64,000 bases of DNA from Myxococcales bacterium. GTDB taxonomy: Bacteria; Myxococcota_A; Polyangia; Polyangiales; Houyiibacteriaceae. The stretch covers positions 1 to 64,000 of the forward strand of contig JAOTVB010000017.1 of the NCBI GenBank assembly GCA_029863605.1, given 5' to 3'. Position numbers and translations under genes: made by a program. Every line of letters starts with the position of its first letter. Positions within the stretch are counted from its first letter, which is position 1. Positions 1-64,000 of this stretch are shown here, piece after piece. Under the pieces are notes generated by a model. It was not told the DNA's origin, made no database searches, and was given only the letters and a program-made list of their open reading frames with translations.

Positions 1-1
1 C

Positions 2-1300
2 GTCGAGTCCTCGGACTGCGCCGGCATCGGCATCACGAACCAGAGGGAAACCACCGTGTTGTGGGACCGGGAGTCCGGCCGGGCCGTCCATCGGGCGATC
101 GTTTGGCAGGACCGTCGAACCGCCGACCGTTGTCGCGAGCTCAAGAACGCCGGCAAGGAGACGCTGTTCCGCCAACGGACAGGTCTAGTCTTGGATCCCT
201 ACCTCTCAGGCACCAAGCTCGAGTGGTTGCTCCAGAACGTCGATGGCCTCAAGGAGCGCGCCGAAGCTGGGAAACTGGCGTTTGGCACGATCGATTCGTG
301 GCTCGTCTATAGGCTTTCGGCCGGCGAGGCCCACGTTACCGATGCGAGCAACGCGTCACGGACCTTGCTCTATGACATTGGAAAAGAGCGCTGGGACGAA
401 GAGCTGTGCGCCGAGCTGCACGTCCCGATGGCGCTTCTGCCAGACGTGCGAAGCTGCTCCGAAGTTTACGCGCGCACGTCGGGCGTGCCCGGGCTCGTCG
501 ACGGGATCCCGATCGCCGGGATGGCGGGCGACCAGCAGGCCGCGCTCTTCGGACAGACCTGCTTTGACGTAGGTGATGCCAAATGCACGTATGGCACCGG
601 CGCCTTTCTCCTGATGAACACCGGGACGGATCTCGTCCATTCCAACAACGGGCTGCTCAGCACGATCGCATGGCGCATCGGCGATCAAACCGTCTATGCT
701 CTCGAAGGCAGCGCCTTCATCGCAGGCGCGGCGGTCCAGTGGTTGCGCGACGGTTTGGGGCTGATCTCCTCGTCGGAGGAGGTCGAATCCCTCGCGAAGC
801 AGGTGGATTCCGCGGGCGACGTGGTCTTCGTTCCGGCGCTGGCCGGACTGGGGGCCCCGCATTGGGACCCCCGGGCGAGGGGCCTGATTTACGGGCTGAC
901 GCGTGATTCGACCGCCGCTCATCTCGCGCGCGCAACTCTCGAGGGGATAGCGTTCCAAGTCGTCGACCTGGTCGACGCCATGCAGGCGGATGCCAATCGT
1001 TCTATAACACGCTTGAGGGTGGATGGTGGTGCGGCCCTCAATGACTTACTGATGCAATTTCAAGCCGACATGCTCGGAGTGACGATCGATCGCCCCGCGT
1101 CTGTCGAAACCACTGCACTTGGAGCTGCTTACTTAGCTGGGATGGCCGTTGGTGTTTTCGACGGCCTGCCATCTGTCGTAGATGCTTACCGTATCGAACG
1201 TAGCTTTGAGCCCAAGATGACCTCTGACGAACGAGTTGGGCATCTCGGGCGATGGCGCGACGCGGTACGGCGAGCGCGAAGTGATATGGGGATAACATGA
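2..1300 (+). CDS. glpK: Glycerol kinase (5'-truncated by window edge)
   Basis: Phosphorylates glycerol to glycerol-3-phosphate with ATP in the cytoplasm. It belongs to the FGGY kinase family. The reading frame is open from base 2 and already shows the family motif [13 protein letters not shown], so the true start lies left of the window. Further FGGY signatures are visible: IVWQDRRT, the phosphate-binding stretch [15 protein letters not shown], and the C-terminal [18 protein letters not shown] and [10 protein letters not shown]. About 433 codons are present of the roughly 500 usual for GlpK. The stop overlaps the next start (ATGA), so the two genes are probably translated together. FGGY kinases for other polyols share these motifs, but the overall match is to glycerol kinase. 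Confidence 0.93.
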
Positions 1301-2022
1301 ACGAGAATGATTCGGATGTCGGGCAAGATAAAGAACAACTCGAAGTACCGGTAGCTTGGGAGGCCTTAGAGGACGCATTTGAGAACAACGCACCCGAGGT
1401 GCACAGCTATCTGCATTTCGATACGGGCGAGGTGATTCGTATCGTCGATGGGGTCGCCGATCCAGCGATGCATGCACGGATCTTGAACGACAGCCGCTAT
1501 CTGCGGATCGACCCCGTCTCATCGCGCGAGCAATACCGGTGGATGGAGCGATTCATCGCGACTGTCGAGGACGAGGATCTCAGGCGGCGTTTGAACGTCG
1601 CGATCGACGGCAAGGGCGCGTTTCGGCGCTTCAAAGACGCCTTGATGAGCCATCCGGTCGACCGGGAGCGCTGGTTTGCGTTTCGGTCCGAGCGACTTCG
1701 CTCTTGTATGGATTCCTGGCTGACCGCCCATGGGATTCAATCGGTCGAGCGGCCAAAGTGGCACGTCCCGACGGTACAGGAGGTCCACACCGAGGTGGCG
1801 GAAACACCGGAACTACGCCCGCCGGGGCGGACCTCCCGGGTGACCACTCCGGACGCCAGTCGAAGGCGCGTCCACGACCTGGTCGACGCCGTGGCCCCGA
1901 AAGACCTGGAGATGGCCCGCGCCTTCCTCGAGTTGCTCGCGACGCGACGTTCGGAGCCAGCGGCGCGACCCAGCGATCCCCCAGAGGCAGTCCCCGAGGC
2001 CGCCGACACCGAGTCCAACTGA
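1297..2022 (+). CDS. UPF0158 family protein
   Basis: A 241-residue protein of unknown function. Residues about 15-150 fit the UPF0158 family: an acidic N-terminus, the segment [12 protein letters not shown], a strand pair [12 protein letters not shown], then [16 protein letters not shown] and the family-typical FRRFKDAL followed by RERWFAFR. The C-terminal ~90 residues are Pro/Glu/Arg-rich and look disordered. No signal peptide or membrane segment is present. It overlaps glpK by 4 bp (ATGA), which suggests co-translation, but nothing in the sequence links it to glycerol metabolism. Confidence 0.72.
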
Positions 2023-2108
2023 GCTCAGCCCTAGGCCAGCTGCTGACCCGTAGCCCCTATATGTAGTGGAGGTCACGCACTGACCGGCGCTTCTGGTCGC
2101 GCAAATCG

Positions 2109-2137
2109 TTGCATTGTCGTATGTTCAGTGATAGCCA
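2109..2137 (+). promoter_or_regulatory. Putative smc promoter
   Basis: TTGCAT (2109-2114), a 17-bp spacer, then TAGCCA (2132-2137), 27 bp before the smc GTG. The same -10 hexamer TAGCCA with a TTGAC-type -35 at 17 bp is found before alr and before the glycosyltransferase at 37266. The -10 is weak against TATAAT, so the call rests on this recurrence. Confidence 0.4.
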
Positions 2138-2164
2138 CGTGCAACTACTCCTTCCGGGGGCAAC

Positions 2165-5100
2165 GTGAAGATCAAGAAGCTCGAAATCACCGGCTTCAAA
2201 TCCTTCGTGGACCAGACGACGGTCCACTTCGATCACGACATCACCTGCGTAGTGGGGCCCAACGGGTGTGGGAAGTCCAATATCGTGGATGCCATCAAGT
2301 GGGCTATGGGTGAGCAATCCCCCTCGCGCTTGCGCGGCAAGCATATGGAGGATGTGATCTTCAGCGGCGCGGAGGGACGAGGCCCGCACGGCTTCGCCGA
2401 GGTGGCGATCACGTTCGACAACACCGACGGCCTCGCTCCGCTGGAATACCGGGACTATGCGGAAATTCAAGTCTCTCGCCGGCTGGATCGTCAAGGACAC
2501 AGTGATTACCTGATCAACAAGACCCCGGTTCGCCTTCTCGACATCACCAACCTCTTCCTCGGGACCGGGGTGGGCAAGCGGGCGTATTCAATCATCGAGC
2601 AGGGCCGCATCGGGTTCATCGTCACCTCCAAGCCCGAAGACCGCCGCACGATGATCGAAGAAGCGGCGGGCATCAGCAAGTTCAGGCTGAGCAAGCGCGC
2701 GGCCGAGCGCAAGATGGACCAAACTCGGCAGAACCTCTTGCGCGTTACCGACATCATAGGCGAGCTCGAGCGCAGCTTGGCCTCCCTCAAGCGTCAAGCG
2801 CAGAAGGCCGAGCGCTATAAGCGATACAAGAAAGAAATGCGTGATCTCGACCTCTGGGTTTCGTCGCATCGGTTCCTCGAGCTCCGTGGGCAGATCACCG
2901 CGGTGACGGCAGCGTTGTCCAAAGCCAGCGAGGACGTTCAGGCAACTCGGCGTGCGCTAGTGGCTCGAGAGGCATCAGTCGAGGCAGAACGCGTGGCGCT
3001 CCAACAAATGGGGTCTAATGTCGAGCGAGGACAAGGCAGAGCCTACGAGCTCGACAACTTGGTTCGCCAACTGGAAGGCCTGATCCGGCAGCAGCAAGAT
3101 CGACAAGCGGCGTTGGTGGAGCGCGAAGAGCTTGCAGTCCGGGAGCTCCGCAACATCGAGGAACAAAGAGAGCGCTTGCACCAAGAGAGTGCGACGGTGC
3201 GGGTTTCACTTGGTGAGCTGGAGTCCGTGGAGAGTGAGGCCGAGGAGCTTCTTGCCGAGGTCCAAGCCGAGCTAGAATCTCGAAAAAGTGCTGCAAAAGA
3301 TGCCGAATTAGCCCTAGAGAACGCCAGAGCTCAGTTGGCCGAGGGTCGAGCGCGAGCGGCCCGAGCCGAGGCAGTGCTGGGGGGTTTTGGCGCTCGCCGT
3401 GACGATGTTAGGGCGCGAACCGAGCGGCTCCGGGATGAAGAACAAGCGCTTGCCTTGCGCGAGGTCGAGTTCGCGCAGCAGCGCGGCGAGCTCGATGCGC
3501 GCATGTTGGGGTTACGCAGCGGCAAGGTCGAAACGGCAGAACGACAGAGAGAAATCGAAAATTCATTGTCGTCCGGGAAGGAAGCGCTCCAGCGAGCCGA
3601 CTCAGAGGTGGACCGCCTGCGCGAACGGCTCGCCGTCACACGTTCCCGCCTGCGCTCTCTCGACGAGATTCACGAGCGCTTCGAGGGCGTCGGTGCGGGC
3701 GCACAAGCGGTCATGGCGAGTTACGCGTCAGCCGATTCTTCGCGTTCCGGCTTGGTGGGATTGATCGCTGATCAATTGGAATGCGCGCCCGAGCATACGC
3801 GCGCGTTGGGGGCCGCGCTCGGCGGGGCGCTCGAGTACTTGCTTGTTCGAGATACCGACGCCGCGTTGCGTGCCGCCGACTACCTCGCGCGAGAAGAAAA
3901 GGGCCGCGCAACTTTCCTTCCGCGCGTTCCCAGTGGTCGTGCTCGCATCGTGCCAATATTTCCGACTGGCGCGGGTGTGGTCGGACCGCTCTCGGGCTTG
4001 GTGCGCTTTGCCCGCGAAGACGAAAAATGGGTAAGGCACCTCCTCTTCGACACTCTCGTGGTCGAATCCCTCAGCATCGCCGCTCGCCTTCACAACGACG
4101 GCTTCGAAGGCAAGCTCGTTACACTCGACGGCCAGGCGCTTCTAGCAGACGGCGCGGTCGTGGGCGGCGCCAACGACGAATCCGCTGCGCATTTGCTTCG
4201 AATGAAACGTGAGATCCGCGAGCTCAAAGAGGTAGCGACCCAAGAGGAAGCGGAGCTCGAGCGAGCGACGTCCGAGCAAGGCCGTCTACGCGCGATGATC
4301 GCGGAGCGTCGAGCGGCGATCGATGCGGCGCGCGCCGAGGCTCACGATGCCGAGCTCGAGATTCTCGGTGCCGAGCGCGACCTGAAGGCGGTCGTGATGG
4401 AGCTTCGACGGATTGCAGAGCGCCGCGGTCAGCTCGCCAAGGCGGAGGCCGAATCCCAGGCCGCGTTATCCCTGATCGGCACCGATGAAGGCAACGCCAA
4501 GCGTGAGCTGACCCAAGCGCGGAGTAGTGGAGCCGACGCCGACGAAGCGATTCGAGTCGCCGAGAGCGTATTGGGCGAGCGGCGTAGGGTCGTCGAAGAG
4601 CAAGCCGAACGCTTCACCGAGGTGAGGGTCCGCGCCACTCAGTCCCACGAGCGGGCCGATCGAGAGCGATCGATCCTCGGCCAGCTTGAGCGTTCCATTG
4701 CCGAGCTCGACGCGCGAGAGGACCGCTTGCGGGCAGACGTCGAGGCGGCCCACCGAGACAAGAGCCAGGCCGCTGGCCGGATTCTTCTTCACCAAGGGCG
4801 TCTCGCCGAGACCGCCCACCAGGCGTCCGCGGCGCGCGATGAGCTCTCGAGCCTGCGAGCGCGCTTCGACGAGGCCCAAACGGAGCTCGGACGCTCCGAA
4901 GCGTGGCTCAAGGAGCTCCGAGGGACAATCGACGATCAGTCGACCGAGCTACACGCGCTCACGCTTCGCGAGCGCGAGCAGACCTTGGCGATGGAGCATC
5001 TGGAGGAGCAGGTTCTCGACAAGTATCGAGTCGCGCTTCACTACGTGATCGGCGATTACCACGCGCGTCCGGTTCCGGACGCGGAGGTGACGTCCCGCGC

Positions 5101-5764
5101 CGACGAGCTTCAACGGTTGATCGATAGGATGGGCGAAATCAACCTCACCGCCATCGAGGAGTACGAGGAGAACGCCGAGCGCTACGAGTATCTGACCTCC
5201 CAGAAGAACGACCTCGAGGAGGCGCTGACAAAGCTCGAGCGCGCCATCCGTCAGATGAACCGCGAGAGCCGCGCGCTGTTCCGCGAAGCATTTGCGGGGA
5301 TCAACGAGCGTTTCAAGCGCATCTTCCCGATACTCTTCCGAGGTGGCAAGGCAGAGCTGAAGCTGAGCGACCCGCACGACCTGCTCGAAACCGGCGTGGA
5401 AATAATCGCGCAGCCGCCTGGTAAGCGCATTGGGTCACTCGAGCTCATGAGCGGCGGCGAAAAGGCGCTCACGGCGGTCGCCCTGATCTTCGCCATCTTC
5501 CAATACAAGCCGAGCCCGTTTTGCCTGCTGGACGAGGTCGATGCGCCGCTCGACGAAGCCAACATCGGCCGTTTCGCCGAAACGGTTCAACAGATGACCG
5601 ACCGCTCACAGTTCATCCTCATCACGCATTCGAAGAAAACGATGGAATACGCTGACGTGCTGTACGGAGTCACCATGGAGCAGCCTGGCATCTCGAAGTT
5701 GGTGTCGGTCGAGCTTCGCGGCGAAAAACGACCGGTTCCTGCGGCCGTCGAAGCTGCAGAGTAG
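2165..5764 (+). CDS. smc: Chromosome segregation protein SMC
   Basis: The structural maintenance of chromosomes ATPase, which works with ScpA/ScpB to compact and segregate the nucleoid. The 1199 residues match the family length. The order is: N-terminal head with Walker A GPNGCGKS (residues 31-38) and Q-loop region; a long coiled coil rich in Glu/Arg/Ala; a hinge around residues 510-650 (GLIADQLE to TLDGQALLADGAVVGG); a second coiled coil; and the C-terminal head with signature SGGEK near 1096 and Walker B LLDEVDAPLDEAN near 1123. The GTG start gives MKIKKLEITGFKSF, the canonical SMC N-terminus. scpA/scpB are not in the window. Confidence 0.97.
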   Translation: MKIKKLEITGFKSFVDQTTVHFDHDITCVVGPNGCGKSNIVDAIKWAMGEQSPSRLRGKHMEDVIFSGAEGRGPHGFAEVAITFDNTDGLAPLEYRDYAEIQVSRRLDRQGHSDYLINKTPVRLLDITNLFLGTGVGKRAYSIIEQGRIGFIVTSKPEDRRTMIEEAAGISKFRLSKRAAERKMDQTRQNLLRVTDIIGELERSLASLKRQAQKAERYKRYKKEMRDLDLWVSSHRFLELRGQITAVTAALSKASEDVQATRRALVAREASVEAERVALQQMGSNVERGQGRAYELDNLVRQLEGLIRQQQDRQAALVEREELAVRELRNIEEQRERLHQESATVRVSLGELESVESEAEELLAEVQAELESRKSAAKDAELALENARAQLAEGRARAARAEAVLGGFGARRDDVRARTERLRDEEQALALREVEFAQQRGELDARMLGLRSGKVETAERQREIENSLSSGKEALQRADSEVDRLRERLAVTRSRLRSLDEIHERFEGVGAGAQAVMASYASADSSRSGLVGLIADQLECAPEHTRALGAALGGALEYLLVRDTDAALRAADYLAREEKGRATFLPRVPSGRARIVPIFPTGAGVVGPLSGLVRFAREDEKWVRHLLFDTLVVESLSIAARLHNDGFEGKLVTLDGQALLADGAVVGGANDESAAHLLRMKREIRELKEVATQEEAELERATSEQGRLRAMIAERRAAIDAARAEAHDAELEILGAERDLKAVVMELRRIAERRGQLAKAEAESQAALSLIGTDEGNAKRELTQARSSGADADEAIRVAESVLGERRRVVEEQAERFTEVRVRATQSHERADRERSILGQLERSIAELDAREDRLRADVEAAHRDKSQAAGRILLHQGRLAETAHQASAARDELSSLRARFDEAQTELGRSEAWLKELRGTIDDQSTELHALTLREREQTLAMEHLEEQVLDKYRVALHYVIGDYHARPVPDAEVTSRADELQRLIDRMGEINLTAIEEYEENAERYEYLTSQKNDLEEALTKLERAIRQMNRESRALFREAFAGINERFKRIFPILFRGGKAELKLSDPHDLLETGVEIIAQPPGKRIGSLELMSGGEKALTAVALIFAIFQYKPSPFCLLDEVDAPLDEANIGRFAETVQQMTDRSQFILITHSKKTMEYADVLYGVTMEQPGISKLVSVELRGEKRPVPAAVEAAE

Positions 5765-5795
5765 GCCGCGTCGTGCCGTTTGATCGACCATCGCG

Positions 5796-5801
5796 TACCC
5801 T
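5796..5801 (+). promoter_or_regulatory. -10 element of the permease gene, leaderless
   Basis: TACCCT ends exactly 6 nt before the GTG start at 5808. A weak -35 (GTGCCG, 5773-5778) sits 17 bp upstream. Transcription would begin at or next to the start codon. Confidence 0.5.
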
Positions 5802-5807
5802 CGTCGC

Positions 5808-7121
5808 GTGAAAAACGCGCGATGGCTCGACCTCGGTTCGGGAATTGGGCTCGTCGTCGCGAGCATGGTGGGCGCAGGCGTGTTTCTGAGCGCAGGCTTC
5901 ATGGCGCAAGAGCTCAGTGCAGGTTTGATTCTGGTCGCTTGGGGTGTCGGCGCCGTGCTCGCCATGGCCGGTGCGCGCACCTACGCCGAGGCGAGTGTGC
6001 TGATCCCGCGATCGGGCGGTGAGTACCGGTACCTATCCGAGCTGATTCATCCCGCGGTTGGCTACTTGGCTGGATGGGCATCGCTTCTAGTCGGTTTTGC
6101 CGCGCCAACGGCGATCAGCGCTTACGGAGCATCGGCGTTTGCGCAAACGGTCGTCGGTGCTGGGGACACGCGGTTGGGAGCCACCGCGTTGATCCTGGTG
6201 CTCACCTTGCTTCACGCAGCAGGACTTCGGCTTTCGAAGTGGACTCAGAACAGCCTGATCCTCGTCAATGCGATTCTCATCGTCGGATTCATCGCCGTCG
6301 GATTGTCCCTTGGCAGTCATGAGTGGCCGACGTGGGTGGCCCCGAACAGGACCGATGACTTTGTGGCGCTCCCGTTCGCAAGAAGCCTCTTCTTCGTGGC
6401 GTATGCGTTCTCAGGGTGGAATGCGGCGGCCTACGCTGCCGAGGAGTTCCACAATCCCGTGCGCGACGTACCGCGCGCGATGTTGATCGGCTGCGGTCTT
6501 GTAGGGATCCTCTACTTACTGGTGAACTGGGTGCTCGTCGCCAACCTCACCCCCGAGCAAGCCAAGATCGTCTTCCAGTACGAGGAGGCACGGGTCACGT
6601 TGGGTCACATCGTCGCGCAACAGTTCCTCGGTGGAGTCGGTTCGAGCATCATGTCCGTGGCGATTGCGATTGCCATGTTGTCGAGTATGAGCGCAATGCT
6701 CCTCGTTGGCCCCCGCGTGTACGCCGAAATGGCACGCGACGGGTTTCTTCCGTCTGTCCTGCGAGGTCAACCCGGCGCCCCGCCACGCACGTCGGTCTTC
6801 GTACAGGGCACGCTGGCGGTCATTCTGTTACATCTCCATTCGATCGGCGAGCTCCTCAGCAACGTTGCCGGTGTGCTCGTCCTGTTTTCTGCTCTCGTCG
6901 CGGTCGGCTTGTTCTTAGTGCGCCGACGACGGCCGCACCTTGCTTCCCCGAGGCCGCAGGCTTTGTTCGCTGCGTTCGTTTATGCGAGCTCGTCAGCGTG
7001 GATGCTTTACAGCGCTTTCAGAAGTCGCACCGGTTTGTTGCCGTGGCTCGGCGTGGTCGCTGTCGCTGGCCTCGGCGGTTACCTCGTCACCGAGCGGCGC
7101 CGGGGCCGCGCACGTACCTAA
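5808..7121 (+). CDS. APC-family amino acid permease
   Basis: Integral membrane transporter of 437 residues with about 12 hydrophobic segments. It shows the APC-superfamily start [15 protein letters not shown] in the first helix (unwound G-x-G type motif) and the conserved [19 protein letters not shown] after helix 2. The helix-6 region carries [25 protein letters not shown], typical of amino acid/polyamine permeases. The substrate cannot be read from the sequence. The GTG start is favoured because a -10 box lies 6 nt before it and no Shine-Dalgarno is visible. The last 4 bp overlap the convergent purL end. Confidence 0.88.
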
Positions 7122-9424
7122 CATGACTCCCCAGGCTGGTCGCCGACGATCGCGTCGAGCGCACTAGCATGCGCATGCGCAAGCGCCTCCACAGCAACCT
7201 CGCACACACCCTCGATGGCGAGGGTGTCACCTGTCACTTCACCGAGCGCCTCGAACGGGACCCCGAGGCGCTCGCACACCGAGAGCGCCTCGTCGACGTT
7301 GCCCGACGGGAGGCTCACGATGATCCGCGAGGGCTCTTCGCCGAAGAGCAAGGCATGGGCGGGCGCGTCTCCGCCGGCAGGAAGTGAGACGCGCGCCCCG
7401 TGGCCGTTTGCGATGCAGGCCTCCGCCAAACACATCGCAATGCCGCCGTCGCTGATATCATGAGCGCTCTCGACAAGTTGCCGTTGCGCAAGCTCGAGCA
7501 TGGCGTGCTGCAATGCGGCCTCGGCATCGAGATCGATGCCTACGGGAGCGCCGGTAACCGACCCCATCGTTTGCACGAGCCACTCCGAACCGCCCAGGAC
7601 GCCACGCGACGCCCGTCCGAGGTGCACGATGACATCGCCTTCGTTGAGGAATCCCAGTCCCAGTCGGTGAGCTGGGTCCTCGAGCTGGCCGACGACCGCG
7701 ACGGTGGGTGTCGGAAGGATCGATTTCCCGTCCGTCTCGTTGTAGAAGCTCACGTTTCCGGACACGACCGGAGCCCCGAGCGCCGTGCAGGCTGCCGCCA
7801 AGCCATCGATCGCCTGGGCAAAGCGCCACATCTGCTCGGGCACCTCTGGGTTTCCGAAGTTGAGACAGTCGGTCAGGCCGAGCGGCTTCGCTCCCACGCA
7901 CACGACGTTGCGCGTACACTCCGCGACTGCCATCGCTGCGCCGAAGAACGGATCGAGCTCGACGTGTCGTCCATTGCAATCAGCCGAAACCGCGAGGAAC
8001 TTTTCCCGAGTGCCATCGGCGTCCTGGCAAAAAACGCGAACGACCGCTGCGTCGCCGTCTCCGGGGCGTACGACCGTCCCGTCCCGGACGATGTGGTCGT
8101 ACTGCCTCCAAATCCATGACCTGCTTCCGATGTTTGGGGAACCGATCAGACGCACTATCTCTGCTCCGAGGTTGCTCGGCGCATCGTCGGTCATGGTGAC
8201 TACCGTTGCGGTTTCGGATCTCGGCTCCTGGGGGCGATCGTACTTGGGCGCGCAGTCGGTCAACAGATCGACAGGCAGATCGACGACCACAACGGGGTCA
8301 GGCTTGCTCGGAGCGTCGTCGAACGGATCGTAACCAGGCGTGGCTTTGCAGATGAAGCGGCTTGACGCCGTGACCCGGCCGACGATCGATGCGTCGAGAT
8401 CCCACTTGGCGCAAATGTCGAAGACCTCGTGCTCGCGGCCGCGTTTTGCCACCATGAGCATACGCTCCTGGGACTCGCTCAGGAGCATTTCGTAAGGACT
8501 CAGGGCACGGGTCCGCCTTGGGATCGCGTCGAGGTCGAGCTCGATGCCGTTGCCCGCGCGTGCGGCCATCTCGACCGACGAAGAGGTCAGCCCGGCGGCT
8601 CCCATGTCTTGCACCCCGGACAAACAGTCGGTCGCGAAGATCTCGAGGCAAGCCTCGAGAAGGAGCTTCTCCATGAAAGGATCGCCGACTTGGACCGTTG
8701 GAAGCTTGCTGTCGGTTTCCTCGCCGAACTCAGCGCTCGCCATCGTGGCGCCGTGAATGCCGTCGCGCCCGGTTTTTGCGCCGACATAGATGATCGGATT
8801 CCCGATACCCTCGGCCCTGCCGAAGAAGAGCTCGTCCGTTTTTGCGATTCCCACTGTGAAGGCGTTGACTAGAATGTTGCCGTCGTAGCTGGCATCGAAC
8901 TGCACTTCGCCACCCACCGTAGGCACGCCGATGCAGTTGCCATAGCCGCCGATCCCGGCGACGACGCCCTTCAGCAAGCGCGGCGTTTTTGGATGGTCAG
9001 CCCGCCCAAAACGAAGCGAGTTGAGTGACGCTACCGGGCGCGCGCCCATGGTGAACACGTCCCGAAGGATCCCGCCGACACCGGTCGCGGCGCCTTGATA
9101 GGGCTCGATGTAAGAAGGGTGGTTGTGTGACTCCATCTTGAACACTGCGCAGAACCCGTCGCCGATATCGACCGCACCCGCGTTCTCGCCAGGCCCCTGC
9201 ACGACTTGAGGACCTTCGGTGGGCAGTCGAGAGAGATGCACGCGAGACGACTTGTAGGAGCAGTGCTCGGACCACATCACGCTGATCACTCCGAGCTCGG
9301 CATAGCTCGGCTTGCGCGAAAGAGTGCTGAGAACGCGATCCCACTCGTCGTCGGCCAGGCCGAACTCGCGCGCGAGCTCGGGAGACACGTCCGGTTCGCC
9401 AGGGAAGTTCCTGGGTGTGGTCAT
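7118..9424 (-). CDS. purL: Phosphoribosylformylglycinamidine synthase subunit PurL
   Basis: Large subunit of FGAM synthase (purine step 4), which uses ATP and glutamine-derived ammonia delivered by PurQ. At 768 residues it is the small-type PurL, which needs PurQ and usually PurS. Motifs include [56 protein letters not shown] and [17 protein letters not shown]. It overlaps purQ by 4 bp on the same strand and lies last in a thiS-thiG-thiE-(S26-like)-purQ-purL array. No purS-like gene is visible beside it. Its product leads to AIR, the branch point to thiamine pyrimidine, which fits the thi neighbours. Confidence 0.96.
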
Positions 9425-10116
9425 TCGGCCCCCAAGTGGCGTCGCAGCGATTGAAAAAGACGCAGCCCATCGTCATTCCCGAGAATGGCTTCGCTGGCCC
9501 GTTCGGGGTGTGGCATCATTCCGAGCACGTTCTTGTCGCGGTTGTAGACGCCGGCGATGTCGTCGACGGCCCCGTTCGGATTGGCCGGACTACCTTCCGG
9601 CGCATCGCCGCGGCGCGTGCAGTAACGAAAGGCGACCTGGTCGTTGGCGTTGAGCTGCCCGAGCGTTTCCGAGCTGCATTGATACCGCCCATCGGCGTGG
9701 GCGATCGGAAGTCGCAATACCTGCCCCTGCCCCATGTCGGTGAAAGGACCTTCGTTTTCGACGCGGACGAAGATGTCCCGGCATTCGAACCGTAGATGCG
9801 CGTTGCGGGTGAGGGCGCCCGGCAGAAGGCCCATCTCGGTGAGCACTTGAAAGCCGTTGCAGATCCCGAGGATTGGGCCTCCGCGGTCGGCAAACTCTCG
9901 AATCGCGCTCACGATAGGGCTAAAGCGCGCGATCGCTCCTGCCCTTAGGTAATCTCCATACGAGAAACCTCCAGGGATCAGCACGGCGTCGGCTTCCCCA
10001 AACGAGGTCTCTTTGTGGAAGGCGTACCAGGCGTCGGCTCCGAGAACATCCCTCACGGCGTGAAGGGCGTCCCAGTCCGCATTAGAACCTGGAAATTGTA
10101 CGACAGCGACTCTCAT
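9421..10116 (-). CDS. purQ: Phosphoribosylformylglycinamidine synthase subunit PurQ (glutaminase)
   Basis: Class I glutamine amidotransferase subunit that feeds ammonia to PurL. It has 231 residues. The N-terminus [14 protein letters not shown] is typical, the nucleophile Cys lies in [20 protein letters not shown], and the His-Glu pair is in MMPHPERA near the C-terminus. It starts with ATG 72 bp after the S26-like gene, behind its own good promoter (10147-10175), and ends overlapping purL. Confidence 0.96.
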
Positions 10117-10146
10117 CGGGTGCGATTTCGGCGTCTAGGCGCGCGG

Positions 10147-10175
10147 AGCATACGGACGGACCGAGCCCGAGGCAA
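10147..10175 (-). promoter_or_regulatory. purQL promoter
   Basis: On the minus strand TTGCCT (10175-10170), 17-bp spacer, TATGCT (10152-10147), with a 30-nt stretch to the purQ ATG. This is the strongest sigma70-like signal in the thi-pur array, so purQL can be transcribed independently of the thi genes. Confidence 0.6.
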
Positions 10176-10188
10176 TCCGGAGGGGTCA

Positions 10189-10815
10189 CTAGTGAACGAT
10201 CTCGAAATACCCGTGCGCGATCTCCGGCGCCAGCCCCTCGACGGGGGTCAACCGAAACACGATCGTGCCCCGACAGCTGCCTGCGTCGACCTGCCCATAC
10301 GCGCGGCTGTCCTGGCCCATGTAGCCGCGATAGTCGCCCAAGAGGTAAACCTTGCCGGGGTCGACGGTCGTCTTGCGGACCAAGTGCTGGCGGTTCTGGT
10401 CGAAGAAGATGTGGTGTTTGTCGCTGTCGCTGCGCTCGTTGCCCCAGATGACCGAGCGCTTCAGGCCGTTGTCGTCGTTGTAGAACTCGGTGGTGCCACG
10501 CTCCTCGAATTTCAACGGCCCGCCGTCGAGTCGAAGGACGTCGCCGAAGGACTCGATGACGTTCCCTTCGGTTGCCGCGACCCGGCCGACTACCCAGCCC
10601 TCTTCGGTCGGGTGCTTGCAGACGGCGATCGCGCCCGGCACCGGCTTGCCCCGTTTGTTGATCAGGACCCGCTCGCCGCGCACGAGGGTGGGGGCCATCC
10701 CGTTGTGCCCCATGGTGGCAACGTCAAACAGAAGTACCTTCAGCAGAAGCAACATGACGATGACCGCCGCGCCGATCCACGACAAACATCCGAGTCCGTT
10801 TCGCATCCGCCCCAC
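10189..10815 (-). CDS. Signal peptidase I-like (S26) protein lacking catalytic residues
   Basis: A 208-residue membrane-anchored protein with one N-terminal helix (residues ~12-32) and all S26 boxes in order. Box B reads HNGMAPTL where active enzymes have S-x-SM-x-PTL, so the nucleophile Ser is Gly39. Box D reads VVGRVAATEG where enzymes have I-KRV-GLPGD, so the general-base Lys is Gly77. Box E is retained as LLGDYRGYMGQDSR. The reading frame is otherwise intact. It is therefore probably not an active leader peptidase; a binding or regulatory role is only inference. It sits 8 bp after thiE. The GTG at 10815 or the ATG at 10806 may be the start. Confidence 0.75.
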   Translation of the reverse strand: MGRMRNGLGCLSWIGAAVIVMLLLLKVLLFDVATMGHNGMAPTLVRGERVLINKRGKPVPGAIAVCKHPTEEGWVVGRVAATEGNVIESFGDVLRLDGGPLKFEERGTTEFYNDDNGLKRSVIWGNERSDSDKHHIFFDQNRQHLVRKTTVDPGKVYLLGDYRGYMGQDSRAYGQVDAGSCRGTIVFRLTPVEGLAPEIAHGYFEIVH

Positions 10816-10823
10816 GACTTCGG

Positions 10824-11462
10824 CTATTCAACGTTTGCGTGGCTTTTGTCAAGTCTGCGGAGGAATCCGTCGATGACGACCGTCGGCTCCTCTGCATGAT
10901 AGACAGCGCGCCGAACGGCGACCCCGTGTGCGCCGGCCTCGAGGAGCGGGCTCACATCCTCCGGCCCGATGCCACCGAGTGCGAACACCGGAATCTGGAG
11001 GCCCGCGATCGCCCGCCGAAAACCGTCCACCCCGATCGGCGGATTCTTGCCGGGGACTTGGAACACGGGGCTCAGGAATGCATACGTGGCCCCAGCCTGT
11101 TGCGCGGCGACAAGGCCCGGGCGATCGTGCCGCGATACACCGATCATCTCGAGGCGCGGCCATCGTTGGCGGACGCGCGCGATCGGCAACCCGGTTTCCG
11201 GCAGGTGGACCCCGTCGGCGCCGATGATCTGAGCCACGTCGGCGCGCTGGTTCACCACCAAGGGACTTCCGCCCGGCGCAGTCAGCTCCCGTAGCTCGCG
11301 CCCCCAGTCGATCAGCTTTCGATCGGGGGCGTGTTTCGCGCGGAGCTGAATCCCGATCTCAGCACTCCCCCGACCATCGAGCGCTCGTCGCAAGGGAGCG
11401 ACCGGTCCGGCCCGGTGATCCGGGCTTGTGATGATCCAGATCCGCGGAAGCTCCCTCGGCAT
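10824..11462 (-). CDS. thiE: Thiamine phosphate synthase / TenI family protein
   Basis: TIM-barrel protein of 212 residues. ThiE joins HMP-PP with thiazole phosphate to give thiamine phosphate; TenI, the close paralogue, aromatises the thiazole. Visible motifs are IGIQLRAKHAPDRKL, VVNQRADVAQIIGADGVHLPE, the SRHD stretch, TYAFLSPVF and PVFALGGIGPEDV. Two points lean towards TenI: GVHLPE rather than GVHLGQ, and NQR instead of the usual NDR. The thiS-thiG context fits either. The gene symbol is therefore tentative. The gap to thiG is 13 bp. Confidence 0.75.
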   Translation of the reverse strand: MPRELPRIWIITSPDHRAGPVAPLRRALDGRGSAEIGIQLRAKHAPDRKLIDWGRELRELTAPGGSPLVVNQRADVAQIIGADGVHLPETGLPIARVRQRWPRLEMIGVSRHDRPGLVAAQQAGATYAFLSPVFQVPGKNPPIGVDGFRRAIAGLQIPVFALGGIGPEDVSPLLEAGAHGVAVRRAVYHAEEPTVVIDGFLRRLDKSHANVE

Positions 11463-11475
11463 CGATTATTCGTGG

Positions 11476-12273
11476 TTAGGATCGGCCGTCTTGGTCAGAG
11501 CCGATCACGCCTGCGATCGGGCTCGAGGCGGTAGCGTAAAGCTTTCGCTGGATTCGACCCGCGAGAAACGCATCGCGGCCCGCCTGCACGGCGAGCTTCA
11601 TCGCGCGCGCCATTCTCACCGGGTCCTTGGCGCCGGCGATCGCGGTGTTCATCAGAACCCCGTCGATCCCGAGCTCCATGGCGACCGCTGCGTCAGAGGC
11701 GGTGCCCACACCGGCGTCTACGATCACCGGGACGCCGGCGTGTTTTACGATGATTTCGATGTTGAATGGGTTGCGGACGCCGAGGCCGCTTCCGATCGGT
11801 GCGGCGAGCGGCATGACCGCCGCGCAGCCGAGGTCTTCGAGACGCCGCGCCGCGACCGGATCGTCATTGAAGTATGGCAGAACTGTGAATCCGTCATCGA
11901 CCAGGGCCTTGGCTGCCTCGATCGTTGCCGGCACATCTGGAAAGAGGGTTTTTTCGTCGCCGATGACCTCGAGCTTCACCAACGGCGTGTCGAGGAGCTC
12001 CCGAGCCAAGCGCGCCGTTCGAACCGCATCTTCGGAGGTATAACAGCCGGCGGTGTTGGGAAGCAGGGTGTAGCCGCCTTCCTGAAGCACCGACATGATC
12101 GACTCGCTACCCTTCGCCTTCAAGTCGACGCGGCGCACCGCCACGGTTACGACCTCACACCCTGACGCCTCGAGAGCTCCCCTCGCCGTATCGAGATCAG
12201 GATACTTGCCAGTGCCCGTAAACAGCCTTGACCGAAACTCGAACTGGTCGATCTTCAGGATGTCTTCCGGCAC
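11476..12273 (-). CDS. thiG: Thiazole synthase ThiG
   Basis: Builds the thiazole phosphate carboxylate of thiamine from deoxyxylulose-5-phosphate, dehydroglycine and ThiS thiocarboxylate. The 265-residue protein shows the ThiG hallmarks [22 protein letters not shown] at the N-terminus (split here only for citation), [31 protein letters not shown] with the Schiff-base Lys region, and [15 protein letters not shown] is the start, directly after the thiS TGA (TGAGTG), so translation is coupled. Confidence 0.96.
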
Positions 12274-12474
12274 TCAACCGCCTCCTACGAAATGGACCAC
12301 CTCGACGCGATCGCCCTCGGCAAGCCGAGTGTGGGCATGCTGCGCCCGCGGCACGACTTCTTCATTGCGCTCGACGGCAACCAGGGTGTCCGCGAGCCCT
12401 AACGAGGCCAGTAACTCCCCGATCGTCGTGTTTGATTCCACCTGTCGTTCCTCACCGTTTACGACGAGACGCAT
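12274..12474 (-). CDS. thiS: Sulfur carrier protein ThiS
   Basis: A 66-residue ubiquitin-fold sulfur carrier that donates sulfur to ThiG as a C-terminal thiocarboxylate. It starts [13 protein letters not shown] and ends in the diagnostic [10 protein letters not shown], with the Gly-Gly tail. The ATG at 12474 is supported by a TTGCCG-17-TACCCT promoter whose -10 ends exactly 6 nt upstream. A much longer open frame runs upstream on this strand but is antisense to the methyltransferase gene and was not used. Confidence 0.93.
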
Positions 12475-12480
12475 GCGCAG

Positions 12481-12509
12481 AGGGTAGGGCGGCCCTCGAG
12501 GCGCGGCAA
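12481..12509 (-). promoter_or_regulatory. thiS-operon promoter, leaderless
   Basis: Minus strand TTGCCG (12509-12504), 17 bp, TACCCT (12486-12481), then 6 nt to the thiS ATG. The 84-bp gap between thiS and the divergent methyltransferase leaves no room for a TPP riboswitch ahead of this start. Confidence 0.6.
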
Positions 12510-12546
12510 GCGGTTCGGATCGATGGGCTCGGCGGACGCCGGATGA

Positions 12547-12552
12547 TAGGCT
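12547..12552 (+). promoter_or_regulatory. -10 element of the orphan methyltransferase, leaderless
   Basis: TAGGCT ends 6 nt before the GTG at 12559. No convincing -35 is seen at 16-18 bp (TGGGCT at 17 bp). Confidence 0.4.
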
Positions 12553-12558
12553 CGTGGC

Positions 12559-13410
12559 GTGAAGAAGATCTTGGAAGGCGACAATCTTTCCCTGCTGCGG
12601 ACACTCCCTCGGGCGTTTGCCAGGCTCATCTACATCGATCCTCCGTTCAACACTGGCCGCAGACAGACCAGAGAGCGCATGCAAGTGAAAGCCGCCGCCG
12701 ACGGAGAGCGTGTAGGTTTCGGCGGCCGGCGATACGAGATCGAGCGTGTCGAAAGCCCCACGTACGAGGACGACTTCGAAGACTACGTGTCGTTCTTGAC
12801 CGCTCGTATCGAAGCGGCGCTGCCCTGTTTGACCCCGGACGGCTCGCTTTTCGTGCACCTCGACTACCGCGAAGCACACTATGTCAAGGTCGCGCTCGAT
12901 CGGCTTCTCGGCCGAGATCGGTTCCGAAACGAAATCATCTGGGCGTACGATTTCGGAGGGCGCCCGAAGCGCTGGTGGCCGGCCAAGCACGACACCATCC
13001 TTTGGTACGCTCTCGACACGAAGCACTACGTCTTCCAATTCGACGAAATGGACCGCATTCCTTACATGGCGCCCGGCCTCGTCGGAAAAGAAAAAGCAGC
13101 TCGAGGCAAGACACCGACCGACGTGTGGTGGCACACCATCGTTCCCACCAGCGGCAAAGAGAAGACCGGTTACCCTACCCAGAAGCCCCTCGGCGTCCTC
13201 GAACGGATCATCAGAGTGCACAGCGAGCCGGGCGATACCGTCCTCGACTTCTTTGCGGGGAGCGGGACGACGGGTGAAGCGGCCGCGCGCCATGACCGGG
13301 GGTTCGTGCTGATCGACGAGAATCCGGAAGCCATCGCGGTCATGTCCAAGAGGCTCGGGCCTTGGCGTCCGGAGGTCGTTACGTCGTCGGAGCGCGCTAC
13401 CGCGGAATGA
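12559..13410 (+). CDS. Site-specific DNA methyltransferase (N6-adenine/N4-cytosine), orphan
   Basis: Transfers a methyl group from SAM to the exocyclic amino group of adenine or cytosine in a specific DNA sequence. The 283-residue protein carries the catalytic DPPF motif at residues 27-30 (YIDPPFNTG) and the SAM-binding FAGSGTTG at 232-239. That motif order is the beta-class permutation. The stretches [14 protein letters not shown] and [10 protein letters not shown] are also family-typical. No restriction endonuclease gene lies beside it; neighbours are thiS (divergent) and a glutaminyl cyclase (convergent, 14-bp overlap). It could be regulatory or the remnant of a restriction system. The recognition site cannot be read from the sequence. 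Confidence 0.88.
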
Positions 13411-14296
13411 ACTCCACCTCGAACACCGCCGGCCAGAGCTTGCCGGTCAACAAAAACGTCTCCGTATCCGGCTTGTAAGCGATTCCGTTGAGCACATCGG
13501 CGCGCGCGGCCTCTTCACGCGAGAGCAGGCCCCTGGCGTCGATCGAGGCGGTCACTTCGCCAGTGGCGGAGTGTATGCGGACTATCTCTTGTCGCCGCCA
13601 GATATTTGCGTAGACGTGTGAACCTACGCATTCGAGCTCATTGAGCATGCGGACCGGGATGCCGTCTTGGCGGACCATCACCCGACGAAGAACCTTCAGC
13701 GTCTCGGGATCGCGAACAGTGAGGGTCGAGGACCCGTCGCTCATGATCAACGACGTGCCGTCGAAGCAGAGTCCCCAACCCTCGCCGTCGTACCGAAGGG
13801 TCCCTCGTTTTTCGAGCGTATCGACCTCGGAGACGATCGCCTGCCCCGAGCGCCACGTCAGCGTGATCAGCATTTCGTCAACGCGCGCCAGCCCCTCCCC
13901 GAAAAGCTCCCGGTCGAGCTTTCGCTCGGAGAGCACTTTCCCATCGTCGAGCCTTACTCTTCGAAGGGAGGACTTTCCGTACTGGCCGGTGCTTTCGTAG
14001 ACGAATCCGTCGTGCCAAATCAGGCCTTGGGTGAAGGCTTTGGTGTCGTGGGGATACCGCTTCAACACCCGGGTGCGGAGCGCCTCGATTTCGGCCTTCG
14101 ACGCCGCAGGCTGAGAATCCGCGGGCGGTATCTCGACTGGCGCCACCGTCTCTTCGGTTGGCTCTCGAAACTTCGGTACGAGGAAAACGCCAACGGCGAC
14201 TGCCCCGCCGACGAGCATGCCGGCCCACATGACACGAGTGGATCGCTGCTCGGCGCGCTTCACTGCTTCGGTGTGCCGTCGTTTGGCCCGGGCCAT
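13397..14296 (-). CDS. Glutaminyl-peptide cyclotransferase (glutamine cyclase)
   Basis: Predicted five-bladed beta-propeller glutaminyl cyclase, which turns N-terminal glutamine of exported peptides into pyroglutamate. The 299-residue protein has a positively charged N-terminus and one membrane segment (residues ~21-41, [19 protein letters not shown]), so it is anchored with the propeller outside the cytoplasm. Family stretches include [49 protein letters not shown] and [21 protein letters not shown]. It ends overlapping the methyltransferase tail to tail. Confidence 0.88.
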
Positions 14297-14305
14297 GCAG
14301 GCCCG

Positions 14306-14334
14306 AGCCTAGTATTCTCGAGTGGGGACGCCAA
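14306..14334 (-). promoter_or_regulatory. Glutaminyl cyclase promoter
   Basis: Minus strand TTGGCG (14334-14329), 17 bp, TAGGCT (14311-14306), 9 nt before the ATG. Its -35 lies only 3 bp from the -35 of the divergent alr promoter. Confidence 0.55.
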
Positions 14335-14337
14335 TGC

Positions 14338-14366
14338 TTGACGCCGGCGACGGCACCCACTAGCCA
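14338..14366 (+). promoter_or_regulatory. alr promoter, leaderless
   Basis: TTGACG (14338-14343), 17 bp, TAGCCA (14361-14366), then 6 nt to the GTG at 14373. This fixes GTG 14373 as the likely start of alr and predicts a leaderless mRNA. Confidence 0.6.
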
Positions 14367-14372
14367 GAACCC

Positions 14373-15527
14373 GTGCATCCCGACTCACCAACGCCTTTGC
14401 GGCCGCGACTCCAAAGTGCGGACGCCTCGCTTAGGCCTACCCGCGCGGAAATCATGCTGGACGCGATCGCCGACAACCTGCGTGTCGTCCGGGGCGTTGC
14501 GCAAGGCTGCAAGGTCCTTGCCGTCGTGAAAGCCGATGGGTACGGCCACGGGATCGTGCCGGTTTCCCGAAAGCTTCAGGCTGAGGGTGTCGACGGGTTT
14601 GGTGTCGCCTTGGCCGAGGAGGGGCTCGAGCTTCGAGAGGCGGGGATCGATCGGGCCATTCTCGTGCTCAATGGGATTCACGGGGGAGCGCATCGTGATG
14701 TGATCGCCTCGGGCCTCACCCCAGTGCTCTACGAGATCTCCGAGGCCGCCGCGTTCCACGCGGTTGCCGGCGGCCGACCAATCGACGTTCACTTGAAGGT
14801 CGACACGGGGATGGGACGGCTCGGCGTCCCGGTGGCTTCACTAGCGGAGTTTCTGACCGAGCTTCGGAGCCTTCCCTCGATTCGAATCGCGGGGCTCATG
14901 ACGCACCTCTCCACTGCCGACGCCGACCCGGACTTCGTCGCCGTCCAACTCAAGAGCTTCGCCCACGCTGACGGTCTCGTTCGAAGGTACGGCCATGATC
15001 CCGTCGTCCGACACGCCGCCAATAGCGCGGCGCTCTTCCGTCATCCTGAAGCGCACTTTGATTGGGTACGTCCCGGCATCGCTCTTTATGGCTATCCAGG
15101 TGCCGATTCGGTCGATGCACCACTTCGACCGGCCATGCGCTGGCGAACCGAGGTCATTCGACTCCGGATGCTCGAGCCAGGCGAAACGACTGGCTATGGT
15201 CGGACGTTTCGGGCGACGCGACAGATGCGCCTGGCGACAATTCCAGTCGGCTACGGAGATGGCCTTCTCCGCTCGGCGTCCAACCGCGCCGACGTCTTAG
15301 TCGGCGGACGCCGTTGTCCAGTGGTGGGCAACGTGTCGATGGATCTCACCACCATCGATGTGTCTACCGTGCCCGATGTTGCACTCGGCGACGAAGTGCT
15401 GCTTCTCGGCGAGCAAAACGGCGAGTCGCTCGATGCGCGCGACCTCGCACGGGCCACCGGAACGATACCGTACGAAGTCCTGACAAACGTGTCCCGTCGT
15501 GTGCCTCGCATCTATCTGAATGGGTGA
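14373..15527 (+). CDS. alr: Alanine racemase
   Basis: PLP enzyme that interconverts L- and D-alanine and so supplies D-Ala for peptidoglycan. The 384 residues match the family. The PLP lysine is in AVVKADGYGHG. The motif RPTRAEIMLDAIADNL corresponds to the usual RPTWAEIDLDAL start. VDTGMGRLG and the second-domain catalytic Tyr region PGETTGYGRTF are present, followed by VGNVSMDLTTIDVS. Translation from GTG 14373 is supported by the leaderless promoter; an internal ATG at 14454 would cut off the conserved N-terminus. Confidence 0.94.
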   Translation: MHPDSPTPLRPRLQSADASLRPTRAEIMLDAIADNLRVVRGVAQGCKVLAVVKADGYGHGIVPVSRKLQAEGVDGFGVALAEEGLELREAGIDRAILVLNGIHGGAHRDVIASGLTPVLYEISEAAAFHAVAGGRPIDVHLKVDTGMGRLGVPVASLAEFLTELRSLPSIRIAGLMTHLSTADADPDFVAVQLKSFAHADGLVRRYGHDPVVRHAANSAALFRHPEAHFDWVRPGIALYGYPGADSVDAPLRPAMRWRTEVIRLRMLEPGETTGYGRTFRATRQMRLATIPVGYGDGLLRSASNRADVLVGGRRCPVVGNVSMDLTTIDVSTVPDVALGDEVLLLGEQNGESLDARDLARATGTIPYEVLTNVSRRVPRIYLNG

Positions 15528-15548
15528 CTTCCCCTGACCAAAACGTGG

Positions 15549-15554
15549 TATGAA
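15549..15554 (+). promoter_or_regulatory. Putative -10 of mlaEF, leaderless-type spacing
   Basis: TATGAA ends 5 nt before the mlaE GTG at 15560. A GTGACT (15524-15529) could serve as -35 but the spacing is 19 bp, so the call is tentative. Confidence 0.35.
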
Positions 15555-15559
15555 ACCCC

Positions 15560-16408
15560 GTGACCGGCGCAGCCCCCACGGCGTCATCGGCCCCCGAAAA
15601 ACTCGGTAAAGTGCGCAGCGCCGCGCGTGACGCGGGCCAGTGGTTGGCCAAGTTGCTGCTTGCGCCTTTCGCCGAAATCGGTGCCCTGACTAAGCTCTTC
15701 GCAGAGGCGATTTTTTGGGGGATTCGGCCGCCGTACCGGGTGCGCTTGTTCGTCGAGTCGATGGAGTTCGTCGGCATAGGCTCGGTTTTCCTCGTGTCGT
15801 TGACCGCGCTCTTCGTGGGCGCCGTCCTCGCTCTACAGTTGGTCGACGGCTTCCGGGATTTCGGCGCCGAGAACCAGACCGGAGCCGTGATCGGTCTCGC
15901 GCTTGCGCGAGAGGTGGGCCCCGTGTTTGCGGCCCTCATGGTGACCAGCCGTGCGGGGAGCGCCATGACGACGGAGCTCGGCTCGATGCGCGTCACGAAC
16001 CAAATCGACGCTTTGGTCACGATGGCGGTGAACCCCGTGCAATATCTCGTCGTGCCCCGGGTGGTGGCGGGCTTCGTGATGTTGCCGGTGTTGACGATGC
16101 TCTTCAACGTCGTTGGCGTGTTCGGCGCTTTCTCCGTGGCGGTGTTCTTCTTGGGGCTCGATCCTGGTGTCTTCATGGACCGCTTGCAGTGGCTGGTCGA
16201 TTGGGACGACGTATCGCAGGGACTCATCAAGGCCATGGTCTTTGGCGTCGCCGTCACGTTGATCGCGTGTCGACAAGGCTTTTTTGCGAAAGGCGGCGCA
16301 GCAGGAGTAGGGCGCGCCACCAATCGGGCCGTCGTCCACAGCGCGATCGCGATCCTGATGCTCGACTACCTGGTTACGAGCATGGTCCTCGGCGAGGGGC
16401 TTTTCTGA
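15560..16408 (+). CDS. mlaE: MlaE/YrbE-type lipid ABC transporter permease
   Basis: Inner-membrane permease of an MCE/Mla-type ABC transporter that moves phospholipids between the inner and outer membranes. The 282-residue protein has an amphipathic N-terminal part and about five hydrophobic segments. It carries the MlaE signatures FVGAVLALQ, LAREVGPVFAALMVTSRAGSA and TELGSMRVTNQIDAL, and the C-terminal YLVTSMVLGEGLF. The stop overlaps the mlaF ATG (TGATG). The substrate-binding MCE subunit mlaD, normally next, is not found downstream. Confidence 0.93.
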   Translation: MTGAAPTASSAPEKLGKVRSAARDAGQWLAKLLLAPFAEIGALTKLFAEAIFWGIRPPYRVRLFVESMEFVGIGSVFLVSLTALFVGAVLALQLVDGFRDFGAENQTGAVIGLALAREVGPVFAALMVTSRAGSAMTTELGSMRVTNQIDALVTMAVNPVQYLVVPRVVAGFVMLPVLTMLFNVVGVFGAFSVAVFFLGLDPGVFMDRLQWLVDWDDVSQGLIKAMVFGVAVTLIACRQGFFAKGGAAGVGRATNRAVVHSAIAILMLDYLVTSMVLGEGLF

Positions 16409-17220
16409 TGAGGGTCTTTCGACGCAACCTGATGGGCGTGACTCGCCCCCAAATGGCGGAGGAAGTCAAGACCAACCCCATCCACGTGCAGATCCGGGAT
16501 GTTCACAAGTCGTATGGCGATCACCACGTGCTGCGGGGGGTGTCGCTCGACATTTATCGCGGCAAGACCAATTTGGTCATCGGTCCATCGGGTTCCGGCA
16601 AGAGCGTGCTCATGCGGCAACTGATCCGCCTCGAAAAACCGGACTCCGGAGAGATTTGGGTCAATGGTGTCGACTTTGCCCGTCTTGCAGGCCTGGATCT
16701 CGCCGCCAGACGCCGCACTTTCGGCATGGTGTTTCAGATGTCCGCACTGTTCGATTCGATGACCGTGTTCGACAACGTAGCCTTTCCCCTGCGCGAGCAT
16801 ACCGATCTCCCGCGCAAAGAGATTCGGGCCCGCGTCATGGACCGGCTGGAAGGGTTAGGCATCGCCGAGGCTTCACACAAAATGCCGGCGGAGCTTTCCG
16901 GCGGGATGCAGAAGCGTGTTGCGGTGGCGCGAGCGATGATCCTCGAAAGTGAAATCCTCATCTATGATGAGCCGACCACGGGCCTCGATCCGATCACCAC
17001 CGAGATGGTCGACGACCTCATCGCCGAAGCCGAAGAAATGTTCGGGGTCACTTCGGTGGTCATCAGCCACGACATGGCATCCGTCGTTCGCATCGCCGAT
17101 TATCTGAATTTTCTGCACGAAGGGCAGATCGCAGCGAGCGGAACCCCGAAACAGCTCCTTCACACCGACCATCCTGCCACTGCCGAGTTCATCCGCGCGT
17201 CCCGTATCACCCTCGACTGA
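16408..17220 (+). CDS. mlaF: MlaF-type lipid ABC transporter ATP-binding protein
   Basis: ATPase partner of MlaE. The 270-residue protein has Walker A GPSGSGKSVLMRQ, Q-loop MVFQMSALFDSMTV, signature LSGGMQKRVAVARA (the variant typical of MlaF/YrbF), Walker B ILIYDEPTTGLDP and an H-loop in VISHDMASV. The ATG overlaps the mlaE stop, which supports a single transcript. Upstream open frame in the same phase is a shadow of mlaE. The 3' end (DHPATAEFIRASRI) recurs as an isolated fragment on the other strand at 32425-32478. Confidence 0.94.
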   Translation: MRVFRRNLMGVTRPQMAEEVKTNPIHVQIRDVHKSYGDHHVLRGVSLDIYRGKTNLVIGPSGSGKSVLMRQLIRLEKPDSGEIWVNGVDFARLAGLDLAARRRTFGMVFQMSALFDSMTVFDNVAFPLREHTDLPRKEIRARVMDRLEGLGIAEASHKMPAELSGGMQKRVAVARAMILESEILIYDEPTTGLDPITTEMVDDLIAEAEEMFGVTSVVISHDMASVVRIADYLNFLHEGQIAASGTPKQLLHTDHPATAEFIRASRITLD

Positions 17221-17226
17221 GCGCAG

Positions 17227-17523
17227 CTAACGGACGCGGCGCCCCGAGACGAAGTACTGTGCGCCGAGCGGCAGCCAGCGCAGGCCGGATTCGATGCTTC
17301 TAAAGCCCGAGCCATTCCAGGGAAAGAAAAGGACGTAGCGCGCCGCAAGAAGCGACGAGCTCATCAACCTTGACGCGGATGAAGAAATCATGACTCTGTC
17401 CGGCGACGTCGATCGTTTGCTCGACCTCCGCGACGTAGCTTTGCTTGTACTCTTCGAACTCCACGAGACCTGCGTCGCAGGTTGCAGTACACGCAACAAC
17501 GCTGTACAAGGCTCGCGCCCCTT
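17227..17523 (-). pseudogene. Possible frameshifted small gene remnant
   Basis: The 323-bp gap between mlaF and the next gene holds no intact gene. On the minus strand two adjacent frames read as plausible protein. The first gives VVACTATCDAGLVEFEEYKQ up to DFFIRVKVDELVA. After a one-base shift near 17350 the second gives AARYVLFFPWNGSGFRSIE and LRWLPLGAQYFVSGRRVR, ending in TAG at 17227. Codons in the first part favour G/C at the third position. The C-terminus abuts the mlaF stop (6 bp). I do not recognise the family, and the upstream part overlaps the next gene's promoter, so the original start is lost. Confidence 0.3.
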
Positions 17524-17532
17524 TGGTAGGTT
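17503..17532 (+). promoter_or_regulatory. Putative glycosyltransferase promoter
   Basis: TGTACA (17503-17508), 18 bp, TAGGTT (17527-17532), then 11 nt to the ATG at 17544. The -35 is poor. Confidence 0.35.
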
Positions 17533-17543
17533 CGGATCGCCTC

Positions 17544-18533
17544 ATGCAACGCCCCGTGCTGTCACTCATCATTCCTATCTATAACGAGGAAGCCATCATC
17601 GCGGAGCTCAACCGCCGCCTCAAGGACTTCTTGCGCGAGATGGATGAGACGTGGGAGGTGGTGTTCGTCGACGACGGCTCGCAAGACCGCACGCCTGAGA
17701 TGCTCAACGAGATCGCTGCCGTAGAACCGCGCTACAAGGTCATCTCCTTTTCGCGCAACTTCGGGCACCAGGCAGCGATCACGGCGGGCATGGACCGCGC
17801 CGAAGGTGACGCCGTGGTCATCATGGATGCGGACCTCCAAGAACCACCTGAGGTCGTCACCGAAATGATCCAGAAGTGGCGCGAGGGGTACGACGTCGTG
17901 TACGGTCAGAGGTCCATTCGCTATGGAGAAAGCATCTTCAAGCGGGTGACCGCCGCCGCCTTCTACCGCCTGTTGCGTACGCTGATCCCGATCGAGATGC
18001 CGCTTGATACAGGCGATTTTCGGCTGATGAGTCGCAGAGTCGTCCTGTCGATGCGCGCCCTGCGCGAGCAACATCGGTTTATGCGCGCGATCGTGTCATG
18101 GCTGGGCTTCAGGCAAAAGGCAGTGCAGTACGAGCGACCGGAACGCTTCGCCGGCGAAACGAAATACCCACTTCGCAAGATGATGGGCTTCGCGATCGAC
18201 GGGATCACCTCGTTTTCAATCGTTCCACTTCGGCTTGCGACTTGGCTTGGGCTGTTTTCGGGGCTCGTTGCGATCGCCACCTCGGGCTGGGCACTCTACG
18301 CAGCAATCGCGGGCCGGACCGTTCCAGGTTGGGCGACGATCATGATCGCGGTGGCGTTGGCTTCGTCGGCCCAGCTCATCATGACGGGAATCCTTGGCGA
18401 ATACGTTGGCCGGATCTACGAAGAAGTGAAACGCCGTCCGCTCTACGTGGTAGCCGACACGCTGAATCTTCCGTCGACCGAAAGCTCATCGGCGACTGCG
18501 GAACCTTCGGCCGACACCTCGCCAGAGTACTGA
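17544..18533 (+). CDS. Family 2 glycosyltransferase, polyprenyl-phosphate sugar synthase type
   Basis: Predicted to transfer a sugar from a nucleotide sugar to a polyprenyl phosphate carrier at the inner membrane (DPM1/GtrB/ArnC type). The 329-residue protein begins LSLIIPIYNEEAII, has VFVDDGSQDRTPEML, the SRNFGHQAAITAGM stretch, and the metal-binding DAD motif in VVIMDADLQEPPEV. Two hydrophobic segments lie at the C-terminus (residues ~235-310). ATG 17544 is chosen because it starts right at the GT2 fold; an upstream extension in the same frame has no coding character. It opens the accessory surface locus. Confidence 0.88.
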   Translation: MQRPVLSLIIPIYNEEAIIAELNRRLKDFLREMDETWEVVFVDDGSQDRTPEMLNEIAAVEPRYKVISFSRNFGHQAAITAGMDRAEGDAVVIMDADLQEPPEVVTEMIQKWREGYDVVYGQRSIRYGESIFKRVTAAAFYRLLRTLIPIEMPLDTGDFRLMSRRVVLSMRALREQHRFMRAIVSWLGFRQKAVQYERPERFAGETKYPLRKMMGFAIDGITSFSIVPLRLATWLGLFSGLVAIATSGWALYAAIAGRTVPGWATIMIAVALASSAQLIMTGILGEYVGRIYEEVKRRPLYVVADTLNLPSTESSSATAEPSADTSPEY

Positions 18534-18550
18534 TCGGCGCGTGAACTTGT

Positions 18551-18578
18551 TTGGCTATTTCCGAATCGCGACTACGAT
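18551..18578 (+). promoter_or_regulatory. Putative promoter of the membrane protein gene
   Basis: TTGGCT (18551-18556), 16 bp, TACGAT (18573-18578). The predicted transcript start is near 18585, downstream of the in-frame TTG at 18551, which supports a start further in. Confidence 0.4.
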
Positions 18579-18622
18579 GCACGAGTGCTTGGGACAGGAT
18601 CCAACCGTCAGTCGAGCATGAC

Positions 18623-20995
18623 GTGACAGCTTGGGGAGGCAGATGGCGGACCATTCAGCGTGCCGCGCTACCACTGGTGCTGCTCTTGTCGGCTACCGGG
18701 TTCGTGATCTTCTACAACCGCTTCTACCCCGTCGGCGAGTGGCTATTCTGGAGGTACGCATTCTACTGGGCGTCGTGTGCGTTGTGGAGTGTGGGCTGCC
18801 TGAGCACCGGGTACGTGCTCGTCCGAAAGCTACGCGGGCAGCCCTTTCCCTTTGCGGAGACCCTTTGTCTTAGTTTCGCTTCCGGGGTCGTCCTCTTCTA
18901 CCTGTTGATGAATGTCTTGGGGGCGCTCGGCGCGCTGCAGTGGCCGGCGTTCTTCGCGCTTCCGCTCTTGATGACGGGTGCCGGCGCAATGCCGCTCGCA
19001 CGTCTGGTTCGACGCTACGCGCGCCACGTCCGCAATCATTCGAGGTCGGGACAAGCGAGGACGCATTTACACACGCTCGTCGGGGCGTTCGGGCTGCTGG
19101 TCCTCGCCATGATTTACTTCAAGATCCTCACCCCAGAGAACGCGCAGTTCGACGCACGTTGGCAACACCTCGCGCTCGCCGAAGAGTACGCACACATGGG
19201 ATTCATTCCTCGCTTCGCCGAGGGTTGGACCATTGCCACCAACCCTCACCTGGCCGCAATTCTGTATACCTGGGCATTTCTAATACCAACCGGAGAGCTT
19301 TTCGATCAGGTCGCGCTTGCGGCGCATCTGGAGTTCACATGTTTTCTGTGGACGATCGCGACCATCCCGCCAGTGGTCCGACTGCTCGTACCCGGCTCGC
19401 GGGCTACCGTGTCGTGGGTCGCCCGGTTCCTGTTTCCCGGCGTGCTGCTCTACGATTCCAGCCTGGCCTGCGGCGCCGACCACATTGGAGCGCTCTTTGC
19501 GTTGCCGATCTTCATCACTCTGGTGCGTGCCCTGCCGACCCTGGCGCCCGGGCGCTGCGCACTGCTAGCGCTGATGATGGCAGGCGCCGCCATGACTAAA
19601 GTGACGGCGGGCCTCATTTTGGTTCCGGGTGCTGCGCTTACGGTTGCCGCAATCGTGCTGTGGCGAAGCGTTGGAGAACGCCATCTAGTTTGGAAGGGGG
19701 CAGCGGCGGCCACCGTGACCGCCCTCGTCGCCACGGCGTTTTTTTGGGCGCGCAACTGGATTTGGTACGGAGACCCAGTCTATCCGTCTTTGCACGAATA
19801 CCTCGCATTGCGTCCGTGGACCGAAGACGCCGCCAATCTTTTCGAGTTCGGCTACAAAGAACAGCAGTTCTGGCGACCCGAACGCAGTTGGGCGGGAGTT
19901 ATCGAATCATTGGAGGCGCTCTTCACCTTCTCGTTCGCTCCCCACGACTACGGTCGCTACCACGGCAGGGTTCCCGTGTTCGGTTCCCTCTTTACGCTGT
20001 TGACCTTGTGTCTACCATTTCTCAAGAATTCAAAGCGGATCTGGGGCCTCGTAGCCCTCACCCTGGTGGGGGTTTTCACCTGGTACTCCGTGCATCACCA
20101 GGACCGGTACCTCCAGACACTCGTTCCCTGGATGGCAGCGGTGACGGCGGCGATAATCATTCGCATCTGGCAGACGAACCGTCTGTCTAGGGTCGCAGTG
20201 AGCGTGCTGGTCGTCGCGCAGGTGCTCATCGGGGCCGACGTGTACTTCATCCAGAGTCACGCCATGATTCAGTCACCTGTCAAACGCGTAGCTGACCTGC
20301 TGGCCGCAGGATACAAGGGCCAATACGACGAGCGGATCAAGGTCTTCCCAGGATGGGTCGCGATAGGCGACGCTCTTCCTGAGGACGCTCACGTCTTGCT
20401 GCATGAGAACCACGTACACCTCGGTCTCTCCCGTCGAACCACCTCGGATTGGAGTACTTGGCAATACGGAATAAGCTACGGGCGCCTGAAGTCGCCACGT
20501 GACACCTGGGAACTACTCCACGACCAGGGTGTTACGCACATCGTGTGGGAAGATCGGAAATCGTGGGGGTGGGACTCGGTCGCCGGAGATCTCGTCTTCT
20601 TCGGCTTCGCATTTCGACACGCTGTCGATCGTAAGAAAGTCCGGGGGCACTGGGTGGCTCGAATGCCCGATGAACCTCCCCCAGACATCCCGTTCGGCAA
20701 GGTCGCGTTCTTCGGTTGCGACGATTCTTACGCGTCTGGCCTCTACCCACTTTCTGAGATGACCGTGCCCGCGTTTGGACCCGGCCGGCGTAACTTCCCA
20801 AAGCCGATCGTCCCTGCCGTGGATAGCAACGGCGATGGGTTGTTCGAGGATGCCGACTTCGTGGTCGTCGACCCCAAGTGCGCCCTCTCGATCGCTGCGC
20901 AACTCGGGCCCAAGGGCTTTCAGCACGTAGCCAACCGAGAACTGGCAAATACAGCGGGTCGACGAGCCCCGTGGAAGCTTTACGCTCGAAAATAG
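18623..20995 (+). CDS. Large polytopic membrane protein, probable GT-C type glycosyltransferase
   Basis: About 790 residues. The N-terminal ~540 residues hold some 12-13 hydrophobic segments; the C-terminal ~230 residues are soluble. The first loops include FYNRFYPVGEWLFWRYAFY and later NAQFDARWQHLALAEEYAHMGFIP, resembling the acidic loop after the first helices of lipid-linked-sugar-dependent GT-C enzymes. The C-terminal part (LPEDAHVLLHENHVHLGL, GVTHIVWEDRKSWGWDS) also resembles that class. I assign no specific function. An in-frame TTG at 18551 is possible, but GTG 18623 lies after the predicted transcript start and just before the first helix. Confidence 0.6.
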   Translation: MTAWGGRWRTIQRAALPLVLLLSATGFVIFYNRFYPVGEWLFWRYAFYWASCALWSVGCLSTGYVLVRKLRGQPFPFAETLCLSFASGVVLFYLLMNVLGALGALQWPAFFALPLLMTGAGAMPLARLVRRYARHVRNHSRSGQARTHLHTLVGAFGLLVLAMIYFKILTPENAQFDARWQHLALAEEYAHMGFIPRFAEGWTIATNPHLAAILYTWAFLIPTGELFDQVALAAHLEFTCFLWTIATIPPVVRLLVPGSRATVSWVARFLFPGVLLYDSSLACGADHIGALFALPIFITLVRALPTLAPGRCALLALMMAGAAMTKVTAGLILVPGAALTVAAIVLWRSVGERHLVWKGAAAATVTALVATAFFWARNWIWYGDPVYPSLHEYLALRPWTEDAANLFEFGYKEQQFWRPERSWAGVIESLEALFTFSFAPHDYGRYHGRVPVFGSLFTLLTLCLPFLKNSKRIWGLVALTLVGVFTWYSVHHQDRYLQTLVPWMAAVTAAIIIRIWQTNRLSRVAVSVLVVAQVLIGADVYFIQSHAMIQSPVKRVADLLAAGYKGQYDERIKVFPGWVAIGDALPEDAHVLLHENHVHLGLSRRTTSDWSTWQYGISYGRLKSPRDTWELLHDQGVTHIVWEDRKSWGWDSVAGDLVFFGFAFRHAVDRKKVRGHWVARMPDEPPPDIPFGKVAFFGCDDSYASGLYPLSEMTVPAFGPGRRNFPKPIVPAVDSNGDGLFEDADFVVVDPKCALSIAAQLGPKGFQHVANRELANTAGRRAPWKLYARK

Positions 20996-21002
20996 CAATC
21001 CC

Positions 21003-21560
21003 CGACCAGCCATCCTCGATGTGTGTATCGGAACCGTATGCACGGATATCTTCACCACTGATGTTGCGGGCGTTGCAACCCCCATGGTAGGTAGCCGTGC
21101 CACGTGACGCCGACCCCCGCAGACGAGACCGCGCCAAAGGCGCCCGCCTCCAAGGGTTCTCTGAGCATCGGTGAACCGCCACACGAGCTTCTCGGTATCG
21201 CGGGTGGGCAGCTGGTCGGCTGGGCTGCGGTCGGGAAACTTACCAACGCCCGGCTACTCCATGGGCGAGAGCCTGGCCCCGTACCTGGCCGGCGGACACC
21301 GTGAGTTCGAGCGTCCCATTGTCGTCGACACCAGTAAGCGGATCCGTCCGATGGTCTTCCCCAGCGGTATCAAAGTAATCGAGAACATCAATCGCCACAC
21401 CATCGAATTCTACGACCTGAACCGAGACCCCAGCGAAAAGCGGAACCTGATCGACGAGCTCGGCCCTGAGAGCCGCAGCCACGTCGCTGCGATGCGTTCG
21501 TTCTTCGGCGCGCACCGGCTCCGCCGATCAGGATACACCCCGCCCACCCGTGCTTTCTGA
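21003..21560 (+). pseudogene. Decayed sulfatase-like gene fragments
   Basis: The 581 bp between the membrane protein and the next gene hold no intact gene. The right part (about 21237-21560) translates to a sulfatase C-terminus: GYSMGESLAPYLAGG, FERPIVVDTSKRIRPMV and the diagnostic IEFYDLNRDPSEKRNLIDE, ending in TGA. It has no catalytic domain upstream. A short left piece (21003-21107) reads ILDVCIGTVCTDIFTTDV in another frame, faintly like a sulfatase N-terminus with its metal Asp changed, but it can also be read as regulatory DNA (see the 49-bp element). The right fragment is the firm part of the call. Confidence 0.5.
21053..21101 (+). repeat. 49-bp repeated element, copy A
   Basis: Matches copy B (35277-35325, minus strand) at 42 of 49 positions with no gaps. 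It contains TTGCGG (21064-21069), 18 bp and TAGGTA (21088-21093), a plausible promoter. Differences cluster outside these boxes. In both copies it lies upstream of sulfatase-related sequence. Confidence 0.6.
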
Positions 21561-21576
21561 CCCGTGGTCGACGCAG

Positions 21577-23058
21577 CTAGTCGATATAGCCCAGGGCGCG
21601 CAGCTGTTCGATCATTGTGGCCTCATCCGGTTGGGGCCCTTGCGGAGTCTTTTTGCGTGGGTCCACATGTGCATCGATCAGAATCTTTCGGTAGCGATCG
21701 AGGTGTTCGACGAGCTCCCGCTGCCTCGCATCCTCGGCGTCGAAGATGTTGCGCGTCTCCTTCGGGTCTGCCGCGAGGTCATACGCCTCATAGACGAACT
21801 TGCCAGAACCATCATGCCGGTACTTGACGATCAAGTCGTCCGCGCGAGCCGACACCCACACGGAGGCAGGATCGTAGCTCGGGTGAAACTTGAGCAAGCG
21901 TGGCTGCGTCATCCACCAGCGTCGTTTTATAGGCGGCCACAGGCCCGTGTGGCTGAATACTATCTTCTGAGGTGGACCCGTACATCCGGTGGAGCTCATC
22001 GTTAGGTCGCTACCAAACGTCGCCTGCCCCTCCTTGATCGGCACCCCGGCCAGAGCCGCCAACGTGGGGAAGACATCCGCGCTGCTCGAGGCCCCCGTGT
22101 GGCGTCGGGGCACGATTCCGGGTCCTCTCCCGATGAACGGCACGTTCATGACATCCGGATCAAAATCGAAACTATGTGACCATTTGAAGAGCGAATTCTC
22201 CCGGTAGAGAGTCTCGCCGTGATCGGCCGTGAACGCGATCAAGCTCTCCTCCGCCAGGCCTTGCTGATCGAGCGCCTGAACGATGCCGCCGAACACTTCG
22301 TCGGTGTAGGAGACACGGCTCTTGTAGATCAGCTCCACCGCGCCTACGAGCTCTTCTAGACGCTCACCCTTCAGATCATACTTTTCGACGGCGGACGGGA
22401 AGTTGTAGGTCAGTCGACGCGGGTCATCGTAGACGAGAGCCGCGTTTTCGGGATCGATGCCCTGGCATTGCCCCGGATATTCCTGACAAAACCCGTCGAG
22501 CGAGCCCCGCGAATAGAGTGAGTGGGTCAGACTGTAGAACGATATGATGAAGACTTTGTACGTCGGATCGTCTTTGAGTCGCTTAAGGATCGCCTGGAAC
22601 GTGGGATCGCTCTCCACGAGTGCGCGGCGAGCGAACGCTTGGTTTTCAGGGATCCCCTGATCGTAGTTTAGTGCGATACTGCCCATGCCCTGGCGCTCCC
22701 AGAAGTAGGTGTCGTATCCCGCTTCCGCAAACGCCTCGGGAAGCGTCTGGATCGCGTCGGTGAGGCGCGTCGGATGGGAGTACACCAGATGGCGCATGGC
22801 GTGTTCACCGGACAGGATCGATGCGAAAGCCACACCACTTTGGCCGGTTTCGGTGACGTGCCGCTCGAAAACCACCCCCTGTTCGGCGAAGCGCTTCAGG
22901 TTGGGGGTGTATTCGACGCTGCTGTCGTAGGGCTGCAACATGTCTTTGCCCAAAGTGCAATAGACGTTGAGCATGACCATGCGGGGAGGCGGCGGCGGCT
23001 TGGAGCACGCGACCTGGAGCGATAGCGCCAAGACGCACAGGGCAAGTTTCGGAACCAC
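21577..23058 (-). CDS. Sulfatase-fold lipoprotein with non-canonical active site
   Basis: Alkaline-phosphatase-superfamily protein of 493 residues, predicted lipoprotein: KLALCVLALSLQVAC is a signal with lipobox LQVAC (Cys18). The fold is clear: TPNLKRFAEQGVVFERH, SILSGEH, ALIYKS-type helices, IAFTADHGETLYREN with the metal-binding Asp-His, and DVFPTLAALAGVP. The catalytic site is altered. Ser74 stands where active sulfatases have the formylglycine Cys, the following Pro-Ser-Arg are absent, and the first metal Asp is Cys34. Hydrolase activity is thus doubtful. GTG 23058 is supported by a TTGCGA-17-TATAGG promoter ending 6 nt upstream; a longer upstream frame is antisense to the next gene. Confidence 0.8.
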   Translation of the reverse strand: MVPKLALCVLALSLQVACSKPPPPPRMVMLNVYCTLGKDMLQPYDSSVEYTPNLKRFAEQGVVFERHVTETGQSGVAFASILSGEHAMRHLVYSHPTRLTDAIQTLPEAFAEAGYDTYFWERQGMGSIALNYDQGIPENQAFARRALVESDPTFQAILKRLKDDPTYKVFIISFYSLTHSLYSRGSLDGFCQEYPGQCQGIDPENAALVYDDPRRLTYNFPSAVEKYDLKGERLEELVGAVELIYKSRVSYTDEVFGGIVQALDQQGLAEESLIAFTADHGETLYRENSLFKWSHSFDFDPDVMNVPFIGRGPGIVPRRHTGASSSADVFPTLAALAGVPIKEGQATFGSDLTMSSTGCTGPPQKIVFSHTGLWPPIKRRWWMTQPRLLKFHPSYDPASVWVSARADDLIVKYRHDGSGKFVYEAYDLAADPKETRNIFDAEDARQRELVEHLDRYRKILIDAHVDPRKKTPQGPQPDEATMIEQLRALGYID

Positions 23059-23064
23059 GGCCGT

Positions 23065-23093
23065 CCTATATGGCGAGTCGCCACGCGTCGCAA
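23065..23093 (-). promoter_or_regulatory. Sulfatase lipoprotein promoter, leaderless
   Basis: Minus strand TTGCGA (23093-23088), 17 bp, TATAGG (23070-23065), then 6 nt to GTG. A palindrome GGCGAGTCGCC (23072-23082) lies in the spacer and could be a repressor site. Confidence 0.6.
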
Positions 23094-23163
23094 TGCACCC
23101 GATGGCCAATCCCGCCGCGCCGGTTGCACCGCGAAGCCCAATTTGCCAAAGTGGTCGCCTTAT

Positions 23164-24000
23164 ATGGAGATGACTAGCGATGGGTATGACTTCGGGTCGA
23201 ACTGGCGCTCCTTCATCGATCATCATCTGACCGATGAACGCCGACAGGAAGCGCTCCGATCTTTGCCTACGTTTTTGCGGCAGAGTTCGCTGGAAGGCGC
23301 GACGTTTGTCGACGTTGGTTGTGGAAGCGGGCTGTTTTCCTGGGTGGCCTATAAGCTGGGTGCAAAGCGAATCGTGAGTTTCGACGTCAACCCAAATTCG
23401 GTGGCCTGCTGTAAACAGCTTCGCATCGATGAGGGTGAGCCGGCGAACTGGGAGGTGCTCGAGGCTTCGGTTCTCGATGAGGAGGCGGTGCGGGCCCTCG
23501 GCGAGTTCGATGTCGTGTATTCGTGGGGTGTTCTGCACCATACAGGCGAGATGTGGCGGGCCATTGAGAACGCAGCGAGTCTCGTCAAACCGGGTGGCTT
23601 GATGTGGATCGCGATCTACAACCGTGCTGACGGGATCGGGCTCTACTCGGATGGACGCGTTGGATCCTCGCGTTTTTGGGAACGAGAAAAGGTCTTCTAC
23701 AATCGACTCCCAAAGATCGGGCAACTCGCGATCGACTACGCGGCAGCGACCGGGATGGCGACAGCCTATCTCTTGGCTGGACGCAACCCGGTCCGCGAAA
23801 TTCGCAAGCACCAGCAGAATCGTGGTATGTCGTGGTTGGTCGACATCCGTGATTGGCTTGGGGGCTGGCCGTACGAGTACGCATCTGTCGACGAGATCTT
23901 CAGCTTCGTACGAGAGCGTCTCGGCTACACGCTAGAGAATTTGATCTCCACCAATAGCCTTCGAAACAACGAATTCCTGTTTCGAAGGCCGGCCGACTGA
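23164..24000 (+). CDS. SAM-dependent class I methyltransferase
   Basis: A 278-residue methyltransferase. SAM-binding motif I is FVDVGCGSGLFSW (near residue 50), then IVSFDVNPNSVACC with the acidic ribose-binding residue, and VVYSWGVLHHTG, common to small-molecule and lipid methyltransferases. The C-terminus (RGMSWLVDIRDWLGGWPYEY) resembles methyltransferases of polysaccharide and O-antigen clusters, so a sugar or lipid acceptor is likely. It is divergent from the sulfatase lipoprotein (105-bp gap) and lies 1 bp before asnB. ATG 23164 or 23170 may be the start. Confidence 0.82.
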   Translation: MEMTSDGYDFGSNWRSFIDHHLTDERRQEALRSLPTFLRQSSLEGATFVDVGCGSGLFSWVAYKLGAKRIVSFDVNPNSVACCKQLRIDEGEPANWEVLEASVLDEEAVRALGEFDVVYSWGVLHHTGEMWRAIENAASLVKPGGLMWIAIYNRADGIGLYSDGRVGSSRFWEREKVFYNRLPKIGQLAIDYAAATGMATAYLLAGRNPVREIRKHQQNRGMSWLVDIRDWLGGWPYEYASVDEIFSFVRERLGYTLENLISTNSLRNNEFLFRRPAD

Positions 24001-24001
24001 G

Positions 24002-25915
24002 ATGTGCGGGATCACAGGCATCGTTTATCCCGACGCCGGGATTCCCAACGCACAACCGGTTCCGTCTGAGGTAATCAAGTCGATGACCGCGGCGCTGACG
24101 CACCGTGGGCCAGACGCAGACGGCTATCATCAGGAAAACGGCGTCGCCCTAGGTCACCGTCGACTGAAGGTCATCGACCTTGCAGGCGGAGCACAGCCGA
24201 TGTCGAATCCCGAGGGCACGGTATGGGTCACGTACAACGGTGAGATTTACAATCACCGAGACCTGCGTATGGAGCTCGAGTCGTGTGGGCACACCTTCCG
24301 CTCGGTCTGCGATACCGAAGTCCTGGTCCACGGCTACGCCGAGTGGGGAATAGCAAAATTGCTGGATCGCATCGACGGCATGTTCGCGTTTGGCATTTGG
24401 GACAGTGCTGCGCGACGTTTGCTGCTCGCACGAGATCGGATGGGCCAGAAGCCGATTTTCTATTCCGTGCTGCGCGATCGCGGTTTGGTGTTCGCGTCGG
24501 AGGTGAAGGCTCTGCTAGTCCATCCAGATATCGAGCCAGACATCGATGAGGAGGGACTGGCTGCGTACGTGACGTTTGAGTACCTACCGGGCGAACTGTC
24601 GATGGTGAAAGGCATTCGCAAACTGCTTCCTGGGTCGTGGTTGAGCTTCGAATGCGGCAATGTGGTCCAGTCTTCCTATTGGCAGATTCCAATCAGCGAC
24701 GCCCCGGCTCCAGAGAACGCCACAGAGCGGTTTACCGAGCTGTTCGATCAGGCCGTCGGACGCCGACTCATGGCGGACGTACCGCTGGGGGTGTTCCTGT
24801 CAGGCGGCATCGATTCAAGCTCCGTTGCGGCTTCGGTTGTGCGGCAGCGCACCGCCGAGAATGTGAAAACGTTCTCGATCGGGTTCCAAGATAAGAGCTA
24901 CGATGAGTCTTCGATGGCGCGCCTCGTTGCGCAGCACCTCGGCACCGAGCATCACCAACGCATATTCACCGCTGAAGCCATGAGAGACGTGCTCCCGGAA
25001 GTCGTAGCGGGCCTCGACGAACCCTTCGGGGACGCGAGCCTCCTTCCGACGTACCTGCTCAGCGGCTTCGCGAGGGAACACGTAACGGTGGCCCTTGGCG
25101 GAGATGGCGGCGACGAGCTTCTCCTCGGGTATCCAACGTTCTTTGCGGACTCATTCGCCAAGGCGTTTGCGCAACTTCCCCGGCCACTACGCCGCGGCGT
25201 TCGCCGACTGGGTCAAGCACTCCCGATCAGCACCAAGAATTTCAGCGTGGACTTCAAAGTGAATGCCTTTTTGCGCGCTGCCGATGCACCGCCGGCATGG
25301 CGTCACCCGCTCTGGTTGGGAAGCACGATTCCGGGAGCTCCAGATGATCCCCTACACCCGGACCTCCGCGAGAAGTTCCCTGCTGAATCTGTGTTGTCAT
25401 TCGCGGCCGCCGAGTACGATGCGCCCGACACACAGTCTCATCTGCAGCGTTTGTCGTATCAGTACTGCCGGACGTACCTGGCTGAAGACATCTTGCACAA
25501 AGTAGATCGCGCAAGCATGGCGGTGTCGCTAGAAGCTCGGTCTCCATTCTTGGACCGTTCGCTGGTCGAGTTCGTCGCGGCTCTTCCTGCCTCACAAAAG
25601 CTACGCTTTCCCGCGCGGGGTAAGGCGATCCTCAAGGATGCCATGCGCAACCGCCTGCCAAACGAGGTGATCAATAGGTCAAAAAAGGGGTTCGGCATCC
25701 CCGTGGCGGCTTGGCTCAAAGGTCCGCTGGAAGAGATGGTGAACGATCTGCTGTCGGAGTCGCGGGTGAAGGCCGCTGGGTACTTCGACGGGACCCGCGT
25801 GCAACGACTGATCGAGGAGCACCGCTCAGAAAAGCGAAACCACCGCAAAGTTCTCTGGACGATGCTGAACTTCGAGTTATGGCGCGACGCAAGGGGCGTC
25901 TCCGCCCGCTCATAG
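24002..25915 (+). CDS. asnB: Asparagine synthetase (glutamine-hydrolysing)
   Basis: Two-domain enzyme of 637 residues. The N-terminal Ntn glutaminase has nucleophile Cys2 (MCGITGIV), HRGPDADG, and GHRRLKVIDL. The C-terminal synthetase has the PP-loop FLSGGIDSSSVAA and GGDGGDELLLGYPTFFAD, with LDRSLVEF and SKKGFGIPVAAWL near the end. It makes asparagine or, as often in surface-glycan clusters, amidates another substrate such as a sugar carboxylate. The second role is inference from the position between two methyltransferases. It probably shares a transcript with the upstream methyltransferase. Confidence 0.93.
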   Translation: MCGITGIVYPDAGIPNAQPVPSEVIKSMTAALTHRGPDADGYHQENGVALGHRRLKVIDLAGGAQPMSNPEGTVWVTYNGEIYNHRDLRMELESCGHTFRSVCDTEVLVHGYAEWGIAKLLDRIDGMFAFGIWDSAARRLLLARDRMGQKPIFYSVLRDRGLVFASEVKALLVHPDIEPDIDEEGLAAYVTFEYLPGELSMVKGIRKLLPGSWLSFECGNVVQSSYWQIPISDAPAPENATERFTELFDQAVGRRLMADVPLGVFLSGGIDSSSVAASVVRQRTAENVKTFSIGFQDKSYDESSMARLVAQHLGTEHHQRIFTAEAMRDVLPEVVAGLDEPFGDASLLPTYLLSGFAREHVTVALGGDGGDELLLGYPTFFADSFAKAFAQLPRPLRRGVRRLGQALPISTKNFSVDFKVNAFLRAADAPPAWRHPLWLGSTIPGAPDDPLHPDLREKFPAESVLSFAAAEYDAPDTQSHLQRLSYQYCRTYLAEDILHKVDRASMAVSLEARSPFLDRSLVEFVAALPASQKLRFPARGKAILKDAMRNRLPNEVINRSKKGFGIPVAAWLKGPLEEMVNDLLSESRVKAAGYFDGTRVQRLIEEHRSEKRNHRKVLWTMLNFELWRDARGVSARS

Positions 25916-25919
25916 GGAA

Positions 25920-25948
25920 TTCGCGCCGGCACCGAACGCTGTTAGACT
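25920..25948 (+). promoter_or_regulatory. Putative methyltransferase promoter
   Basis: TTCGCG (25920-25925), 17 bp, TAGACT (25943-25948), 9 nt before the ATG at 25958. Confidence 0.4.
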
Positions 25949-25957
25949 TGGCCATCC

Positions 25958-26686
25958 ATGTACGAATACGACTCCGAATTCCTAAGCTACGGACGCTCAG
26001 TCGCGACGAAGTCGGCAAGAGCAATAGTGCCGATTCTCCAGGAGGCGCTGCGTCCGAGGTCGGTGCTCGATCTGGGCTGCGGGCGGGGAGCCTGGCTTGA
26101 GGTCTGGAAGGCCCATGGCGTCTCGCAGATCCTCGGAGTGGACGGAGACTACGTCGACCTTGCAGACCTTGCCATCCACCAATCCGAATTCTGTGCTCGG
26201 GACTTGGGTGGCACCGTCGACTTGCATCGGCGTTTCGATCTCGTCGAGAGTGTTGAGGTTGCCGAACACCTTCCGGAGTCGCGCGCCCGCGCCTTCGTGG
26301 TGGACTTGTGTCGGCACGGCGACATCGTGCTTTTTGGCGCCGCACCACCTGGACAGGGCGGAGAACACCACATCAATGAGCAACCCTACGCTTATTGGCG
26401 TGCCTTCTTCGAAGAGCTCGGCTACGAGGCCTTCGACTTCATCCGACCCCAGGTCGCGTCCCGGCATGACGTTGCACCCTGGTACCGGTACAACACCCTT
26501 CTCTATGTGAAGCGGGAGGCGATCGAATCCCTGCCAGAGTCAGTAAGGCAAACCCGTCTGTCGAAGGATACGCCAATTCGAGACGTGTCGCCCTTGCCGT
26601 ACAAAGTGCGCAAAAGCATCGTGCGTCGACTGCCCACGTGGGCGACGCAAGCGCTGGCAAACGTTGCTAAGAGAATTCCTCGCTAG
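25958..26686 (+). CDS. SAM-dependent methyltransferase, surface-glycan type
   Basis: A 242-residue methyltransferase. Motif I is VLDLGCGRGAWLEVW, followed by ILGVDGDYVD and DLVESVEVAEHLPE, then VLFGAAPPGQGGEHHINEQPY. The last pattern, a Gly-rich loop followed by HxNEQ, is typical of methyltransferases in capsule and O-antigen loci (FkbM-like neighbours). The likely acceptor is a sugar or polyprenyl-linked glycan, by context only. The basic C-terminus (VRKSIVRRLP) might contact membrane. Four bases separate it from the next gene. Confidence 0.8.
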   Translation: MYEYDSEFLSYGRSVATKSARAIVPILQEALRPRSVLDLGCGRGAWLEVWKAHGVSQILGVDGDYVDLADLAIHQSEFCARDLGGTVDLHRRFDLVESVEVAEHLPESRARAFVVDLCRHGDIVLFGAAPPGQGGEHHINEQPYAYWRAFFEELGYEAFDFIRPQVASRHDVAPWYRYNTLLYVKREAIESLPESVRQTRLSKDTPIRDVSPLPYKVRKSIVRRLPTWATQALANVAKRIPR

Positions 26687-26689
26687 CGT

Positions 26690-28336
26690 ATGTCCGGAAT
26701 CGAGATCGCCAAGAAGGTGTGGGAGCGAGAGGACGTTCAGTTCATCGCTCACTGCGGTGTAGTCCTAGCGCTCCTCGTTTTCTTGCGACCCATGTTCACA
26801 CGGTCGACGCCCGCAGCGATCTACGAAGGGCCAAACATCCTCTGGGGAATGCTGACGAACGAACTCAAAGCCTTGTTTCCTGGCGGAGGCCGACCAAGCT
26901 CGCAGCTGCTTTTCTTATTGGTCCCGACTGCGTTGATTCTATTGGCGCGCGTCCGAATCCGCTGGGACCAATGGGAGAATGGCAAAGCGTTGCGGAACTT
27001 GCTGATGACTCTGCTCATCATCTTGGCGTGGGCGGGTGCGACGTTCGACTACAACATCTATCTCAACCACGGCCATTTTCTCGATCGGTTGTTGCTGATT
27101 GGGCTCGTGGCGCTTTGTTGGAGATTCCCGCTCGCGGTTCCGTTCGCGGTCAAGTGGATTCACGTGATGCTCAAGGAGTCGTACGTCCCGATCCCGGCAG
27201 ACGATTTCGATTTTAGGGCGGTCCACGAGTTTCTCGTCGTGTTTTCGGTTTTCGTCTGGGTGTCGTCGAGCAAGAATTTCAAATCGGAACACTTCTTGTT
27301 GGTGGGGATCGGTTGCTGGGCCTCGTACTACTACGCGGCTGGCGTCGCAAAAGTTTTCTATGGGCCTGATTGGTCCTGGCTCCTCGAAAACCACCTTTCG
27401 AACTTATCTGTTGGGGGGCACGTCCGTGGGTGGCTGGGTTTTCTCTCTCATGAAACCTTTTTGGCGATCAATCGTGTGGCGCGGCTGTCCGATCGGGCAC
27501 TCGCGGCTTTCACCCTGGTCTTCGAACTGGGCGCGCTCGTGTGTTTTTTCGTCAATCGTCGCCTGGCGCAGGTGTGGTTCGCGTTGGCGATCTTGTTCAA
27601 CTTCGGCATCTTCGCGCTCACTGGGATCTGCTTCTGGAAGTGGATAGTCACGAACATCGCGTTCTTGGTCTTCGCTAGCCGCGGCGGTGCCCCGATTTAT
27701 GATCGAATGTGTCGCTACCTACTCGTCGTCTGGTTCGGCATTCTGGTCGTGTACTTCTCACTGGGGCGCACCTACTTCTTTCCTCAGGCCGGCGTCGCTT
27801 GGTACGACACGCGAATGGTGGAAGACTATACCATCCGCGCCATTGGCGAGAGCGGTAAGGACTACCTGGTGTCGCCGTCGTTCCTCACGCCGATGGAAAT
27901 GCATTTCGTCCAGGGACGACTGTGCTACGCGTCAAACGAGAGAACCGTCACCAGCATATACGGCACGACTGGCAGCCATGGCGTACTCACGCGGTTGGAA
28001 GAGCTCGAAAAGCCCGAAGACGCTCTCAAGCTCTTACAACGCGGCGGAAACTGCCACAACGCACAGCAAGACAAGCGCTTCGAAGATTTTTTCGTTCGAT
28101 ACTTCGGGAACTTGAACGCACGCGGTCGCCCACATCGGTGGCTCTCATGGATCGGGAGGCCCACCCATCTGTGGGTTCAACCACAAGGCGAGCTGTACGA
28201 CATGCAAGAACCTGTTAACCAAATTGAACTTTGGCGCGAAGTGGTCGTTCATCACGGTGATCGCCTTCACCGCCTGGAAAAGAAGCGTGTGAAAGAAATC
28301 AAGATCCCTAGGGCGGAGCCAACAGCAATACCGTGA
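26690..28336 (+). CDS. Polytopic membrane protein, HTTM-like
   Basis: A 548-residue protein with around ten hydrophobic segments in the first ~370 residues and a soluble C-terminus. The core YYAAGVAKVFYGPDWSWLL followed by helices ending LTGICFWKWIVTNIAFLVF resembles HTTM (horizontally transferred transmembrane) proteins, which are related to vitamin-K-dependent carboxylases. The family match is tentative and no catalytic Lys can be pointed out. It is cotranscribed in all likelihood with the preceding methyltransferase and ends 7 bp from a convergent glycosyltransferase. Confidence 0.5.
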   Translation: MSGIEIAKKVWEREDVQFIAHCGVVLALLVFLRPMFTRSTPAAIYEGPNILWGMLTNELKALFPGGGRPSSQLLFLLVPTALILLARVRIRWDQWENGKALRNLLMTLLIILAWAGATFDYNIYLNHGHFLDRLLLIGLVALCWRFPLAVPFAVKWIHVMLKESYVPIPADDFDFRAVHEFLVVFSVFVWVSSSKNFKSEHFLLVGIGCWASYYYAAGVAKVFYGPDWSWLLENHLSNLSVGGHVRGWLGFLSHETFLAINRVARLSDRALAAFTLVFELGALVCFFVNRRLAQVWFALAILFNFGIFALTGICFWKWIVTNIAFLVFASRGGAPIYDRMCRYLLVVWFGILVVYFSLGRTYFFPQAGVAWYDTRMVEDYTIRAIGESGKDYLVSPSFLTPMEMHFVQGRLCYASNERTVTSIYGTTGSHGVLTRLEELEKPEDALKLLQRGGNCHNAQQDKRFEDFFVRYFGNLNARGRPHRWLSWIGRPTHLWVQPQGELYDMQEPVNQIELWREVVVHHGDRLHRLEKKRVKEIKIPRAEPTAIP

Positions 28337-28343
28337 GCCCTTG

Positions 28344-29291
28344 CTAATCCTCGGGTCGCAACTCTGAGGCTAGGACGTAGGTCCTGCGACGCCCCTGACC
28401 GTGGTAGATGCGAACAGTCAGCTCCGCCAGAAGGCCCATGCAGAGCAGCACCACACCGTTGGTCACGAAGAACGTCGCAAGCATCATCACTGTCATCTTG
28501 TGTTGCCAAGCGTCCCAAACCAGCCACTCGACCAGCGCTCCGAACGCGCACAAAGCACCGACCCCGAGAAGCGCGAACCCGATGCCCCCAAATAGGTAGG
28601 CTGGCTTGGTCGTGTACCCGCTCAAGAACTTCACCGTCAGCAGGTCGAGCAGGACCTTGAAGGTGCGTCCTAGGCCGTACTTGCTCGTGCCGAACTGCCG
28701 GGCGCGATGGTTGACTTCCAGCTCGCAGATCTTGCCGCCACGCGCAGACGCGTAGATCGGTATGAAGCGATGCATCTCGCCGTATAGTTGCTGACCCTTC
28801 AATGCGGTTGCCTGATACGCTTTCAGCGTGCATCCGTAGTCGTGAAGCTCCACGCCGGTCCAACGACTGATCAACTTGTTCGCTAGCATCGACGGTACCT
28901 TGCGGCTCCAAAGGCGATCTTGTCGGTTTTTGCGCCATCCACTGACCACGTCGTACCCTTGCTCGATGCGCTCGATGAGGCGGGGAATGTCGTTGGAGTC
29001 GTTCTGCAGGTCGGCGTCCATTGGGACGAGCACGTCGCCTTCGGCGTGGTCGATACCTGCCAAGATCGCTGCCGTCTGCCCGAAGTTGCGTGCGAACCGA
29101 ACGAGTCTTACCCGCGGATCGCTCTCAGCGATCTTCGCAATGATAGTGGCGCTTTGATCGACGCTTCCGTCATCGACCATGATGAGTTCGGCGTCCCAGG
29201 GTTCACGATCGATCACGTCCCTGAGCTCCCTGTACAGTTCAGGAATGCTCTCTTCTTCGTTGTATACGGGAACGATGACGCTAATTTTCAT
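28344..29291 (-). CDS. Family 2 glycosyltransferase, polyprenyl-phosphate sugar synthase type
   Basis: Second DPM1/GtrB-like enzyme, 315 residues. It starts MKISVIVPVYNEEESIPELY, has MVDDGSVDQSATI, VRFARNFGQTAAILAG, and the metal site MDADLQNDSNDIPRL. Two C-terminal hydrophobic segments (around 230-290) match the membrane-bound subfamily. It is last of three genes on the minus strand (DUF2079 protein, discoidin-like protein, this gene), with 10 bp to the preceding gene. It would load a sugar on a lipid carrier, perhaps for the GT-C-type membrane proteins of the locus. Confidence 0.88.
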   Translation of the reverse strand: MKISVIVPVYNEEESIPELYRELRDVIDREPWDAELIMVDDGSVDQSATIIAKIAESDPRVRLVRFARNFGQTAAILAGIDHAEGDVLVPMDADLQNDSNDIPRLIERIEQGYDVVSGWRKNRQDRLWSRKVPSMLANKLISRWTGVELHDYGCTLKAYQATALKGQQLYGEMHRFIPIYASARGGKICELEVNHRARQFGTSKYGLGRTFKVLLDLLTVKFLSGYTTKPAYLFGGIGFALLGVGALCAFGALVEWLVWDAWQHKMTVMMLATFFVTNGVVLLCMGLLAELTVRIYHGQGRRRTYVLASELRPED

Positions 29292-29301
29292 AGCTAACCC
29301 T

Positions 29302-30258
29302 CTATCGGACCTCGAGTGATTCCAGGTGGAGGAACGTACGCTTCAGAGCCTTAGCTCGCACGTAGCGGGCCTCTGTGGGCTCGAATTCAAGAACCCATTT
29401 GGAGAATGGCTCGGTTTGCCGACCTAGCACCTGCCACTCCTGACCATCGAGGCTGCCCTCGATTGCCAGCGGGAACGACCGATCTCGGCAGCAGTCTCGG
29501 CGGTTCTGAACGTCGACCCGGCTGATGAAGGTTGGGTCGCCCAAGTCCAGCTCCACCCAGGGTTCTTCCTCACGGTTGGTATGGAAGAAGATACTGGTCC
29601 GGTTGCCATCGCAAATTCCCTCGTCAGCAGAGAAGCCTCTGTACGCACTGCTCGCCCGCCAAGGCTTTCCTTCCGCCAGGTCGTGACCAAGCGCAAGACG
29701 TGCACCGGTCTCAGCGCCGAAAACCACCGCAAGGGCAAGGAGCAGGACCGGGACGCTAGTGCGCAGGAACCGTCGGGCGAGTGCTCGCTGCAGCTGACGT
29801 TCGGGTGCACGCGCGACGTCGAGAAGTGCGCGTGCTGCCCCGGCGAGTGCCTCCGCCTCCGCGGATCCCACTCGAAGGTTTCCCTCGACGCCTTCGATAT
29901 CCGACGGCTCAGCAATGAGCTCGCAGAGCCGTTCGAAGGACACGGATCGAGGTAAGCTCTGAGTCACGCGGGCGCGAAGAGCCTCGTCTTCGGCGAGGCC
30001 ACCGATGCTGCTGCCAAGGGCCAGCAGCGTCGCGCGGATACTCTCTTTGTGAAGCAGCGCGGAAACGACTTCGCCCGATCCCGATCGGAGAGGCGTAACA
30101 GGGCGTAGCGCCCGGTCTCCGGCTTCGGCGGAGGTCATCGCGTACTGTTCGAGCTTCGTTCGACGGTGCGATTTCGCCGCGACTTGTTTCCGGCTCTCTT
30201 GGGTGATCCCCTGCTGGGAGAACCAGCCGAGGAACCGTCTCCTGAAAGTGTCACTCAT
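29302..30258 (-). CDS. Membrane-anchored protein with discoidin (F5/8 type C)-like domain
   Basis: A 318-residue protein. Residues 1-160 are charged, mostly helical and unrecognised. One membrane segment lies at about 168-190 (VPVLLLALAVVFGAETGAR). The C-terminal ~120 residues form a discoidin/F5-8C-like jelly roll: GKPWRASSAYRGFS, DPTFISRVDVQNRRDCC, IEGSLDGQEWQVLGR, EARYVRAKAL. Such domains bind glycans or peptide on the outer side. The start overlaps the DUF2079 gene stop by 8 bp, so the two are translationally coupled. Confidence 0.62.
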   Translation of the reverse strand: MSDTFRRRFLGWFSQQGITQESRKQVAAKSHRRTKLEQYAMTSAEAGDRALRPVTPLRSGSGEVVSALLHKESIRATLLALGSSIGGLAEDEALRARVTQSLPRSVSFERLCELIAEPSDIEGVEGNLRVGSAEAEALAGAARALLDVARAPERQLQRALARRFLRTSVPVLLLALAVVFGAETGARLALGHDLAEGKPWRASSAYRGFSADEGICDGNRTSIFFHTNREEEPWVELDLGDPTFISRVDVQNRRDCCRDRSFPLAIEGSLDGQEWQVLGRQTEPFSKWVLEFEPTEARYVRAKALKRTFLHLESLEVR

Positions 30259-32230
30259 TCCGTTGTCCTGGCTTTAACCGCAGCTTCTTCAGTGCGTCGG
30301 CTGTCTCGGTGGACTCGTGGCCGCGCTTGAAGAGGTAGAATTCGCCCACCTGTGCCAGCAAGCCGTACGGGTGTTCGTCAATCGTTTGCTGCGCATTCTT
30401 TCGTGCGTTCGCACGCGTGAGCTTGCGAATCAACAGGTACTCCGCCTCCCCCGAGCCAGTCCGAAACGGGTAGGCGGTGACCCGATTAGAGATGTGCGGG
30501 TTCTCCGGGTCGGTGGCTGCAACGCTGGCCTCGGGCGGAATCATCGCGACCACCTCTCGTAGGTCCCGGTAGCGGGCTCGCTCGGCCTCGGTGACTTGGA
30601 AAGGGATCCTTTGAAAGCCACCTACGAACCTCGTGGGACGCAAGATGGCGCCAAAGGACATGCTGTGAAGCACGACGCCGACCACCACCGCCGCTAGCGC
30701 AGCACGTCGGTGGACGATACCTGATCGCGACCGGCCCATTGCAGACAATGCAAGAACCGCGGCCGCGAAAAGGTACGGAACCCAATGCGAAACATATTGA
30801 AAGCTGATCGAAACCGTCGGTTTGTAGTTCGTCGTCAGCACTGTGAAGAAGAAGCCCGCGAATAGAAGCCACAGATATATCCAGCGCCTGAGCGGAAGAA
30901 ACACGAGCGGTACTAGAAGGTGAAGCAGGTAGATCAGCTTCTCCTCCGTAACCAGAGTGGACACGACGTAGGCGGGGTTCGTCAGCAGCGTCATGACGAC
31001 CCCGCCGTAGTTTCGTTGGCCCTCGGGCATGAGGTCGTCGTAGAGGCTCGCGAACCACCATGTTCCGGCCATCTGCATGATCACAAATTTGATTACGACA
31101 AACGAGATCAAGGAGAGGACTGTCATCCAGATTCCGGTCCGCACTCGGTAGCCGGAGAAAACCAAAAACACCCCTAGCATGGTGAGCCCTACCGGTACGT
31201 CCTCTCGAATGGACACGCAGATCGCCCAGAGCACCCAAACGAGCACCGTGCGATTGGCGGAGAGAGCCCAGAACAGACAGAACAGGAAAAAAATGCAAGA
31301 CGGCAGGTAATGGAAGTCGTAGAAGTTGAGCCCGTGAAGGGGTGCGTAAAGGAGATACGCAACGGCCACGAAGGCGGCGGACCACCTCGGTAGCAGCGTC
31401 TTGGCGAAACCGTAGAGCGGAACGGCTGCGAAGCCCAGCAAGACCGACTGAATGATCAGAAGCGTTTCGGCCCGTGGCGACAGCCAATAGAATGGCAGAA
31501 AGAGATAGAGGACGAAGGTGGCATGACCTGCCAAGAGACTGCCCCCTGACGGGCCGAACAGAACCGGTGCTCGAAAGCCGTGTCCACTCATGACGTTGAA
31601 CATGAGGTTGTCGATGATTCCGAGGTCAAACGACGCCGTCGCCAGACGGTGGTGCTGCTCGATAGACCAATAGCCCGTGTAGCTGGCGTAGCCGATCGCC
31701 GATAACAGGACGAATGAGAGTGGGGCGAACCGGCGGAATCGCGCGGGCAGACGATCGTATCGTTCGCCCAAGCCATCGAGAAAGTGACTTGGAAACGTCA
31801 TCCCGCTCACCCAGAGGCTACGCTCGAGCAGGAGCACCGTTCCGCCGAGTAGCACGAGGAACGTCAGCTTGTGGTCTTGCCAGAGGTGGTTCGTCGCCAG
31901 CGCCGCGAGCGCCCATACCAGGCCCAGTGGTGACCATCGCTTCGACGCGAGATCGATCGCCTGGGCACCCCGGTCCTTTCGAAACAGGACGGCAAGGCCG
32001 GATATCGTCACGCCGACGATGCCCCCGACAAGAACGACGACCACGAGCCAAATTCGACCACTTTGAGACATCGCGTTGTCCGCGAAGAAGGCCGCAGGGT
32101 CGTCGATTAGGAAGGCTCCGCCGATCGTGAGGGCGACGAACGCGCAGGTAACCGAAAGCAGGAGCGCGGCCCTCAGGAACCGCGGCCAGTTGATCGCAGC
32201 CCGTGACCTAGCTTGTTCAGTACCCTCCAT
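30251..32230 (-). CDS. DUF2079 membrane protein
   Basis: A 659-residue polytopic protein with about 13-14 hydrophobic segments. The DUF2079 signature is clear: TASFDLGIIDNLMFNVMSGHG, LLAGHATFVLYLFLPFYWL, LIIQSVLLGFAAVPLYGFA, and LHGLNFYDFHYLPSCIFF. The function of DUF2079 is unknown; its fold is thought to be GT-C-like, which agrees with the neighbouring polyprenyl-phosphate sugar synthase. First gene of a three-gene minus-strand operon, with its own promoter 9 nt upstream. Confidence 0.85.
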   Translation of the reverse strand: MEGTEQARSRAAINWPRFLRAALLLSVTCAFVALTIGGAFLIDDPAAFFADNAMSQSGRIWLVVVVLVGGIVGVTISGLAVLFRKDRGAQAIDLASKRWSPLGLVWALAALATNHLWQDHKLTFLVLLGGTVLLLERSLWVSGMTFPSHFLDGLGERYDRLPARFRRFAPLSFVLLSAIGYASYTGYWSIEQHHRLATASFDLGIIDNLMFNVMSGHGFRAPVLFGPSGGSLLAGHATFVLYLFLPFYWLSPRAETLLIIQSVLLGFAAVPLYGFAKTLLPRWSAAFVAVAYLLYAPLHGLNFYDFHYLPSCIFFLFCLFWALSANRTVLVWVLWAICVSIREDVPVGLTMLGVFLVFSGYRVRTGIWMTVLSLISFVVIKFVIMQMAGTWWFASLYDDLMPEGQRNYGGVVMTLLTNPAYVVSTLVTEEKLIYLLHLLVPLVFLPLRRWIYLWLLFAGFFFTVLTTNYKPTVSISFQYVSHWVPYLFAAAVLALSAMGRSRSGIVHRRAALAAVVVGVVLHSMSFGAILRPTRFVGGFQRIPFQVTEAERARYRDLREVVAMIPPEASVAATDPENPHISNRVTAYPFRTGSGEAEYLLIRKLTRANARKNAQQTIDEHPYGLLAQVGEFYLFKRGHESTETADALKKLRLKPGQRNE

Positions 32231-32239
32231 TCGCCCGCC

Positions 32240-32267
32240 GGTTTAGCTCGATGGACCGGAGTGTCCA
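32240..32267 (-). promoter_or_regulatory. DUF2079 operon promoter
   Basis: Minus strand TGGACA (32267-32262), 16 bp, TAAACC (32245-32240), then 9 nt to the ATG. Confidence 0.45.
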
Positions 32268-32390
32268 GGGAAGCCCCGCCCGGTTGGGATCCTTCGGCAG
32301 GTTGGTGTTTCTTCCTCCGAGTACGGACGATGCCTAGACCCCGAACCGCAGCACTGACCTCACGCTCGCAGAAATTCCTCAAGTTATCAC

Positions 32391-32410
32391 AAAAAACCCG
32401 ATGTCGGGGA
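32391..32410 (-). terminator. Intrinsic terminator (minus strand)
   Basis: Read on the minus strand: CCCCGACATCGGG followed directly by TTTTTT. It follows the mlaF 3' fragment by about 15 bp and lies about 145 bp after the sulfatase stop at 32556. It now probably ends the sulfatase transcript but may have arrived with the mlaF fragment. Confidence 0.65.
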
Positions 32411-32424
32411 GTTTCGATGCCATC

Positions 32425-32478
32425 TTATTCAAGGCTGATGCGGGAGGCGCGGATGAACTCGGCGGTTGCGGGGTGGTC
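32425..32478 (-). pseudogene. 3' remnant of an mlaF-like gene
   Basis: In the 325-bp gap between the DUF2079 and sulfatase genes, the minus strand encodes DHPATAEFIRASRISLE and then TAA. This differs from the mlaF C-terminus at 17220 (DHPATAEFIRASRITLD) at two residues, with further differences at synonymous sites, so it is a diverged copy rather than a recent duplicate. Upstream the frame is lost within a few codons (a one-base shift after a Leu-Phe-Asp-His-Pro stretch). The remaining bases (32268-32390) show nothing recognisable. Confidence 0.65.
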
Positions 32479-32555
32479 GGGTGGTCGAAGAGCCCGACCA
32501 TGGATGCCAAACTCGGCGACGTGAAGTAGAGGTCCCTTGCGCTCGCCACGCCGAG

Positions 32556-34835
32556 CTACTGCGATGCGGGAGGGGATGGACTGGCGGTGCTCTTCTTCAT
32601 GTGTTCGTGATCGTGGAGATTGCCCGTGAGGCTGCCGCGCAACCTTGCCTTGAGCGCCTCGACGCGCGTGGCATGCCGTGAGTCTCGGGACAGGTCGTTG
32701 AGCTCGGCTGGATCGGTTGTCGTGTCGAACAGCGCGACATCACCGTTTGATACATCCTGGAACAGCGCATAGTCACCTTGGCGCACCGAGCGTCGAAAAA
32801 AGACGCCGTGCTTTGCGTTGATGCTGGCGATTGAGCAGAACACTGGACGTTCGCTATCGACCGAGGTGGGGCTCAGCGCGGGTATAAGCAAACTCTGTCC
32901 GCTCAACCCATCCCGCGGAGTATCGTTGCCAACGAGATCCATAATAGTAGGGACCACGTCCACCAGCGCGACCCGGCCGCCCACCCGCCGCGAAGCAATA
33001 CCAGGGACGCGAAGGAGCAGAGGCACGTGAGACACCTCGCGGTAGCAAGTCTGCGCGTGACTGTGGCCGCCGTGGTCGTTGAACTCTTCACCATGGTCGG
33101 CGGTCACAATAACGATCGTGTCATCCCACATCATCCGACGCGAGCGGACGGTCTCGACCAGTGCGCGCAACCACTCATCGGTCCACGCTAATTCGGTATC
33201 ATAGTTGCCGGATGAATCGCGGGAAAACTCGGAACTGTCGATATCCGCGTGTCGCGTGTACGCCCCATGCGAATCGAAGAAGTACACGAACAGGAAGAAG
33301 TGTTCGTCGGGACCCACTCGCGCAATGAAGTCCGCGGCTTTCGCGTAGGCGAAGCCATTTCGCCGTGGTCGGTTTAACTCACGGCTCCGATCGGGCTCAC
33401 CCACGTAGACCTTCTGGAATCCGCGACGCAAACCGAGGAGCGTCGAGTGGACATAGTTCTCGAGAACGATACCGGTCTTGTACCCCTGCGCCCTAAGGCG
33501 TTCGGCGATCATTGGTTGGTCTTTGGATATCGAGGGTTGCCCCGATCCGTAGACGCCACGAACAGGAAGAGGTAGGTCCCAGTGAATGGCGCTCGGAAGA
33601 ACGCCGGAGAGCATACTCTGCAAGGAGAAAACGGTGGCGGACGACTGAGTGTAGGCGTCCTCGAACAATAGGGAATCCTCTGCCAACTCGGAGAAGTACG
33701 GCATGGTCGGCTTGTCGTAGCCGTAGGCAGGCAGGTGGTCGGCCCGGGCCGCTTCCAGCACGACCCAGAGTATGTTGTACTTGCGCACCTGTTGCGGATC
33801 GAGTGGCGCAACCGCTGAAGTCGCCTCCCACTCGGCGTCTGCTCGCCTACCATCGCTACCGTCGCAGTCCTCGTCGATACCGTTGTTGTCGAGCTCAGTC
33901 TGATTCGGCGCACGCGCGCTGTTGAAGGGGGCACAGTCGGCGGCGCCAAACAGGGATGAGACACCGTCCCCATCGACGTCGGTCATGGTTCGCGCGAGCC
34001 GACCGCCCAACGAGGGAAGCAAGGCCGCCTCGGACGCCTCCGCGGCCTTGTGGAAGGGTGCGTAGGCGACGGCAACGCCACCCGACAGGCATACCGCCAA
34101 GATCAAGCTGCTGATCAACAAGAGCTTGCTGCGCACCACGCGCCACATGGATAGCAGCAGCGCGACTTGAATACCGGCACAGACCAGTAGTGCGGCCACT
34201 GACACGTCGCTTGCATAGCCGAGCGAGGTCGCGTGCCGAAGCACAACCGGGTAGATCCCGAGGAAGGCGGGCAGCATGATCACCAACAGGTAGCCGAGCC
34301 ATAGCGGTCTCCGGCTGGGCGACCCGAAACGCCGTTCGACGGTACTCATTGGCCCGTGAAGGAGTCGCCAAAGCACCGGGATGCCCACTACCGCGGCGTA
34401 CACCTGCACCACCGCAAAGAGGATTGCGAAATCCAGCCCCATCCTCGTCAACTGCAACCCGAAGAGTCGCGGGTACACGAGCAGCGAGCCCACCAAGGCG
34501 ACGGAGAGCACGATGATCCCAGCGAACACATACGCATTGGCTCTGATCATCGGCCCGCAATCGATGTTGGGGTCACTGTTATTGGTGCGATCGATACAGG
34601 CGGAGACGCGTGAGCTGGCTGGCAGGCGCCTCATGAACACAGCGCAGAGCCACACCGCGATGCCGAGGAGCAGCGCCGGCAGTGTTGCCAACATGGCACC
34701 GAACCCGATGACCAAAGCTCGCGGCTCGGTGGTCTGTATGAAAGCGGCTTCCACGCCGCCAAACAACCAACCCGCTACTAGAAACGAAACAATGAGGTAC
34801 ACACTCTTGCTATCGCGGCTCGCCCCCGAATTCAT
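32556..34835 (-). CDS. Membrane sulfatase-like protein with MopE-type repeat insert
   Basis: A 759-residue protein. About seven hydrophobic segments fill residues 10-270. Residues ~284-335 carry a MopE-type metal-binding repeat (DVDGDGVSSLFGAADC, NGIDEDCDGSD). The alkaline-phosphatase-fold domain follows: ILWVVLEAARADHLPAYGY, DTIVIVTADHGEEFNDHGGH and VPTIMDLVGND. The first metal ligand is Glu361 in place of Asp, and Thr401 (SSATVFSLQSMLSG) stands where sulfatases have the formylglycine Cys. A Thr nucleophile is known from LtaS and phosphoethanolamine transferases, so transfer of a phospho group to a surface glycan is as likely as sulfate hydrolysis. Confidence 0.8.
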   Translation of the reverse strand: MNSGASRDSKSVYLIVSFLVAGWLFGGVEAAFIQTTEPRALVIGFGAMLATLPALLLGIAVWLCAVFMRRLPASSRVSACIDRTNNSDPNIDCGPMIRANAYVFAGIIVLSVALVGSLLVYPRLFGLQLTRMGLDFAILFAVVQVYAAVVGIPVLWRLLHGPMSTVERRFGSPSRRPLWLGYLLVIMLPAFLGIYPVVLRHATSLGYASDVSVAALLVCAGIQVALLLSMWRVVRSKLLLISSLILAVCLSGGVAVAYAPFHKAAEASEAALLPSLGGRLARTMTDVDGDGVSSLFGAADCAPFNSARAPNQTELDNNGIDEDCDGSDGRRADAEWEATSAVAPLDPQQVRKYNILWVVLEAARADHLPAYGYDKPTMPYFSELAEDSLLFEDAYTQSSATVFSLQSMLSGVLPSAIHWDLPLPVRGVYGSGQPSISKDQPMIAERLRAQGYKTGIVLENYVHSTLLGLRRGFQKVYVGEPDRSRELNRPRRNGFAYAKAADFIARVGPDEHFFLFVYFFDSHGAYTRHADIDSSEFSRDSSGNYDTELAWTDEWLRALVETVRSRRMMWDDTIVIVTADHGEEFNDHGGHSHAQTCYREVSHVPLLLRVPGIASRRVGGRVALVDVVPTIMDLVGNDTPRDGLSGQSLLIPALSPTSVDSERPVFCSIASINAKHGVFFRRSVRQGDYALFQDVSNGDVALFDTTTDPAELNDLSRDSRHATRVEALKARLRGSLTGNLHDHEHMKKSTASPSPPASQ

Positions 34836-34843
34836 CGCGGCGC

Positions 34844-34849
34844 ATAATA
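34844..34849 (-). promoter_or_regulatory. -10 element of the membrane sulfatase
   Basis: Minus strand TATTAT, 8 nt before the ATG at 34835. No good -35 is seen at 17 bp. Confidence 0.4.
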
Positions 34850-34851
34850 GC

Positions 34852-35204
34852 TCAGATCAGCTCGTCGGGCGGAATCGCAGGCCCGACAAACATGACGACC
34901 ACCGCCCGCCGCTTCAGTGATCGGAGAACGTGTAGCCTGTACTGGAAAGAACGACCAGGAGGCAGCCGCACGGCTGTAGGCGCTTCTTGGAACATGGTGG
35001 GTTCGAAGTGCCACAGATGGAGCATCCCTCCGTGTTGCGTTTGGCAAGGGAAAAGCGTAACGCGTTGTGGCACGAGCTTTGCTTGAGTTTGGGAATATGA
35101 GCCACAACAAAAGGGGCCGAGATCAGCCGCGGTCGCCCAACGATGGCCAGGATCAACAGGATCGCGACAGCGACGGTCGCCCAGATTCCGTTCCCCGTCG
35201 GCAT
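34852..35204 (-). pseudogene. Possible frameshifted small membrane protein gene
   Basis: The 490-bp gap before the methyltransferase shows two linked minus-strand frames. The first starts MPTGNGIWATVAVAILLILA, a clean signal anchor, and runs to AHIPKLKQ. After a one-base shift near 35067 the second frame reads KLVPQRVTLFPCQTQHGG, MLHLWHFEPTMFQEAPTAV and RRAVVVMFVGPAIPPDELI, then TGA at 34852. Neither frame alone looks coding throughout. The family is not recognised. It lies between the 49-bp element copy B and the membrane sulfatase. Confidence 0.35.
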
Positions 35205-35276
35205 GCCAGGCGGGGACCACGCAGCCCGTATACTCGCTCTAGACCGCTGGGGATACCTGGCCGGTTCCGCTCAAGG

Positions 35277-35325
35277 GGCACGGCTACCTATCACGGGACC
35301 TGCAACGCCCGCAACATCAACGGTG
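35277..35325 (-). repeat. 49-bp repeated element, copy B
   Basis: Inverted counterpart of 21053-21101, 42 of 49 positions identical. It begins immediately after the methyltransferase stop codon (35326). Minus-strand TTGCGG (35314-35309), 18 bp, TAGGTA (35290-35285). Confidence 0.6.
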
Positions 35326-36048
35326 TCAGGCTTTTCGCAACACGGCGATCAGGAAGCCGCCGAGGTATCGGAGCGGGGAGTGGCCTGCCAGGAGCTCGGC
35401 CCGGCGCAAACCGGGGCCGACCCACGGGATGCGGTGGACGGCAGCAAAGGGCGTGAGCACGCGAACGCCATGATAGTCGACGAGCTCGACGTCGGGGGGC
35501 AACAGCTTTGGAATTGCAAGAGGTGAGTCCCAGCGCGTGAAGATATCCGCCTCGGTTTGCTCATCGCTGATCGGCTGAGGGCCCGCGACCCTCTTCGCGA
35601 GATAGCGAAGGCTCCACGGATTGTAGAACTCCAGCAGGAGGTGACCGCCCGGCCGCGTGACGCGCGCGGCCTCCCGAACTGCCGCTTCGATGTCCGGGAT
35701 GTGCGCGAGCACTTTGAAGCTGTAGGTGAGGTCGAATTGGTCATCCTCGAAAGGGAGGTCGCAGACGCTTCCAATGCGCACATCGAGACCGCGCTCCCTC
35801 GCCCGTTGCGCCATTCCTTCAGACAGGTCGATCCCCACGGCCTGCTCCGCGATTTCCGCGATTCGGGCGAGGATCAGACCCGTGCCGCAGCCGAGCTCGA
35901 GCACATGCGCTCCTCGAGCGTAAGGCGTCGTGACCTGAACCTCGAGGTCGTCAATCATTTGGTGATAGCCATAGCCGCGCCCTCGTTCATACGAGTCGCT
36001 GAAGTCGTCGTAGTATCGCCGCGCCTTTTGCTCAGATCCTTCACGCAT
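35326..36048 (-). CDS. SAM-dependent methyltransferase (UbiE/Methyltransf_11 type)
   Basis: A 240-residue methyltransferase. It starts MREGSEQKARRYYDDFSDSY, has motif I VLELGCGTGLILARI, AVGIDLSEGMAQRARERG, VCDLPFEDDQFDLTYSFKVL (split sites typical of Methyltransf_11) and VTRPGGHLLLEFYNP. ATG 36048 overlaps the upstream glycosyltransferase stop by 8 bp; a longer upstream frame would run deep into that gene. A sugar or lipid acceptor is inferred from context. Confidence 0.84.
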   Translation of the reverse strand: MREGSEQKARRYYDDFSDSYERGRGYGYHQMIDDLEVQVTTPYARGAHVLELGCGTGLILARIAEIAEQAVGIDLSEGMAQRARERGLDVRIGSVCDLPFEDDQFDLTYSFKVLAHIPDIEAAVREAARVTRPGGHLLLEFYNPWSLRYLAKRVAGPQPISDEQTEADIFTRWDSPLAIPKLLPPDVELVDYHGVRVLTPFAAVHRIPWVGPGLRRAELLAGHSPLRYLGGFLIAVLRKA

Positions 36049-37153
36049 GGATTTCCTCATAGAGCACCTCGTACGCCGCCGCGACTTCTTGCGGCGAGAA
36101 CTTCGACGTCGCCAGTGCATGCGCCTTCTGTCCGACGTCCGCGTACCGCGCCTCGTCGGTGCTCAGACTCTCAATCGCTTCGGCCAAGGCTTCACCATTC
36201 GCCTCGACGGCGACCGCCCCGCCACCCTCGGCGAGCTCTTCGGATGGTGTTCCGTTTCCGACGAACACCGGGCGCCCGAAGCACATCGCCTCGAGCGCCA
36301 CGAGCGGGTAGTCCATCTTCGCGTAAGAGGTTCGGTTGACCATGACGACGAAGTCGCTGAGTCCGAGGAGCTCGTGGATGTGTCGGGTTTCGCCAAGCCA
36401 GCGTAGGCGAGACTCGATGCCCCATTGCTTGGCTTGCCCACGAAGACGGGAGAGCGCTTCGTCTGCTTGCGGAGTCTTCCGACGGCAGGCCATCAAGAGC
36501 ACCGCATCCGGGCGGTTCCATGCCGCAAGACCTCGCAGCGCCGTTTCAGCGCCGCCGCCAAACTCGAGGTCACCCGGGTAGATCCAGATGGGCGCGGCCG
36601 CCGGAAGCTGGTGCTTCTTGCGCAGCTCGGTCCGCTCGAGCGCGGTCGGCTGCGCGAGAGGCGGCACGCACGGCGGAATGAGTCGCAACATGTTCTCGCC
36701 GACCCCCTCTTGGCGAAAGCGCTCGTACGTGAACCGCGAGAGCGCGACGGTGGCGTCTGCGAAGACAAGCTTTTTGACGGCCAGCCCCTCCGCCGGCACG
36801 CTGCATATGGTTTGGACGCTCGGCACTCGTCGGATCGCACTCGCGAGGCGACCGGCGGCCGAGCTCTTCGGGTTGGGTGCGAAAAAAAAGTGCCAGAGAT
36901 CTGCAGAGCCCCCCAACAGCAGATAGCGCAAGACGCGTAGATTCTCTCTCACGCTAGGCGCAAAGCCTCCCGCGGACGCCGGGCCGTACACCCCCTCGAC
37001 GCGTCCCTGGTCGATCGGGGTCGCTTGGCCGGCTCGCCCCATCAAGACTGGAGAATGGCGCCGCAGGTGTCCTGCGATGTCGCGCACGAGGTTCTTGCTG
37101 CTGTCGTTCCAAGGAGGGGCGACCGGCTTGGACACGAAGAGGACTTCCGCCAT
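36041..37153 (-). CDS. Family 4 (GT-B) glycosyltransferase
   Basis: A 370-residue GT-B enzyme of the GT4 family. The N-terminus EVLFVSKPVAPPWNDSSKNL is the usual GT4 opening. The C-terminal half has PIWIYPGDLEFGGGAETAL, SRLRWLGETRHIHELLGLSD, YPLVALEAMCFGRPVFVG and EELAEGGGAVAVEANGEAL, the nucleotide-sugar binding region with the EX7E-like pattern. ATG 37153 fits the family start and has a TTGCGG-17-TAACCC promoter 8 nt upstream. Sugar specificity is not readable. It is translationally coupled to the methyltransferase downstream. Confidence 0.86.
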   Translation of the reverse strand: MAEVLFVSKPVAPPWNDSSKNLVRDIAGHLRRHSPVLMGRAGQATPIDQGRVEGVYGPASAGGFAPSVRENLRVLRYLLLGGSADLWHFFFAPNPKSSAAGRLASAIRRVPSVQTICSVPAEGLAVKKLVFADATVALSRFTYERFRQEGVGENMLRLIPPCVPPLAQPTALERTELRKKHQLPAAAPIWIYPGDLEFGGGAETALRGLAAWNRPDAVLLMACRRKTPQADEALSRLRGQAKQWGIESRLRWLGETRHIHELLGLSDFVVMVNRTSYAKMDYPLVALEAMCFGRPVFVGNGTPSEELAEGGGAVAVEANGEALAEAIESLSTDEARYADVGQKAHALATSKFSPQEVAAAYEVLYEEIHA

Positions 37154-37161
37154 GGACCGAG

Positions 37162-37190
37162 GGGTTACGCTGCGCCCGGTTACGCCGCAA
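37162..37190 (-). promoter_or_regulatory. GT4-methyltransferase operon promoter
   Basis: Minus strand TTGCGG (37190-37185), 17 bp, TAACCC (37167-37162), 8 nt before the ATG. Its -35 is 4 bp from the -35 of the divergent promoter. Confidence 0.6.
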
Positions 37191-37194
37191 GTGC

Positions 37195-37223
37195 TTGACC
37201 TGCGAATGGTGAAGCGATAGCCA
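37195..37223 (+). promoter_or_regulatory. Promoter of the GT2 gene at 37266
   Basis: TTGACC (37195-37200), 17 bp, TAGCCA (37218-37223), 42 nt before the GTG. Back-to-back with the divergent GT4 promoter. Confidence 0.55.
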
Positions 37224-37265
37224 GTCGTTGCATGCTGGACACCCACAGCCCTCGAGTGAGCTACG

Positions 37266-38009
37266 GTGCTCGCAGGTAGACGAATCGCCGTCGTGATGCC
37301 GGCGTACAACGAAGCGAAACTGATTCGGGCGGCGCTCGAAGGCATTCCGAGCTTCGTGGACCACATCATCGTGGTCGATGACGCAAGCATTGACGCGACG
37401 AATGAGATGGCGCGCGCTTTCGGTGGGCGCGTCGATGTCATCGAGCACCAAACCAACCAAGGCGTCGGAGCTGCGATTGGGACCGGGTGTAGGTACGCGT
37501 CCTCGCTAGGCGCGGACTTCACAGCCGTGATGGCGGCGGATGGACAAATGGATCCGGCGGATCTGCCGGCCCTGCTTGCGCCTCTGATCGCTGGGGACGC
37601 CGATTACGTGAAGGGCAATCGGCTCGGCTGGCCGGCGGCACGTGAGGTGATGCCATGGCACCGCTGGCTAGGGAACCACGTGTTCTCCCTGCTGACGAGG
37701 CAAGCCATTGGCGTAGACGTGCAGGATTCGCAATGCGGTTACGCCGCGATGAATCGTCGCACGCAAAAGACGCTCGATTGGGAGCGCTTATGGAAGGGCT
37801 ACGGTTACCCGAACGACCTCTTGAGCTGGCTCACAATGTGTGGTTTGCGCGTGCGAGATGTTCCGGTGCGACCGGTTTATGGATCGGAGCAGAGTGGCAT
37901 GCGACTTCGCCACGTCGTGTGGATCATTCCTTTCGTGATCACGCGCGCGTGGCTTCGAAGACACGCGCGGCCAAGAGATCTCGCGCCGCAGCAGCCGCGG
38001 CAAACATGA
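37266..38009 (+). CDS. Family 2 glycosyltransferase (soluble, polyprenol-phosphate mannose synthase-like)
   Basis: A 247-residue GT2 enzyme without membrane segments. It starts IAVVMPAYNEAKLIRAAL, has IIVVDDASIDATNEMA, HQTNQGVGAAIGTGCRYA, and the metal-binding ADGQMDPADLPAL. DSQCGYAAMNRRTQKTL and GYGYPNDLLSWL follow, as in cytosolic GT2 enzymes of surface-polysaccharide loci. The GTG start is consistent with the fold and the promoter. It is the right-hand end of the surface locus, followed by the convergent dam gene. Confidence 0.86.
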   Translation: MLAGRRIAVVMPAYNEAKLIRAALEGIPSFVDHIIVVDDASIDATNEMARAFGGRVDVIEHQTNQGVGAAIGTGCRYASSLGADFTAVMAADGQMDPADLPALLAPLIAGDADYVKGNRLGWPAAREVMPWHRWLGNHVFSLLTRQAIGVDVQDSQCGYAAMNRRTQKTLDWERLWKGYGYPNDLLSWLTMCGLRVRDVPVRPVYGSEQSGMRLRHVVWIIPFVITRAWLRRHARPRDLAPQQPRQT

Positions 38010-38037
38010 GTGCCGGTGTCAGTGCCAGTGACCGCGA

Positions 38038-38901
38038 TCAGTAATTACGGACGACTAGCTCTATGACGTTGCCGCGCTTTTTTGCATTGCAGTTGATCGC
38101 TCTCGGCGCTGCTACGGTGTCGATGCGGAAGTCTAGGTAGAGCTTGCGGATGACTGGGACGTCGCTGTTTGAGAGCATCAGCTTGCAACCGCGTCGGTCT
38201 AGGGCGCGGTAGACATCGCGGAGACGGGTTTGATCTTCCCGCGAGAAGCCGCCTCGCGCGTAGGCCGTGAAGCTTGCGGTATCGGAGACCGGTTCGTACG
38301 GCGGATCGAAGTAGACGAAGTCCCCCGGTTTCGCTTTTTCGAGGAGGCTCTCGAAGCCCGAGCACTCGAGCTTGGCGCCCCGCAAGGCATGGCTCGCCGC
38401 ATAGAGGCCATTTTCGTTGAGGATGCGCGGGTCCTTGTACGAACCAACAGGGACGTTGAACTCGCCCTTTCGATTGACGCGGTGAAGGCCGTTGAAGCAG
38501 GTCTTGTTCAGATAGATGAACATCGCCGCACGTTTCGAGGTGGAGAGGCGGCGACCTTGGTTGTAGCGCTCGCGCACTTGGTAGTAACTCTCCTTCGAGT
38601 GACGGGTGGCGAGTGCGCGCAAGCCTTCGATCACGCTCTGCACGTCATCGCGAATCGCTGCGTAGGTCGCCACCAAGGCGGGGTTGATGTCGGTAAGAAG
38701 GGCGCGCTCGGGCAAGCGTGCGAAGAAAAGAGCGCCGCCGCCGACGAAGGGCTCGACGTGGCGCATCCGGGCGATTCCGGCAGGAAGCAGCGGTCGCAGC
38801 TGGCTCAGCAACCGGCCCTTGCCCCCGGCCCACTTCACGAAGGGGGCTGCCTCCCTCGGCTGTTGCTCGATCCTCGCTGCGACCGCTGCGGATGTCGTCA
38901 T
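38038..38901 (-). CDS. dam: DNA adenine methylase (D12 class, Dam-like)
   Basis: Methylates N6 of adenine, probably in GATC. The 287 residues (from ATG 38901) show the D12/alpha-class order: SAM-binding PFVKWAGGKGRLLSQL first, VEPFVGGGALFFARL, LLTDINPALVATY, TCFNGLHRVNRKGEFNVPVG (typical of Dam), and catalytic DPPY in FVYFDPPYEP. No endonuclease gene is adjacent. GTG 38916 is an alternative start. A 23-bp palindrome containing GATC covers the start region, suggesting autoregulation. Confidence 0.88.
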   Translation of the reverse strand: MTTSAAVAARIEQQPREAAPFVKWAGGKGRLLSQLRPLLPAGIARMRHVEPFVGGGALFFARLPERALLTDINPALVATYAAIRDDVQSVIEGLRALATRHSKESYYQVRERYNQGRRLSTSKRAAMFIYLNKTCFNGLHRVNRKGEFNVPVGSYKDPRILNENGLYAASHALRGAKLECSGFESLLEKAKPGDFVYFDPPYEPVSDTASFTAYARGGFSREDQTRLRDVYRALDRRGCKLMLSNSDVPVIRKLYLDFRIDTVAAPRAINCNAKKRGNVIELVVRNY

Positions 38902-38923
38902 GTGTAGTATGATCACCTACACA
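38901..38923. promoter_or_regulatory. Palindromic operator-like site at the dam start, with internal GATC
   Basis: Perfect 7-bp arms TGTGTAG (38901-38907) and CTACACA (38917-38923) around a 9-bp centre that holds GATC (38911-38914). The site touches the ATG and overlaps the alternative GTG start. The arms resemble GntR-type operators. Binding here would block transcription or initiation and could be sensitive to Dam methylation. Confidence 0.45.
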
Positions 38924-38982
38924 AGGGACAATACGGAAGAAACCGGCGCGCTTTACGTCAATACCAAGAGAATTCCGTGCGC

Positions 38983-40260
38983 TTAGCGAGCCTTGGCAAC
39001 CATTTCGCGCAGGCGATCGATCGCGTCCTCGAGCACCGGCATGGGGGGCCCGAACGAGAACCGCATGTGGCTCAAGAAGCGGGAAGGTCGGCCGCTGCGG
39101 CGCTTGCCTGGGTTGACGTCGAAGAAGTGGCCGGGCACGCAGATCACCTGCTGCTCGAGCGCCGCCCTGAAGAAGTCGTCGCTGCTCCGAATCGACGGCG
39201 GGAGCCCGCTCAGATCACCCCAGGCATAGAACGTTCCTTCCGGTTCGAGGTCGAAACGCACCCCGATATCCTTCAAGCCTTCCAGCAGAAAGTCGCGCTT
39301 CTTGCGAAACTCGGTTCGTAGCGCTTTGGTCTCGGCCAGGGTGGGGGCTTCCTGGACGAGGTCGATCGCGGCCCGCTGCATGGGGGCAACACCACCGCCG
39401 TCCAAAAACGACCCGGCGCTCGCTGCGGATTCGATGACGCGCTTCGGCCCGACAATCCAACTCACCCGAAAGCCCGGATACCGCCAGTTCTTGGTGAGCC
39501 CGTCGAAGACGACGATCGGATCTTCGTCGACGTCCTCGACGTACTGTGCGGCGCTCACGATCGACTCGTCGCCGGTCCAGACGTAATGTGAATAGAATTC
39601 GTCGAGCAAGAGGGCGCAGCCGAGGCTTCGTGACTTTTCGACCCAGCCCGCGAGGACGTCTCCCTCGATGACTTTGCCGGTTGGGTTGCACGGGTTGCTC
39701 AGTAAGATCGCGCTGAGGCCAAGACCGAGAATCTCCTCTTCGAGCTGTGCCGCGCTGAACTCGTAGCCGGACTTGGGGTCGAGAAGAATCGGAATCGGGA
39801 GGAAACGCCGGAACACGTCGAGGAGCTCTTCGTACGCGGTGTAGTCCGGCAGGAAGTGCCCGAGGTGAATAGGCGCGATCGCCGCGCATGCCCGCATCAC
39901 CGCGACACGTCCGCCGCCCGCGATTGCAACGTTATCCGCGGTGTATTGCGACTTCATCCCTCGACGAAACAGCTTGTTGTAGAGGCCCGCCACCGCCTCG
40001 CGCAACTCCCAAACACCCGGTACGGGCGCGTAATCGAGATCGCTGCTGTGCACGTCGATCTGGGTGACTCGCGCCGGGGCGCCAGGGAGTGGTCCGGTGT
40101 CGGGCTGACCTTGCCCGAGATTGCACCACCCTGGTGCGTCTGTCTTGAACCCGCGCTTTTGCGCCTCGACCGTCACGTAGATCACCCCGGTACGCGGGAC
40201 AGCGCGAAACGCGGCAAGCTCGGCCACGTCGTTCATGGGATTGGACCTCTCTTCGTTCAT
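38983..40260 (-). CDS. PLP-dependent aminotransferase, class I/II
   Basis: A fold-type I aminotransferase of 425 residues. Visible sites are WCNLGQGQPDTGPLPG near the N-terminus, DYAPVPGVWELREAV, LLSNPCNPTGKV with the cofactor Asn, LLDEFYSHYVW with the PLP Asp/Tyr region, FDGLTKNWRYPGFRVSW with the Schiff-base Lys, and a final Arg in FLSHMRFSFGPP. It resembles the aspartate/aminobutyrate-type class; the substrate is not readable. A -10 (TAGAGT, 40276-40271) lies 10 nt before the ATG. It is divergent from the FolB-cupin gene. Confidence 0.85.
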   Translation of the reverse strand: MNEERSNPMNDVAELAAFRAVPRTGVIYVTVEAQKRGFKTDAPGWCNLGQGQPDTGPLPGAPARVTQIDVHSSDLDYAPVPGVWELREAVAGLYNKLFRRGMKSQYTADNVAIAGGGRVAVMRACAAIAPIHLGHFLPDYTAYEELLDVFRRFLPIPILLDPKSGYEFSAAQLEEEILGLGLSAILLSNPCNPTGKVIEGDVLAGWVEKSRSLGCALLLDEFYSHYVWTGDESIVSAAQYVEDVDEDPIVVFDGLTKNWRYPGFRVSWIVGPKRVIESAASAGSFLDGGGVAPMQRAAIDLVQEAPTLAETKALRTEFRKKRDFLLEGLKDIGVRFDLEPEGTFYAWGDLSGLPPSIRSSDDFFRAALEQQVICVPGHFFDVNPGKRRSGRPSRFLSHMRFSFGPPMPVLEDAIDRLREMVAKAR

Positions 40261-40296
40261 GGGCTGGCGAACTCTAGCAGAAGTCCCGAAATGCGA

Positions 40297-40302
40297 TAGC
40301 CT
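40297..40302 (+). promoter_or_regulatory. -10 element of folB-cupin, leaderless
   Basis: TAGCCT ends exactly 6 nt before the ATG at 40309. The -35 is not clear. Confidence 0.45.
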
Positions 40303-40308
40303 TGGTCA

Positions 40309-41055
40309 ATGGACGTGCTGCGAATCGAGGAGCTCATGGTCGACTGCGTGGTCGGGGTATACCCGCATGAGCGCAATGCCTCTCAGCCGCTCCGAGTCGA
40401 CGTCGAAATGCGCCTCGACACCGAGCCTGCCGGGGTGAAGGAGAGTTTCTCGTCGACCGTCGACTACGCAACCGTCGCGTCGCAGCTCGTCTTTCTGCTC
40501 CGAAGCTGTCGCTTTCGCCTGCTCGAGACCGCTGCCCACGTTCTGGCCCGCTACCTCTTGGCGCCTCCAGCGCCCGCAGAGCGCCGGGCTCAAATCGATT
40601 CGGTCGTCGTCCGGCTGACGAAGCCAGGTGCTCTGCGTGGGTTCGCCGTGCCATCGCTGGAGATCGAGCGTCCGGCGTCGTGGTGTACGATCGAGATCGA
40701 AACGAAGCCATTCGGCATCGTCGATGTGATTCACGAGACCAAGGGTGCAGGCATCTATCGGCTCAACGTCGCCCCAGGTAAAGGGATTCCACTGCACGTG
40801 CATCGCCAAATGCGCGAATCGGAAATGGTCCTGAGCGATGGATTACTCTGTCAGGGGCAACCGTGCCCTCCCGGCACCGTCCACCGCTGGCCCCGGGATG
40901 CCGCGCACACGTATCACAACCCCACAGACCGATATCAAACGATCCTCTGCGTCGATTCACCGCGTTTCATGGAAGAAGACGAAATCGAAGTGGATGGCGA
41001 GCCGGCCGACGTGCCGGCCGAAGCGCCATGGGGTCCAATCGCGGGGCTCGGGTGA
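40309..41055 (+). CDS. folB: Dihydroneopterin aldolase (FolB) fused to a cupin domain
   Basis: A 248-residue two-domain protein. Residues 1-~120 match FolB of folate synthesis (retro-aldol cleavage of dihydroneopterin): MDVLRIEELMVDCVVGVY, HERNASQPLRVDVEM with the catalytic Glu region, STVDYATVASQLVFLL, LLETAAHVLARYLL, and VVRLTKPGAL with the catalytic Lys. FolB usually ends here at about 120 residues. The rest is a cupin: GIYRLNVAPGKGIPLHVH, SEMVLSDGLL, and GTVHRWPRDAAHTYHNP with HxH, Glu and His metal ligands. The joint is in frame with no stop between. The role of the cupin half is unknown. Confidence 0.8.
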   Translation: MDVLRIEELMVDCVVGVYPHERNASQPLRVDVEMRLDTEPAGVKESFSSTVDYATVASQLVFLLRSCRFRLLETAAHVLARYLLAPPAPAERRAQIDSVVVRLTKPGALRGFAVPSLEIERPASWCTIEIETKPFGIVDVIHETKGAGIYRLNVAPGKGIPLHVHRQMRESEMVLSDGLLCQGQPCPPGTVHRWPRDAAHTYHNPTDRYQTILCVDSPRFMEEDEIEVDGEPADVPAEAPWGPIAGLG

Positions 41056-41056
41056 G

Positions 41057-41839
41057 GTGAACGTTTCCCAGGGCAGGGTGGTCATCACCGGCGCGACCCG
41101 AGGAATCGGTCGTGCCACCGCGCACGCGATTCTCGAACGGGGCGGCCAAGTGATCGCGATAAGTCGAAACGCCCGTCTCCTCGAAGAGCTGCGCCGAGAG
41201 AACGAGGCGCGCATTCGCATCGTGGTGGCAGACCTCGCAGAACTCGAAGACCTGCCGTCAGTTGCCGACCAAGCCTTCGCCGCGTTCGGCGGTGTAGATG
41301 GCCTGGTCAACAATGCGGGGATGGCGCGGTATGAGCGGGTCGGCACGATCCAACTCGAATCACTCGAAGCGCAACTTCGACTCAACCTGATGGCGCCCCT
41401 ACTGTTGTCGCAGCTCTTCGCCGAGCACCTGGGAGGCCGGGATGGAGCGATCGTCAACGTGTCGAGCACGCTTTCCGAGCGTGTCGCGCCCGGCACGTCG
41501 GCTTATGCCGCAACCAAAGCCGCGCTCAACACAGTCACCAAGGCGCTAGCGCTCGAGCTCGCACCTACCGGCGTCCGCGTCAACGCCGTCCTTCCCGGGG
41601 TGGTCGACACGGACATGATTCGCGCGCCACGGCTCCGTGCTGGAGAAACGCCCCCGGTCGGGGAAGAGCTGGAAGCACGTGTGGCGGCTCAGCTCGAGGC
41701 ACTGCGGTCGCGGCACCCGATCGGCCGGCTGGGCCGACCTGAAGATGTGGCGGCCGTGATCGTGGGATTGCTGGATCATCCGTGGCAAACAGGGAGCCTC
41801 GTCACCATCGACGGCGGTCTTTCGGTTGCGTGGGGTTGA
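41057..41839 (+). CDS. Short-chain dehydrogenase/reductase
   Basis: A 260-residue classical SDR using NAD(P)H. The cofactor motif is TGATRGIG (near residue 11), followed by VNNAGMARYER, the catalytic Ser in IVNVSSTLSE, Tyr-x3-Lys in SAYAATKAALN, and the C-terminal LPGVVDTDMI and SLVTIDGGLSVAWG. It looks like a FabG/pteridine-reductase-type SDR; the FolB neighbour makes a pterin substrate possible but unproven. GTG 41057 comes one base after the folB stop; an upstream frame overlaps folB and is not used. Confidence 0.87.
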   Translation: MNVSQGRVVITGATRGIGRATAHAILERGGQVIAISRNARLLEELRRENEARIRIVVADLAELEDLPSVADQAFAAFGGVDGLVNNAGMARYERVGTIQLESLEAQLRLNLMAPLLLSQLFAEHLGGRDGAIVNVSSTLSERVAPGTSAYAATKAALNTVTKALALELAPTGVRVNAVLPGVVDTDMIRAPRLRAGETPPVGEELEARVAAQLEALRSRHPIGRLGRPEDVAAVIVGLLDHPWQTGSLVTIDGGLSVAWG

Positions 41840-41873
41840 AGGCCCTCGCTTTTTCTCACAGACTCCCGCGGCC

Positions 41874-42413
41874 GTGGCTCGAACTCAGAAGGTCGTCCTC
41901 GATGCGGACGCTATTCGACGTAGCGTACGACGTATGGCGGTGGCGATTCTGGAAGCGACCTCGGGTATCGAGGATCTCACGCTCGTGGGCATCCGTAGGG
42001 GTGGCGTCGCCCTCGCAGCGCGAATCGCCGACGAGATCGCACAGGCAGAGGGGAAAGCACCGCCGGTTGGCACCGTCGACATCTCGCTCTATCGAGATGA
42101 CGCCGCAACCGCGCTCCCGAATCCCAAGATCGGTCCAACCGACATTCCCTTCGACGTGAGCGGAAGACACGTCGTGTTGATCGATGATGTTCTACAGTCC
42201 GGTCGGACGGTGCGAGCCGCCATCGAATGCCTTCAAGACCACGGGCGTCCAGCACGGGTGTGGCTCGCAGTGCTCTGTGATCGCGGCGACCGTGAGCTTC
42301 CAGTCGCACCGGATTTCGTCGGCAGGACCATCGAAGTGGATGACCGGGGTCGCCTCGACGTCTGGATAGACGCCGCGGGTCCCGACCGCGTCGTTCTAAC
42401 GGAAGGCGAGTGA
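41874..42413 (+). CDS. pyrR: Bifunctional pyrimidine regulator / uracil phosphoribosyltransferase PyrR
   Basis: A 179-residue PRT-fold protein, the usual PyrR length. The N-terminal VVLDADAIRRSVRRMA, GIRRGGVALAARIADEI, and DISLYRDD precede the PRPP loop VVLIDDVLQSGRTVRAA. CDRGDRELPVAPDFVG is diagnostic of PyrR. In firmicutes it controls pyr operon attenuation and converts uracil to UMP. Here no attenuator structure was noted ahead of pyrB, which starts at the pyrR stop. GTG 41874 gives the standard length; a TTG at 41826 would overlap the SDR gene. Confidence 0.93.
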   Translation: MARTQKVVLDADAIRRSVRRMAVAILEATSGIEDLTLVGIRRGGVALAARIADEIAQAEGKAPPVGTVDISLYRDDAATALPNPKIGPTDIPFDVSGRHVVLIDDVLQSGRTVRAAIECLQDHGRPARVWLAVLCDRGDRELPVAPDFVGRTIEVDDRGRLDVWIDAAGPDRVVLTEGE

Positions 42414-43366
42414 TGGAGCCGTTCGCGCATCGTCACCTGCTCGACATCGAGGGTCTCACGCGTGCGGAAGTCGAACGCATCCTCGACACGGCTGAAGCCT
42501 TTTTCGAGGTATCCCGCAGGCCGATTCGCAAGGTTCCGACCCTGCGCGGAAAGACAGTAATCAACTTGTTCTACGAGTCGTCGACCCGCACCCGCACGTC
42601 GTTCGAGCTCGCCGGCAAGCGGTTGAGCGCCGATGTCATCAACATGAATGTCTCCGTGTCGAGCGTCAGCAAAGGCGAGACGCTTCAAGATACGTGTCGA
42701 ACACTCGAAGCCATGCACCCCGACGTCGTCGTCATTCGTCATTGGGCGGCCGGCGCACCCAGCTACGTGGCCTCCAGAGTCGATTGCAGCGTCATCAATG
42801 CCGGCGACGGAATGCACGCCCATCCGACCCAAGCACTGCTCGACGCATTCACCATTCGCAAACATAGGGGTACCCTCGAAAATCTGATCGTGACGATCTG
42901 CGGCGATGTCGCGCATTCCCGTGTGGCGCGCTCGAACGCAAGGCTGCTGAGACTCTTCGGATGCGAGGTGCGCGTGGTCGGGCCTCGAACGCTCCTTCCA
43001 ACTGCAGTCGATTCGCTCGGAGTCCGGGTTTACGACCGACTCGACGAGGCGCTCCAGGGTGTGGACGTGGTGATGGTTCTTCGCATCCAGAGCGAACGGC
43101 TCCAAGGGGCTCTCTTGCCAAGTCTTCGTGAATACGCTCGGACGTTTGGCATCGGCTCAAAGCAGATGGCGCTCGCCAAGCCGGACGCGATCGTCATGCA
43201 TCCGGGTCCGATGAACCGCGGCGTCGAAATCGAAAGCGCAGTCGCGGACAGCGACCGCAGCGTCGTGCTCGATCAGGTCGAGGCTGGCGTCGCCGTCCGT
43301 ATGGCATTGCTCTACCTCTTGGCGGGCGAGGCTACGGAGTCGCCCGCAATGGGTGAAGCAGGTTGA
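42413..43366 (+). CDS. pyrB: Aspartate carbamoyltransferase catalytic subunit
   Basis: Condenses carbamoyl phosphate and aspartate in pyrimidine synthesis. The 317 residues carry the carbamoyl-phosphate motif FYESSTRTRTSFELAGKRL, then SVSKGETLQDTCRTL, VIRHWAAGAP, QALLDAFTI and the aspartate-binding end of the fold with MHPGPMNRGVEI. The start overlaps the pyrR stop (ATG 42413; GTG 42410 also possible). pyrC, commonly next, is absent; the NamZ gene follows with a 4-bp overlap. Confidence 0.95.
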   Translation: MEPFAHRHLLDIEGLTRAEVERILDTAEAFFEVSRRPIRKVPTLRGKTVINLFYESSTRTRTSFELAGKRLSADVINMNVSVSSVSKGETLQDTCRTLEAMHPDVVVIRHWAAGAPSYVASRVDCSVINAGDGMHAHPTQALLDAFTIRKHRGTLENLIVTICGDVAHSRVARSNARLLRLFGCEVRVVGPRTLLPTAVDSLGVRVYDRLDEALQGVDVVMVLRIQSERLQGALLPSLREYARTFGIGSKQMALAKPDAIVMHPGPMNRGVEIESAVADSDRSVVLDQVEAGVAVRMALLYLLAGEATESPAMGEAG

Positions 43367-44535
43367 CGGCGGTTCAGACAGGGCTCGACCGTATTGCGAG
43401 CGATGACTCGGATGCGGTTCGTTTGATCCGAGGGCGCAAGGTGGGCCTCCTTGGGCATGCTGCGAGTGTTGACTCCGAGCTTCGAGCCGCAAGCGCTGTT
43501 TTGGCTGCTGCGGGCGCGCAGGTCTCGGCGCTCTTTGGCCCCGAGCACGGTTTCGCAGGCGCGGCGCAAGACATGGTTGGCGTCGGGAGCACCGTCGCCC
43601 AGCTTCCAATCTACTCGCTCTACGGAGACGCCCCCGAGGATCTCAGCCCGAGGCCCGAGTGGCTCGACGGCCTCGACGTCATCGTCATCGATCTTCAAGA
43701 CATTGGCTCTCGCCATTACACCTACGTTTGGACCGCCGCTTTGATGCTCAAAGCTGCGGCGTCCGCTGGGCTCGAGGTGGTGGTGCTCGACCGGCCAAAC
43801 CCGCTCGGAGGCGTTCGAGTTGAAGGTGCACCTCAGCGCGATGGCTATCTTTCCTTTGTCGGCCTCTATCCCATCGCAGTCCGCCACGGCCTGACGATCG
43901 CCGAGCTACTGTCGTGGGTTGTGAACCGCGAGAACATGCCGCGCGATGCCCTACGAGTCGTCCCGATGCGCGGCTGGCAACGGTCGATGACGTGGAGCCA
44001 AACCGGTCTTCCTTGGGTCATGCCATCTCCCAACATGCCGACATGCGACACTGTCGTCGTCTATCCGGGAGGCTGTCTCGTCGAAGGAACGAAGCTGTCC
44101 GAAGGCCGAGGGACCACCCGCCCGTTCGAGATCTGGGGCGGGCCGAACTTGGACATGGCTAGCCTGCTGGCGCTAGACCTGCACGGCGCGACCCTTCGCC
44201 CGATCGAGTTTACCCCGACTTTTCAGAAGCACGCCGGACAGTCGTGCCGCGGTGTGCAGGTGCATGTGACCGACGCTTGGGTATTTCGTCCGTACGAAGC
44301 GTATCAGCGCATGTTGGCGGCAGTGCTCCGGTCCGAGCCGATCGAGGCAAGATGGCGGACGGAGACCTACGAGTTCGTTTCGGATCGACCGACGATCGAT
44401 CTTCTCACAGGCGGGCCGGAGTTCCGTACGGCGGTTGATGAGGGTGCTCCGCTCGACGATGGGCTCGGGTCCGAAGCTCGCGGCGCTGCGCAATTCGATG
44501 ATGAGCGACGCGCATCGTGGCTCTACGAGAAGTGA
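43363..44535 (+). CDS. namZ: NamZ-type exo-N-acetylmuramidase (DUF1343)
   Basis: A 390-residue DUF1343 protein. The family founder NamZ removes terminal N-acetylmuramic acid from muropeptides or cell-wall chains. Motifs: ALFGPEHGFAGAAQD, IYSLYGDAPE, VIVIDLQDIGSRHYTYVW, VVVLDRPNPLGGVRVEG, LPWVMPSPNMPTCD and EGTKLSEGRGTTRPFEIWG. NamZ is often secreted, but no signal peptide is visible here, so a cytoplasmic recycling role is possible. The start overlaps pyrB by 4 bp, and the end overlaps convergent thiL by 13 bp. Confidence 0.87.
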   Translation: MTAVQTGLDRIASDDSDAVRLIRGRKVGLLGHAASVDSELRAASAVLAAAGAQVSALFGPEHGFAGAAQDMVGVGSTVAQLPIYSLYGDAPEDLSPRPEWLDGLDVIVIDLQDIGSRHYTYVWTAALMLKAAASAGLEVVVLDRPNPLGGVRVEGAPQRDGYLSFVGLYPIAVRHGLTIAELLSWVVNRENMPRDALRVVPMRGWQRSMTWSQTGLPWVMPSPNMPTCDTVVVYPGGCLVEGTKLSEGRGTTRPFEIWGGPNLDMASLLALDLHGATLRPIEFTPTFQKHAGQSCRGVQVHVTDAWVFRPYEAYQRMLAAVLRSEPIEARWRTETYEFVSDRPTIDLLTGGPEFRTAVDEGAPLDDGLGSEARGAAQFDDERRASWLYEK

Positions 44536-45473
44536 CGGTAGCCGGGCCGGTCGAATTGAATGGGTCGACCTTCGTCATCGAGGACTTGCACTTCGCGCGC
44601 TCTGACGATCTCGCCGATCGAAGTAGCTGGGATCCCGGCGGCATCGGCGGGTGCCGTGAACAAGAGCTCGTAGTCCTCCCCCCCGGTCAGCGCCAGCTCG
44701 ACTGGATCGAGGTCGAGGGTCTTGCAGAGCTTCAGGTAACCCGGCGCCTTAGGAAGATCCTTTGCGTAGATCACCGCGCCAACGCCGGAAGCTGCGCAGA
44801 CGTGCTGTAAGTCCTGCAGGCAACCATCCGAGATGTCGATGGTGGACGTAGCGCAGCGAGCCAGTTCCTGCACGATGCGGCCGTGGACCGGCGGGCGACG
44901 CCACCGCGCGACGAAGCTCTCCGCATTCTCGAGGTCGGACGCTCCTGCTTGCAGGAGCGCCAGTCCGAGTGCCGCTCCGCCGAGCTCGCCCGTGACGTAG
45001 ATCCGGTCGCCTGGCCGCGCGCCACTTCGCATGATCGGTTTCGCTTCTGGCAGCCCAAAGACGGTAGTCGTGATCGAAAGCGAATGGCCGTGACTGAGGT
45101 TCCCCCCGATGATCCGGGCGCCCGTGAGCTCCGAGGCCTCCGCGATGCCCTCGATGAGCTCACGATAATCCGCGTCGGCGAAACCGTTCGGCAGGGTCAG
45201 AGCGATCACCGCCCCGCTCGGGGTCGATGCCATTGCCCATACATCGCTCGCCGCGGCGATCACGGCACGCCGACCGAGCTCGCGACAGGAGATCAGGTCA
45301 CGACGAAAGTGAACGCCTTCGACTTGGGCATCGACGGTCACGATGGTCGGGCGACCACCGAAATCGATGACCGCCGCGTCATCGCCGATCCCGACGATCA
45401 CCTCGGAAAAGGAGACTGTTCCCTTTTCGAAGCGCTTTTTGAGCCAGTCGATCTTGGCGAACTCGTCATGCAT
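44523..45473 (-). CDS. thiL: Thiamine-monophosphate kinase
   Basis: Phosphorylates thiamine phosphate to thiamine diphosphate, the last step of the pathway. The 316-residue protein has VIVGIGDDAAVIDFGG, VTVDAQVEGVHFRRD, RAVIAAASDVWAMAS, IIGGNLSHGHSLSITTTV, STIDISDGCLQDLQHV and LALTGGEDYELLFT, the PurM/ThiL superfamily pattern. It overlaps the histidine kinase stop by 8 bp and ends the mglA-kinase-thiL operon. The other thi genes are 32 kb away. Confidence 0.94.
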   Translation of the reverse strand: MHDEFAKIDWLKKRFEKGTVSFSEVIVGIGDDAAVIDFGGRPTIVTVDAQVEGVHFRRDLISCRELGRRAVIAAASDVWAMASTPSGAVIALTLPNGFADADYRELIEGIAEASELTGARIIGGNLSHGHSLSITTTVFGLPEAKPIMRSGARPGDRIYVTGELGGAALGLALLQAGASDLENAESFVARWRRPPVHGRIVQELARCATSTIDISDGCLQDLQHVCAASGVGAVIYAKDLPKAPGYLKLCKTLDLDPVELALTGGEDYELLFTAPADAAGIPATSIGEIVRAREVQVLDDEGRPIQFDRPGYRHFS

Positions 45474-46872
45474 CGTCGTCGGCAGCTGGAAGCTTGATGA
45501 CGAATACTGTGCCCGCGTCCACCTCGCTGGTCACTTCGATTTTTCCGTCGTGCCCATCGACCAGTTGCTTCACGATGGAGAGTCCAAGGCCGGCGCCTCC
45601 ATGCTCTCGCGTCGTGCCGCCATCGATCTGATAGAAAGCGTCGAAAATTCGAGCAAGTTTGTCTTCTGGGATGCCACGACCCGTGTCGCGCACCGTCAGC
45701 ACGACCGCAGGCTGGGTGCTCCGGAATAACGCGGCCCCAAGTCCGTCGGCAATACCCGAATCGAGTGATCCAGGCTCGGCCGAAAGCTCTACCTCGCCTC
45801 CCTCTGGTGTGAACTTCACCGCGTTCTCCGCTAGGTTCACGATGATCTGCCGAAGGCGCACCGGGTCTCCGTGAACTCTTGGTGTGTCTTCATCGACGTT
45901 GATCTCGAGACGGATGTTGCCGCGATTTGCGGCAGGTACGACCGTCGATCCCACGTCTGACAGCAGGGCCCTCGCGTCGACCGCCTTTTTGTTCAGCCTG
46001 AGCGAGTCCGCCTCCAGCTGACCGAGGTCGAGCAGGCTGCTGATCAAACCCAATAACTGGTCAGCCTTGGCGCGGATCGTTCGAAGAAACTCCGACTGAC
46101 CGTCACTGAGCGTACCTGCTGCGCCACTTTCAAGCATCTCGGCGTAGCCAATGATCGACGTGAGAGGAGTGCGAAGCTCGTGACTGACCGTCGCCAGGAA
46201 GCTCGACTTGAGCTTGTCGAGCTCTTTGAGCTCGGCGAAGGACGCCTTGAGACGCTCGTTCTTTTCGGCGAGCTCTCGGTAATTTTCTCGCACGTTCGCG
46301 ACCTGCATCGTCGATGCGAGTTGAGCACGATGTCCGGAGAACACCAGAAGCTCGAGCATCCCTTGCATGTGCGCCACAAGCTTTTCCGCGACATCATCGC
46401 GAACTCGGGGCATCGCAGCGAAGTGTGCGAGGGCTGTCTTTGCGTCGATCGCCGAATCCACCGAGGACAGCGACGATGGAGCCTTTTTCGTGCCGGCTGG
46501 CACGTAGGGCCCCACGATGAACCGTCCGATCAAGCGACCCTGGTAGGAAAGAGGAGCCACGCGGTAGACGGCACCGGTGAAACACGGATGGACTATCGCC
46601 CGATCGGTCGGCTCTACGTCGCGGACCGCGCTGACGGTGTTTGCGCATGCTTTTTCCCCGCCGGCAAGCGTATTGAGGTACCGACAAAGCGGTCGCTCCT
46701 GATGCGCATCGGCCAGCAAGTCGCCTTCGTGCGAAACCACGCGCACTGGAAGCCCAAACAAGGCGAAAAAAGACTTGCACACCATGGTAACGGCGTCCCT
46801 GCTCAGCACGTCCTCAAGGCGCACGACGTCTCCCATGAGAAGGTCTGCGGCGCTGGTGTCGTCGTGCATCAT
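45466..46872 (-). CDS. Sensor histidine kinase with N-terminal PocR domain
   Basis: A 468-residue cytoplasmic kinase without membrane segments. Residues ~10-190 form a PocR sensory domain (VCKSFFALFGLPVRVVSHEG, LCRYLNTLAGGEKAC, HPCFTGAVYRVAPL, GRFIVGPYVP), which in other proteins binds small ligands. A coiled coil (LAEKNERLKASFAELKEL) follows, then HisKA with the phospho-acceptor His in ATVSHELRTPLTSIIGY. HATPase_c has NLAENAVKFTPEGG, DTGRGIPEDKLARIF and GAGLGLSIVKQL. No response regulator is nearby. ATG 46872 overlaps the mglA stop, so the kinase is coupled to the GTPase. Confidence 0.9.
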   Translation of the reverse strand: MMHDDTSAADLLMGDVVRLEDVLSRDAVTMVCKSFFALFGLPVRVVSHEGDLLADAHQERPLCRYLNTLAGGEKACANTVSAVRDVEPTDRAIVHPCFTGAVYRVAPLSYQGRLIGRFIVGPYVPAGTKKAPSSLSSVDSAIDAKTALAHFAAMPRVRDDVAEKLVAHMQGMLELLVFSGHRAQLASTMQVANVRENYRELAEKNERLKASFAELKELDKLKSSFLATVSHELRTPLTSIIGYAEMLESGAAGTLSDGQSEFLRTIRAKADQLLGLISSLLDLGQLEADSLRLNKKAVDARALLSDVGSTVVPAANRGNIRLEINVDEDTPRVHGDPVRLRQIIVNLAENAVKFTPEGGEVELSAEPGSLDSGIADGLGAALFRSTQPAVVLTVRDTGRGIPEDKLARIFDAFYQIDGGTTREHGGAGLGLSIVKQLVDGHDGKIEVTSEVDAGTVFVIKLPAADDDA

Positions 46873-47543
46873 CGCCCGCGTTGCCTCGGATCGTGCTTGA
46901 GCGTGGACTCTAGCTCGGTCAAGAGGCGAGTCGGGTTTATTCCGAACTTCTCTTCGAGCCCGTGCTCCGTCTCGAGGTTGTTCCACGTCTCCCGAATCAG
47001 CCCCAACAACGTTTGAACGACCCCGTAGCCTCGAGTGGCTACCGCTTTGTAGATCGTGGCCCGGCTTTGCGCGGCTATGGCTTCCAGCTCTTCGTCCGTT
47101 CGAATCCCTTCGAGGTCTCGTTTGTTGAACTGAATGATGATCGGAATCCGTTCTGGATCGATCCCGATCTCGGCGAGGTTCTCTTTGAGGTTGGCGAACG
47201 ACTCCCTGTTCGCGTCGTCCTCGCTCCGTTGAGAGTCGGCCACGAACGCGACCCCATCAGCTGCTTGAAGAACGAGCCGGCGCGTCGTGTTGTGCATGAC
47301 CTGCCCCGGAACGGTGAAGAGCTTCAAGCGCACCTTGAGCCCACTTTCCGAGCTTACGGTGATGGGCAGCATGTCGAAGAAGAGTGTTCGATCGTTTTGG
47401 GTTTCGAGAGTCATGAGCTCTCCACGCGTATTCGAGGCAGCGAGCCAGTGGATCGCGCGTAGATTCGTTGTTTTGCCACTGAGCGCGGGCCCGTAGTACA
47501 CGAGCTTCACAGTCAGCTCTTTCGCCCCGAAATCTACCTGCAT
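46869..47543 (-). CDS. mglA: MglA-type small Ras-like GTPase
   Basis: A 224-residue bacterial Ras-like GTPase. The P-loop is GPALSGKT (residues 18-25), the form found in MglA, followed by LMTLETQNDRTLFFDMLPI, the G3 region LFTVPGQVMHNTTRR, and the specificity motif IIIQFNKRDLEGI. MglA sets cell polarity and drives motility in myxobacteria, with MglB as its activator. No MglB (roadblock) gene is adjacent. The C-terminus carries about 30 extra residues. It lies 31 bp after a small membrane protein gene and overlaps the kinase gene. The symbol is given by similarity only. Confidence 0.85.
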   Translation of the reverse strand: MQVDFGAKELTVKLVYYGPALSGKTTNLRAIHWLAASNTRGELMTLETQNDRTLFFDMLPITVSSESGLKVRLKLFTVPGQVMHNTTRRLVLQAADGVAFVADSQRSEDDANRESFANLKENLAEIGIDPERIPIIIQFNKRDLEGIRTDEELEAIAAQSRATIYKAVATRGYGVVQTLLGLIRETWNNLETEHGLEEKFGINPTRLLTELESTLKHDPRQRGR

Positions 47544-47574
47544 GCCGTGTCGAGCACGCGTTCTGACCGCGAGC

Positions 47575-47901
47575 CTATCCCCGCATCATCAGCCACGCGC
47601 CCACCCCCATTAGGCCCAACATGATAGCGAACGCGACCCACTGAAGCGTTCTTTTGTGCTCTACCGTGGCGGGCATGATCCGGGTGTCCTCCAGTTGCTG
47701 GGTGGCTAGCGCGATTAGCTTGTCGATTTGTTTGGAGGCCTCTTCTCTGCGCAAGGGGTCGCGTTCGCGAACCTCCCGGTAGTGTTTACCCGCCTCGGAC
47801 AGTCGATCGAGGGAGACGCAAACCGCGACGAATCGCCGGTGCGCTTCCGCGTTCCCCCACTCGGCTTCGACCCGCGCCCACGCTTCGTCGATCGGATCCA
47901 C
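47575..47901 (-). CDS. Small C-terminally anchored helical protein
   Basis: A 108-residue protein of unknown function. Residues 1-65 are charged and helical and resemble one or two TPR-like helices (DEAWARVEAEWGNAEAHRRF, LDRLSEAGKHYREV). One membrane segment follows at ~87-105 (WVAFAIMLGLMGVGAWLMM), with the N-terminus predicted inside. A -10 (TACCCT, 47916-47911) lies 9 nt before the GTG. It precedes mglA by 31 bp and is probably in its operon, so it may tether or organise a partner at the membrane; that is inference. Confidence 0.65.
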   Translation of the reverse strand: MDPIDEAWARVEAEWGNAEAHRRFVAVCVSLDRLSEAGKHYREVRERDPLRREEASKQIDKLIALATQQLEDTRIMPATVEHKRTLQWVAFAIMLGLMGVGAWLMMRG

Positions 47902-48123
47902 CGACTACCAAGGGTAGCATGCGCCGCTACAGACAAAAATGGCCTAAAATGAGCCCACAGATGCCAATTATGCCCATACCCCGCGGCTGTGGAAGCGGGG
48001 CGGACCGCCTGAGCGTTGATCAAAATGAGAGATCGGATTCCCACCCTTGATCCCGCGACCCATACCCCCCTACATCACTGGGAAAAACGTATTGGATTCC
48101 ATCACTTGGACAACAGAAAGAAG

Positions 48124-48152
48124 TTGACATGGGTGGCGCTCGCCCCTTAGCT
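48124..48152 (+). promoter_or_regulatory. mraZ / dcw cluster promoter
   Basis: The 329-bp gap 47902-48230 holds no gene. TTGACA (48124-48129), 17 bp, TTAGCT (48147-48152) form the best consensus -35 in the window, 78 bp before the mraZ start and just upstream of the MraZ boxes. The left part of the gap also has an imperfect hairpin (CCCCGC/GCGGGG around 47978-47999) of unknown role. Confidence 0.6.
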
Positions 48153-48162
48153 TCCGGCCTTA

Positions 48163-48187
48163 GTGGGAATCAGTGGGATCAAGTGCC
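48163..48187 (+). promoter_or_regulatory. MraZ operator (direct repeats)
   Basis: GTGGG at 48163-48167 and 48173-48177, with a weaker GTGCC at 48183-48187, spaced 10 bp. This is the TGGGN repeat pattern bound by MraZ on its own promoter, placed just after the -10. Confidence 0.6.
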
Positions 48188-48230
48188 AATACACCCCCAA
48201 CTGGCCCCCAACTAGGGACGCGAGGAGAAG

Positions 48231-48683
48231 TTGTTCCGAGGACGCTACGAGCACAGCATCGATGCCAAAGGCCGCACGTCAGTACCCTCGCGCTTCCGCG
48301 AGGTGATGACCGCTCAAGGCGACTCGAAGCTGGTGTTGACCACCGGCTTGGATGCCTGCCTCGTCGCCTATCCCATGGCCGAGTGGATCGCCTTCGAGGA
48401 CCGCTTGTCGCTCCTCCCACAGTTCGACGCCGACGTCGTGACCTTGAAGCGCATCTACGTGTCTGGGGCGGTGGAGTGCGATGTCGACAAGGTAGGGCGG
48501 TTGCTGATCCCGGCTGCACTGCGAAAGCACGCTCGGCTGAAACGAGATGCCCTTTGGGCAGGCATGGGGGCGTACCTCGAGCTTTGGTCGAAAGAGACCT
48601 TCGAAGGCCTTCGCAAAGCCGCTCTTGCCGACGATGACCGTCGTTTGGCGATCTCAAAGCGGCTGGCGGAGCTCGGGCTATGA
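48231..48683 (+). CDS. mraZ: Transcriptional regulator MraZ
   Basis: AbrB-like DNA-binding protein that represses the division cluster. The 150 residues show two MraZ repeats with the DXXXR pattern: FRGRYEHSIDAKGRTSVPSRF near the start and GAVECDVDKVGRLLIPAALR in the middle. It starts with TTG preceded by a strong Shine-Dalgarno GAGGAG. Position at the head of the cluster and the TGGG repeats upstream match the classical autoregulated arrangement. It overlaps rsmH. Confidence 0.95.
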   Translation: MFRGRYEHSIDAKGRTSVPSRFREVMTAQGDSKLVLTTGLDACLVAYPMAEWIAFEDRLSLLPQFDADVVTLKRIYVSGAVECDVDKVGRLLIPAALRKHARLKRDALWAGMGAYLELWSKETFEGLRKAALADDDRRLAISKRLAELGL

Positions 48684-49570
48684 TGGCCTTCGACCACACG
48701 CCGGTCTTGCTCCAAGAAGTGCTCGAGTATCTACGTCCTGTCTCGGGCGGCGTGTATGCGGACGTGACCCTCGGCGGCGGGGGCCATGCTCGGGCTATCC
48801 TGGAACGAAGCGCGCCTGACGGTCGGGTGGTGGGCACCGACCGGGATCCACAGGCTGTCGACGCCGCCCGCGTAGTCCTTCGTGAATATGGTGACCGGGT
48901 CACTCTGCGTAAGGCTCGCATGCGTGATCTTTCCGAGGTCTTGCGCTCGGTGGGGATCGCGCAGGTCGATGGAATCGTCGCCGACCTCGGGGTCAGCTCG
49001 GCACAGCTCGACCAGGGCGATCGGGGCTTCTCTCTGGCAAAGGATGGCCCAATCGACATGCGCATGGACCCGACGGAAGGAGAAACCGCTCTCGAGCTGA
49101 TCGCCAGAACGGATGCAGAAGAGCTTGCGAACGTCATCTATCGATACGGGGAAGAGGGGCGTTCACGTCGCATCGCGCGCTCACTACGGCATGCGTACGA
49201 AGAGGGCGAGCTCGAAACTACCGCCGACCTGCGCCGGGCCGTCCATCGCGCCATCGGCCCTCGTCGCAGCCGCATCGACCCCGCAACAAGAACGTTTCAG
49301 GCGCTTCGCATCGCGGTGAACGACGAGCTTTCCGAGCTCGAGTCGCTGCTCGAACAGTTGCCGAGTGTGCTTCGAGAAGGCGGGGTGGCGGCGGTAATCA
49401 GCTTTCACTCCCTCGAGGACCGAATGGTCAAGCATTCGTTCCGCGACAGCGCTCAGCTGACTCCACTCACCAAGCGTCCCGTCATGGCATCGGATGAAGA
49501 ACGGCAGGACAACCCAAGGTCCCGCAGCGCCAAGCTCCGGGCGGCGCGCAGGTTGGAGGTGGCCGCATGA
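48680..49570 (+). CDS. rsmH: 16S rRNA (cytosine-1402-N4) methyltransferase RsmH
   Basis: Methylates C1402 of 16S rRNA. The 296 residues carry DHTPVLLQEVLEYL, YADVTLGGGGHARAIL, VVGTDRDPQAV, GIVADLGVSSAQLDQGDRGF, MRMDPTEGETA and VISFHSLEDRMVKHSF, all diagnostic. ATG 48680 overlaps the mraZ stop (CTATGATG); ATG 48683 directly after is equally possible. The end overlaps ftsL by 4 bp. Confidence 0.96.
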   Translation: MMAFDHTPVLLQEVLEYLRPVSGGVYADVTLGGGGHARAILERSAPDGRVVGTDRDPQAVDAARVVLREYGDRVTLRKARMRDLSEVLRSVGIAQVDGIVADLGVSSAQLDQGDRGFSLAKDGPIDMRMDPTEGETALELIARTDAEELANVIYRYGEEGRSRRIARSLRHAYEEGELETTADLRRAVHRAIGPRRSRIDPATRTFQALRIAVNDELSELESLLEQLPSVLREGGVAAVISFHSLEDRMVKHSFRDSAQLTPLTKRPVMASDEERQDNPRSRSAKLRAARRLEVAA

Positions 49571-49872
49571 AGCAGCGCTTCTTGCCGTTGTGGTGCGTCG
49601 CGGTCTTGGCAACCGCGGCGGCATTCGTGGTGCATCTTGCGATTCGATTCGAGACCGTGCGACTCGGTTACGAGGTGAGTGACGAGCGTTCCCGACAGCG
49701 CGAGCTTTTTCAGGACCGCCGGCTCCTCTCGATCGAGGCTGCCACGCTTCGACAAAGCGGTCGGATCGAGACGATCGCGCGTGGGACGCTAGGCATGGAG
49801 GTCCCAAAACCGACACGCATTGTCACGATGAGCGAGGCGCGGCAGCCCGTGGCTTCGGGGAGAGTCCGGTGA
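49567..49872 (+). CDS. ftsL: Cell division protein FtsL
   Basis: A 101-residue bitopic protein. One N-terminal membrane helix (LPLWCVAVLATAAAFVVHLA) is followed by a short periplasmic coiled coil (SRQRELFQDRRLLSIEAATL) and the typical IETIARGTLGM near the end. FtsL is poorly conserved, so the call rests on size, topology and the place between rsmH and ftsI. It overlaps both neighbours by 4 bp. Confidence 0.85.
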   Translation: MKQRFLPLWCVAVLATAAAFVVHLAIRFETVRLGYEVSDERSRQRELFQDRRLLSIEAATLRQSGRIETIARGTLGMEVPKPTRIVTMSEARQPVASGRVR

Positions 49873-51929
49873 AAGCACGCTCCAATCGACGTCATCGATG
49901 GTTTCGCGCGCGGATCGCCATCCTCGGCTTCGGGCTCTTGTGTGTCGCCACGCTAGTGTTGGTGCGCGCGTTTCAACTCCAGGTCGTCGGGGGCGATCGA
50001 CTTCGTGAGATGGCCGAAGGACAGCACCTCCGAGAGCTCCGCGTATCTCCCCGGCGTGGCGCGATCTACGACCGACATGGAGCCGAGTTGGCCGTCAGCG
50101 TCGATGTGGACAGCGTCTATGCCAATCCGCGCCGCTTGCGGGCGATGGACCAAGACCCCGCAAGGACAGCCCGGAGACTGGCGGCGGTGCTCGACGTGGA
50201 CGCGAAACAGCTGGCAACCCGACTAGCGACCGATCGTTATTTCGTATGGATTGCGAGGCGCGTCACGCCCCACGAGGCGACCCGTATCGCGGAGCTCGAC
50301 ATTCCCGGCATCGGTCTCACGACCGAGGCCCGTCGCTACTATCCGAACCGCCATCTGACGGCGCATCTCTTGGGGTTCGCCGACATTGACGGCCGCGGTA
50401 TCGAGGGAGTCGAGCTGGCTTTCGAGAACGAGCTGCGTGGCTCCGACCGGAGGGTGGAGTCGATTCGTGATCGACGCGGTCAGGTCGTATTCTCAGACGA
50501 AATGATGGACGACCTGTCGAGCGAGGGGCAGAACGTCGTGCTCACGATCGACAAAGCGATCCAACACATTGCAGAGCGCGAGCTTGCCCTCGGTGTGCGG
50601 ACGTTCGAGGCACGCGGTGGAAGCGTCGTCGTCATGGACCCGTCGACAGGAGAGATTCTGGCGTTAGCAAACTATCCACCCTTCAATCCGAACGAACCTT
50701 CCAGACATCCCATCGCGCACAGGAGAAACCGCGCGGTGGTCGACCGGTTCGAGCCCGGATCGACCGTAAAGCCGTTCACGATGGCCGCTGCTCTTGCTGC
50801 CGGTGCAGTGCGACCGGATCAGTCGATCAACTGTGAAAACGGGGTGACACGAATCGGAGGCCGCCGGCTTCACGACGCCCACCCGTACGAGTGGCTCACG
50901 CCCACACAGATCCTCGCGTACTCGAGCAACATCGGCACTGCGAAGATTGCGCTCGAGTTGGGCAAGCGCGATCTCTACCGCTCGTTCCGAAGATTCGGCT
51001 TTGGGGAGTCGACTGGACTCGGTGTCCCTGGGGAGGCGGCTGGCATTCTTCGTCACTATCGTGGCTGGTACGAGATCGACGTGGCTGCGGTGTCCTTCGG
51101 CCAAGGGATGAGCGTCACCAACGTACAGCTCGCGACCGCGATGAGCGCGATCGCCAACGGCGGTCGGTTGATGCGACCGACCTTAGTTCGCCGCATCACC
51201 GATGCGCAGGGGGCGACTCTCGAAGAAACCAAGCCACAAGTTCGCCGTCAGGTCGTTCCTCGCCGCGTGGCAAAGCTGGTTGGAGAGATGCTCACGGCAG
51301 TCACCGAGCCGGGGGGCACGGCGATGGAAGCTGCGGTGGACGGCTATCTCGTGGCGGGTAAGACCGGCACGGCGCAGAAAGCCGATTACATTCACGGCGG
51401 GTACGCCAAAGACAAATGGCTCGCATCGTTCATCGGTTTCGCACCGGCGGACAAGCCGTCGGTGGCGATCTCCGTCGTGATCGACGAGCCGGTCATCGCA
51501 CATTACGGGGGCACCGTCGCGGGCCCGGTCTTTAGGCGGATCGCCGAGGTTACGCTCCGCCACATGGGAATTGCGCCGGACCGCGGACGCGCCGTCCTGG
51601 CCGAAATGAAGGGGAAGCCAGAGGTCGAACCGGCCGCCAAAGCAGTGCCCGCCGGTAAGATCGACGAGGGCCAAAGCTCCGTTCCCGACGTTCGGCGCCT
51701 GCCGCTTCGACGCGCTGTCGTCACGCTCCACGCAGAGTCGCTGGTTCCCGAAGTCAGTGGCTCGGGTCTCGTCGCTCGACAGGACCCGCCGCCCGGCACC
51801 GTGGTGTCCCATGGATCCACCGTGCGGCTGCAGCTCGATCGACTTAGGCTCGACCAGAACGCGGCCGTCCCCCCAAAGGGCAGCACTTCTCTGGCTGCCG
51901 CGGTGCCCCGGAGGCCGCATGAGCCATGA
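49869..51929 (+). CDS. ftsI: Division-specific class B penicillin-binding protein with PASTA domain
   Basis: Septal transpeptidase (PBP3/FtsI). The 686 residues start with a basic tail and a membrane helix (residues ~14-34), then the class B dimerisation domain (SPRRGAIYDRHGAELAVS). The transpeptidase domain has the SxxK nucleophile Ser298 (FEPGSTVKPF), AYSSNIGTAKIA (SxN) and KTGT at Lys498. The C-terminal ~90 residues hold a PASTA-like domain (VPDVRRLPLRRAVVTL, VARQDPPPGTVVSHGSTV), common in Gram-positive PBP2x/SpoVD but unusual in proteobacterial FtsI. It overlaps murE by 11 bp. Confidence 0.94.
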   Translation: MKARSNRRHRWFRARIAILGFGLLCVATLVLVRAFQLQVVGGDRLREMAEGQHLRELRVSPRRGAIYDRHGAELAVSVDVDSVYANPRRLRAMDQDPARTARRLAAVLDVDAKQLATRLATDRYFVWIARRVTPHEATRIAELDIPGIGLTTEARRYYPNRHLTAHLLGFADIDGRGIEGVELAFENELRGSDRRVESIRDRRGQVVFSDEMMDDLSSEGQNVVLTIDKAIQHIAERELALGVRTFEARGGSVVVMDPSTGEILALANYPPFNPNEPSRHPIAHRRNRAVVDRFEPGSTVKPFTMAAALAAGAVRPDQSINCENGVTRIGGRRLHDAHPYEWLTPTQILAYSSNIGTAKIALELGKRDLYRSFRRFGFGESTGLGVPGEAAGILRHYRGWYEIDVAAVSFGQGMSVTNVQLATAMSAIANGGRLMRPTLVRRITDAQGATLEETKPQVRRQVVPRRVAKLVGEMLTAVTEPGGTAMEAAVDGYLVAGKTGTAQKADYIHGGYAKDKWLASFIGFAPADKPSVAISVVIDEPVIAHYGGTVAGPVFRRIAEVTLRHMGIAPDRGRAVLAEMKGKPEVEPAAKAVPAGKIDEGQSSVPDVRRLPLRRAVVTLHAESLVPEVSGSGLVARQDPPPGTVVSHGSTVRLQLDRLRLDQNAAVPPKGSTSLAAAVPRRPHEP

Positions 51930-53445
51930 GTCGGAGGCGACGATGACGCTCGCGGAGCTCCGAAGCAGCGGGGTCGGGGGTCGCCTGATGGGCTCGCCAG
52001 CGCAACGCATCCGCGGCGTCCACCACGATTCGCGTAGCGTAGTCGATGGCGATTTATTCGTGGCCGTGACAGGGCAAAGCCACGATGGGTTGCGGTTTGT
52101 CGACGATGCGCTGACCCGCGGCGCCGTCGCGGTGATGGCGGAGCGACCGATCGAGCGCGATGTCCCGCAACTGATCGTGGAGGATGCCCGCGTAGGTCTT
52201 GGCCTCGCCGCGGAGTTGGTTTACGGCAGTCCGACCAGTCGTCTGCACACGGTCGGGATTACCGGCACCAACGGGAAGACCACGACAGCGTATCTCCTCA
52301 AGCAGGCCATCGAGAAAGGCTCAGGGAAGGCCGCTCTGATCGGAACGACGGGTCTCTTCGTGGGCGCGACCGAGGTCGATTCTGCGCACACGACGCCGGA
52401 GGGTGACGACATCTCGCGGTTCGCGCGAGACGCTCTCAGAGCGGGTGCGACCCATCTCGTCCTCGAGGTGTCGAGCCACGGCTTGGCGATGCGCCGGGTA
52501 GACGCCATCGATCTAGAGATCGCCGCGTTCACCAACCTCTCCCGAGATCACTTGGATTTTCACGACACGTTCGAAGAGTATGGCGACGCGAAGGCTCGCC
52601 TCTTCACCGAGCTTCTCCCCAAACGGGCGGTCGTGAACGTCGATGATCCATTCGGCGCAGAGATCGCGATCCGCGCTGCGATGCCTGTCGTCCGGTGTTC
52701 CCGGCGTCCGCAGAGCGACGCCGAAATCGTCGCGACGGAGTGGTCGGCGACGCGTGCCGGGATCGAGGCGACCGTCGACACACCGAAGGGATCGGTGCGA
52801 CTTCGAAGTCCGATGCTCGGGGAGCACAACCTCGAGAACCTTCTGGTTGCGCTTGGGTGCGTTCACGCGCTCGGCTTGGATATCGACCGGGCTGTCGAGG
52901 CGTGGCGCGAAGCTTCAGGAAGCCCTGGTCGGCTCGAGCAAATCGCGCATCCTCGGGACGTTGCCGTGTTGGTCGACTACGCACACACGCCAGACGCGCT
53001 TCACCGTGTCCTAGACGCCATGCGGGCGATCACGCCGGGCAGATTGATCGTCGTGTTCGGGGCCGGGGGTGACCGTGACCGCGGCAAGCGTCCGCAAATG
53101 GGGCAGGCGGCTGCGGAAAGAGCGGACCTTTGCGTGATCACCAGCGACAATCCGCGCAGCGAAAGTCCGCAGGACATCCTCGACGAGGTCGAAGCAGGAG
53201 CCAGGAACGCCGGCATGCCGCGCTGCGAGCCCGAAGAGCTGTCTACCACGGCCCGGGGGTACTGCTGTGTGCTCGACCGGCGCGCGGCGATCAAAGCCGC
53301 GATTCGATCGGCGCGCGAAGGCGATACCGTGCTTCTCGCCGGCAAGGGCCACGAGACGTATCAGATAGTCGGGACCAAGCGCTTCCGCTTCGACGACCGT
53401 CAGGAAGCTCAGGCAGCCATTGCCGATCTCGGAGGAGGGGCGTAA
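51919..53445 (+). CDS. murE: UDP-MurNAc-tripeptide ligase MurE
   Basis: Adds the third amino acid to the peptidoglycan stem. The 508 residues include the N-terminal IRGVHHDSRSVVDGDLFVAV, the ATP loop TGITGTNGKTTTAYLL (Mur ligase P-loop), TTPEGDDISRFARDAL, LEVSSHGLAMRRVDAI, NLSRDHLDFHDTFEEY and ITSDNPRSESPQDI. The DNPR motif is the signature for meso-diaminopimelate, so the cell wall is predicted to contain DAP. The ATG at 51919 lies inside the ftsI end; an upstream frame is a shadow of ftsI. The stop overlaps murF (TAATG). Confidence 0.95.
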   Translation: MSHESEATMTLAELRSSGVGGRLMGSPAQRIRGVHHDSRSVVDGDLFVAVTGQSHDGLRFVDDALTRGAVAVMAERPIERDVPQLIVEDARVGLGLAAELVYGSPTSRLHTVGITGTNGKTTTAYLLKQAIEKGSGKAALIGTTGLFVGATEVDSAHTTPEGDDISRFARDALRAGATHLVLEVSSHGLAMRRVDAIDLEIAAFTNLSRDHLDFHDTFEEYGDAKARLFTELLPKRAVVNVDDPFGAEIAIRAAMPVVRCSRRPQSDAEIVATEWSATRAGIEATVDTPKGSVRLRSPMLGEHNLENLLVALGCVHALGLDIDRAVEAWREASGSPGRLEQIAHPRDVAVLVDYAHTPDALHRVLDAMRAITPGRLIVVFGAGGDRDRGKRPQMGQAAAERADLCVITSDNPRSESPQDILDEVEAGARNAGMPRCEPEELSTTARGYCCVLDRRAAIKAAIRSAREGDTVLLAGKGHETYQIVGTKRFRFDDRQEAQAAIADLGGGA

Positions 53446-54854
53446 TGGCCACGGCGATCCCTTCGAACGAGGCGAGCTTCCAAAGCGCACAGATCGCGGC
53501 GGTGACGGGCGGTAATCTGAGCGGACCGCCGTGGGAGAGCGTAGCGGGTGTCGTGACCGACTCGCGCGCGGTCGCGGACGGAAATCTGTTCGTTGCTCTT
53601 CGCGGCGAGCACTTCGACGCCCACGACTTCGTGGAGCAAGCCGCGGGGGCCGGTGCAACGGCAGTGATGGTCGCGCGAGGAACCACACTGCCCGATCACA
53701 TCAGCGCCGTCCACGTGGACGACACCCTTCGAGCGCTCGGAGATCTCGCACACGCGCACCGGAACGCCTGGACCGGGACTGTCATCGGCATCACCGGCTC
53801 GGTCGGCAAAACCACGACCAAAGACCTGGCGGCGGCCGCCCTTGATGCCACCGGCCGGAAGGTGCTGAAGACCGCAGGCAACCTCAACAATCGCATCGGT
53901 GTTCCGATGACGATCCTGCAGCTCGGCCCGAGCTTCGACACCGCCGTCATCGAGATGGGATCGAGTGAGCCGGGCGAGATTGCACGCCTTGCTGAAATCG
54001 CGGCGCCCGATGTCGGCGTCGTGACCCGCGCGACGCTTGCTCACACCGAAGGTCTCGGCTCCGTGGAAGCGGTCGCCGACGAAAAGATGGCGCTTCTTCG
54101 AGCGCTCGGGCCGGACGGGATCGCGGTGACCTACGGAGACGATAGCGCGCTCAAGAAGCGAGCGGCGGTGGTCATGGCTCGCCGCAAGCTTTTTTACGGG
54201 CGTGCCGCCGAGAACGACGTTCGAGTTCTGGATTGGAAAATCGATCAAAGTCACACGCAGGCAAGCTTGCAAGTGCGGGGCCAAGCCACCGAGGTCATCC
54301 TTCAGTTGTTGGGGGAGGGTGCTGTCCTCAACGCCGCAGCCGCGCTCGCTACCGTGTTTGGTCTCGAGCTCTCCCTCGAAGATGCGGTTCGTGGCATGGC
54401 TACCCTCGAGCCGTCTCCCGGGCGTCTGCATCCGAGGTCGGGCGCAGGCACGCGATTGGTCATCGACGACACCTACAACGCAAACCCGGCTTCGGTCGAA
54501 GTCGCGGTTGCGACAGCTCGAGCGGTGGCAGACCAGCGGGGCGCTCCGTTGGTGGTCGTCCTAGGCGACATGAAAGAGCTCGGCGCACGGAGTGCGGAGG
54601 CACATCGAAAGGTCGGGGAGCTGGTAGCGGACGCTGACGCGTTCCTTTTCATCGGGTGCGGCGATGCAATGCACGAAAGCGTCGACGTCGCGAACGCGCG
54701 TGGGATCGACACGCTCTGGTTCGAGGATGCAGCCGATTGTTCGCAGCTCTCGGACCGCTTGCCTCTGAATGCAGTCGTTTTGGTCAAGGGCTCACGTTCC
54801 ATGGAAATGGAGCGCGCGATCGCGCCGATGCTCGAGGAGGAGGATCGGCGATGA
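53445..54854 (+). CDS. murF: UDP-MurNAc-pentapeptide synthase MurF
   Basis: Adds D-Ala-D-Ala to the stem peptide. The 469 residues have GVVTDSRAVADGNLFVAL, the P-loop ITGSVGKTTTKDLAAAAL, NLNNRIGVPMTILQL, IEMGSSEPGEIARLAEI (diagnostic for MurF), VIDDTYNANPASVEVAV and VVLGDMKELGARS. ATG 53445 overlaps the murE stop; the longer upstream frame is antisense-free but runs through murE in another phase and is rejected. Confidence 0.95.
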   Translation: MATAIPSNEASFQSAQIAAVTGGNLSGPPWESVAGVVTDSRAVADGNLFVALRGEHFDAHDFVEQAAGAGATAVMVARGTTLPDHISAVHVDDTLRALGDLAHAHRNAWTGTVIGITGSVGKTTTKDLAAAALDATGRKVLKTAGNLNNRIGVPMTILQLGPSFDTAVIEMGSSEPGEIARLAEIAAPDVGVVTRATLAHTEGLGSVEAVADEKMALLRALGPDGIAVTYGDDSALKKRAAVVMARRKLFYGRAAENDVRVLDWKIDQSHTQASLQVRGQATEVILQLLGEGAVLNAAAALATVFGLELSLEDAVRGMATLEPSPGRLHPRSGAGTRLVIDDTYNANPASVEVAVATARAVADQRGAPLVVVLGDMKELGARSAEAHRKVGELVADADAFLFIGCGDAMHESVDVANARGIDTLWFEDAADCSQLSDRLPLNAVVLVKGSRSMEMERAIAPMLEEEDRR

Positions 54855-55978
54855 TCTACTACCTCCTCTATCCGCTCCATACCCACGACGCGCTGTCATT
54901 CCTCAATGTGCTCCGCTATCTGCCCGTACGTTTCCTTGCGGCGACGATGACCGCCCTCCTGTTGACGTTCGGCCTCTATCCATGGTTCATCCGCCGCCTA
55001 CAGCGAAGGCAGATCGGCCAAGTGGTTCGCACGGACGGCCCCGAAACCCATTTGTCCAAGGCGGGAACGCCGACGATGGGTGGCGCGCTCATGCTGCTTG
55101 CCTTGGTTTTGTCCACCGTGTTGTGGGCGGACCCCGCCAACTCGATGGTGTGGGTCGTCACCTTGGTTACGGTGGCTTACGGAGTCGTCGGCTATATCGA
55201 CGACGCTTCAAAGATCCGGAAGCGTTCGACTGGAGGGCTGGCCGGCCGACACAAGTTACTTCTCCAGTTCGCGACTGCCATCGCGATATGTGGGTGGCTC
55301 TTCTACGGCGAGGCGGGCCTCCCGGACGATTGGCTCGAAATCCGGCACCGACTCGCCGCGCCGTTCTTTGCGTTCTCCAAGTACCCGTTCGAGCTGCCGC
55401 CGTGGCTCTACGTGGTCTTCGCATCCATTGTGATCGTTGGAACCTCGAACGCGGTCAATCTCACCGATGGGCTCGACGGGCTGGCGATCGGGCCGGTGAT
55501 GATCTCGGCGGGTACCTATGCGATCCTGGCCTATCTCGCGGGCCTGACGCTATTCGGCAATGTCGTCGCGGATTATCTCGACATCCCGCACATCGAAAGC
55601 GCCGGTGAGCTCAGCATCTTCGCCGCTTCGGTGGTGGGCGTCGGCTTCGGCTTCCTCTGGTATAACACCTATCCTGCGCAGGTCTTCATGGGTGACGTCG
55701 GTTCGCTGGCCCTCGGCGGGGGGCTGGGGGCACTGGCCGTCCTCACGAAGAACGAGCTCCTTTCGTTGATCCTTTGTGGGATCTTCGTGGTCGAGGCGGT
55801 CAGCGTCATCGTGCAAGTCGGGTACTTTCGGTTCACCGGCCGGCGCATCTTTCTGATGGCGCCGATCCATCACCACTTCGAGAAGATGGGCTGGCCCGAG
55901 CCGCGAGTCATCGTCCGCTTCTGGATCATCGCCATCATGCTCGCCGTCGCGAGCCTCGCCACGTTGAAGCTGAGGTGA
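54851..55978 (+). CDS. mraY: Phospho-MurNAc-pentapeptide transferase MraY
   Basis: Makes lipid I at the inner membrane. The 375 residues contain about ten membrane helices, with AGTPTMGGALMLLALVLSTVLW, the catalytic YIDDASKIRKRSTGGLAGRHK, NAVNLTDGLDGLAIGP, VFMGDVGSLALGGGLG, and the C-terminal MAPIHHHFEKMGWPE. All are family signatures. The ATG overlaps the murF stop (ATGA). Confidence 0.96.
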   Translation: MIYYLLYPLHTHDALSFLNVLRYLPVRFLAATMTALLLTFGLYPWFIRRLQRRQIGQVVRTDGPETHLSKAGTPTMGGALMLLALVLSTVLWADPANSMVWVVTLVTVAYGVVGYIDDASKIRKRSTGGLAGRHKLLLQFATAIAICGWLFYGEAGLPDDWLEIRHRLAAPFFAFSKYPFELPPWLYVVFASIVIVGTSNAVNLTDGLDGLAIGPVMISAGTYAILAYLAGLTLFGNVVADYLDIPHIESAGELSIFAASVVGVGFGFLWYNTYPAQVFMGDVGSLALGGGLGALAVLTKNELLSLILCGIFVVEAVSVIVQVGYFRFTGRRIFLMAPIHHHFEKMGWPEPRVIVRFWIIAIMLAVASLATLKLR

Positions 55979-55980
55979 AA

Positions 55981-57333
55981 ATGGAGCTCTCGGGGAAGAA
56001 CACGATGGTCGTCGGGCTCGGGGAAACCGGGCTTGCGGTCGTCCGCTTTCTTCGAACGCGCGGCGCCAACGTTCGCGTCAACGACCAGCGTGACGCACAA
56101 GCCCTCGGGCAGGCAGCCCGCGCAGCCGAAGCTCTCGGCGCAGAGCTTGTTCTCGGTGGCCATCCCGACGGCGCCTTCGAGGGCCTCGATCTCATCGTCG
56201 TTTCGCCCGGTGTTCCACGGCTCGAGCCGCTCGAGCGGGCCGAAGAGCGCGGTACCTCGGTCGTCAGCGAGATCGAGCTGGCGGGCAGATACATTCAAGC
56301 CCCGATCGTCGCGATTACCGGAACAAACGGGAAGAGCACCGTCACGACCTTGATCGGCGAGATGTGCCGTCGCCTGGATCGTCCGATCTTCGTCGGTGGA
56401 AACCTCGGTCGTCCGATGATTGATGCGATCGACTCGGATGCGACGTCGCCAAACGGCATGGTCATCGTCGAGCTCTCGAGCTTTCAGTTGGAGCGGGTGT
56501 CGAGGCTCAGGGTGCACGTTGCAGTGCTTCTCAACGTGACCGCTGACCACTTGGACCGATATCCCTCGTTCGAAGCCTACACGGCGGCAAAGGCCCGAAT
56601 TTTCGAACGGCAAGAGGCCGATGACTACGCGGTTCTCCCAGCCGATGCGCCGGCGCTTCGCGACCTCGTTCGGGGAGACGGGACGGTCGTCCTGTTCGGA
56701 GGCCGAGCCGGGGACGTTCGCGTCGAAGAAAGCGTGCTGCTCGACGTGCAAACTTCACTGCGGGTTCCCGTGGGCGATTTACGCCTCCGGGGCTCTCACA
56801 ACGTGTCCAATGCTTGTGCGGCGAGCCTGGCGGCGCGGCTGCTCGGGGTTGCCGACGACGACATCGCCTCCGTTCTACGCGATTTCGCGGGCCTTCCTCA
56901 TCGCATGCAACACGTCCGCGCGGTCGACGGCGTGGAATACATCGACGACTCGAAGGCGACCAACGTCGGCGCGGCGGTCGCCTCGATCGATGGTCTCGGC
57001 GAGACCGGAGGTAAAGTGATCCTCATTGCGGGTGGTGTGGACAAGGGCGGCAGTTACCTGCCCTTACGGCAACGGATGGATCACCTGGGAAGAGCCGTGG
57101 TCGTCCTCGGTGATGCTGCACCGCTGATCGAAGAAGCGTTTGCCGGCTCCGAGATCGGGCTCCGCCACGCGAGAACCATGGACGACGCGGTGGCCCAAGC
57201 GGCCTCACTGGCCGAGCCCGGAGACACAGTCCTTCTCGCGCCGGCATGCTCGAGCTTCGACATGTTTCGATCATACGCCGAACGAGGCGACGTATTCCAG
57301 CAAGCTGTCGCAACCCTTGGAGGAACACGATGA
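55981..57333 (+). CDS. murD: UDP-MurNAc-L-alanine:D-glutamate ligase MurD
   Basis: Adds D-Glu. The 450 residues include the N-terminal Rossmann VVGLGETGLAVVRFL, the ligase P-loop VAITGTNGKSTVTTLIGEM, VIVELSSFQLERV, LNVTADHLDRYPSFEAY, RMQHVRAVDGVEYIDDSKATN (cited in parts), and LLAPACSSFDMFRSYAERG. ATG 55981 is 2 bp after the mraY stop; GTG 55975 would overlap. The end overlaps ftsW by 4 bp. Confidence 0.95.
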   Translation: MELSGKNTMVVGLGETGLAVVRFLRTRGANVRVNDQRDAQALGQAARAAEALGAELVLGGHPDGAFEGLDLIVVSPGVPRLEPLERAEERGTSVVSEIELAGRYIQAPIVAITGTNGKSTVTTLIGEMCRRLDRPIFVGGNLGRPMIDAIDSDATSPNGMVIVELSSFQLERVSRLRVHVAVLLNVTADHLDRYPSFEAYTAAKARIFERQEADDYAVLPADAPALRDLVRGDGTVVLFGGRAGDVRVEESVLLDVQTSLRVPVGDLRLRGSHNVSNACAASLAARLLGVADDDIASVLRDFAGLPHRMQHVRAVDGVEYIDDSKATNVGAAVASIDGLGETGGKVILIAGGVDKGGSYLPLRQRMDHLGRAVVVLGDAAPLIEEAFAGSEIGLRHARTMDDAVAQAASLAEPGDTVLLAPACSSFDMFRSYAERGDVFQQAVATLGGTR

Positions 57334-58526
57334 GTCCGTCTTCGAAGCCACCGCCGATGAAACCAGGGCCCATCGACATGTCTCTCGCCGCCACGCTCGT
57401 GGGTTTGATCGCCTTCGGCGTCGTGATGGTCTACAGCGCGAGCGCGGTCTACGCGAATCGTATGTACGGAGACGGAATGCACTTTCTAGTGCGGCAGACG
57501 CTCTTTGCGTCGATCGCTCTGGTGGTGCTGGCTGTCTCGAGCCGCATCGACCTTTCTCTCCTGCGGCGATTTACGTATCCGACCCTGCTGATTGCGGTGG
57601 TGCTCATGGTGGCCGTGGCCCTGGGCCTTGGTCGGAGCGCCGGAGGAGCTACGAGGTGGATTCGCATCGGGTACCTCAACGTCCAGCCTGCCGAGCTGGC
57701 CAAGCTCGCCATGGTCCTGTGGTTGGTGCACTCGCTCGCCAAGAAGGCCCATCGCGTTCGAACCTTCTCGATCGGCTTTTTGCCCCACGTACTCGTCATG
57801 GCACTCTTGATGTTGCTGTGCCTGGCACAGCCGGACTTCGGGAGCGCCGTGATGATCGCGCTCCTGACCTTCGTCGTCCTGTTCGCAGCGGGGGCCAAAG
57901 CGGGATACCTGCTAGGCGGCGTGCTGGTGGCGCTCCCAATCGGCTACGCAGCCATCGCGTCCTCTCCGTATCGAATGCGCCGCATCCAGGCGTTTCTCGA
58001 GCCGTTCGAGCATCGTCAGGGGGCAGGCTACCAAATCACCGAGTCGTTGATGGGCTTTGGTTCCGGCGGTTGGGCAGGGGTGGGGCTCGGCGACGGCCGT
58101 CAAAAGCTCCTTTTCCTGCCCGAGGCGCACACCGATTTCGTGAGCGCGATCGTCGGTGAGGAGCTCGGTTTCCTCGGGGTTGCCGCGCTCTGTTTGGCGT
58201 TCGCGTGGCTGGTCTTCGGCGGGCTTCGCGCAGCGTGGCGCAGCCCAGACGAGTACGCAGGCTACCTCGCGGCCGGCATGACCCTGTTCATCGGGCTTCA
58301 GGCATTCACGAACCTCGCCGTGGCGATGGGGCTCCTACCCACGAAGGGTTTGGCACTTCCATTCGTCAGCTATGGCGGTTCATCTTTGCTCGTCAACGCG
58401 GCGGCTGCCGGGCTCGTTCTCAATGTTTCGCGCTTTGCGGTCGAACCGGCCGAAGAAGCGGTGAAGAGCGTCAAGCGAAAGAGAATGAAGCCGCGGATGC
58501 GAATGGCCGAGGGAGGTGCACGATGA
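57330..58526 (+). CDS. ftsW: Septal peptidoglycan polymerase FtsW
   Basis: SEDS-family glycosyltransferase that polymerises lipid II at the septum with FtsI. The 398 residues have ten hydrophobic segments and the motifs GVVMVYSASAVYA, RWIRIGYLNVQPAELAKL, LLMLLCLAQPDFGSAV, HRQGAGYQITESLMGFGSGG, LPEAHTDFVSAIVGEELGF and LPFVSYGGSSLLVN. The catalytic Asp equivalent lies in the AHTDF loop region. The basic C-terminus (KRKRMKPRMRM) is cytoplasmic. It overlaps murD and murG by 4 bp each. Confidence 0.94.
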   Translation: MSPSSKPPPMKPGPIDMSLAATLVGLIAFGVVMVYSASAVYANRMYGDGMHFLVRQTLFASIALVVLAVSSRIDLSLLRRFTYPTLLIAVVLMVAVALGLGRSAGGATRWIRIGYLNVQPAELAKLAMVLWLVHSLAKKAHRVRTFSIGFLPHVLVMALLMLLCLAQPDFGSAVMIALLTFVVLFAAGAKAGYLLGGVLVALPIGYAAIASSPYRMRRIQAFLEPFEHRQGAGYQITESLMGFGSGGWAGVGLGDGRQKLLFLPEAHTDFVSAIVGEELGFLGVAALCLAFAWLVFGGLRAAWRSPDEYAGYLAAGMTLFIGLQAFTNLAVAMGLLPTKGLALPFVSYGGSSLLVNAAAAGLVLNVSRFAVEPAEEAVKSVKRKRMKPRMRMAEGGAR

Positions 58527-59797
58527 TCGAACGCATCATGGTAGCGGGCGGCGGCACGGGGGGACACCTCTTTCCGGGCCTCGCAGTCATCGAAGAGATG
58601 CGACGGCGCATTCCAACCCTCGGGGTAAGGTTCGTAGGCACGGCGCGCGGGATCGAAGCCCGCATATTGCCTGGGCGTGGAGAGTCGCTCGATCTCCTCA
58701 AGGTCACCCCTTTGAAAGGGCAAGGTCTTGGCGATCGATTCGCCAGCCTCGCCCGAATCCCCGGCGCCGTGATGCAAGCCTCGTCGTTGATCCGAAGCTT
58801 CCAACCCGACCTCGTTCTTGGGGTCGGTGGCTACGCGTCGGGGCCTGTGCTGCTTGCGGCGTCATTGAGCGGCCGTTCCACCGCCCTGCTCGAGCAAAAC
58901 GCCCACGTCGGCATGACGAATCGACTCCTCTCCCGGTTCGTCGACCGCGCCTACATCACTTTCGACCACACCGCAGAAGTGTTCGGCCAAACGAAGTCCA
59001 GGCTAACGGGGAACCCCGTGCGACGTGAATTCGTCGAGCACGCACGTCGCGCGCTTGCCGACCCTGAAGGCTTCGAGTCGAGGGCGCGCACGATTCTCGT
59101 TCTCGGCGGCTCACAGGGGGCACGCAAGCTCAACGAGGACGTCCCGCGAGCGCTCGCCAAGGTGGGCCTCCCCGGTCGCGGCCTTCGCGTCGTGCATCAG
59201 ACCGGCGAATCGATGCGCGACGAGGTGGAAAAAACTTATCAGAACCTTGGAATCGATGCTCAAGTAGTTACCTTCATTGATGAAATGGCGAGGGCCTATT
59301 CCAATGCAGCGTTGGTGATGGCGCGCGCAGGAGCGACGACACTTGCAGAGCTCTGCGCGATCGGGCGCCCCTCAATTCTCGTCCCTTTCCCGTTTGCAGC
59401 CAACGACCATCAAGCGAAAAACGCGGCCGCCCTCGAGGAGCAAGGGGCGTCGGTCTGCATTCCCGAATCCGAGCTCGACGTGGACGCTCTTGGCACCCTG
59501 GTGGCTGCGCTTCTGGACGACCCGGCCAAGCGCCAAGCCATGTCGCTCGCCGCCCGTCGGCACGGTCGACCTGATGCTGCCGCAACCATCGTCGACGACA
59601 TGATCGGATGGCTTGGCGGCGCGCAGCCACGTGGGGAAGGCTCGGTCCCGTCCGTGAGCGCGCCTCCCGTTGGCACGAACCAAAGCGGGCTCGTGCCGGC
59701 GCCGATGCTCCGTCTCGGCGAGGGCCATGTAGCCCTACGACAGGCCATCCCTCGGCGTCGGCGCCCGGTTGTCGTCGACGGGGCTGTGTGGGAGTAA
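58523..59797 (+). CDS. murG: MurG, lipid I to lipid II N-acetylglucosaminyltransferase
   Basis: GT28 enzyme that adds GlcNAc to lipid I. Residues 1-~360 are standard MurG: MVAGGGTGGHLFPGLAV, VGGYASGPVLLAA, LLEQNAHVGMTNRLLSR, LTGNPVRREF, LGGSQGARKLNEDVP, VHQTGESMRDEVE, MARAGATTLAELCAIGRPSI, and LVPFPFAANDHQAKNAAAL. The last ~60 residues (GAQPRGEGSVPSVSAPP to the end at PVVVDGAVWE) are a Pro/Ser/Arg-rich tail absent from typical ~360-residue MurG. The tail is in frame and ends 6 bp before murC. Confidence 0.93.
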   Translation: MIERIMVAGGGTGGHLFPGLAVIEEMRRRIPTLGVRFVGTARGIEARILPGRGESLDLLKVTPLKGQGLGDRFASLARIPGAVMQASSLIRSFQPDLVLGVGGYASGPVLLAASLSGRSTALLEQNAHVGMTNRLLSRFVDRAYITFDHTAEVFGQTKSRLTGNPVRREFVEHARRALADPEGFESRARTILVLGGSQGARKLNEDVPRALAKVGLPGRGLRVVHQTGESMRDEVEKTYQNLGIDAQVVTFIDEMARAYSNAALVMARAGATTLAELCAIGRPSILVPFPFAANDHQAKNAAALEEQGASVCIPESELDVDALGTLVAALLDDPAKRQAMSLAARRHGRPDAAATIVDDMIGWLGGAQPRGEGSVPSVSAPPVGTNQSGLVPAPMLRLGEGHVALRQAIPRRRRPVVVDGAVWE

Positions 59798-59803
59798 GCG
59801 GGG

Positions 59804-61177
59804 ATGTTTCGCGGTCGAATTCGGTCGATCCATTTCGTCGGCGTCGGCGGCATTGGGATGAGCGGAATCGCCGAAGTGCTACTCGACTCCGGTTTCGAGG
59901 TTACCGGCTCGGATCTTCGCGAGAATGATTACACCCGACGCCTCGCTGACAAAGGCGCGAAAATCTTCGTCGGCCATGACGCTGAGCAGGTCGCGGAGGC
60001 CGATGTGGTCGTGTTCTCATCGGCGGTGCCCGCGACGAATCCCGAGCTGGTGGCGGCACGACGGCGCGGGGTGCCTGTGATTCCCCGAGCCGAGATGCTC
60101 GGTGAGCTCATGCGCCTGAAAGACGGCATCGCGATCGCGGGCTCCCACGGAAAAACCACGACCACATCCTTGGTGGCGACCATACTTCGGGGCGCAGGGC
60201 TCGATCCAACCGTCGTCATCGGTGGCAAGCTGAACGCCCTTGGCTCGGGCGCCGCCATGGGCGCGGGCGACTTGTTGGTTGCCGAGGCCGACGAGTCAGA
60301 CGGCTCGTTCCTGCACCTCATTCCGGCGGTCGCCGTGGTCACCAACATCGATCCCGAACACCTGGATCACTATGGAAGCCTCGATGGGGTCAAAGACGCC
60401 TTTGTCGGCTTCGCCAACCGAGTTCCTTTTTACGGTGTCGTGGTCGCCTGCCTCGATCACCCGAACGTCCAAGACATCCTCCCGCGGATCGATAAGCGCA
60501 TCGTTACATACGGCTTTTCCGCGCAAGCCGACTACCGTGCACGCAATCCGGTCTACTCGGGGCTGTCGGTGGGTTTTGATGTCGAACACCGCGGCCAGAG
60601 CCTCGGCCAATTCGAAGTCCGCATGCCCGGGGCGCACAACGTCTTGAATGCGCTTGCGACCATCGTGGTTGCCGACGAGCTGCGTGTCGACCGTGACCAA
60701 GTTCGGACGGCGCTTCGGACATTCGAGGGGGTGCAGCGGCGCTTTTCGGTCGTGGGCGAGGTCGGCGGTGTAACCGTGGTCGACGACTACGGGCATCATC
60801 CCGCGGAAGTCGAAGTCACGCTGGAGGCCGCCCAACGCGCCTACGGCGGGAGATTGGTCGTCGCCTTCCAGCCGCACCGCTATACCCGCACGCGCGATCT
60901 CTTCGATGAGCTGACCCGGGCCTTCAACCGAGCCGATGTCCTATTCTTGACCGACGTGTACGCGGCGGGTGAAAACCCAATCGAGGGGGCCGATGCGCGC
61001 CGGCTCGCTGAAGCGATTCGCGCGCACGGTCATCGAGACGTGACGCTGGTAGAGAACCGGACCGAATTGGCCGAGGCGATACGGGCCCGGGTGCAGCCCG
61101 GGGACGTCGTCATTACTCTCGGTGCTGGGGACATCACCCTGACCGCCCCGGAGCTCCTCGAGGTGCTCAGCTCATGA
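59804..61177 (+). CDS. murC: UDP-MurNAc-L-alanine ligase MurC
   Basis: Adds L-Ala to UDP-MurNAc. The 457 residues show [66 protein letters not shown] (P-loop), [48 protein letters not shown] and [17 protein letters not shown]. All are MurC hallmarks. It overlaps ftsQ by 4 bp. In many bacteria murB and ddl come between murC and ftsQ; here neither is present. Confidence 0.96.
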
Positions 61178-62202
61178 ATCGGCGCCGGACTGCGGCGGGC
61201 CGGAAGCGTCTCGCGCCGAAAAAGCGAAAGACTCCTCCGAAGAAACGTCCCACCAAGCAACGTCCGACCGCCAAGCGCCAGGCCAAGAAGAGCCCCGCCA
61301 AAAGGGCTCCTCGTAAGGCCGCAGCCAGGCCGCGCGCCCAGAACCGCCGCCGGCTTGCATCGAAGAAGGCCAAGCCGGCCAAAGCCAAGCAGAGCTGGCG
61401 CGAGCGGATGGCGGCTGCCCGTGCGGGGGTGGGGGCGTGGGTCACTCGGAGTCGAGGGCTGCTTGAGCGCTCCGGTCAGGCGGCCATTCTCGGTCTTGCC
61501 GTGGTCGCCTTGGTCTGGGTCGGCGATCAGACGGTCGGCTACGCCCGAACCGCAGATGCTTTTGCCATTCGCGAAGTCGTGATCGAAGGCAACCTCCGGC
61601 TCGAGGCGATCGACGTCCGTCGGGCCGCCGGCCTCCAAATTGGTTCAAATATTTTCGAAGTTTCAACGGAAAGCGCCCGAGATCGTTTGCTTCAACATCC
61701 ATGGGTAAAGGAGGCGGCTGTCGTTCGCAAACTGCCCAACCGCGTTCGCGTCGAATTGGTCGAGCGAACACCCGTCGCCCTCGTCGCCCTCGATCAGCTC
61801 TATCTGGTCAGCGAGGAGGGGGTCGTTTTCAAGCGCCTTGGAGTCGATGATCCGGCCGATCTGCCCATCGTCACCGGCATCGCCTCGGAGCGGTTCTACG
61901 ACGACTTCGACTACCGCAAAGCAGTCCTTTTGCGCTCCATGGCTGTACTCCAAGACTATGAAGGCGCAGGCCTTTCGGAGCTCGAGCGGGTTTCGGAAAT
62001 TCATTTCGAGGGCCCCACAGGCATCGAGCTATTCGTAGGCGACGACGGCATGCACGTGCGGATGGGAAACGGGCAGCACAGGAACAAGCTGCGCCGCCTG
62101 CGACAGGTCCTCGAGCGCCTCGCACGGGAAAAGGCGAGGCCTGCCTACGTATACCTCGACAACGTTCGAAGTCCTGAGCGGGTGACCGTGAGACTGCACT
62201 GA
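61174..62202 (+). CDS. ftsQ: Cell division protein FtsQ with Lys/Arg/Ala-rich N-terminal tail
   Basis: Bitopic divisome protein, 342 residues. Residues 1-75 are extremely basic, with [20 protein letters not shown]-type runs and [11 protein letters not shown], like histone H1 tails. A membrane helix lies at about 102-120 ([20 protein letters not shown]). The POTRA domain follows ([38 protein letters not shown]) and then the FtsQ domain ([28 protein letters not shown]). The POTRA/FtsQ part is ordinary in size; the tail adds ~70 residues on the cytoplasmic side. It overlaps murC and is followed by a 120-bp gap. Confidence 0.92.
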
Positions 62203-62275
62203 CCTGACGGTTGGCCGTCCCCCGATCTCGGGGAGTCGAAAAGCGCTTTCTACCCCTTTTTTTTCTGCACGAAAC

Positions 62276-62305
62276 TTGTCTCGGCAAATCACCCTTGTGT
62301 ATGGG
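62276..62305 (+). promoter_or_regulatory. Putative ftsAZ promoter
   Basis: TTGTCT (62276-62281), 18 bp, TATGGG (62300-62305), 17 nt before the ftsA ATG, which has a GAGG Shine-Dalgarno. An upstream hairpin (CCCCGA/TCGGGG, 62220-62233) and a T8 run (62257-62264) lie in the same gap but are 23 bp apart. Confidence 0.4.
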
Positions 62306-62322
62306 TCAGACAGAGGCGAGGG

Positions 62323-63552
62323 ATGGCGCAAAACGAGATCATTGCAGGGTTGGATCTGGGGTCGACGAAGGTCTGTGCCATCGTTGCTGAGCACACCGAA
62401 GAAGGCCTAGACATCATCGGGATAGGCTCCGTACCTTCAAAGGGTTTGAAGAAGGGTGTGGTCGTCAACATCGAATCGACCGTGCAAGCGATCCGCGCGG
62501 CAGTCGAACAAGCCGAGACGATGGCCGGCGTCGAGATCAACACGGTGTACGCGGGCATTGCTGGCAGCCACGTGCGCGGCATGAACCAAGACGGCGTTGC
62601 TGCGATCGCCAACCGAGAGGTCGCTGCCGAAGACGTATCTCGCGTTCTCGAGCAGGCCAAGGCCGTTCCCCTTCCCGGGGATCGCCAAGTGCTTCACGTG
62701 CTCCCGCAGGAGTACATCGTCGATGAGCAAGACGGAATCAAAGAGCCCGTGGGCATGGCCGGTGTTCGACTCGAAGCGCGAGTGCACATGGTGACCGCGG
62801 CATCGACGAGCGTTGCCAACGTCACGAAGTGCGCAGAGCGTTGCGGGTTGTTCGTCGAGGAAGTCGTGCTGCAGCCGCTTGCGAGTGCACATGCCGTGCT
62901 CAGTGGCGACGAGCGAGAGATCGGTGGAGTCTTGATCGACATCGGCGGCGGCACCTCGGACATCATCATTTACGTCGACGGCGCCGTAGTTCACACGAGC
63001 TCGATCCCGATCGGAGGCATCAACCTCACGAGCGACGTGGCGACGGGTCTTCGCACGCCGATGGCCGAAGCGGAGCGCATCAAGATCAAGTACGGGTGCG
63101 CCGCCTCGCGAATGGTCGATGACGACGAGACCATCGAGGTGCCCTCCGTCGGTGGGCGTGCGCCCCGATCACTTCCGCGTCGCGTTCTTTGCGACATCAT
63201 CGAACCGCGCGTCGAGGAGATCTTTGCGGCCTGCCGTCATGTGATCGCCGAAACTGGTTACATGGACATGTTGGCGTCTGGAGCGATTGTCACCGGTGGC
63301 ACCACGCTCTTGGATGGCTTACCTGAGCTTGCCGAGGAAGTGCTCGGCCTACCGGTGCGTCGTGGGACACCCACGGGTATCGGCGGATTGATCGACGTCG
63401 TGAAGAGCCCTTCCTACGCCACGGGCGTGGGGTTGGTGAAGCACGGCGCGGAGCAGGTTACGGGGACGACTTCGTCCGATCGAACGGTGGAGGTGGCTGT
63501 AAGTCGCGGTCTCGGCCGGAAGCTCGGTGCGTGGTTCAGAGAGGTTTTCTGA
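62323..63552 (+). CDS. ftsA: Cell division protein FtsA
   Basis: Actin-like ATPase that anchors FtsZ to the membrane. The 409 residues have [19 protein letters not shown], the 1C subdomain ([20 protein letters not shown]), [20 protein letters not shown]-type phosphate loop, [45 protein letters not shown] (parts), and the C-terminal amphipathic membrane helix [13 protein letters not shown]. All fit FtsA. It is 10 bp before ftsZ. Confidence 0.96.
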
Positions 63553-63562
63553 GGAGGAATCG

Positions 63563-64000
63563 ATGGCTATCTCGATCGAGTTCGCGGACGACGCAGAGCT
63601 TCAGGCGCGAATCAAAGTCGTTGGCGTCGGCGGAAGCGGCGGCAATGCGCTAAACACAATGATTCGTAGAGGGCTCGAGGGCGTCGAGTTCATCGCGGCC
63701 AACACAGATGCACAGGCACTCGACCGCAGCCTCGCGCCAGTCAAAATCCAGCTCGGTCCGCAGCTCACGCGTGGCCTGGGCGCAGGTGGCAACCCCGATG
63801 TCGGTCGCAAGGCAGCCCTCGAAGATGTGCAGCGTCTGTCGGAAGTGCTGGAGGGAGCCGACATGGTTTTCGTCACGGCGGGCATGGGGGGCGGCACAGG
63901 CACAGGTGCAGGTCCAATCATCTCACAGGTTGCACAGGATCAAGGGGCACTCACCGTCGGCGTCGTAACCAAGCCCTTCCAGTTCGAGGGGCGCAAGCGC
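63563..64000 (+). CDS. ftsZ: Cell division protein FtsZ (3'-truncated by window edge)
   Basis: Tubulin-like GTPase forming the Z ring. The first 146 codons are in the window: a short N-terminal tail, [49 protein letters not shown], and the tubulin signature [17 protein letters not shown] ([18 protein letters not shown]), then [18 protein letters not shown] strong Shine-Dalgarno GAGGAGG precedes the ATG. Confidence 0.97.

What the first reader, a model, noticed from the sequence alone, without database searches (positions are those of the whole stretch)
10189..10815. Catalytically dead signal peptidase I homologue inside the thi-pur operon
All S26 boxes are recognisable and the frame is open, but the nucleophile Ser is Gly39 (HNGMAPTL) and the general-base Lys is Gly77 (VVGRV). 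Both changes remove the known Ser-Lys dyad of leader peptidase. Conservation of the rest, including LLGDYRGYMGQDSR, suggests selection for a non-proteolytic role. It lies between thiE and purQ.
Basis: partly seen in the sequence, partly recalled or inferred. Interest (0 to 1): 0.6.

Follow-up and report, generated by a model that had tools for sequence, protein, structure and literature searches.

The report
Disulfide-bearing dead signal peptidase of Myxococcota
A cousin of the enzyme that trims export tags off proteins has lost its cutting residues, gained a cysteine pair, and been kept for a long time in one class of myxobacteria, often beside protein-export genes or a secreted chaperone-like protein, so it probably binds exported proteins instead of cutting them.

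Summary
Window 10189-10815, minus strand, encodes a 208-aa signal peptidase I (S26) homologue with Gly39 at the Ser position and Gly77 at the Lys position. An intact lepB lies elsewhere in the genome. It is not a local mutation: 17 of 18 other genomes of the genus carry an orthologue, all with Gly at 39 and Gly or Ala at 77.

The defining feature differs from the one flagged. Of 141 distinct S26 sequences read, the 49 with Lys have neither Cys66 nor Cys181; of the 92 without Lys, 88 have both cysteines and 4 neither. The two-Cys group is one clade with those columns removed (support 95/93). Cys66 replaces a residue touching the catalytic Lys; the exported part has an even cysteine count in 88 of 88, suggesting a disulfide.

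The gene is often coupled to thiG-thiE and to a secreted YbjN-like gene; in one distant family the pair lies beside yajC-secD-secF. Most likely it is a membrane-anchored, non-proteolytic binder of export substrates. Dead signal peptidases are known (SipA, SpsA); this class-wide form with a partner looks new.

The parts
10189..10815 (-). Dead signal peptidase I homologue (called F0 here), 208 aa, GTG start at 10815
   Evidence: orthologues
10720..10785 (-). Codons of residues 11-32: single N-terminal membrane helix
   Evidence: sequence; helix 5-36 in the low-confidence model; topology inferred from the S26 fold
10705..10707 (-). His37 codon; aligned with the oxyanion-side residue two before the Ser position; H in 39 of 88 two-Cys sequences
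10699..10701 (-). Gly39 codon (GGG) at the place of the catalytic Ser
10618..10620 (-). Cys66 codon, invariant in the family; column of the GDIVVF-box Phe
10585..10587 (-). Gly77 codon at the place of the catalytic Lys
10303..10338 (-). Box E, GDYRGYMGQDSR (residues 160-171)
10273..10275 (-). Cys181 codon, invariant in the family
10824..11462 (-). thiE (TMP-TENI), directly upstream, 8-base gap
   Evidence: same order with a 12-96 base blast gap in 17 of 18 genus loci and 29 in the other
11476..12273 (-). thiG
9421..10116 (-). purQ, directly downstream
7118..9424 (-). purL

Best explanation
The gene encodes a membrane-anchored signal-peptidase-I-like pseudoprotease. SHOWN by sequence: the general-base Lys is absent throughout the family, the Ser is Gly in this genus, an intact lepB exists elsewhere, the rest is under purifying selection, and two cysteines (66 and 181) came with the loss of Lys. 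INFERRED: the two cysteines form a disulfide in the exported domain beside the vacated active site, fixing the fold and making proteolysis impossible. INFERRED: the retained peptide-binding fold holds signal peptides or other export-substrate segments at the outer face of the inner membrane without cutting them, much as proposed for SipA, and in many relatives passes them to a secreted YbjN/type-III-chaperone-like protein encoded by the next gene. In the window's genus the partner gene has been lost and the dead peptidase remains in the thiG-thiE-F0-purQ-purL row.
For: Residues: 141 distinct sequences; 49 with Lys77 have no Cys at 66 or 181; 92 without Lys split into 88 with both Cys and 4 with neither; none has just one. 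Even number of Cys after the membrane helix in 88 of 88 (54 with 2, 32 with 4, 2 with 6). Column 160, the place of E. coli Gly272 that must stay Gly beside Lys145 (stated in PMC4049620), is Gly in 49 of 49 Lys-bearing sequences but Ser, Ala or Asn in 43 of 88 two-Cys ones. Cys66 aligns with the Phe of the GNVVVF box of S. aureus SpsB; PMC11923149 states that E. [quoted passage not shown] that Phe133 is the same box residue is recalled). One clade with the trait columns removed, 95/93. dN/dS 0.09-0.18. Fold: profile match to solved SPases E 1.2e-14 and to SipA 2.3e-11; Foldseek of the poor model still finds SPases and SipA first. Context: of 26 genomes with F0 and a strong F3 match, F0-F3 are neighbours on one strand in 22, in two distant groups (f1/f3 and f20); F0-F3 is divergent to yajC-secD-secF in 5 of 11 f20 loci read.
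Against: No binding, expression or structural data. SipA itself showed no peptide binding in vitro (PMC4049620). F3 is missing in the window's own genus (0 of 10 genus genomes), so the partner is not needed there. The Sec neighbourhood is seen only in f20, and only in about half of its loci; in f12 the relatives lie instead by proB and an FHA gene (22 of 32 loci); thiG-thiE linkage says nothing about export. The disulfide is inferred; the model gave no distances. Four Lys-less relatives lack the Cys pair.
Confidence: 0.55

Rival explanations
1. It is a protease with a new catalytic set: Cys66 as nucleophile with His37 or His68 as base, in place of Ser-Lys.
For: Cys66, His37 are invariant and His68 nearly so in the 26-row alignment of the window's wider group; Cys66 lies in the column beside the old Lys.
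Against: His37 is kept in only 39 of 88 two-Cys sequences, and position 68 is Asp, Asn, Glu or Leu in others. The partner Cys181 is as invariant as Cys66, and the Cys count is even in 88 of 88, which fits a disulfide rather than a free nucleophile.
Confidence: 0.08
2. Cys66, Cys181, His37 and His68 bind a metal or haem; the protein is a metal carrier or sensor in the envelope.
For: Four potential ligands are co-conserved in the window's group.
Against: The two His are lost in most other families while both Cys stay. No neighbouring metal genes among those looked for, though the neighbours were not annotated in full. TIGR02754, the Ni-SOD maturation protease, scores 30.6 bits against a cut-off of 63.
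Confidence: 0.08
3. The protein is a regulator or stabiliser of the true signal peptidase or of the Sec exit site (for example a decoy that competes with LepB for precursors), with no client hand-over.
For: Lies beside yajC-secD-secF in 5 of 11 f20 loci; every genome checked for it (32 of 32) has a TIGR02227 match, mostly a stronger intact copy. Same residue, fold and context evidence as the best explanation.
Against: Does not account for the coupled secreted YbjN-like gene. No interaction data.
Confidence: 0.2
4. A decaying pseudogene or sequencing error.
For: Both catalytic residues are missing in the window copy.
Against: Open frame and no stops in 17 of 17 genus orthologues; dN/dS 0.09-0.18; the changes are shared across many families.
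Confidence: 0.01

Closest known systems
SipA of Streptococcus pyogenes (S26 homologue needed for pilus polymerisation; PMC4049620)
   Same: Signal peptidase fold (profile E 2.3e-11); Lys site is Gly; Ser site is not Ser (Asp); the Gly272-equivalent is relaxed (Asn140 in SipA); non-proteolytic binder proposed.
   Different: SipA belongs to a Gram-positive pilus/sortase cluster. The family here has an invariant Cys pair, is in Gram-negative Myxococcota, has no pilus or sortase gene among the neighbours looked at, and is linked to thiG-thiE, a secreted YbjN-like gene or yajC-secDF.
SpsA of Staphylococcus aureus (inactive SPase next to SpsB; PMC12445088 passages)
   Same: Lacks two conserved catalytic residues while a second, active SPase is present.
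   Different: Described there as dispensable; no Cys pair or partner gene is mentioned in the passages seen. Its sequence was not compared here.
Signal peptidase I / LepB (PF10502, TIGR02227)
   Same: Same family by profile, boxes B-E recognisable.
   Different: Ser and Lys of the dyad missing; Cys66/Cys181 present.
YbjN / AmyR family (PF10722; PMC5398634)
   Same: The partner gene F3 matches PF10722 weakly, above cut-off in 3 of 10 F3 proteins scanned. AmyR has a class I type III chaperone-like fold (abstract).
   Different: F3 begins with what looks like a signal peptide (by eye) and has a Cys pair spaced 7-10 residues. AmyR has no known secretion role.

Membership tests
S26 signal peptidase I fold family (PF10502) | Profile match over the curated cut-off | tested here: met
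   59.4 bits, cut-off 22.9
Active type I signal peptidase (LepB) | Nucleophile Ser in box B | tested here: not met
   Gly39 in the window and 17 of 17 genus orthologues
Active type I signal peptidase (LepB) | General base Lys in box D | tested here: not met
   Gly77; Lys in 0 of 88 two-Cys sequences, 49 of 49 control copies by definition of that group
Active type I signal peptidase (LepB) | Cleaves signal peptides | not testable with these tools
   needs an assay
Active type I signal peptidase (LepB) | N-terminal membrane anchor and box E GDxR...DSR | tested here: met
   hydrophobic residues 11-32 by eye, helix 5-36 in model; D161 87/88, R163 85/88, S170 88/88
SipA-type pilus factor | SPase fold without the dyad | tested here: met
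SipA-type pilus factor | Encoded with pilins and a sortase | tested here: not met
   neighbours in the window are thiG, thiE, purQ, purL
Ni-SOD maturation protease (TIGR02754) | Score over cut-off 63.25 | tested here: not met
   30.6 bits
Two-Cys Lys-less S26 clade defined here | Cys66 and Cys181, no Lys at 77, one clade | tested here: met
Two-Cys Lys-less S26 clade defined here | Cys66-Cys181 disulfide | not testable with these tools
   even Cys count supports it

The most novel reading that the evidence does not exclude
An ancient envelope module of one class of Myxococcota: a disulfide-locked, catalytically dead signal peptidase acts as a receptor or holdase for signal peptides at the Sec exit (SecDF-YajC) and hands emerging proteins to a dedicated secreted YbjN-fold chaperone. 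It would be a non-proteolytic step of protein export in Gram-negative bacteria.
Probability: 0.25. Interest if true: 0.75.

Novelty: new variant of a known kind. Interest (0 to 1): 0.5.

Why it matters
Annotation pipelines call this protein an active signal peptidase: it passes the TIGR02227 equivalog cut-off. It shows that loss of the catalytic base, followed by long conservation, happened in signal peptidases of Gram-negative bacteria and not only in the Gram-positive SipA and SpsA. The clean two-cysteine signature lets the family be recognised. The conserved neighbour F3 and the yajC-secDF setting give a direct route to test whether a dead peptidase serves in export.

Tried and rejected
Sequencing error, local mutation or pseudogene: rejected. 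Cys/His protease and metal site: considered, not excluded, made unlikely by the loss of the His residues elsewhere. L007 (Nonomuraea) looked like a chance match on inspection of its DNA and was dropped. Structure: AlphaFold2 with only four rows gave pLDDT 54 and no coordinates, so the Cys66-Cys181 distance could not be measured. Promoter and terminator scans gave nothing above shuffles, so the operon is inferred from spacing and conserved order only. The absence in G004 is uninformative: purQ is also not found there and only a 37% thiE match. That all Lys-less class members (33 rows, with L097, L102, L103, L157) form one clade is neither shown nor rejected (32% of bootstrap trees, p-AU 0.47); the quick tree had shown it. 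Rows left out: L025 (divergent C-terminus), L035, L036 and L037 were not put into A1; near-identical sequences were removed before the counts; not all matches were fetched and read. Of the other-class matches I read the sequences of 11 (L247-L256 and L258), none with both Cys. Paper searches for prior description: in a library of open-licence PMC papers only; none of the listings showed this family, which does not prove it is unpublished.

Full report
What is there. The minus strand of window 10189-10815 holds a 208-aa open frame (GTG start) between thiE and purQ in the row thiG-thiE-F0-purQ-purL. It matches Peptidase_S26 (59 bits, cut-off 22.9) and TIGR02227 signal peptidase I (61 bits, cut-off 47). 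The Ser place is Gly39 and the Lys place is Gly77. F0 starts 8 bases after the thiE stop. The own genome has a canonical lepB on another contig (G000:C17, GPSMEPT ... DIVKRV).

Orthologues. 17 of 18 other genomes of the genus have F0. The exception, G004, also lacks purQ and a close thiE in its assembly, so says nothing. All 17 have Gly at 39 and Gly or Ala at 77. In 18 of 18 genus loci (own included) thiE lies directly upstream and purQ downstream, same strand. Nine pairs chosen by me give dN/dS 0.09-0.18; for the window and its closest relative the neighbours give 0.27 (thiE) and 0.09 (purQ). The protein is under clear constraint.

The family. With a 26-row profile, 152 of 240 genomes of the class had a match at E 1e-10, a number that includes ordinary lepB. 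I fetched loci down the ranking and read 141 distinct S26 sequences. Lys is present at column 77 in 49; these have Ser at 39 in 49 of 49, Gly at 160 in 49 of 49, and no Cys at 66 or 181. Lys is absent in 92: 88 have both Cys66 and Cys181 and 4 have neither. The 88 have Gly (69), Ala (16) or Leu (3) at the Lys place, and Ser (41), Gly (35), Ala (11) or Thr (1) at the Ser place. So the shared features are the missing Lys and the Cys pair; Ser loss is later and partial, Gly being typical of the window's group. In a 23-row alignment at 37% mean identity the only invariant columns are P42, G47, C66, P69, G84, D169 and C181.

Why a disulfide. From residue 31 on, the number of Cys is even in 88 of 88 (2, 4 or 6). 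The part after the single N-terminal helix is expected outside the inner membrane, as in signal peptidases (established knowledge). Cys66 falls in the column of the Phe of the box GNVVVF of S. aureus SpsB, and Cys181 in the column of an Ile after box E (alignment). A paper states that E. coli Phe133 touches the Lys145 side chain (PMC11923149, passages); that Phe133 is this box residue is recalled. The SipA paper states that Gly272 is invariant because a side chain there would clash with Lys145, and is Asn in SipA (PMC4049620, section 8); the equivalent column here is Ser, Ala or Asn in 43 of 88 and Gly in all 49 Lys-bearing copies. The site has been remodelled in the way expected after loss of Lys.

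One origin. With columns 39, 66, 77 and 181 removed, 29 two-Cys rows form one side of a branch, ultrafast bootstrap 95 and SH-aLRT 93 (54 rows; 90 in the quick tree). Four Lys-less relatives without the Cys pair may be sisters; this is neither shown nor rejected (p-AU 0.47). Two of them (L103, L157) also lie behind thiG-thiE. In a sample of the phylum (282 genomes) every match of 168 bits or more, among those listed, is in the window's own class; the top other-class match has 107 bits, and 11 such sequences that I read lack both Cys. The family appears limited to this class in what was sampled; genomes outside the phylum were reached only by the pattern scan, which finds close relatives.

Neighbours. 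A second gene, F3, about 170-240 aa, with a likely signal peptide (by eye), a Cys pair spaced 7-10 residues in most of the 29 sequences read, and weak YbjN / type III chaperone-like matches, is present in 38 of 240 class genomes. Two of the 38 have only weak matches. Of 26 with a strong F3 match and F0, the two genes are neighbours on one strand, often overlapping, in 22; in G022 they are 3 kb apart, in G204 and G247 on different contigs, in G237 unresolved at a contig end. Ten genomes have F3 and no F0 (nine of family f5 and G031); in four of the five such loci that I read, F3 lies directly behind thiG-thiE. L126 shows thiG-thiE-F0-F3-purQ-purL, probably the older order; the window's genus has no F3 (0 of 10). 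In family f20, F0-F3 is divergent to yajC-secD-secF in 5 of 11 loci read (Pfam; order). In f12/f7, F0 relatives are followed on the same strand by an FHA/zinc-ribbon gene in 22 of 32 loci and often preceded by proB.

How it most likely works. Shown: no Lys, no Ser in this genus, conserved fold and Cys pair, strong constraint, recurrent gene partners. Inferred: a disulfide-locked, membrane-anchored, non-cutting binder of export substrates at the outer face of the inner membrane, working with F3 where F3 exists. The link to export rests on the fold, the f20 neighbourhood and the secreted partner; the link to thiamine genes looks like a stable operon position and not a functional clue. I put 0.55 on this reading and 0.2 on the related one that it acts on LepB or Sec itself.

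Compared with what is known. SipA of S. pyogenes and SpsA of S. aureus are dead signal peptidases (PMC4049620: abstract, sections 8 and first part of 12, passages; PMC12445088: passages). PMC4049620 also notes that Gram-positive genomes hold other SPase-like proteins without the dyad. The family here fails the membership test for an active signal peptidase and for a SipA-type pilus factor, while it may work like SipA. The Cys pair, the class-wide retention in Gram-negative bacteria and the YbjN-like partner did not appear in the searches listed. It is a new variant of a known kind.

Limits. All genomes but a few are unnamed here. The counts are of distinct sequences fetched, not of all genomes. 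The structure is unproven: the model was poor (pLDDT 54), although Foldseek still ranked signal peptidases and SipA first.

Noticed in passing
L118, L120, L121 (family f5), L122 (G031): The secreted YbjN-like gene F3 lies directly behind thiG-thiE although these genomes give no F0 match at E 1e-10; F0 seems lost while its partner stayed.
   Followed up: partly
L103/L261 (G174) and L157 (G037): Signal-peptidase-like genes behind thiG-thiE that lack Lys and Ser and also lack the Cys pair: perhaps an earlier stage or a parallel loss.
   Followed up: partly
window 10189-10815 and relatives: Dead copies pass the TIGR02227 equivalog cut-off, so they are likely to be annotated as active signal peptidase I.
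   Followed up: yes
L142, L145, L147, L150 and other f12 loci: The two-Cys relatives of f12 sit between proB and a gene with zinc ribbon and FHA domains, a different but recurrent neighbourhood.
   Followed up: partly
L118 3050-3343, L121 5095-5358: Small genes of about 90-100 aa, similar to each other by eye with lipoprotein-like starts, lie between thiG and F3 in f5 genomes.
   Followed up: no
L250 (G348), L252 (G372), L256 (G444), L257 (G053): Other Myxococcota S26 homologues without Lys (Val, Gly, Arg or Gln in its place) and without the Cys pair; loss of the base may have happened several times.
   Followed up: no
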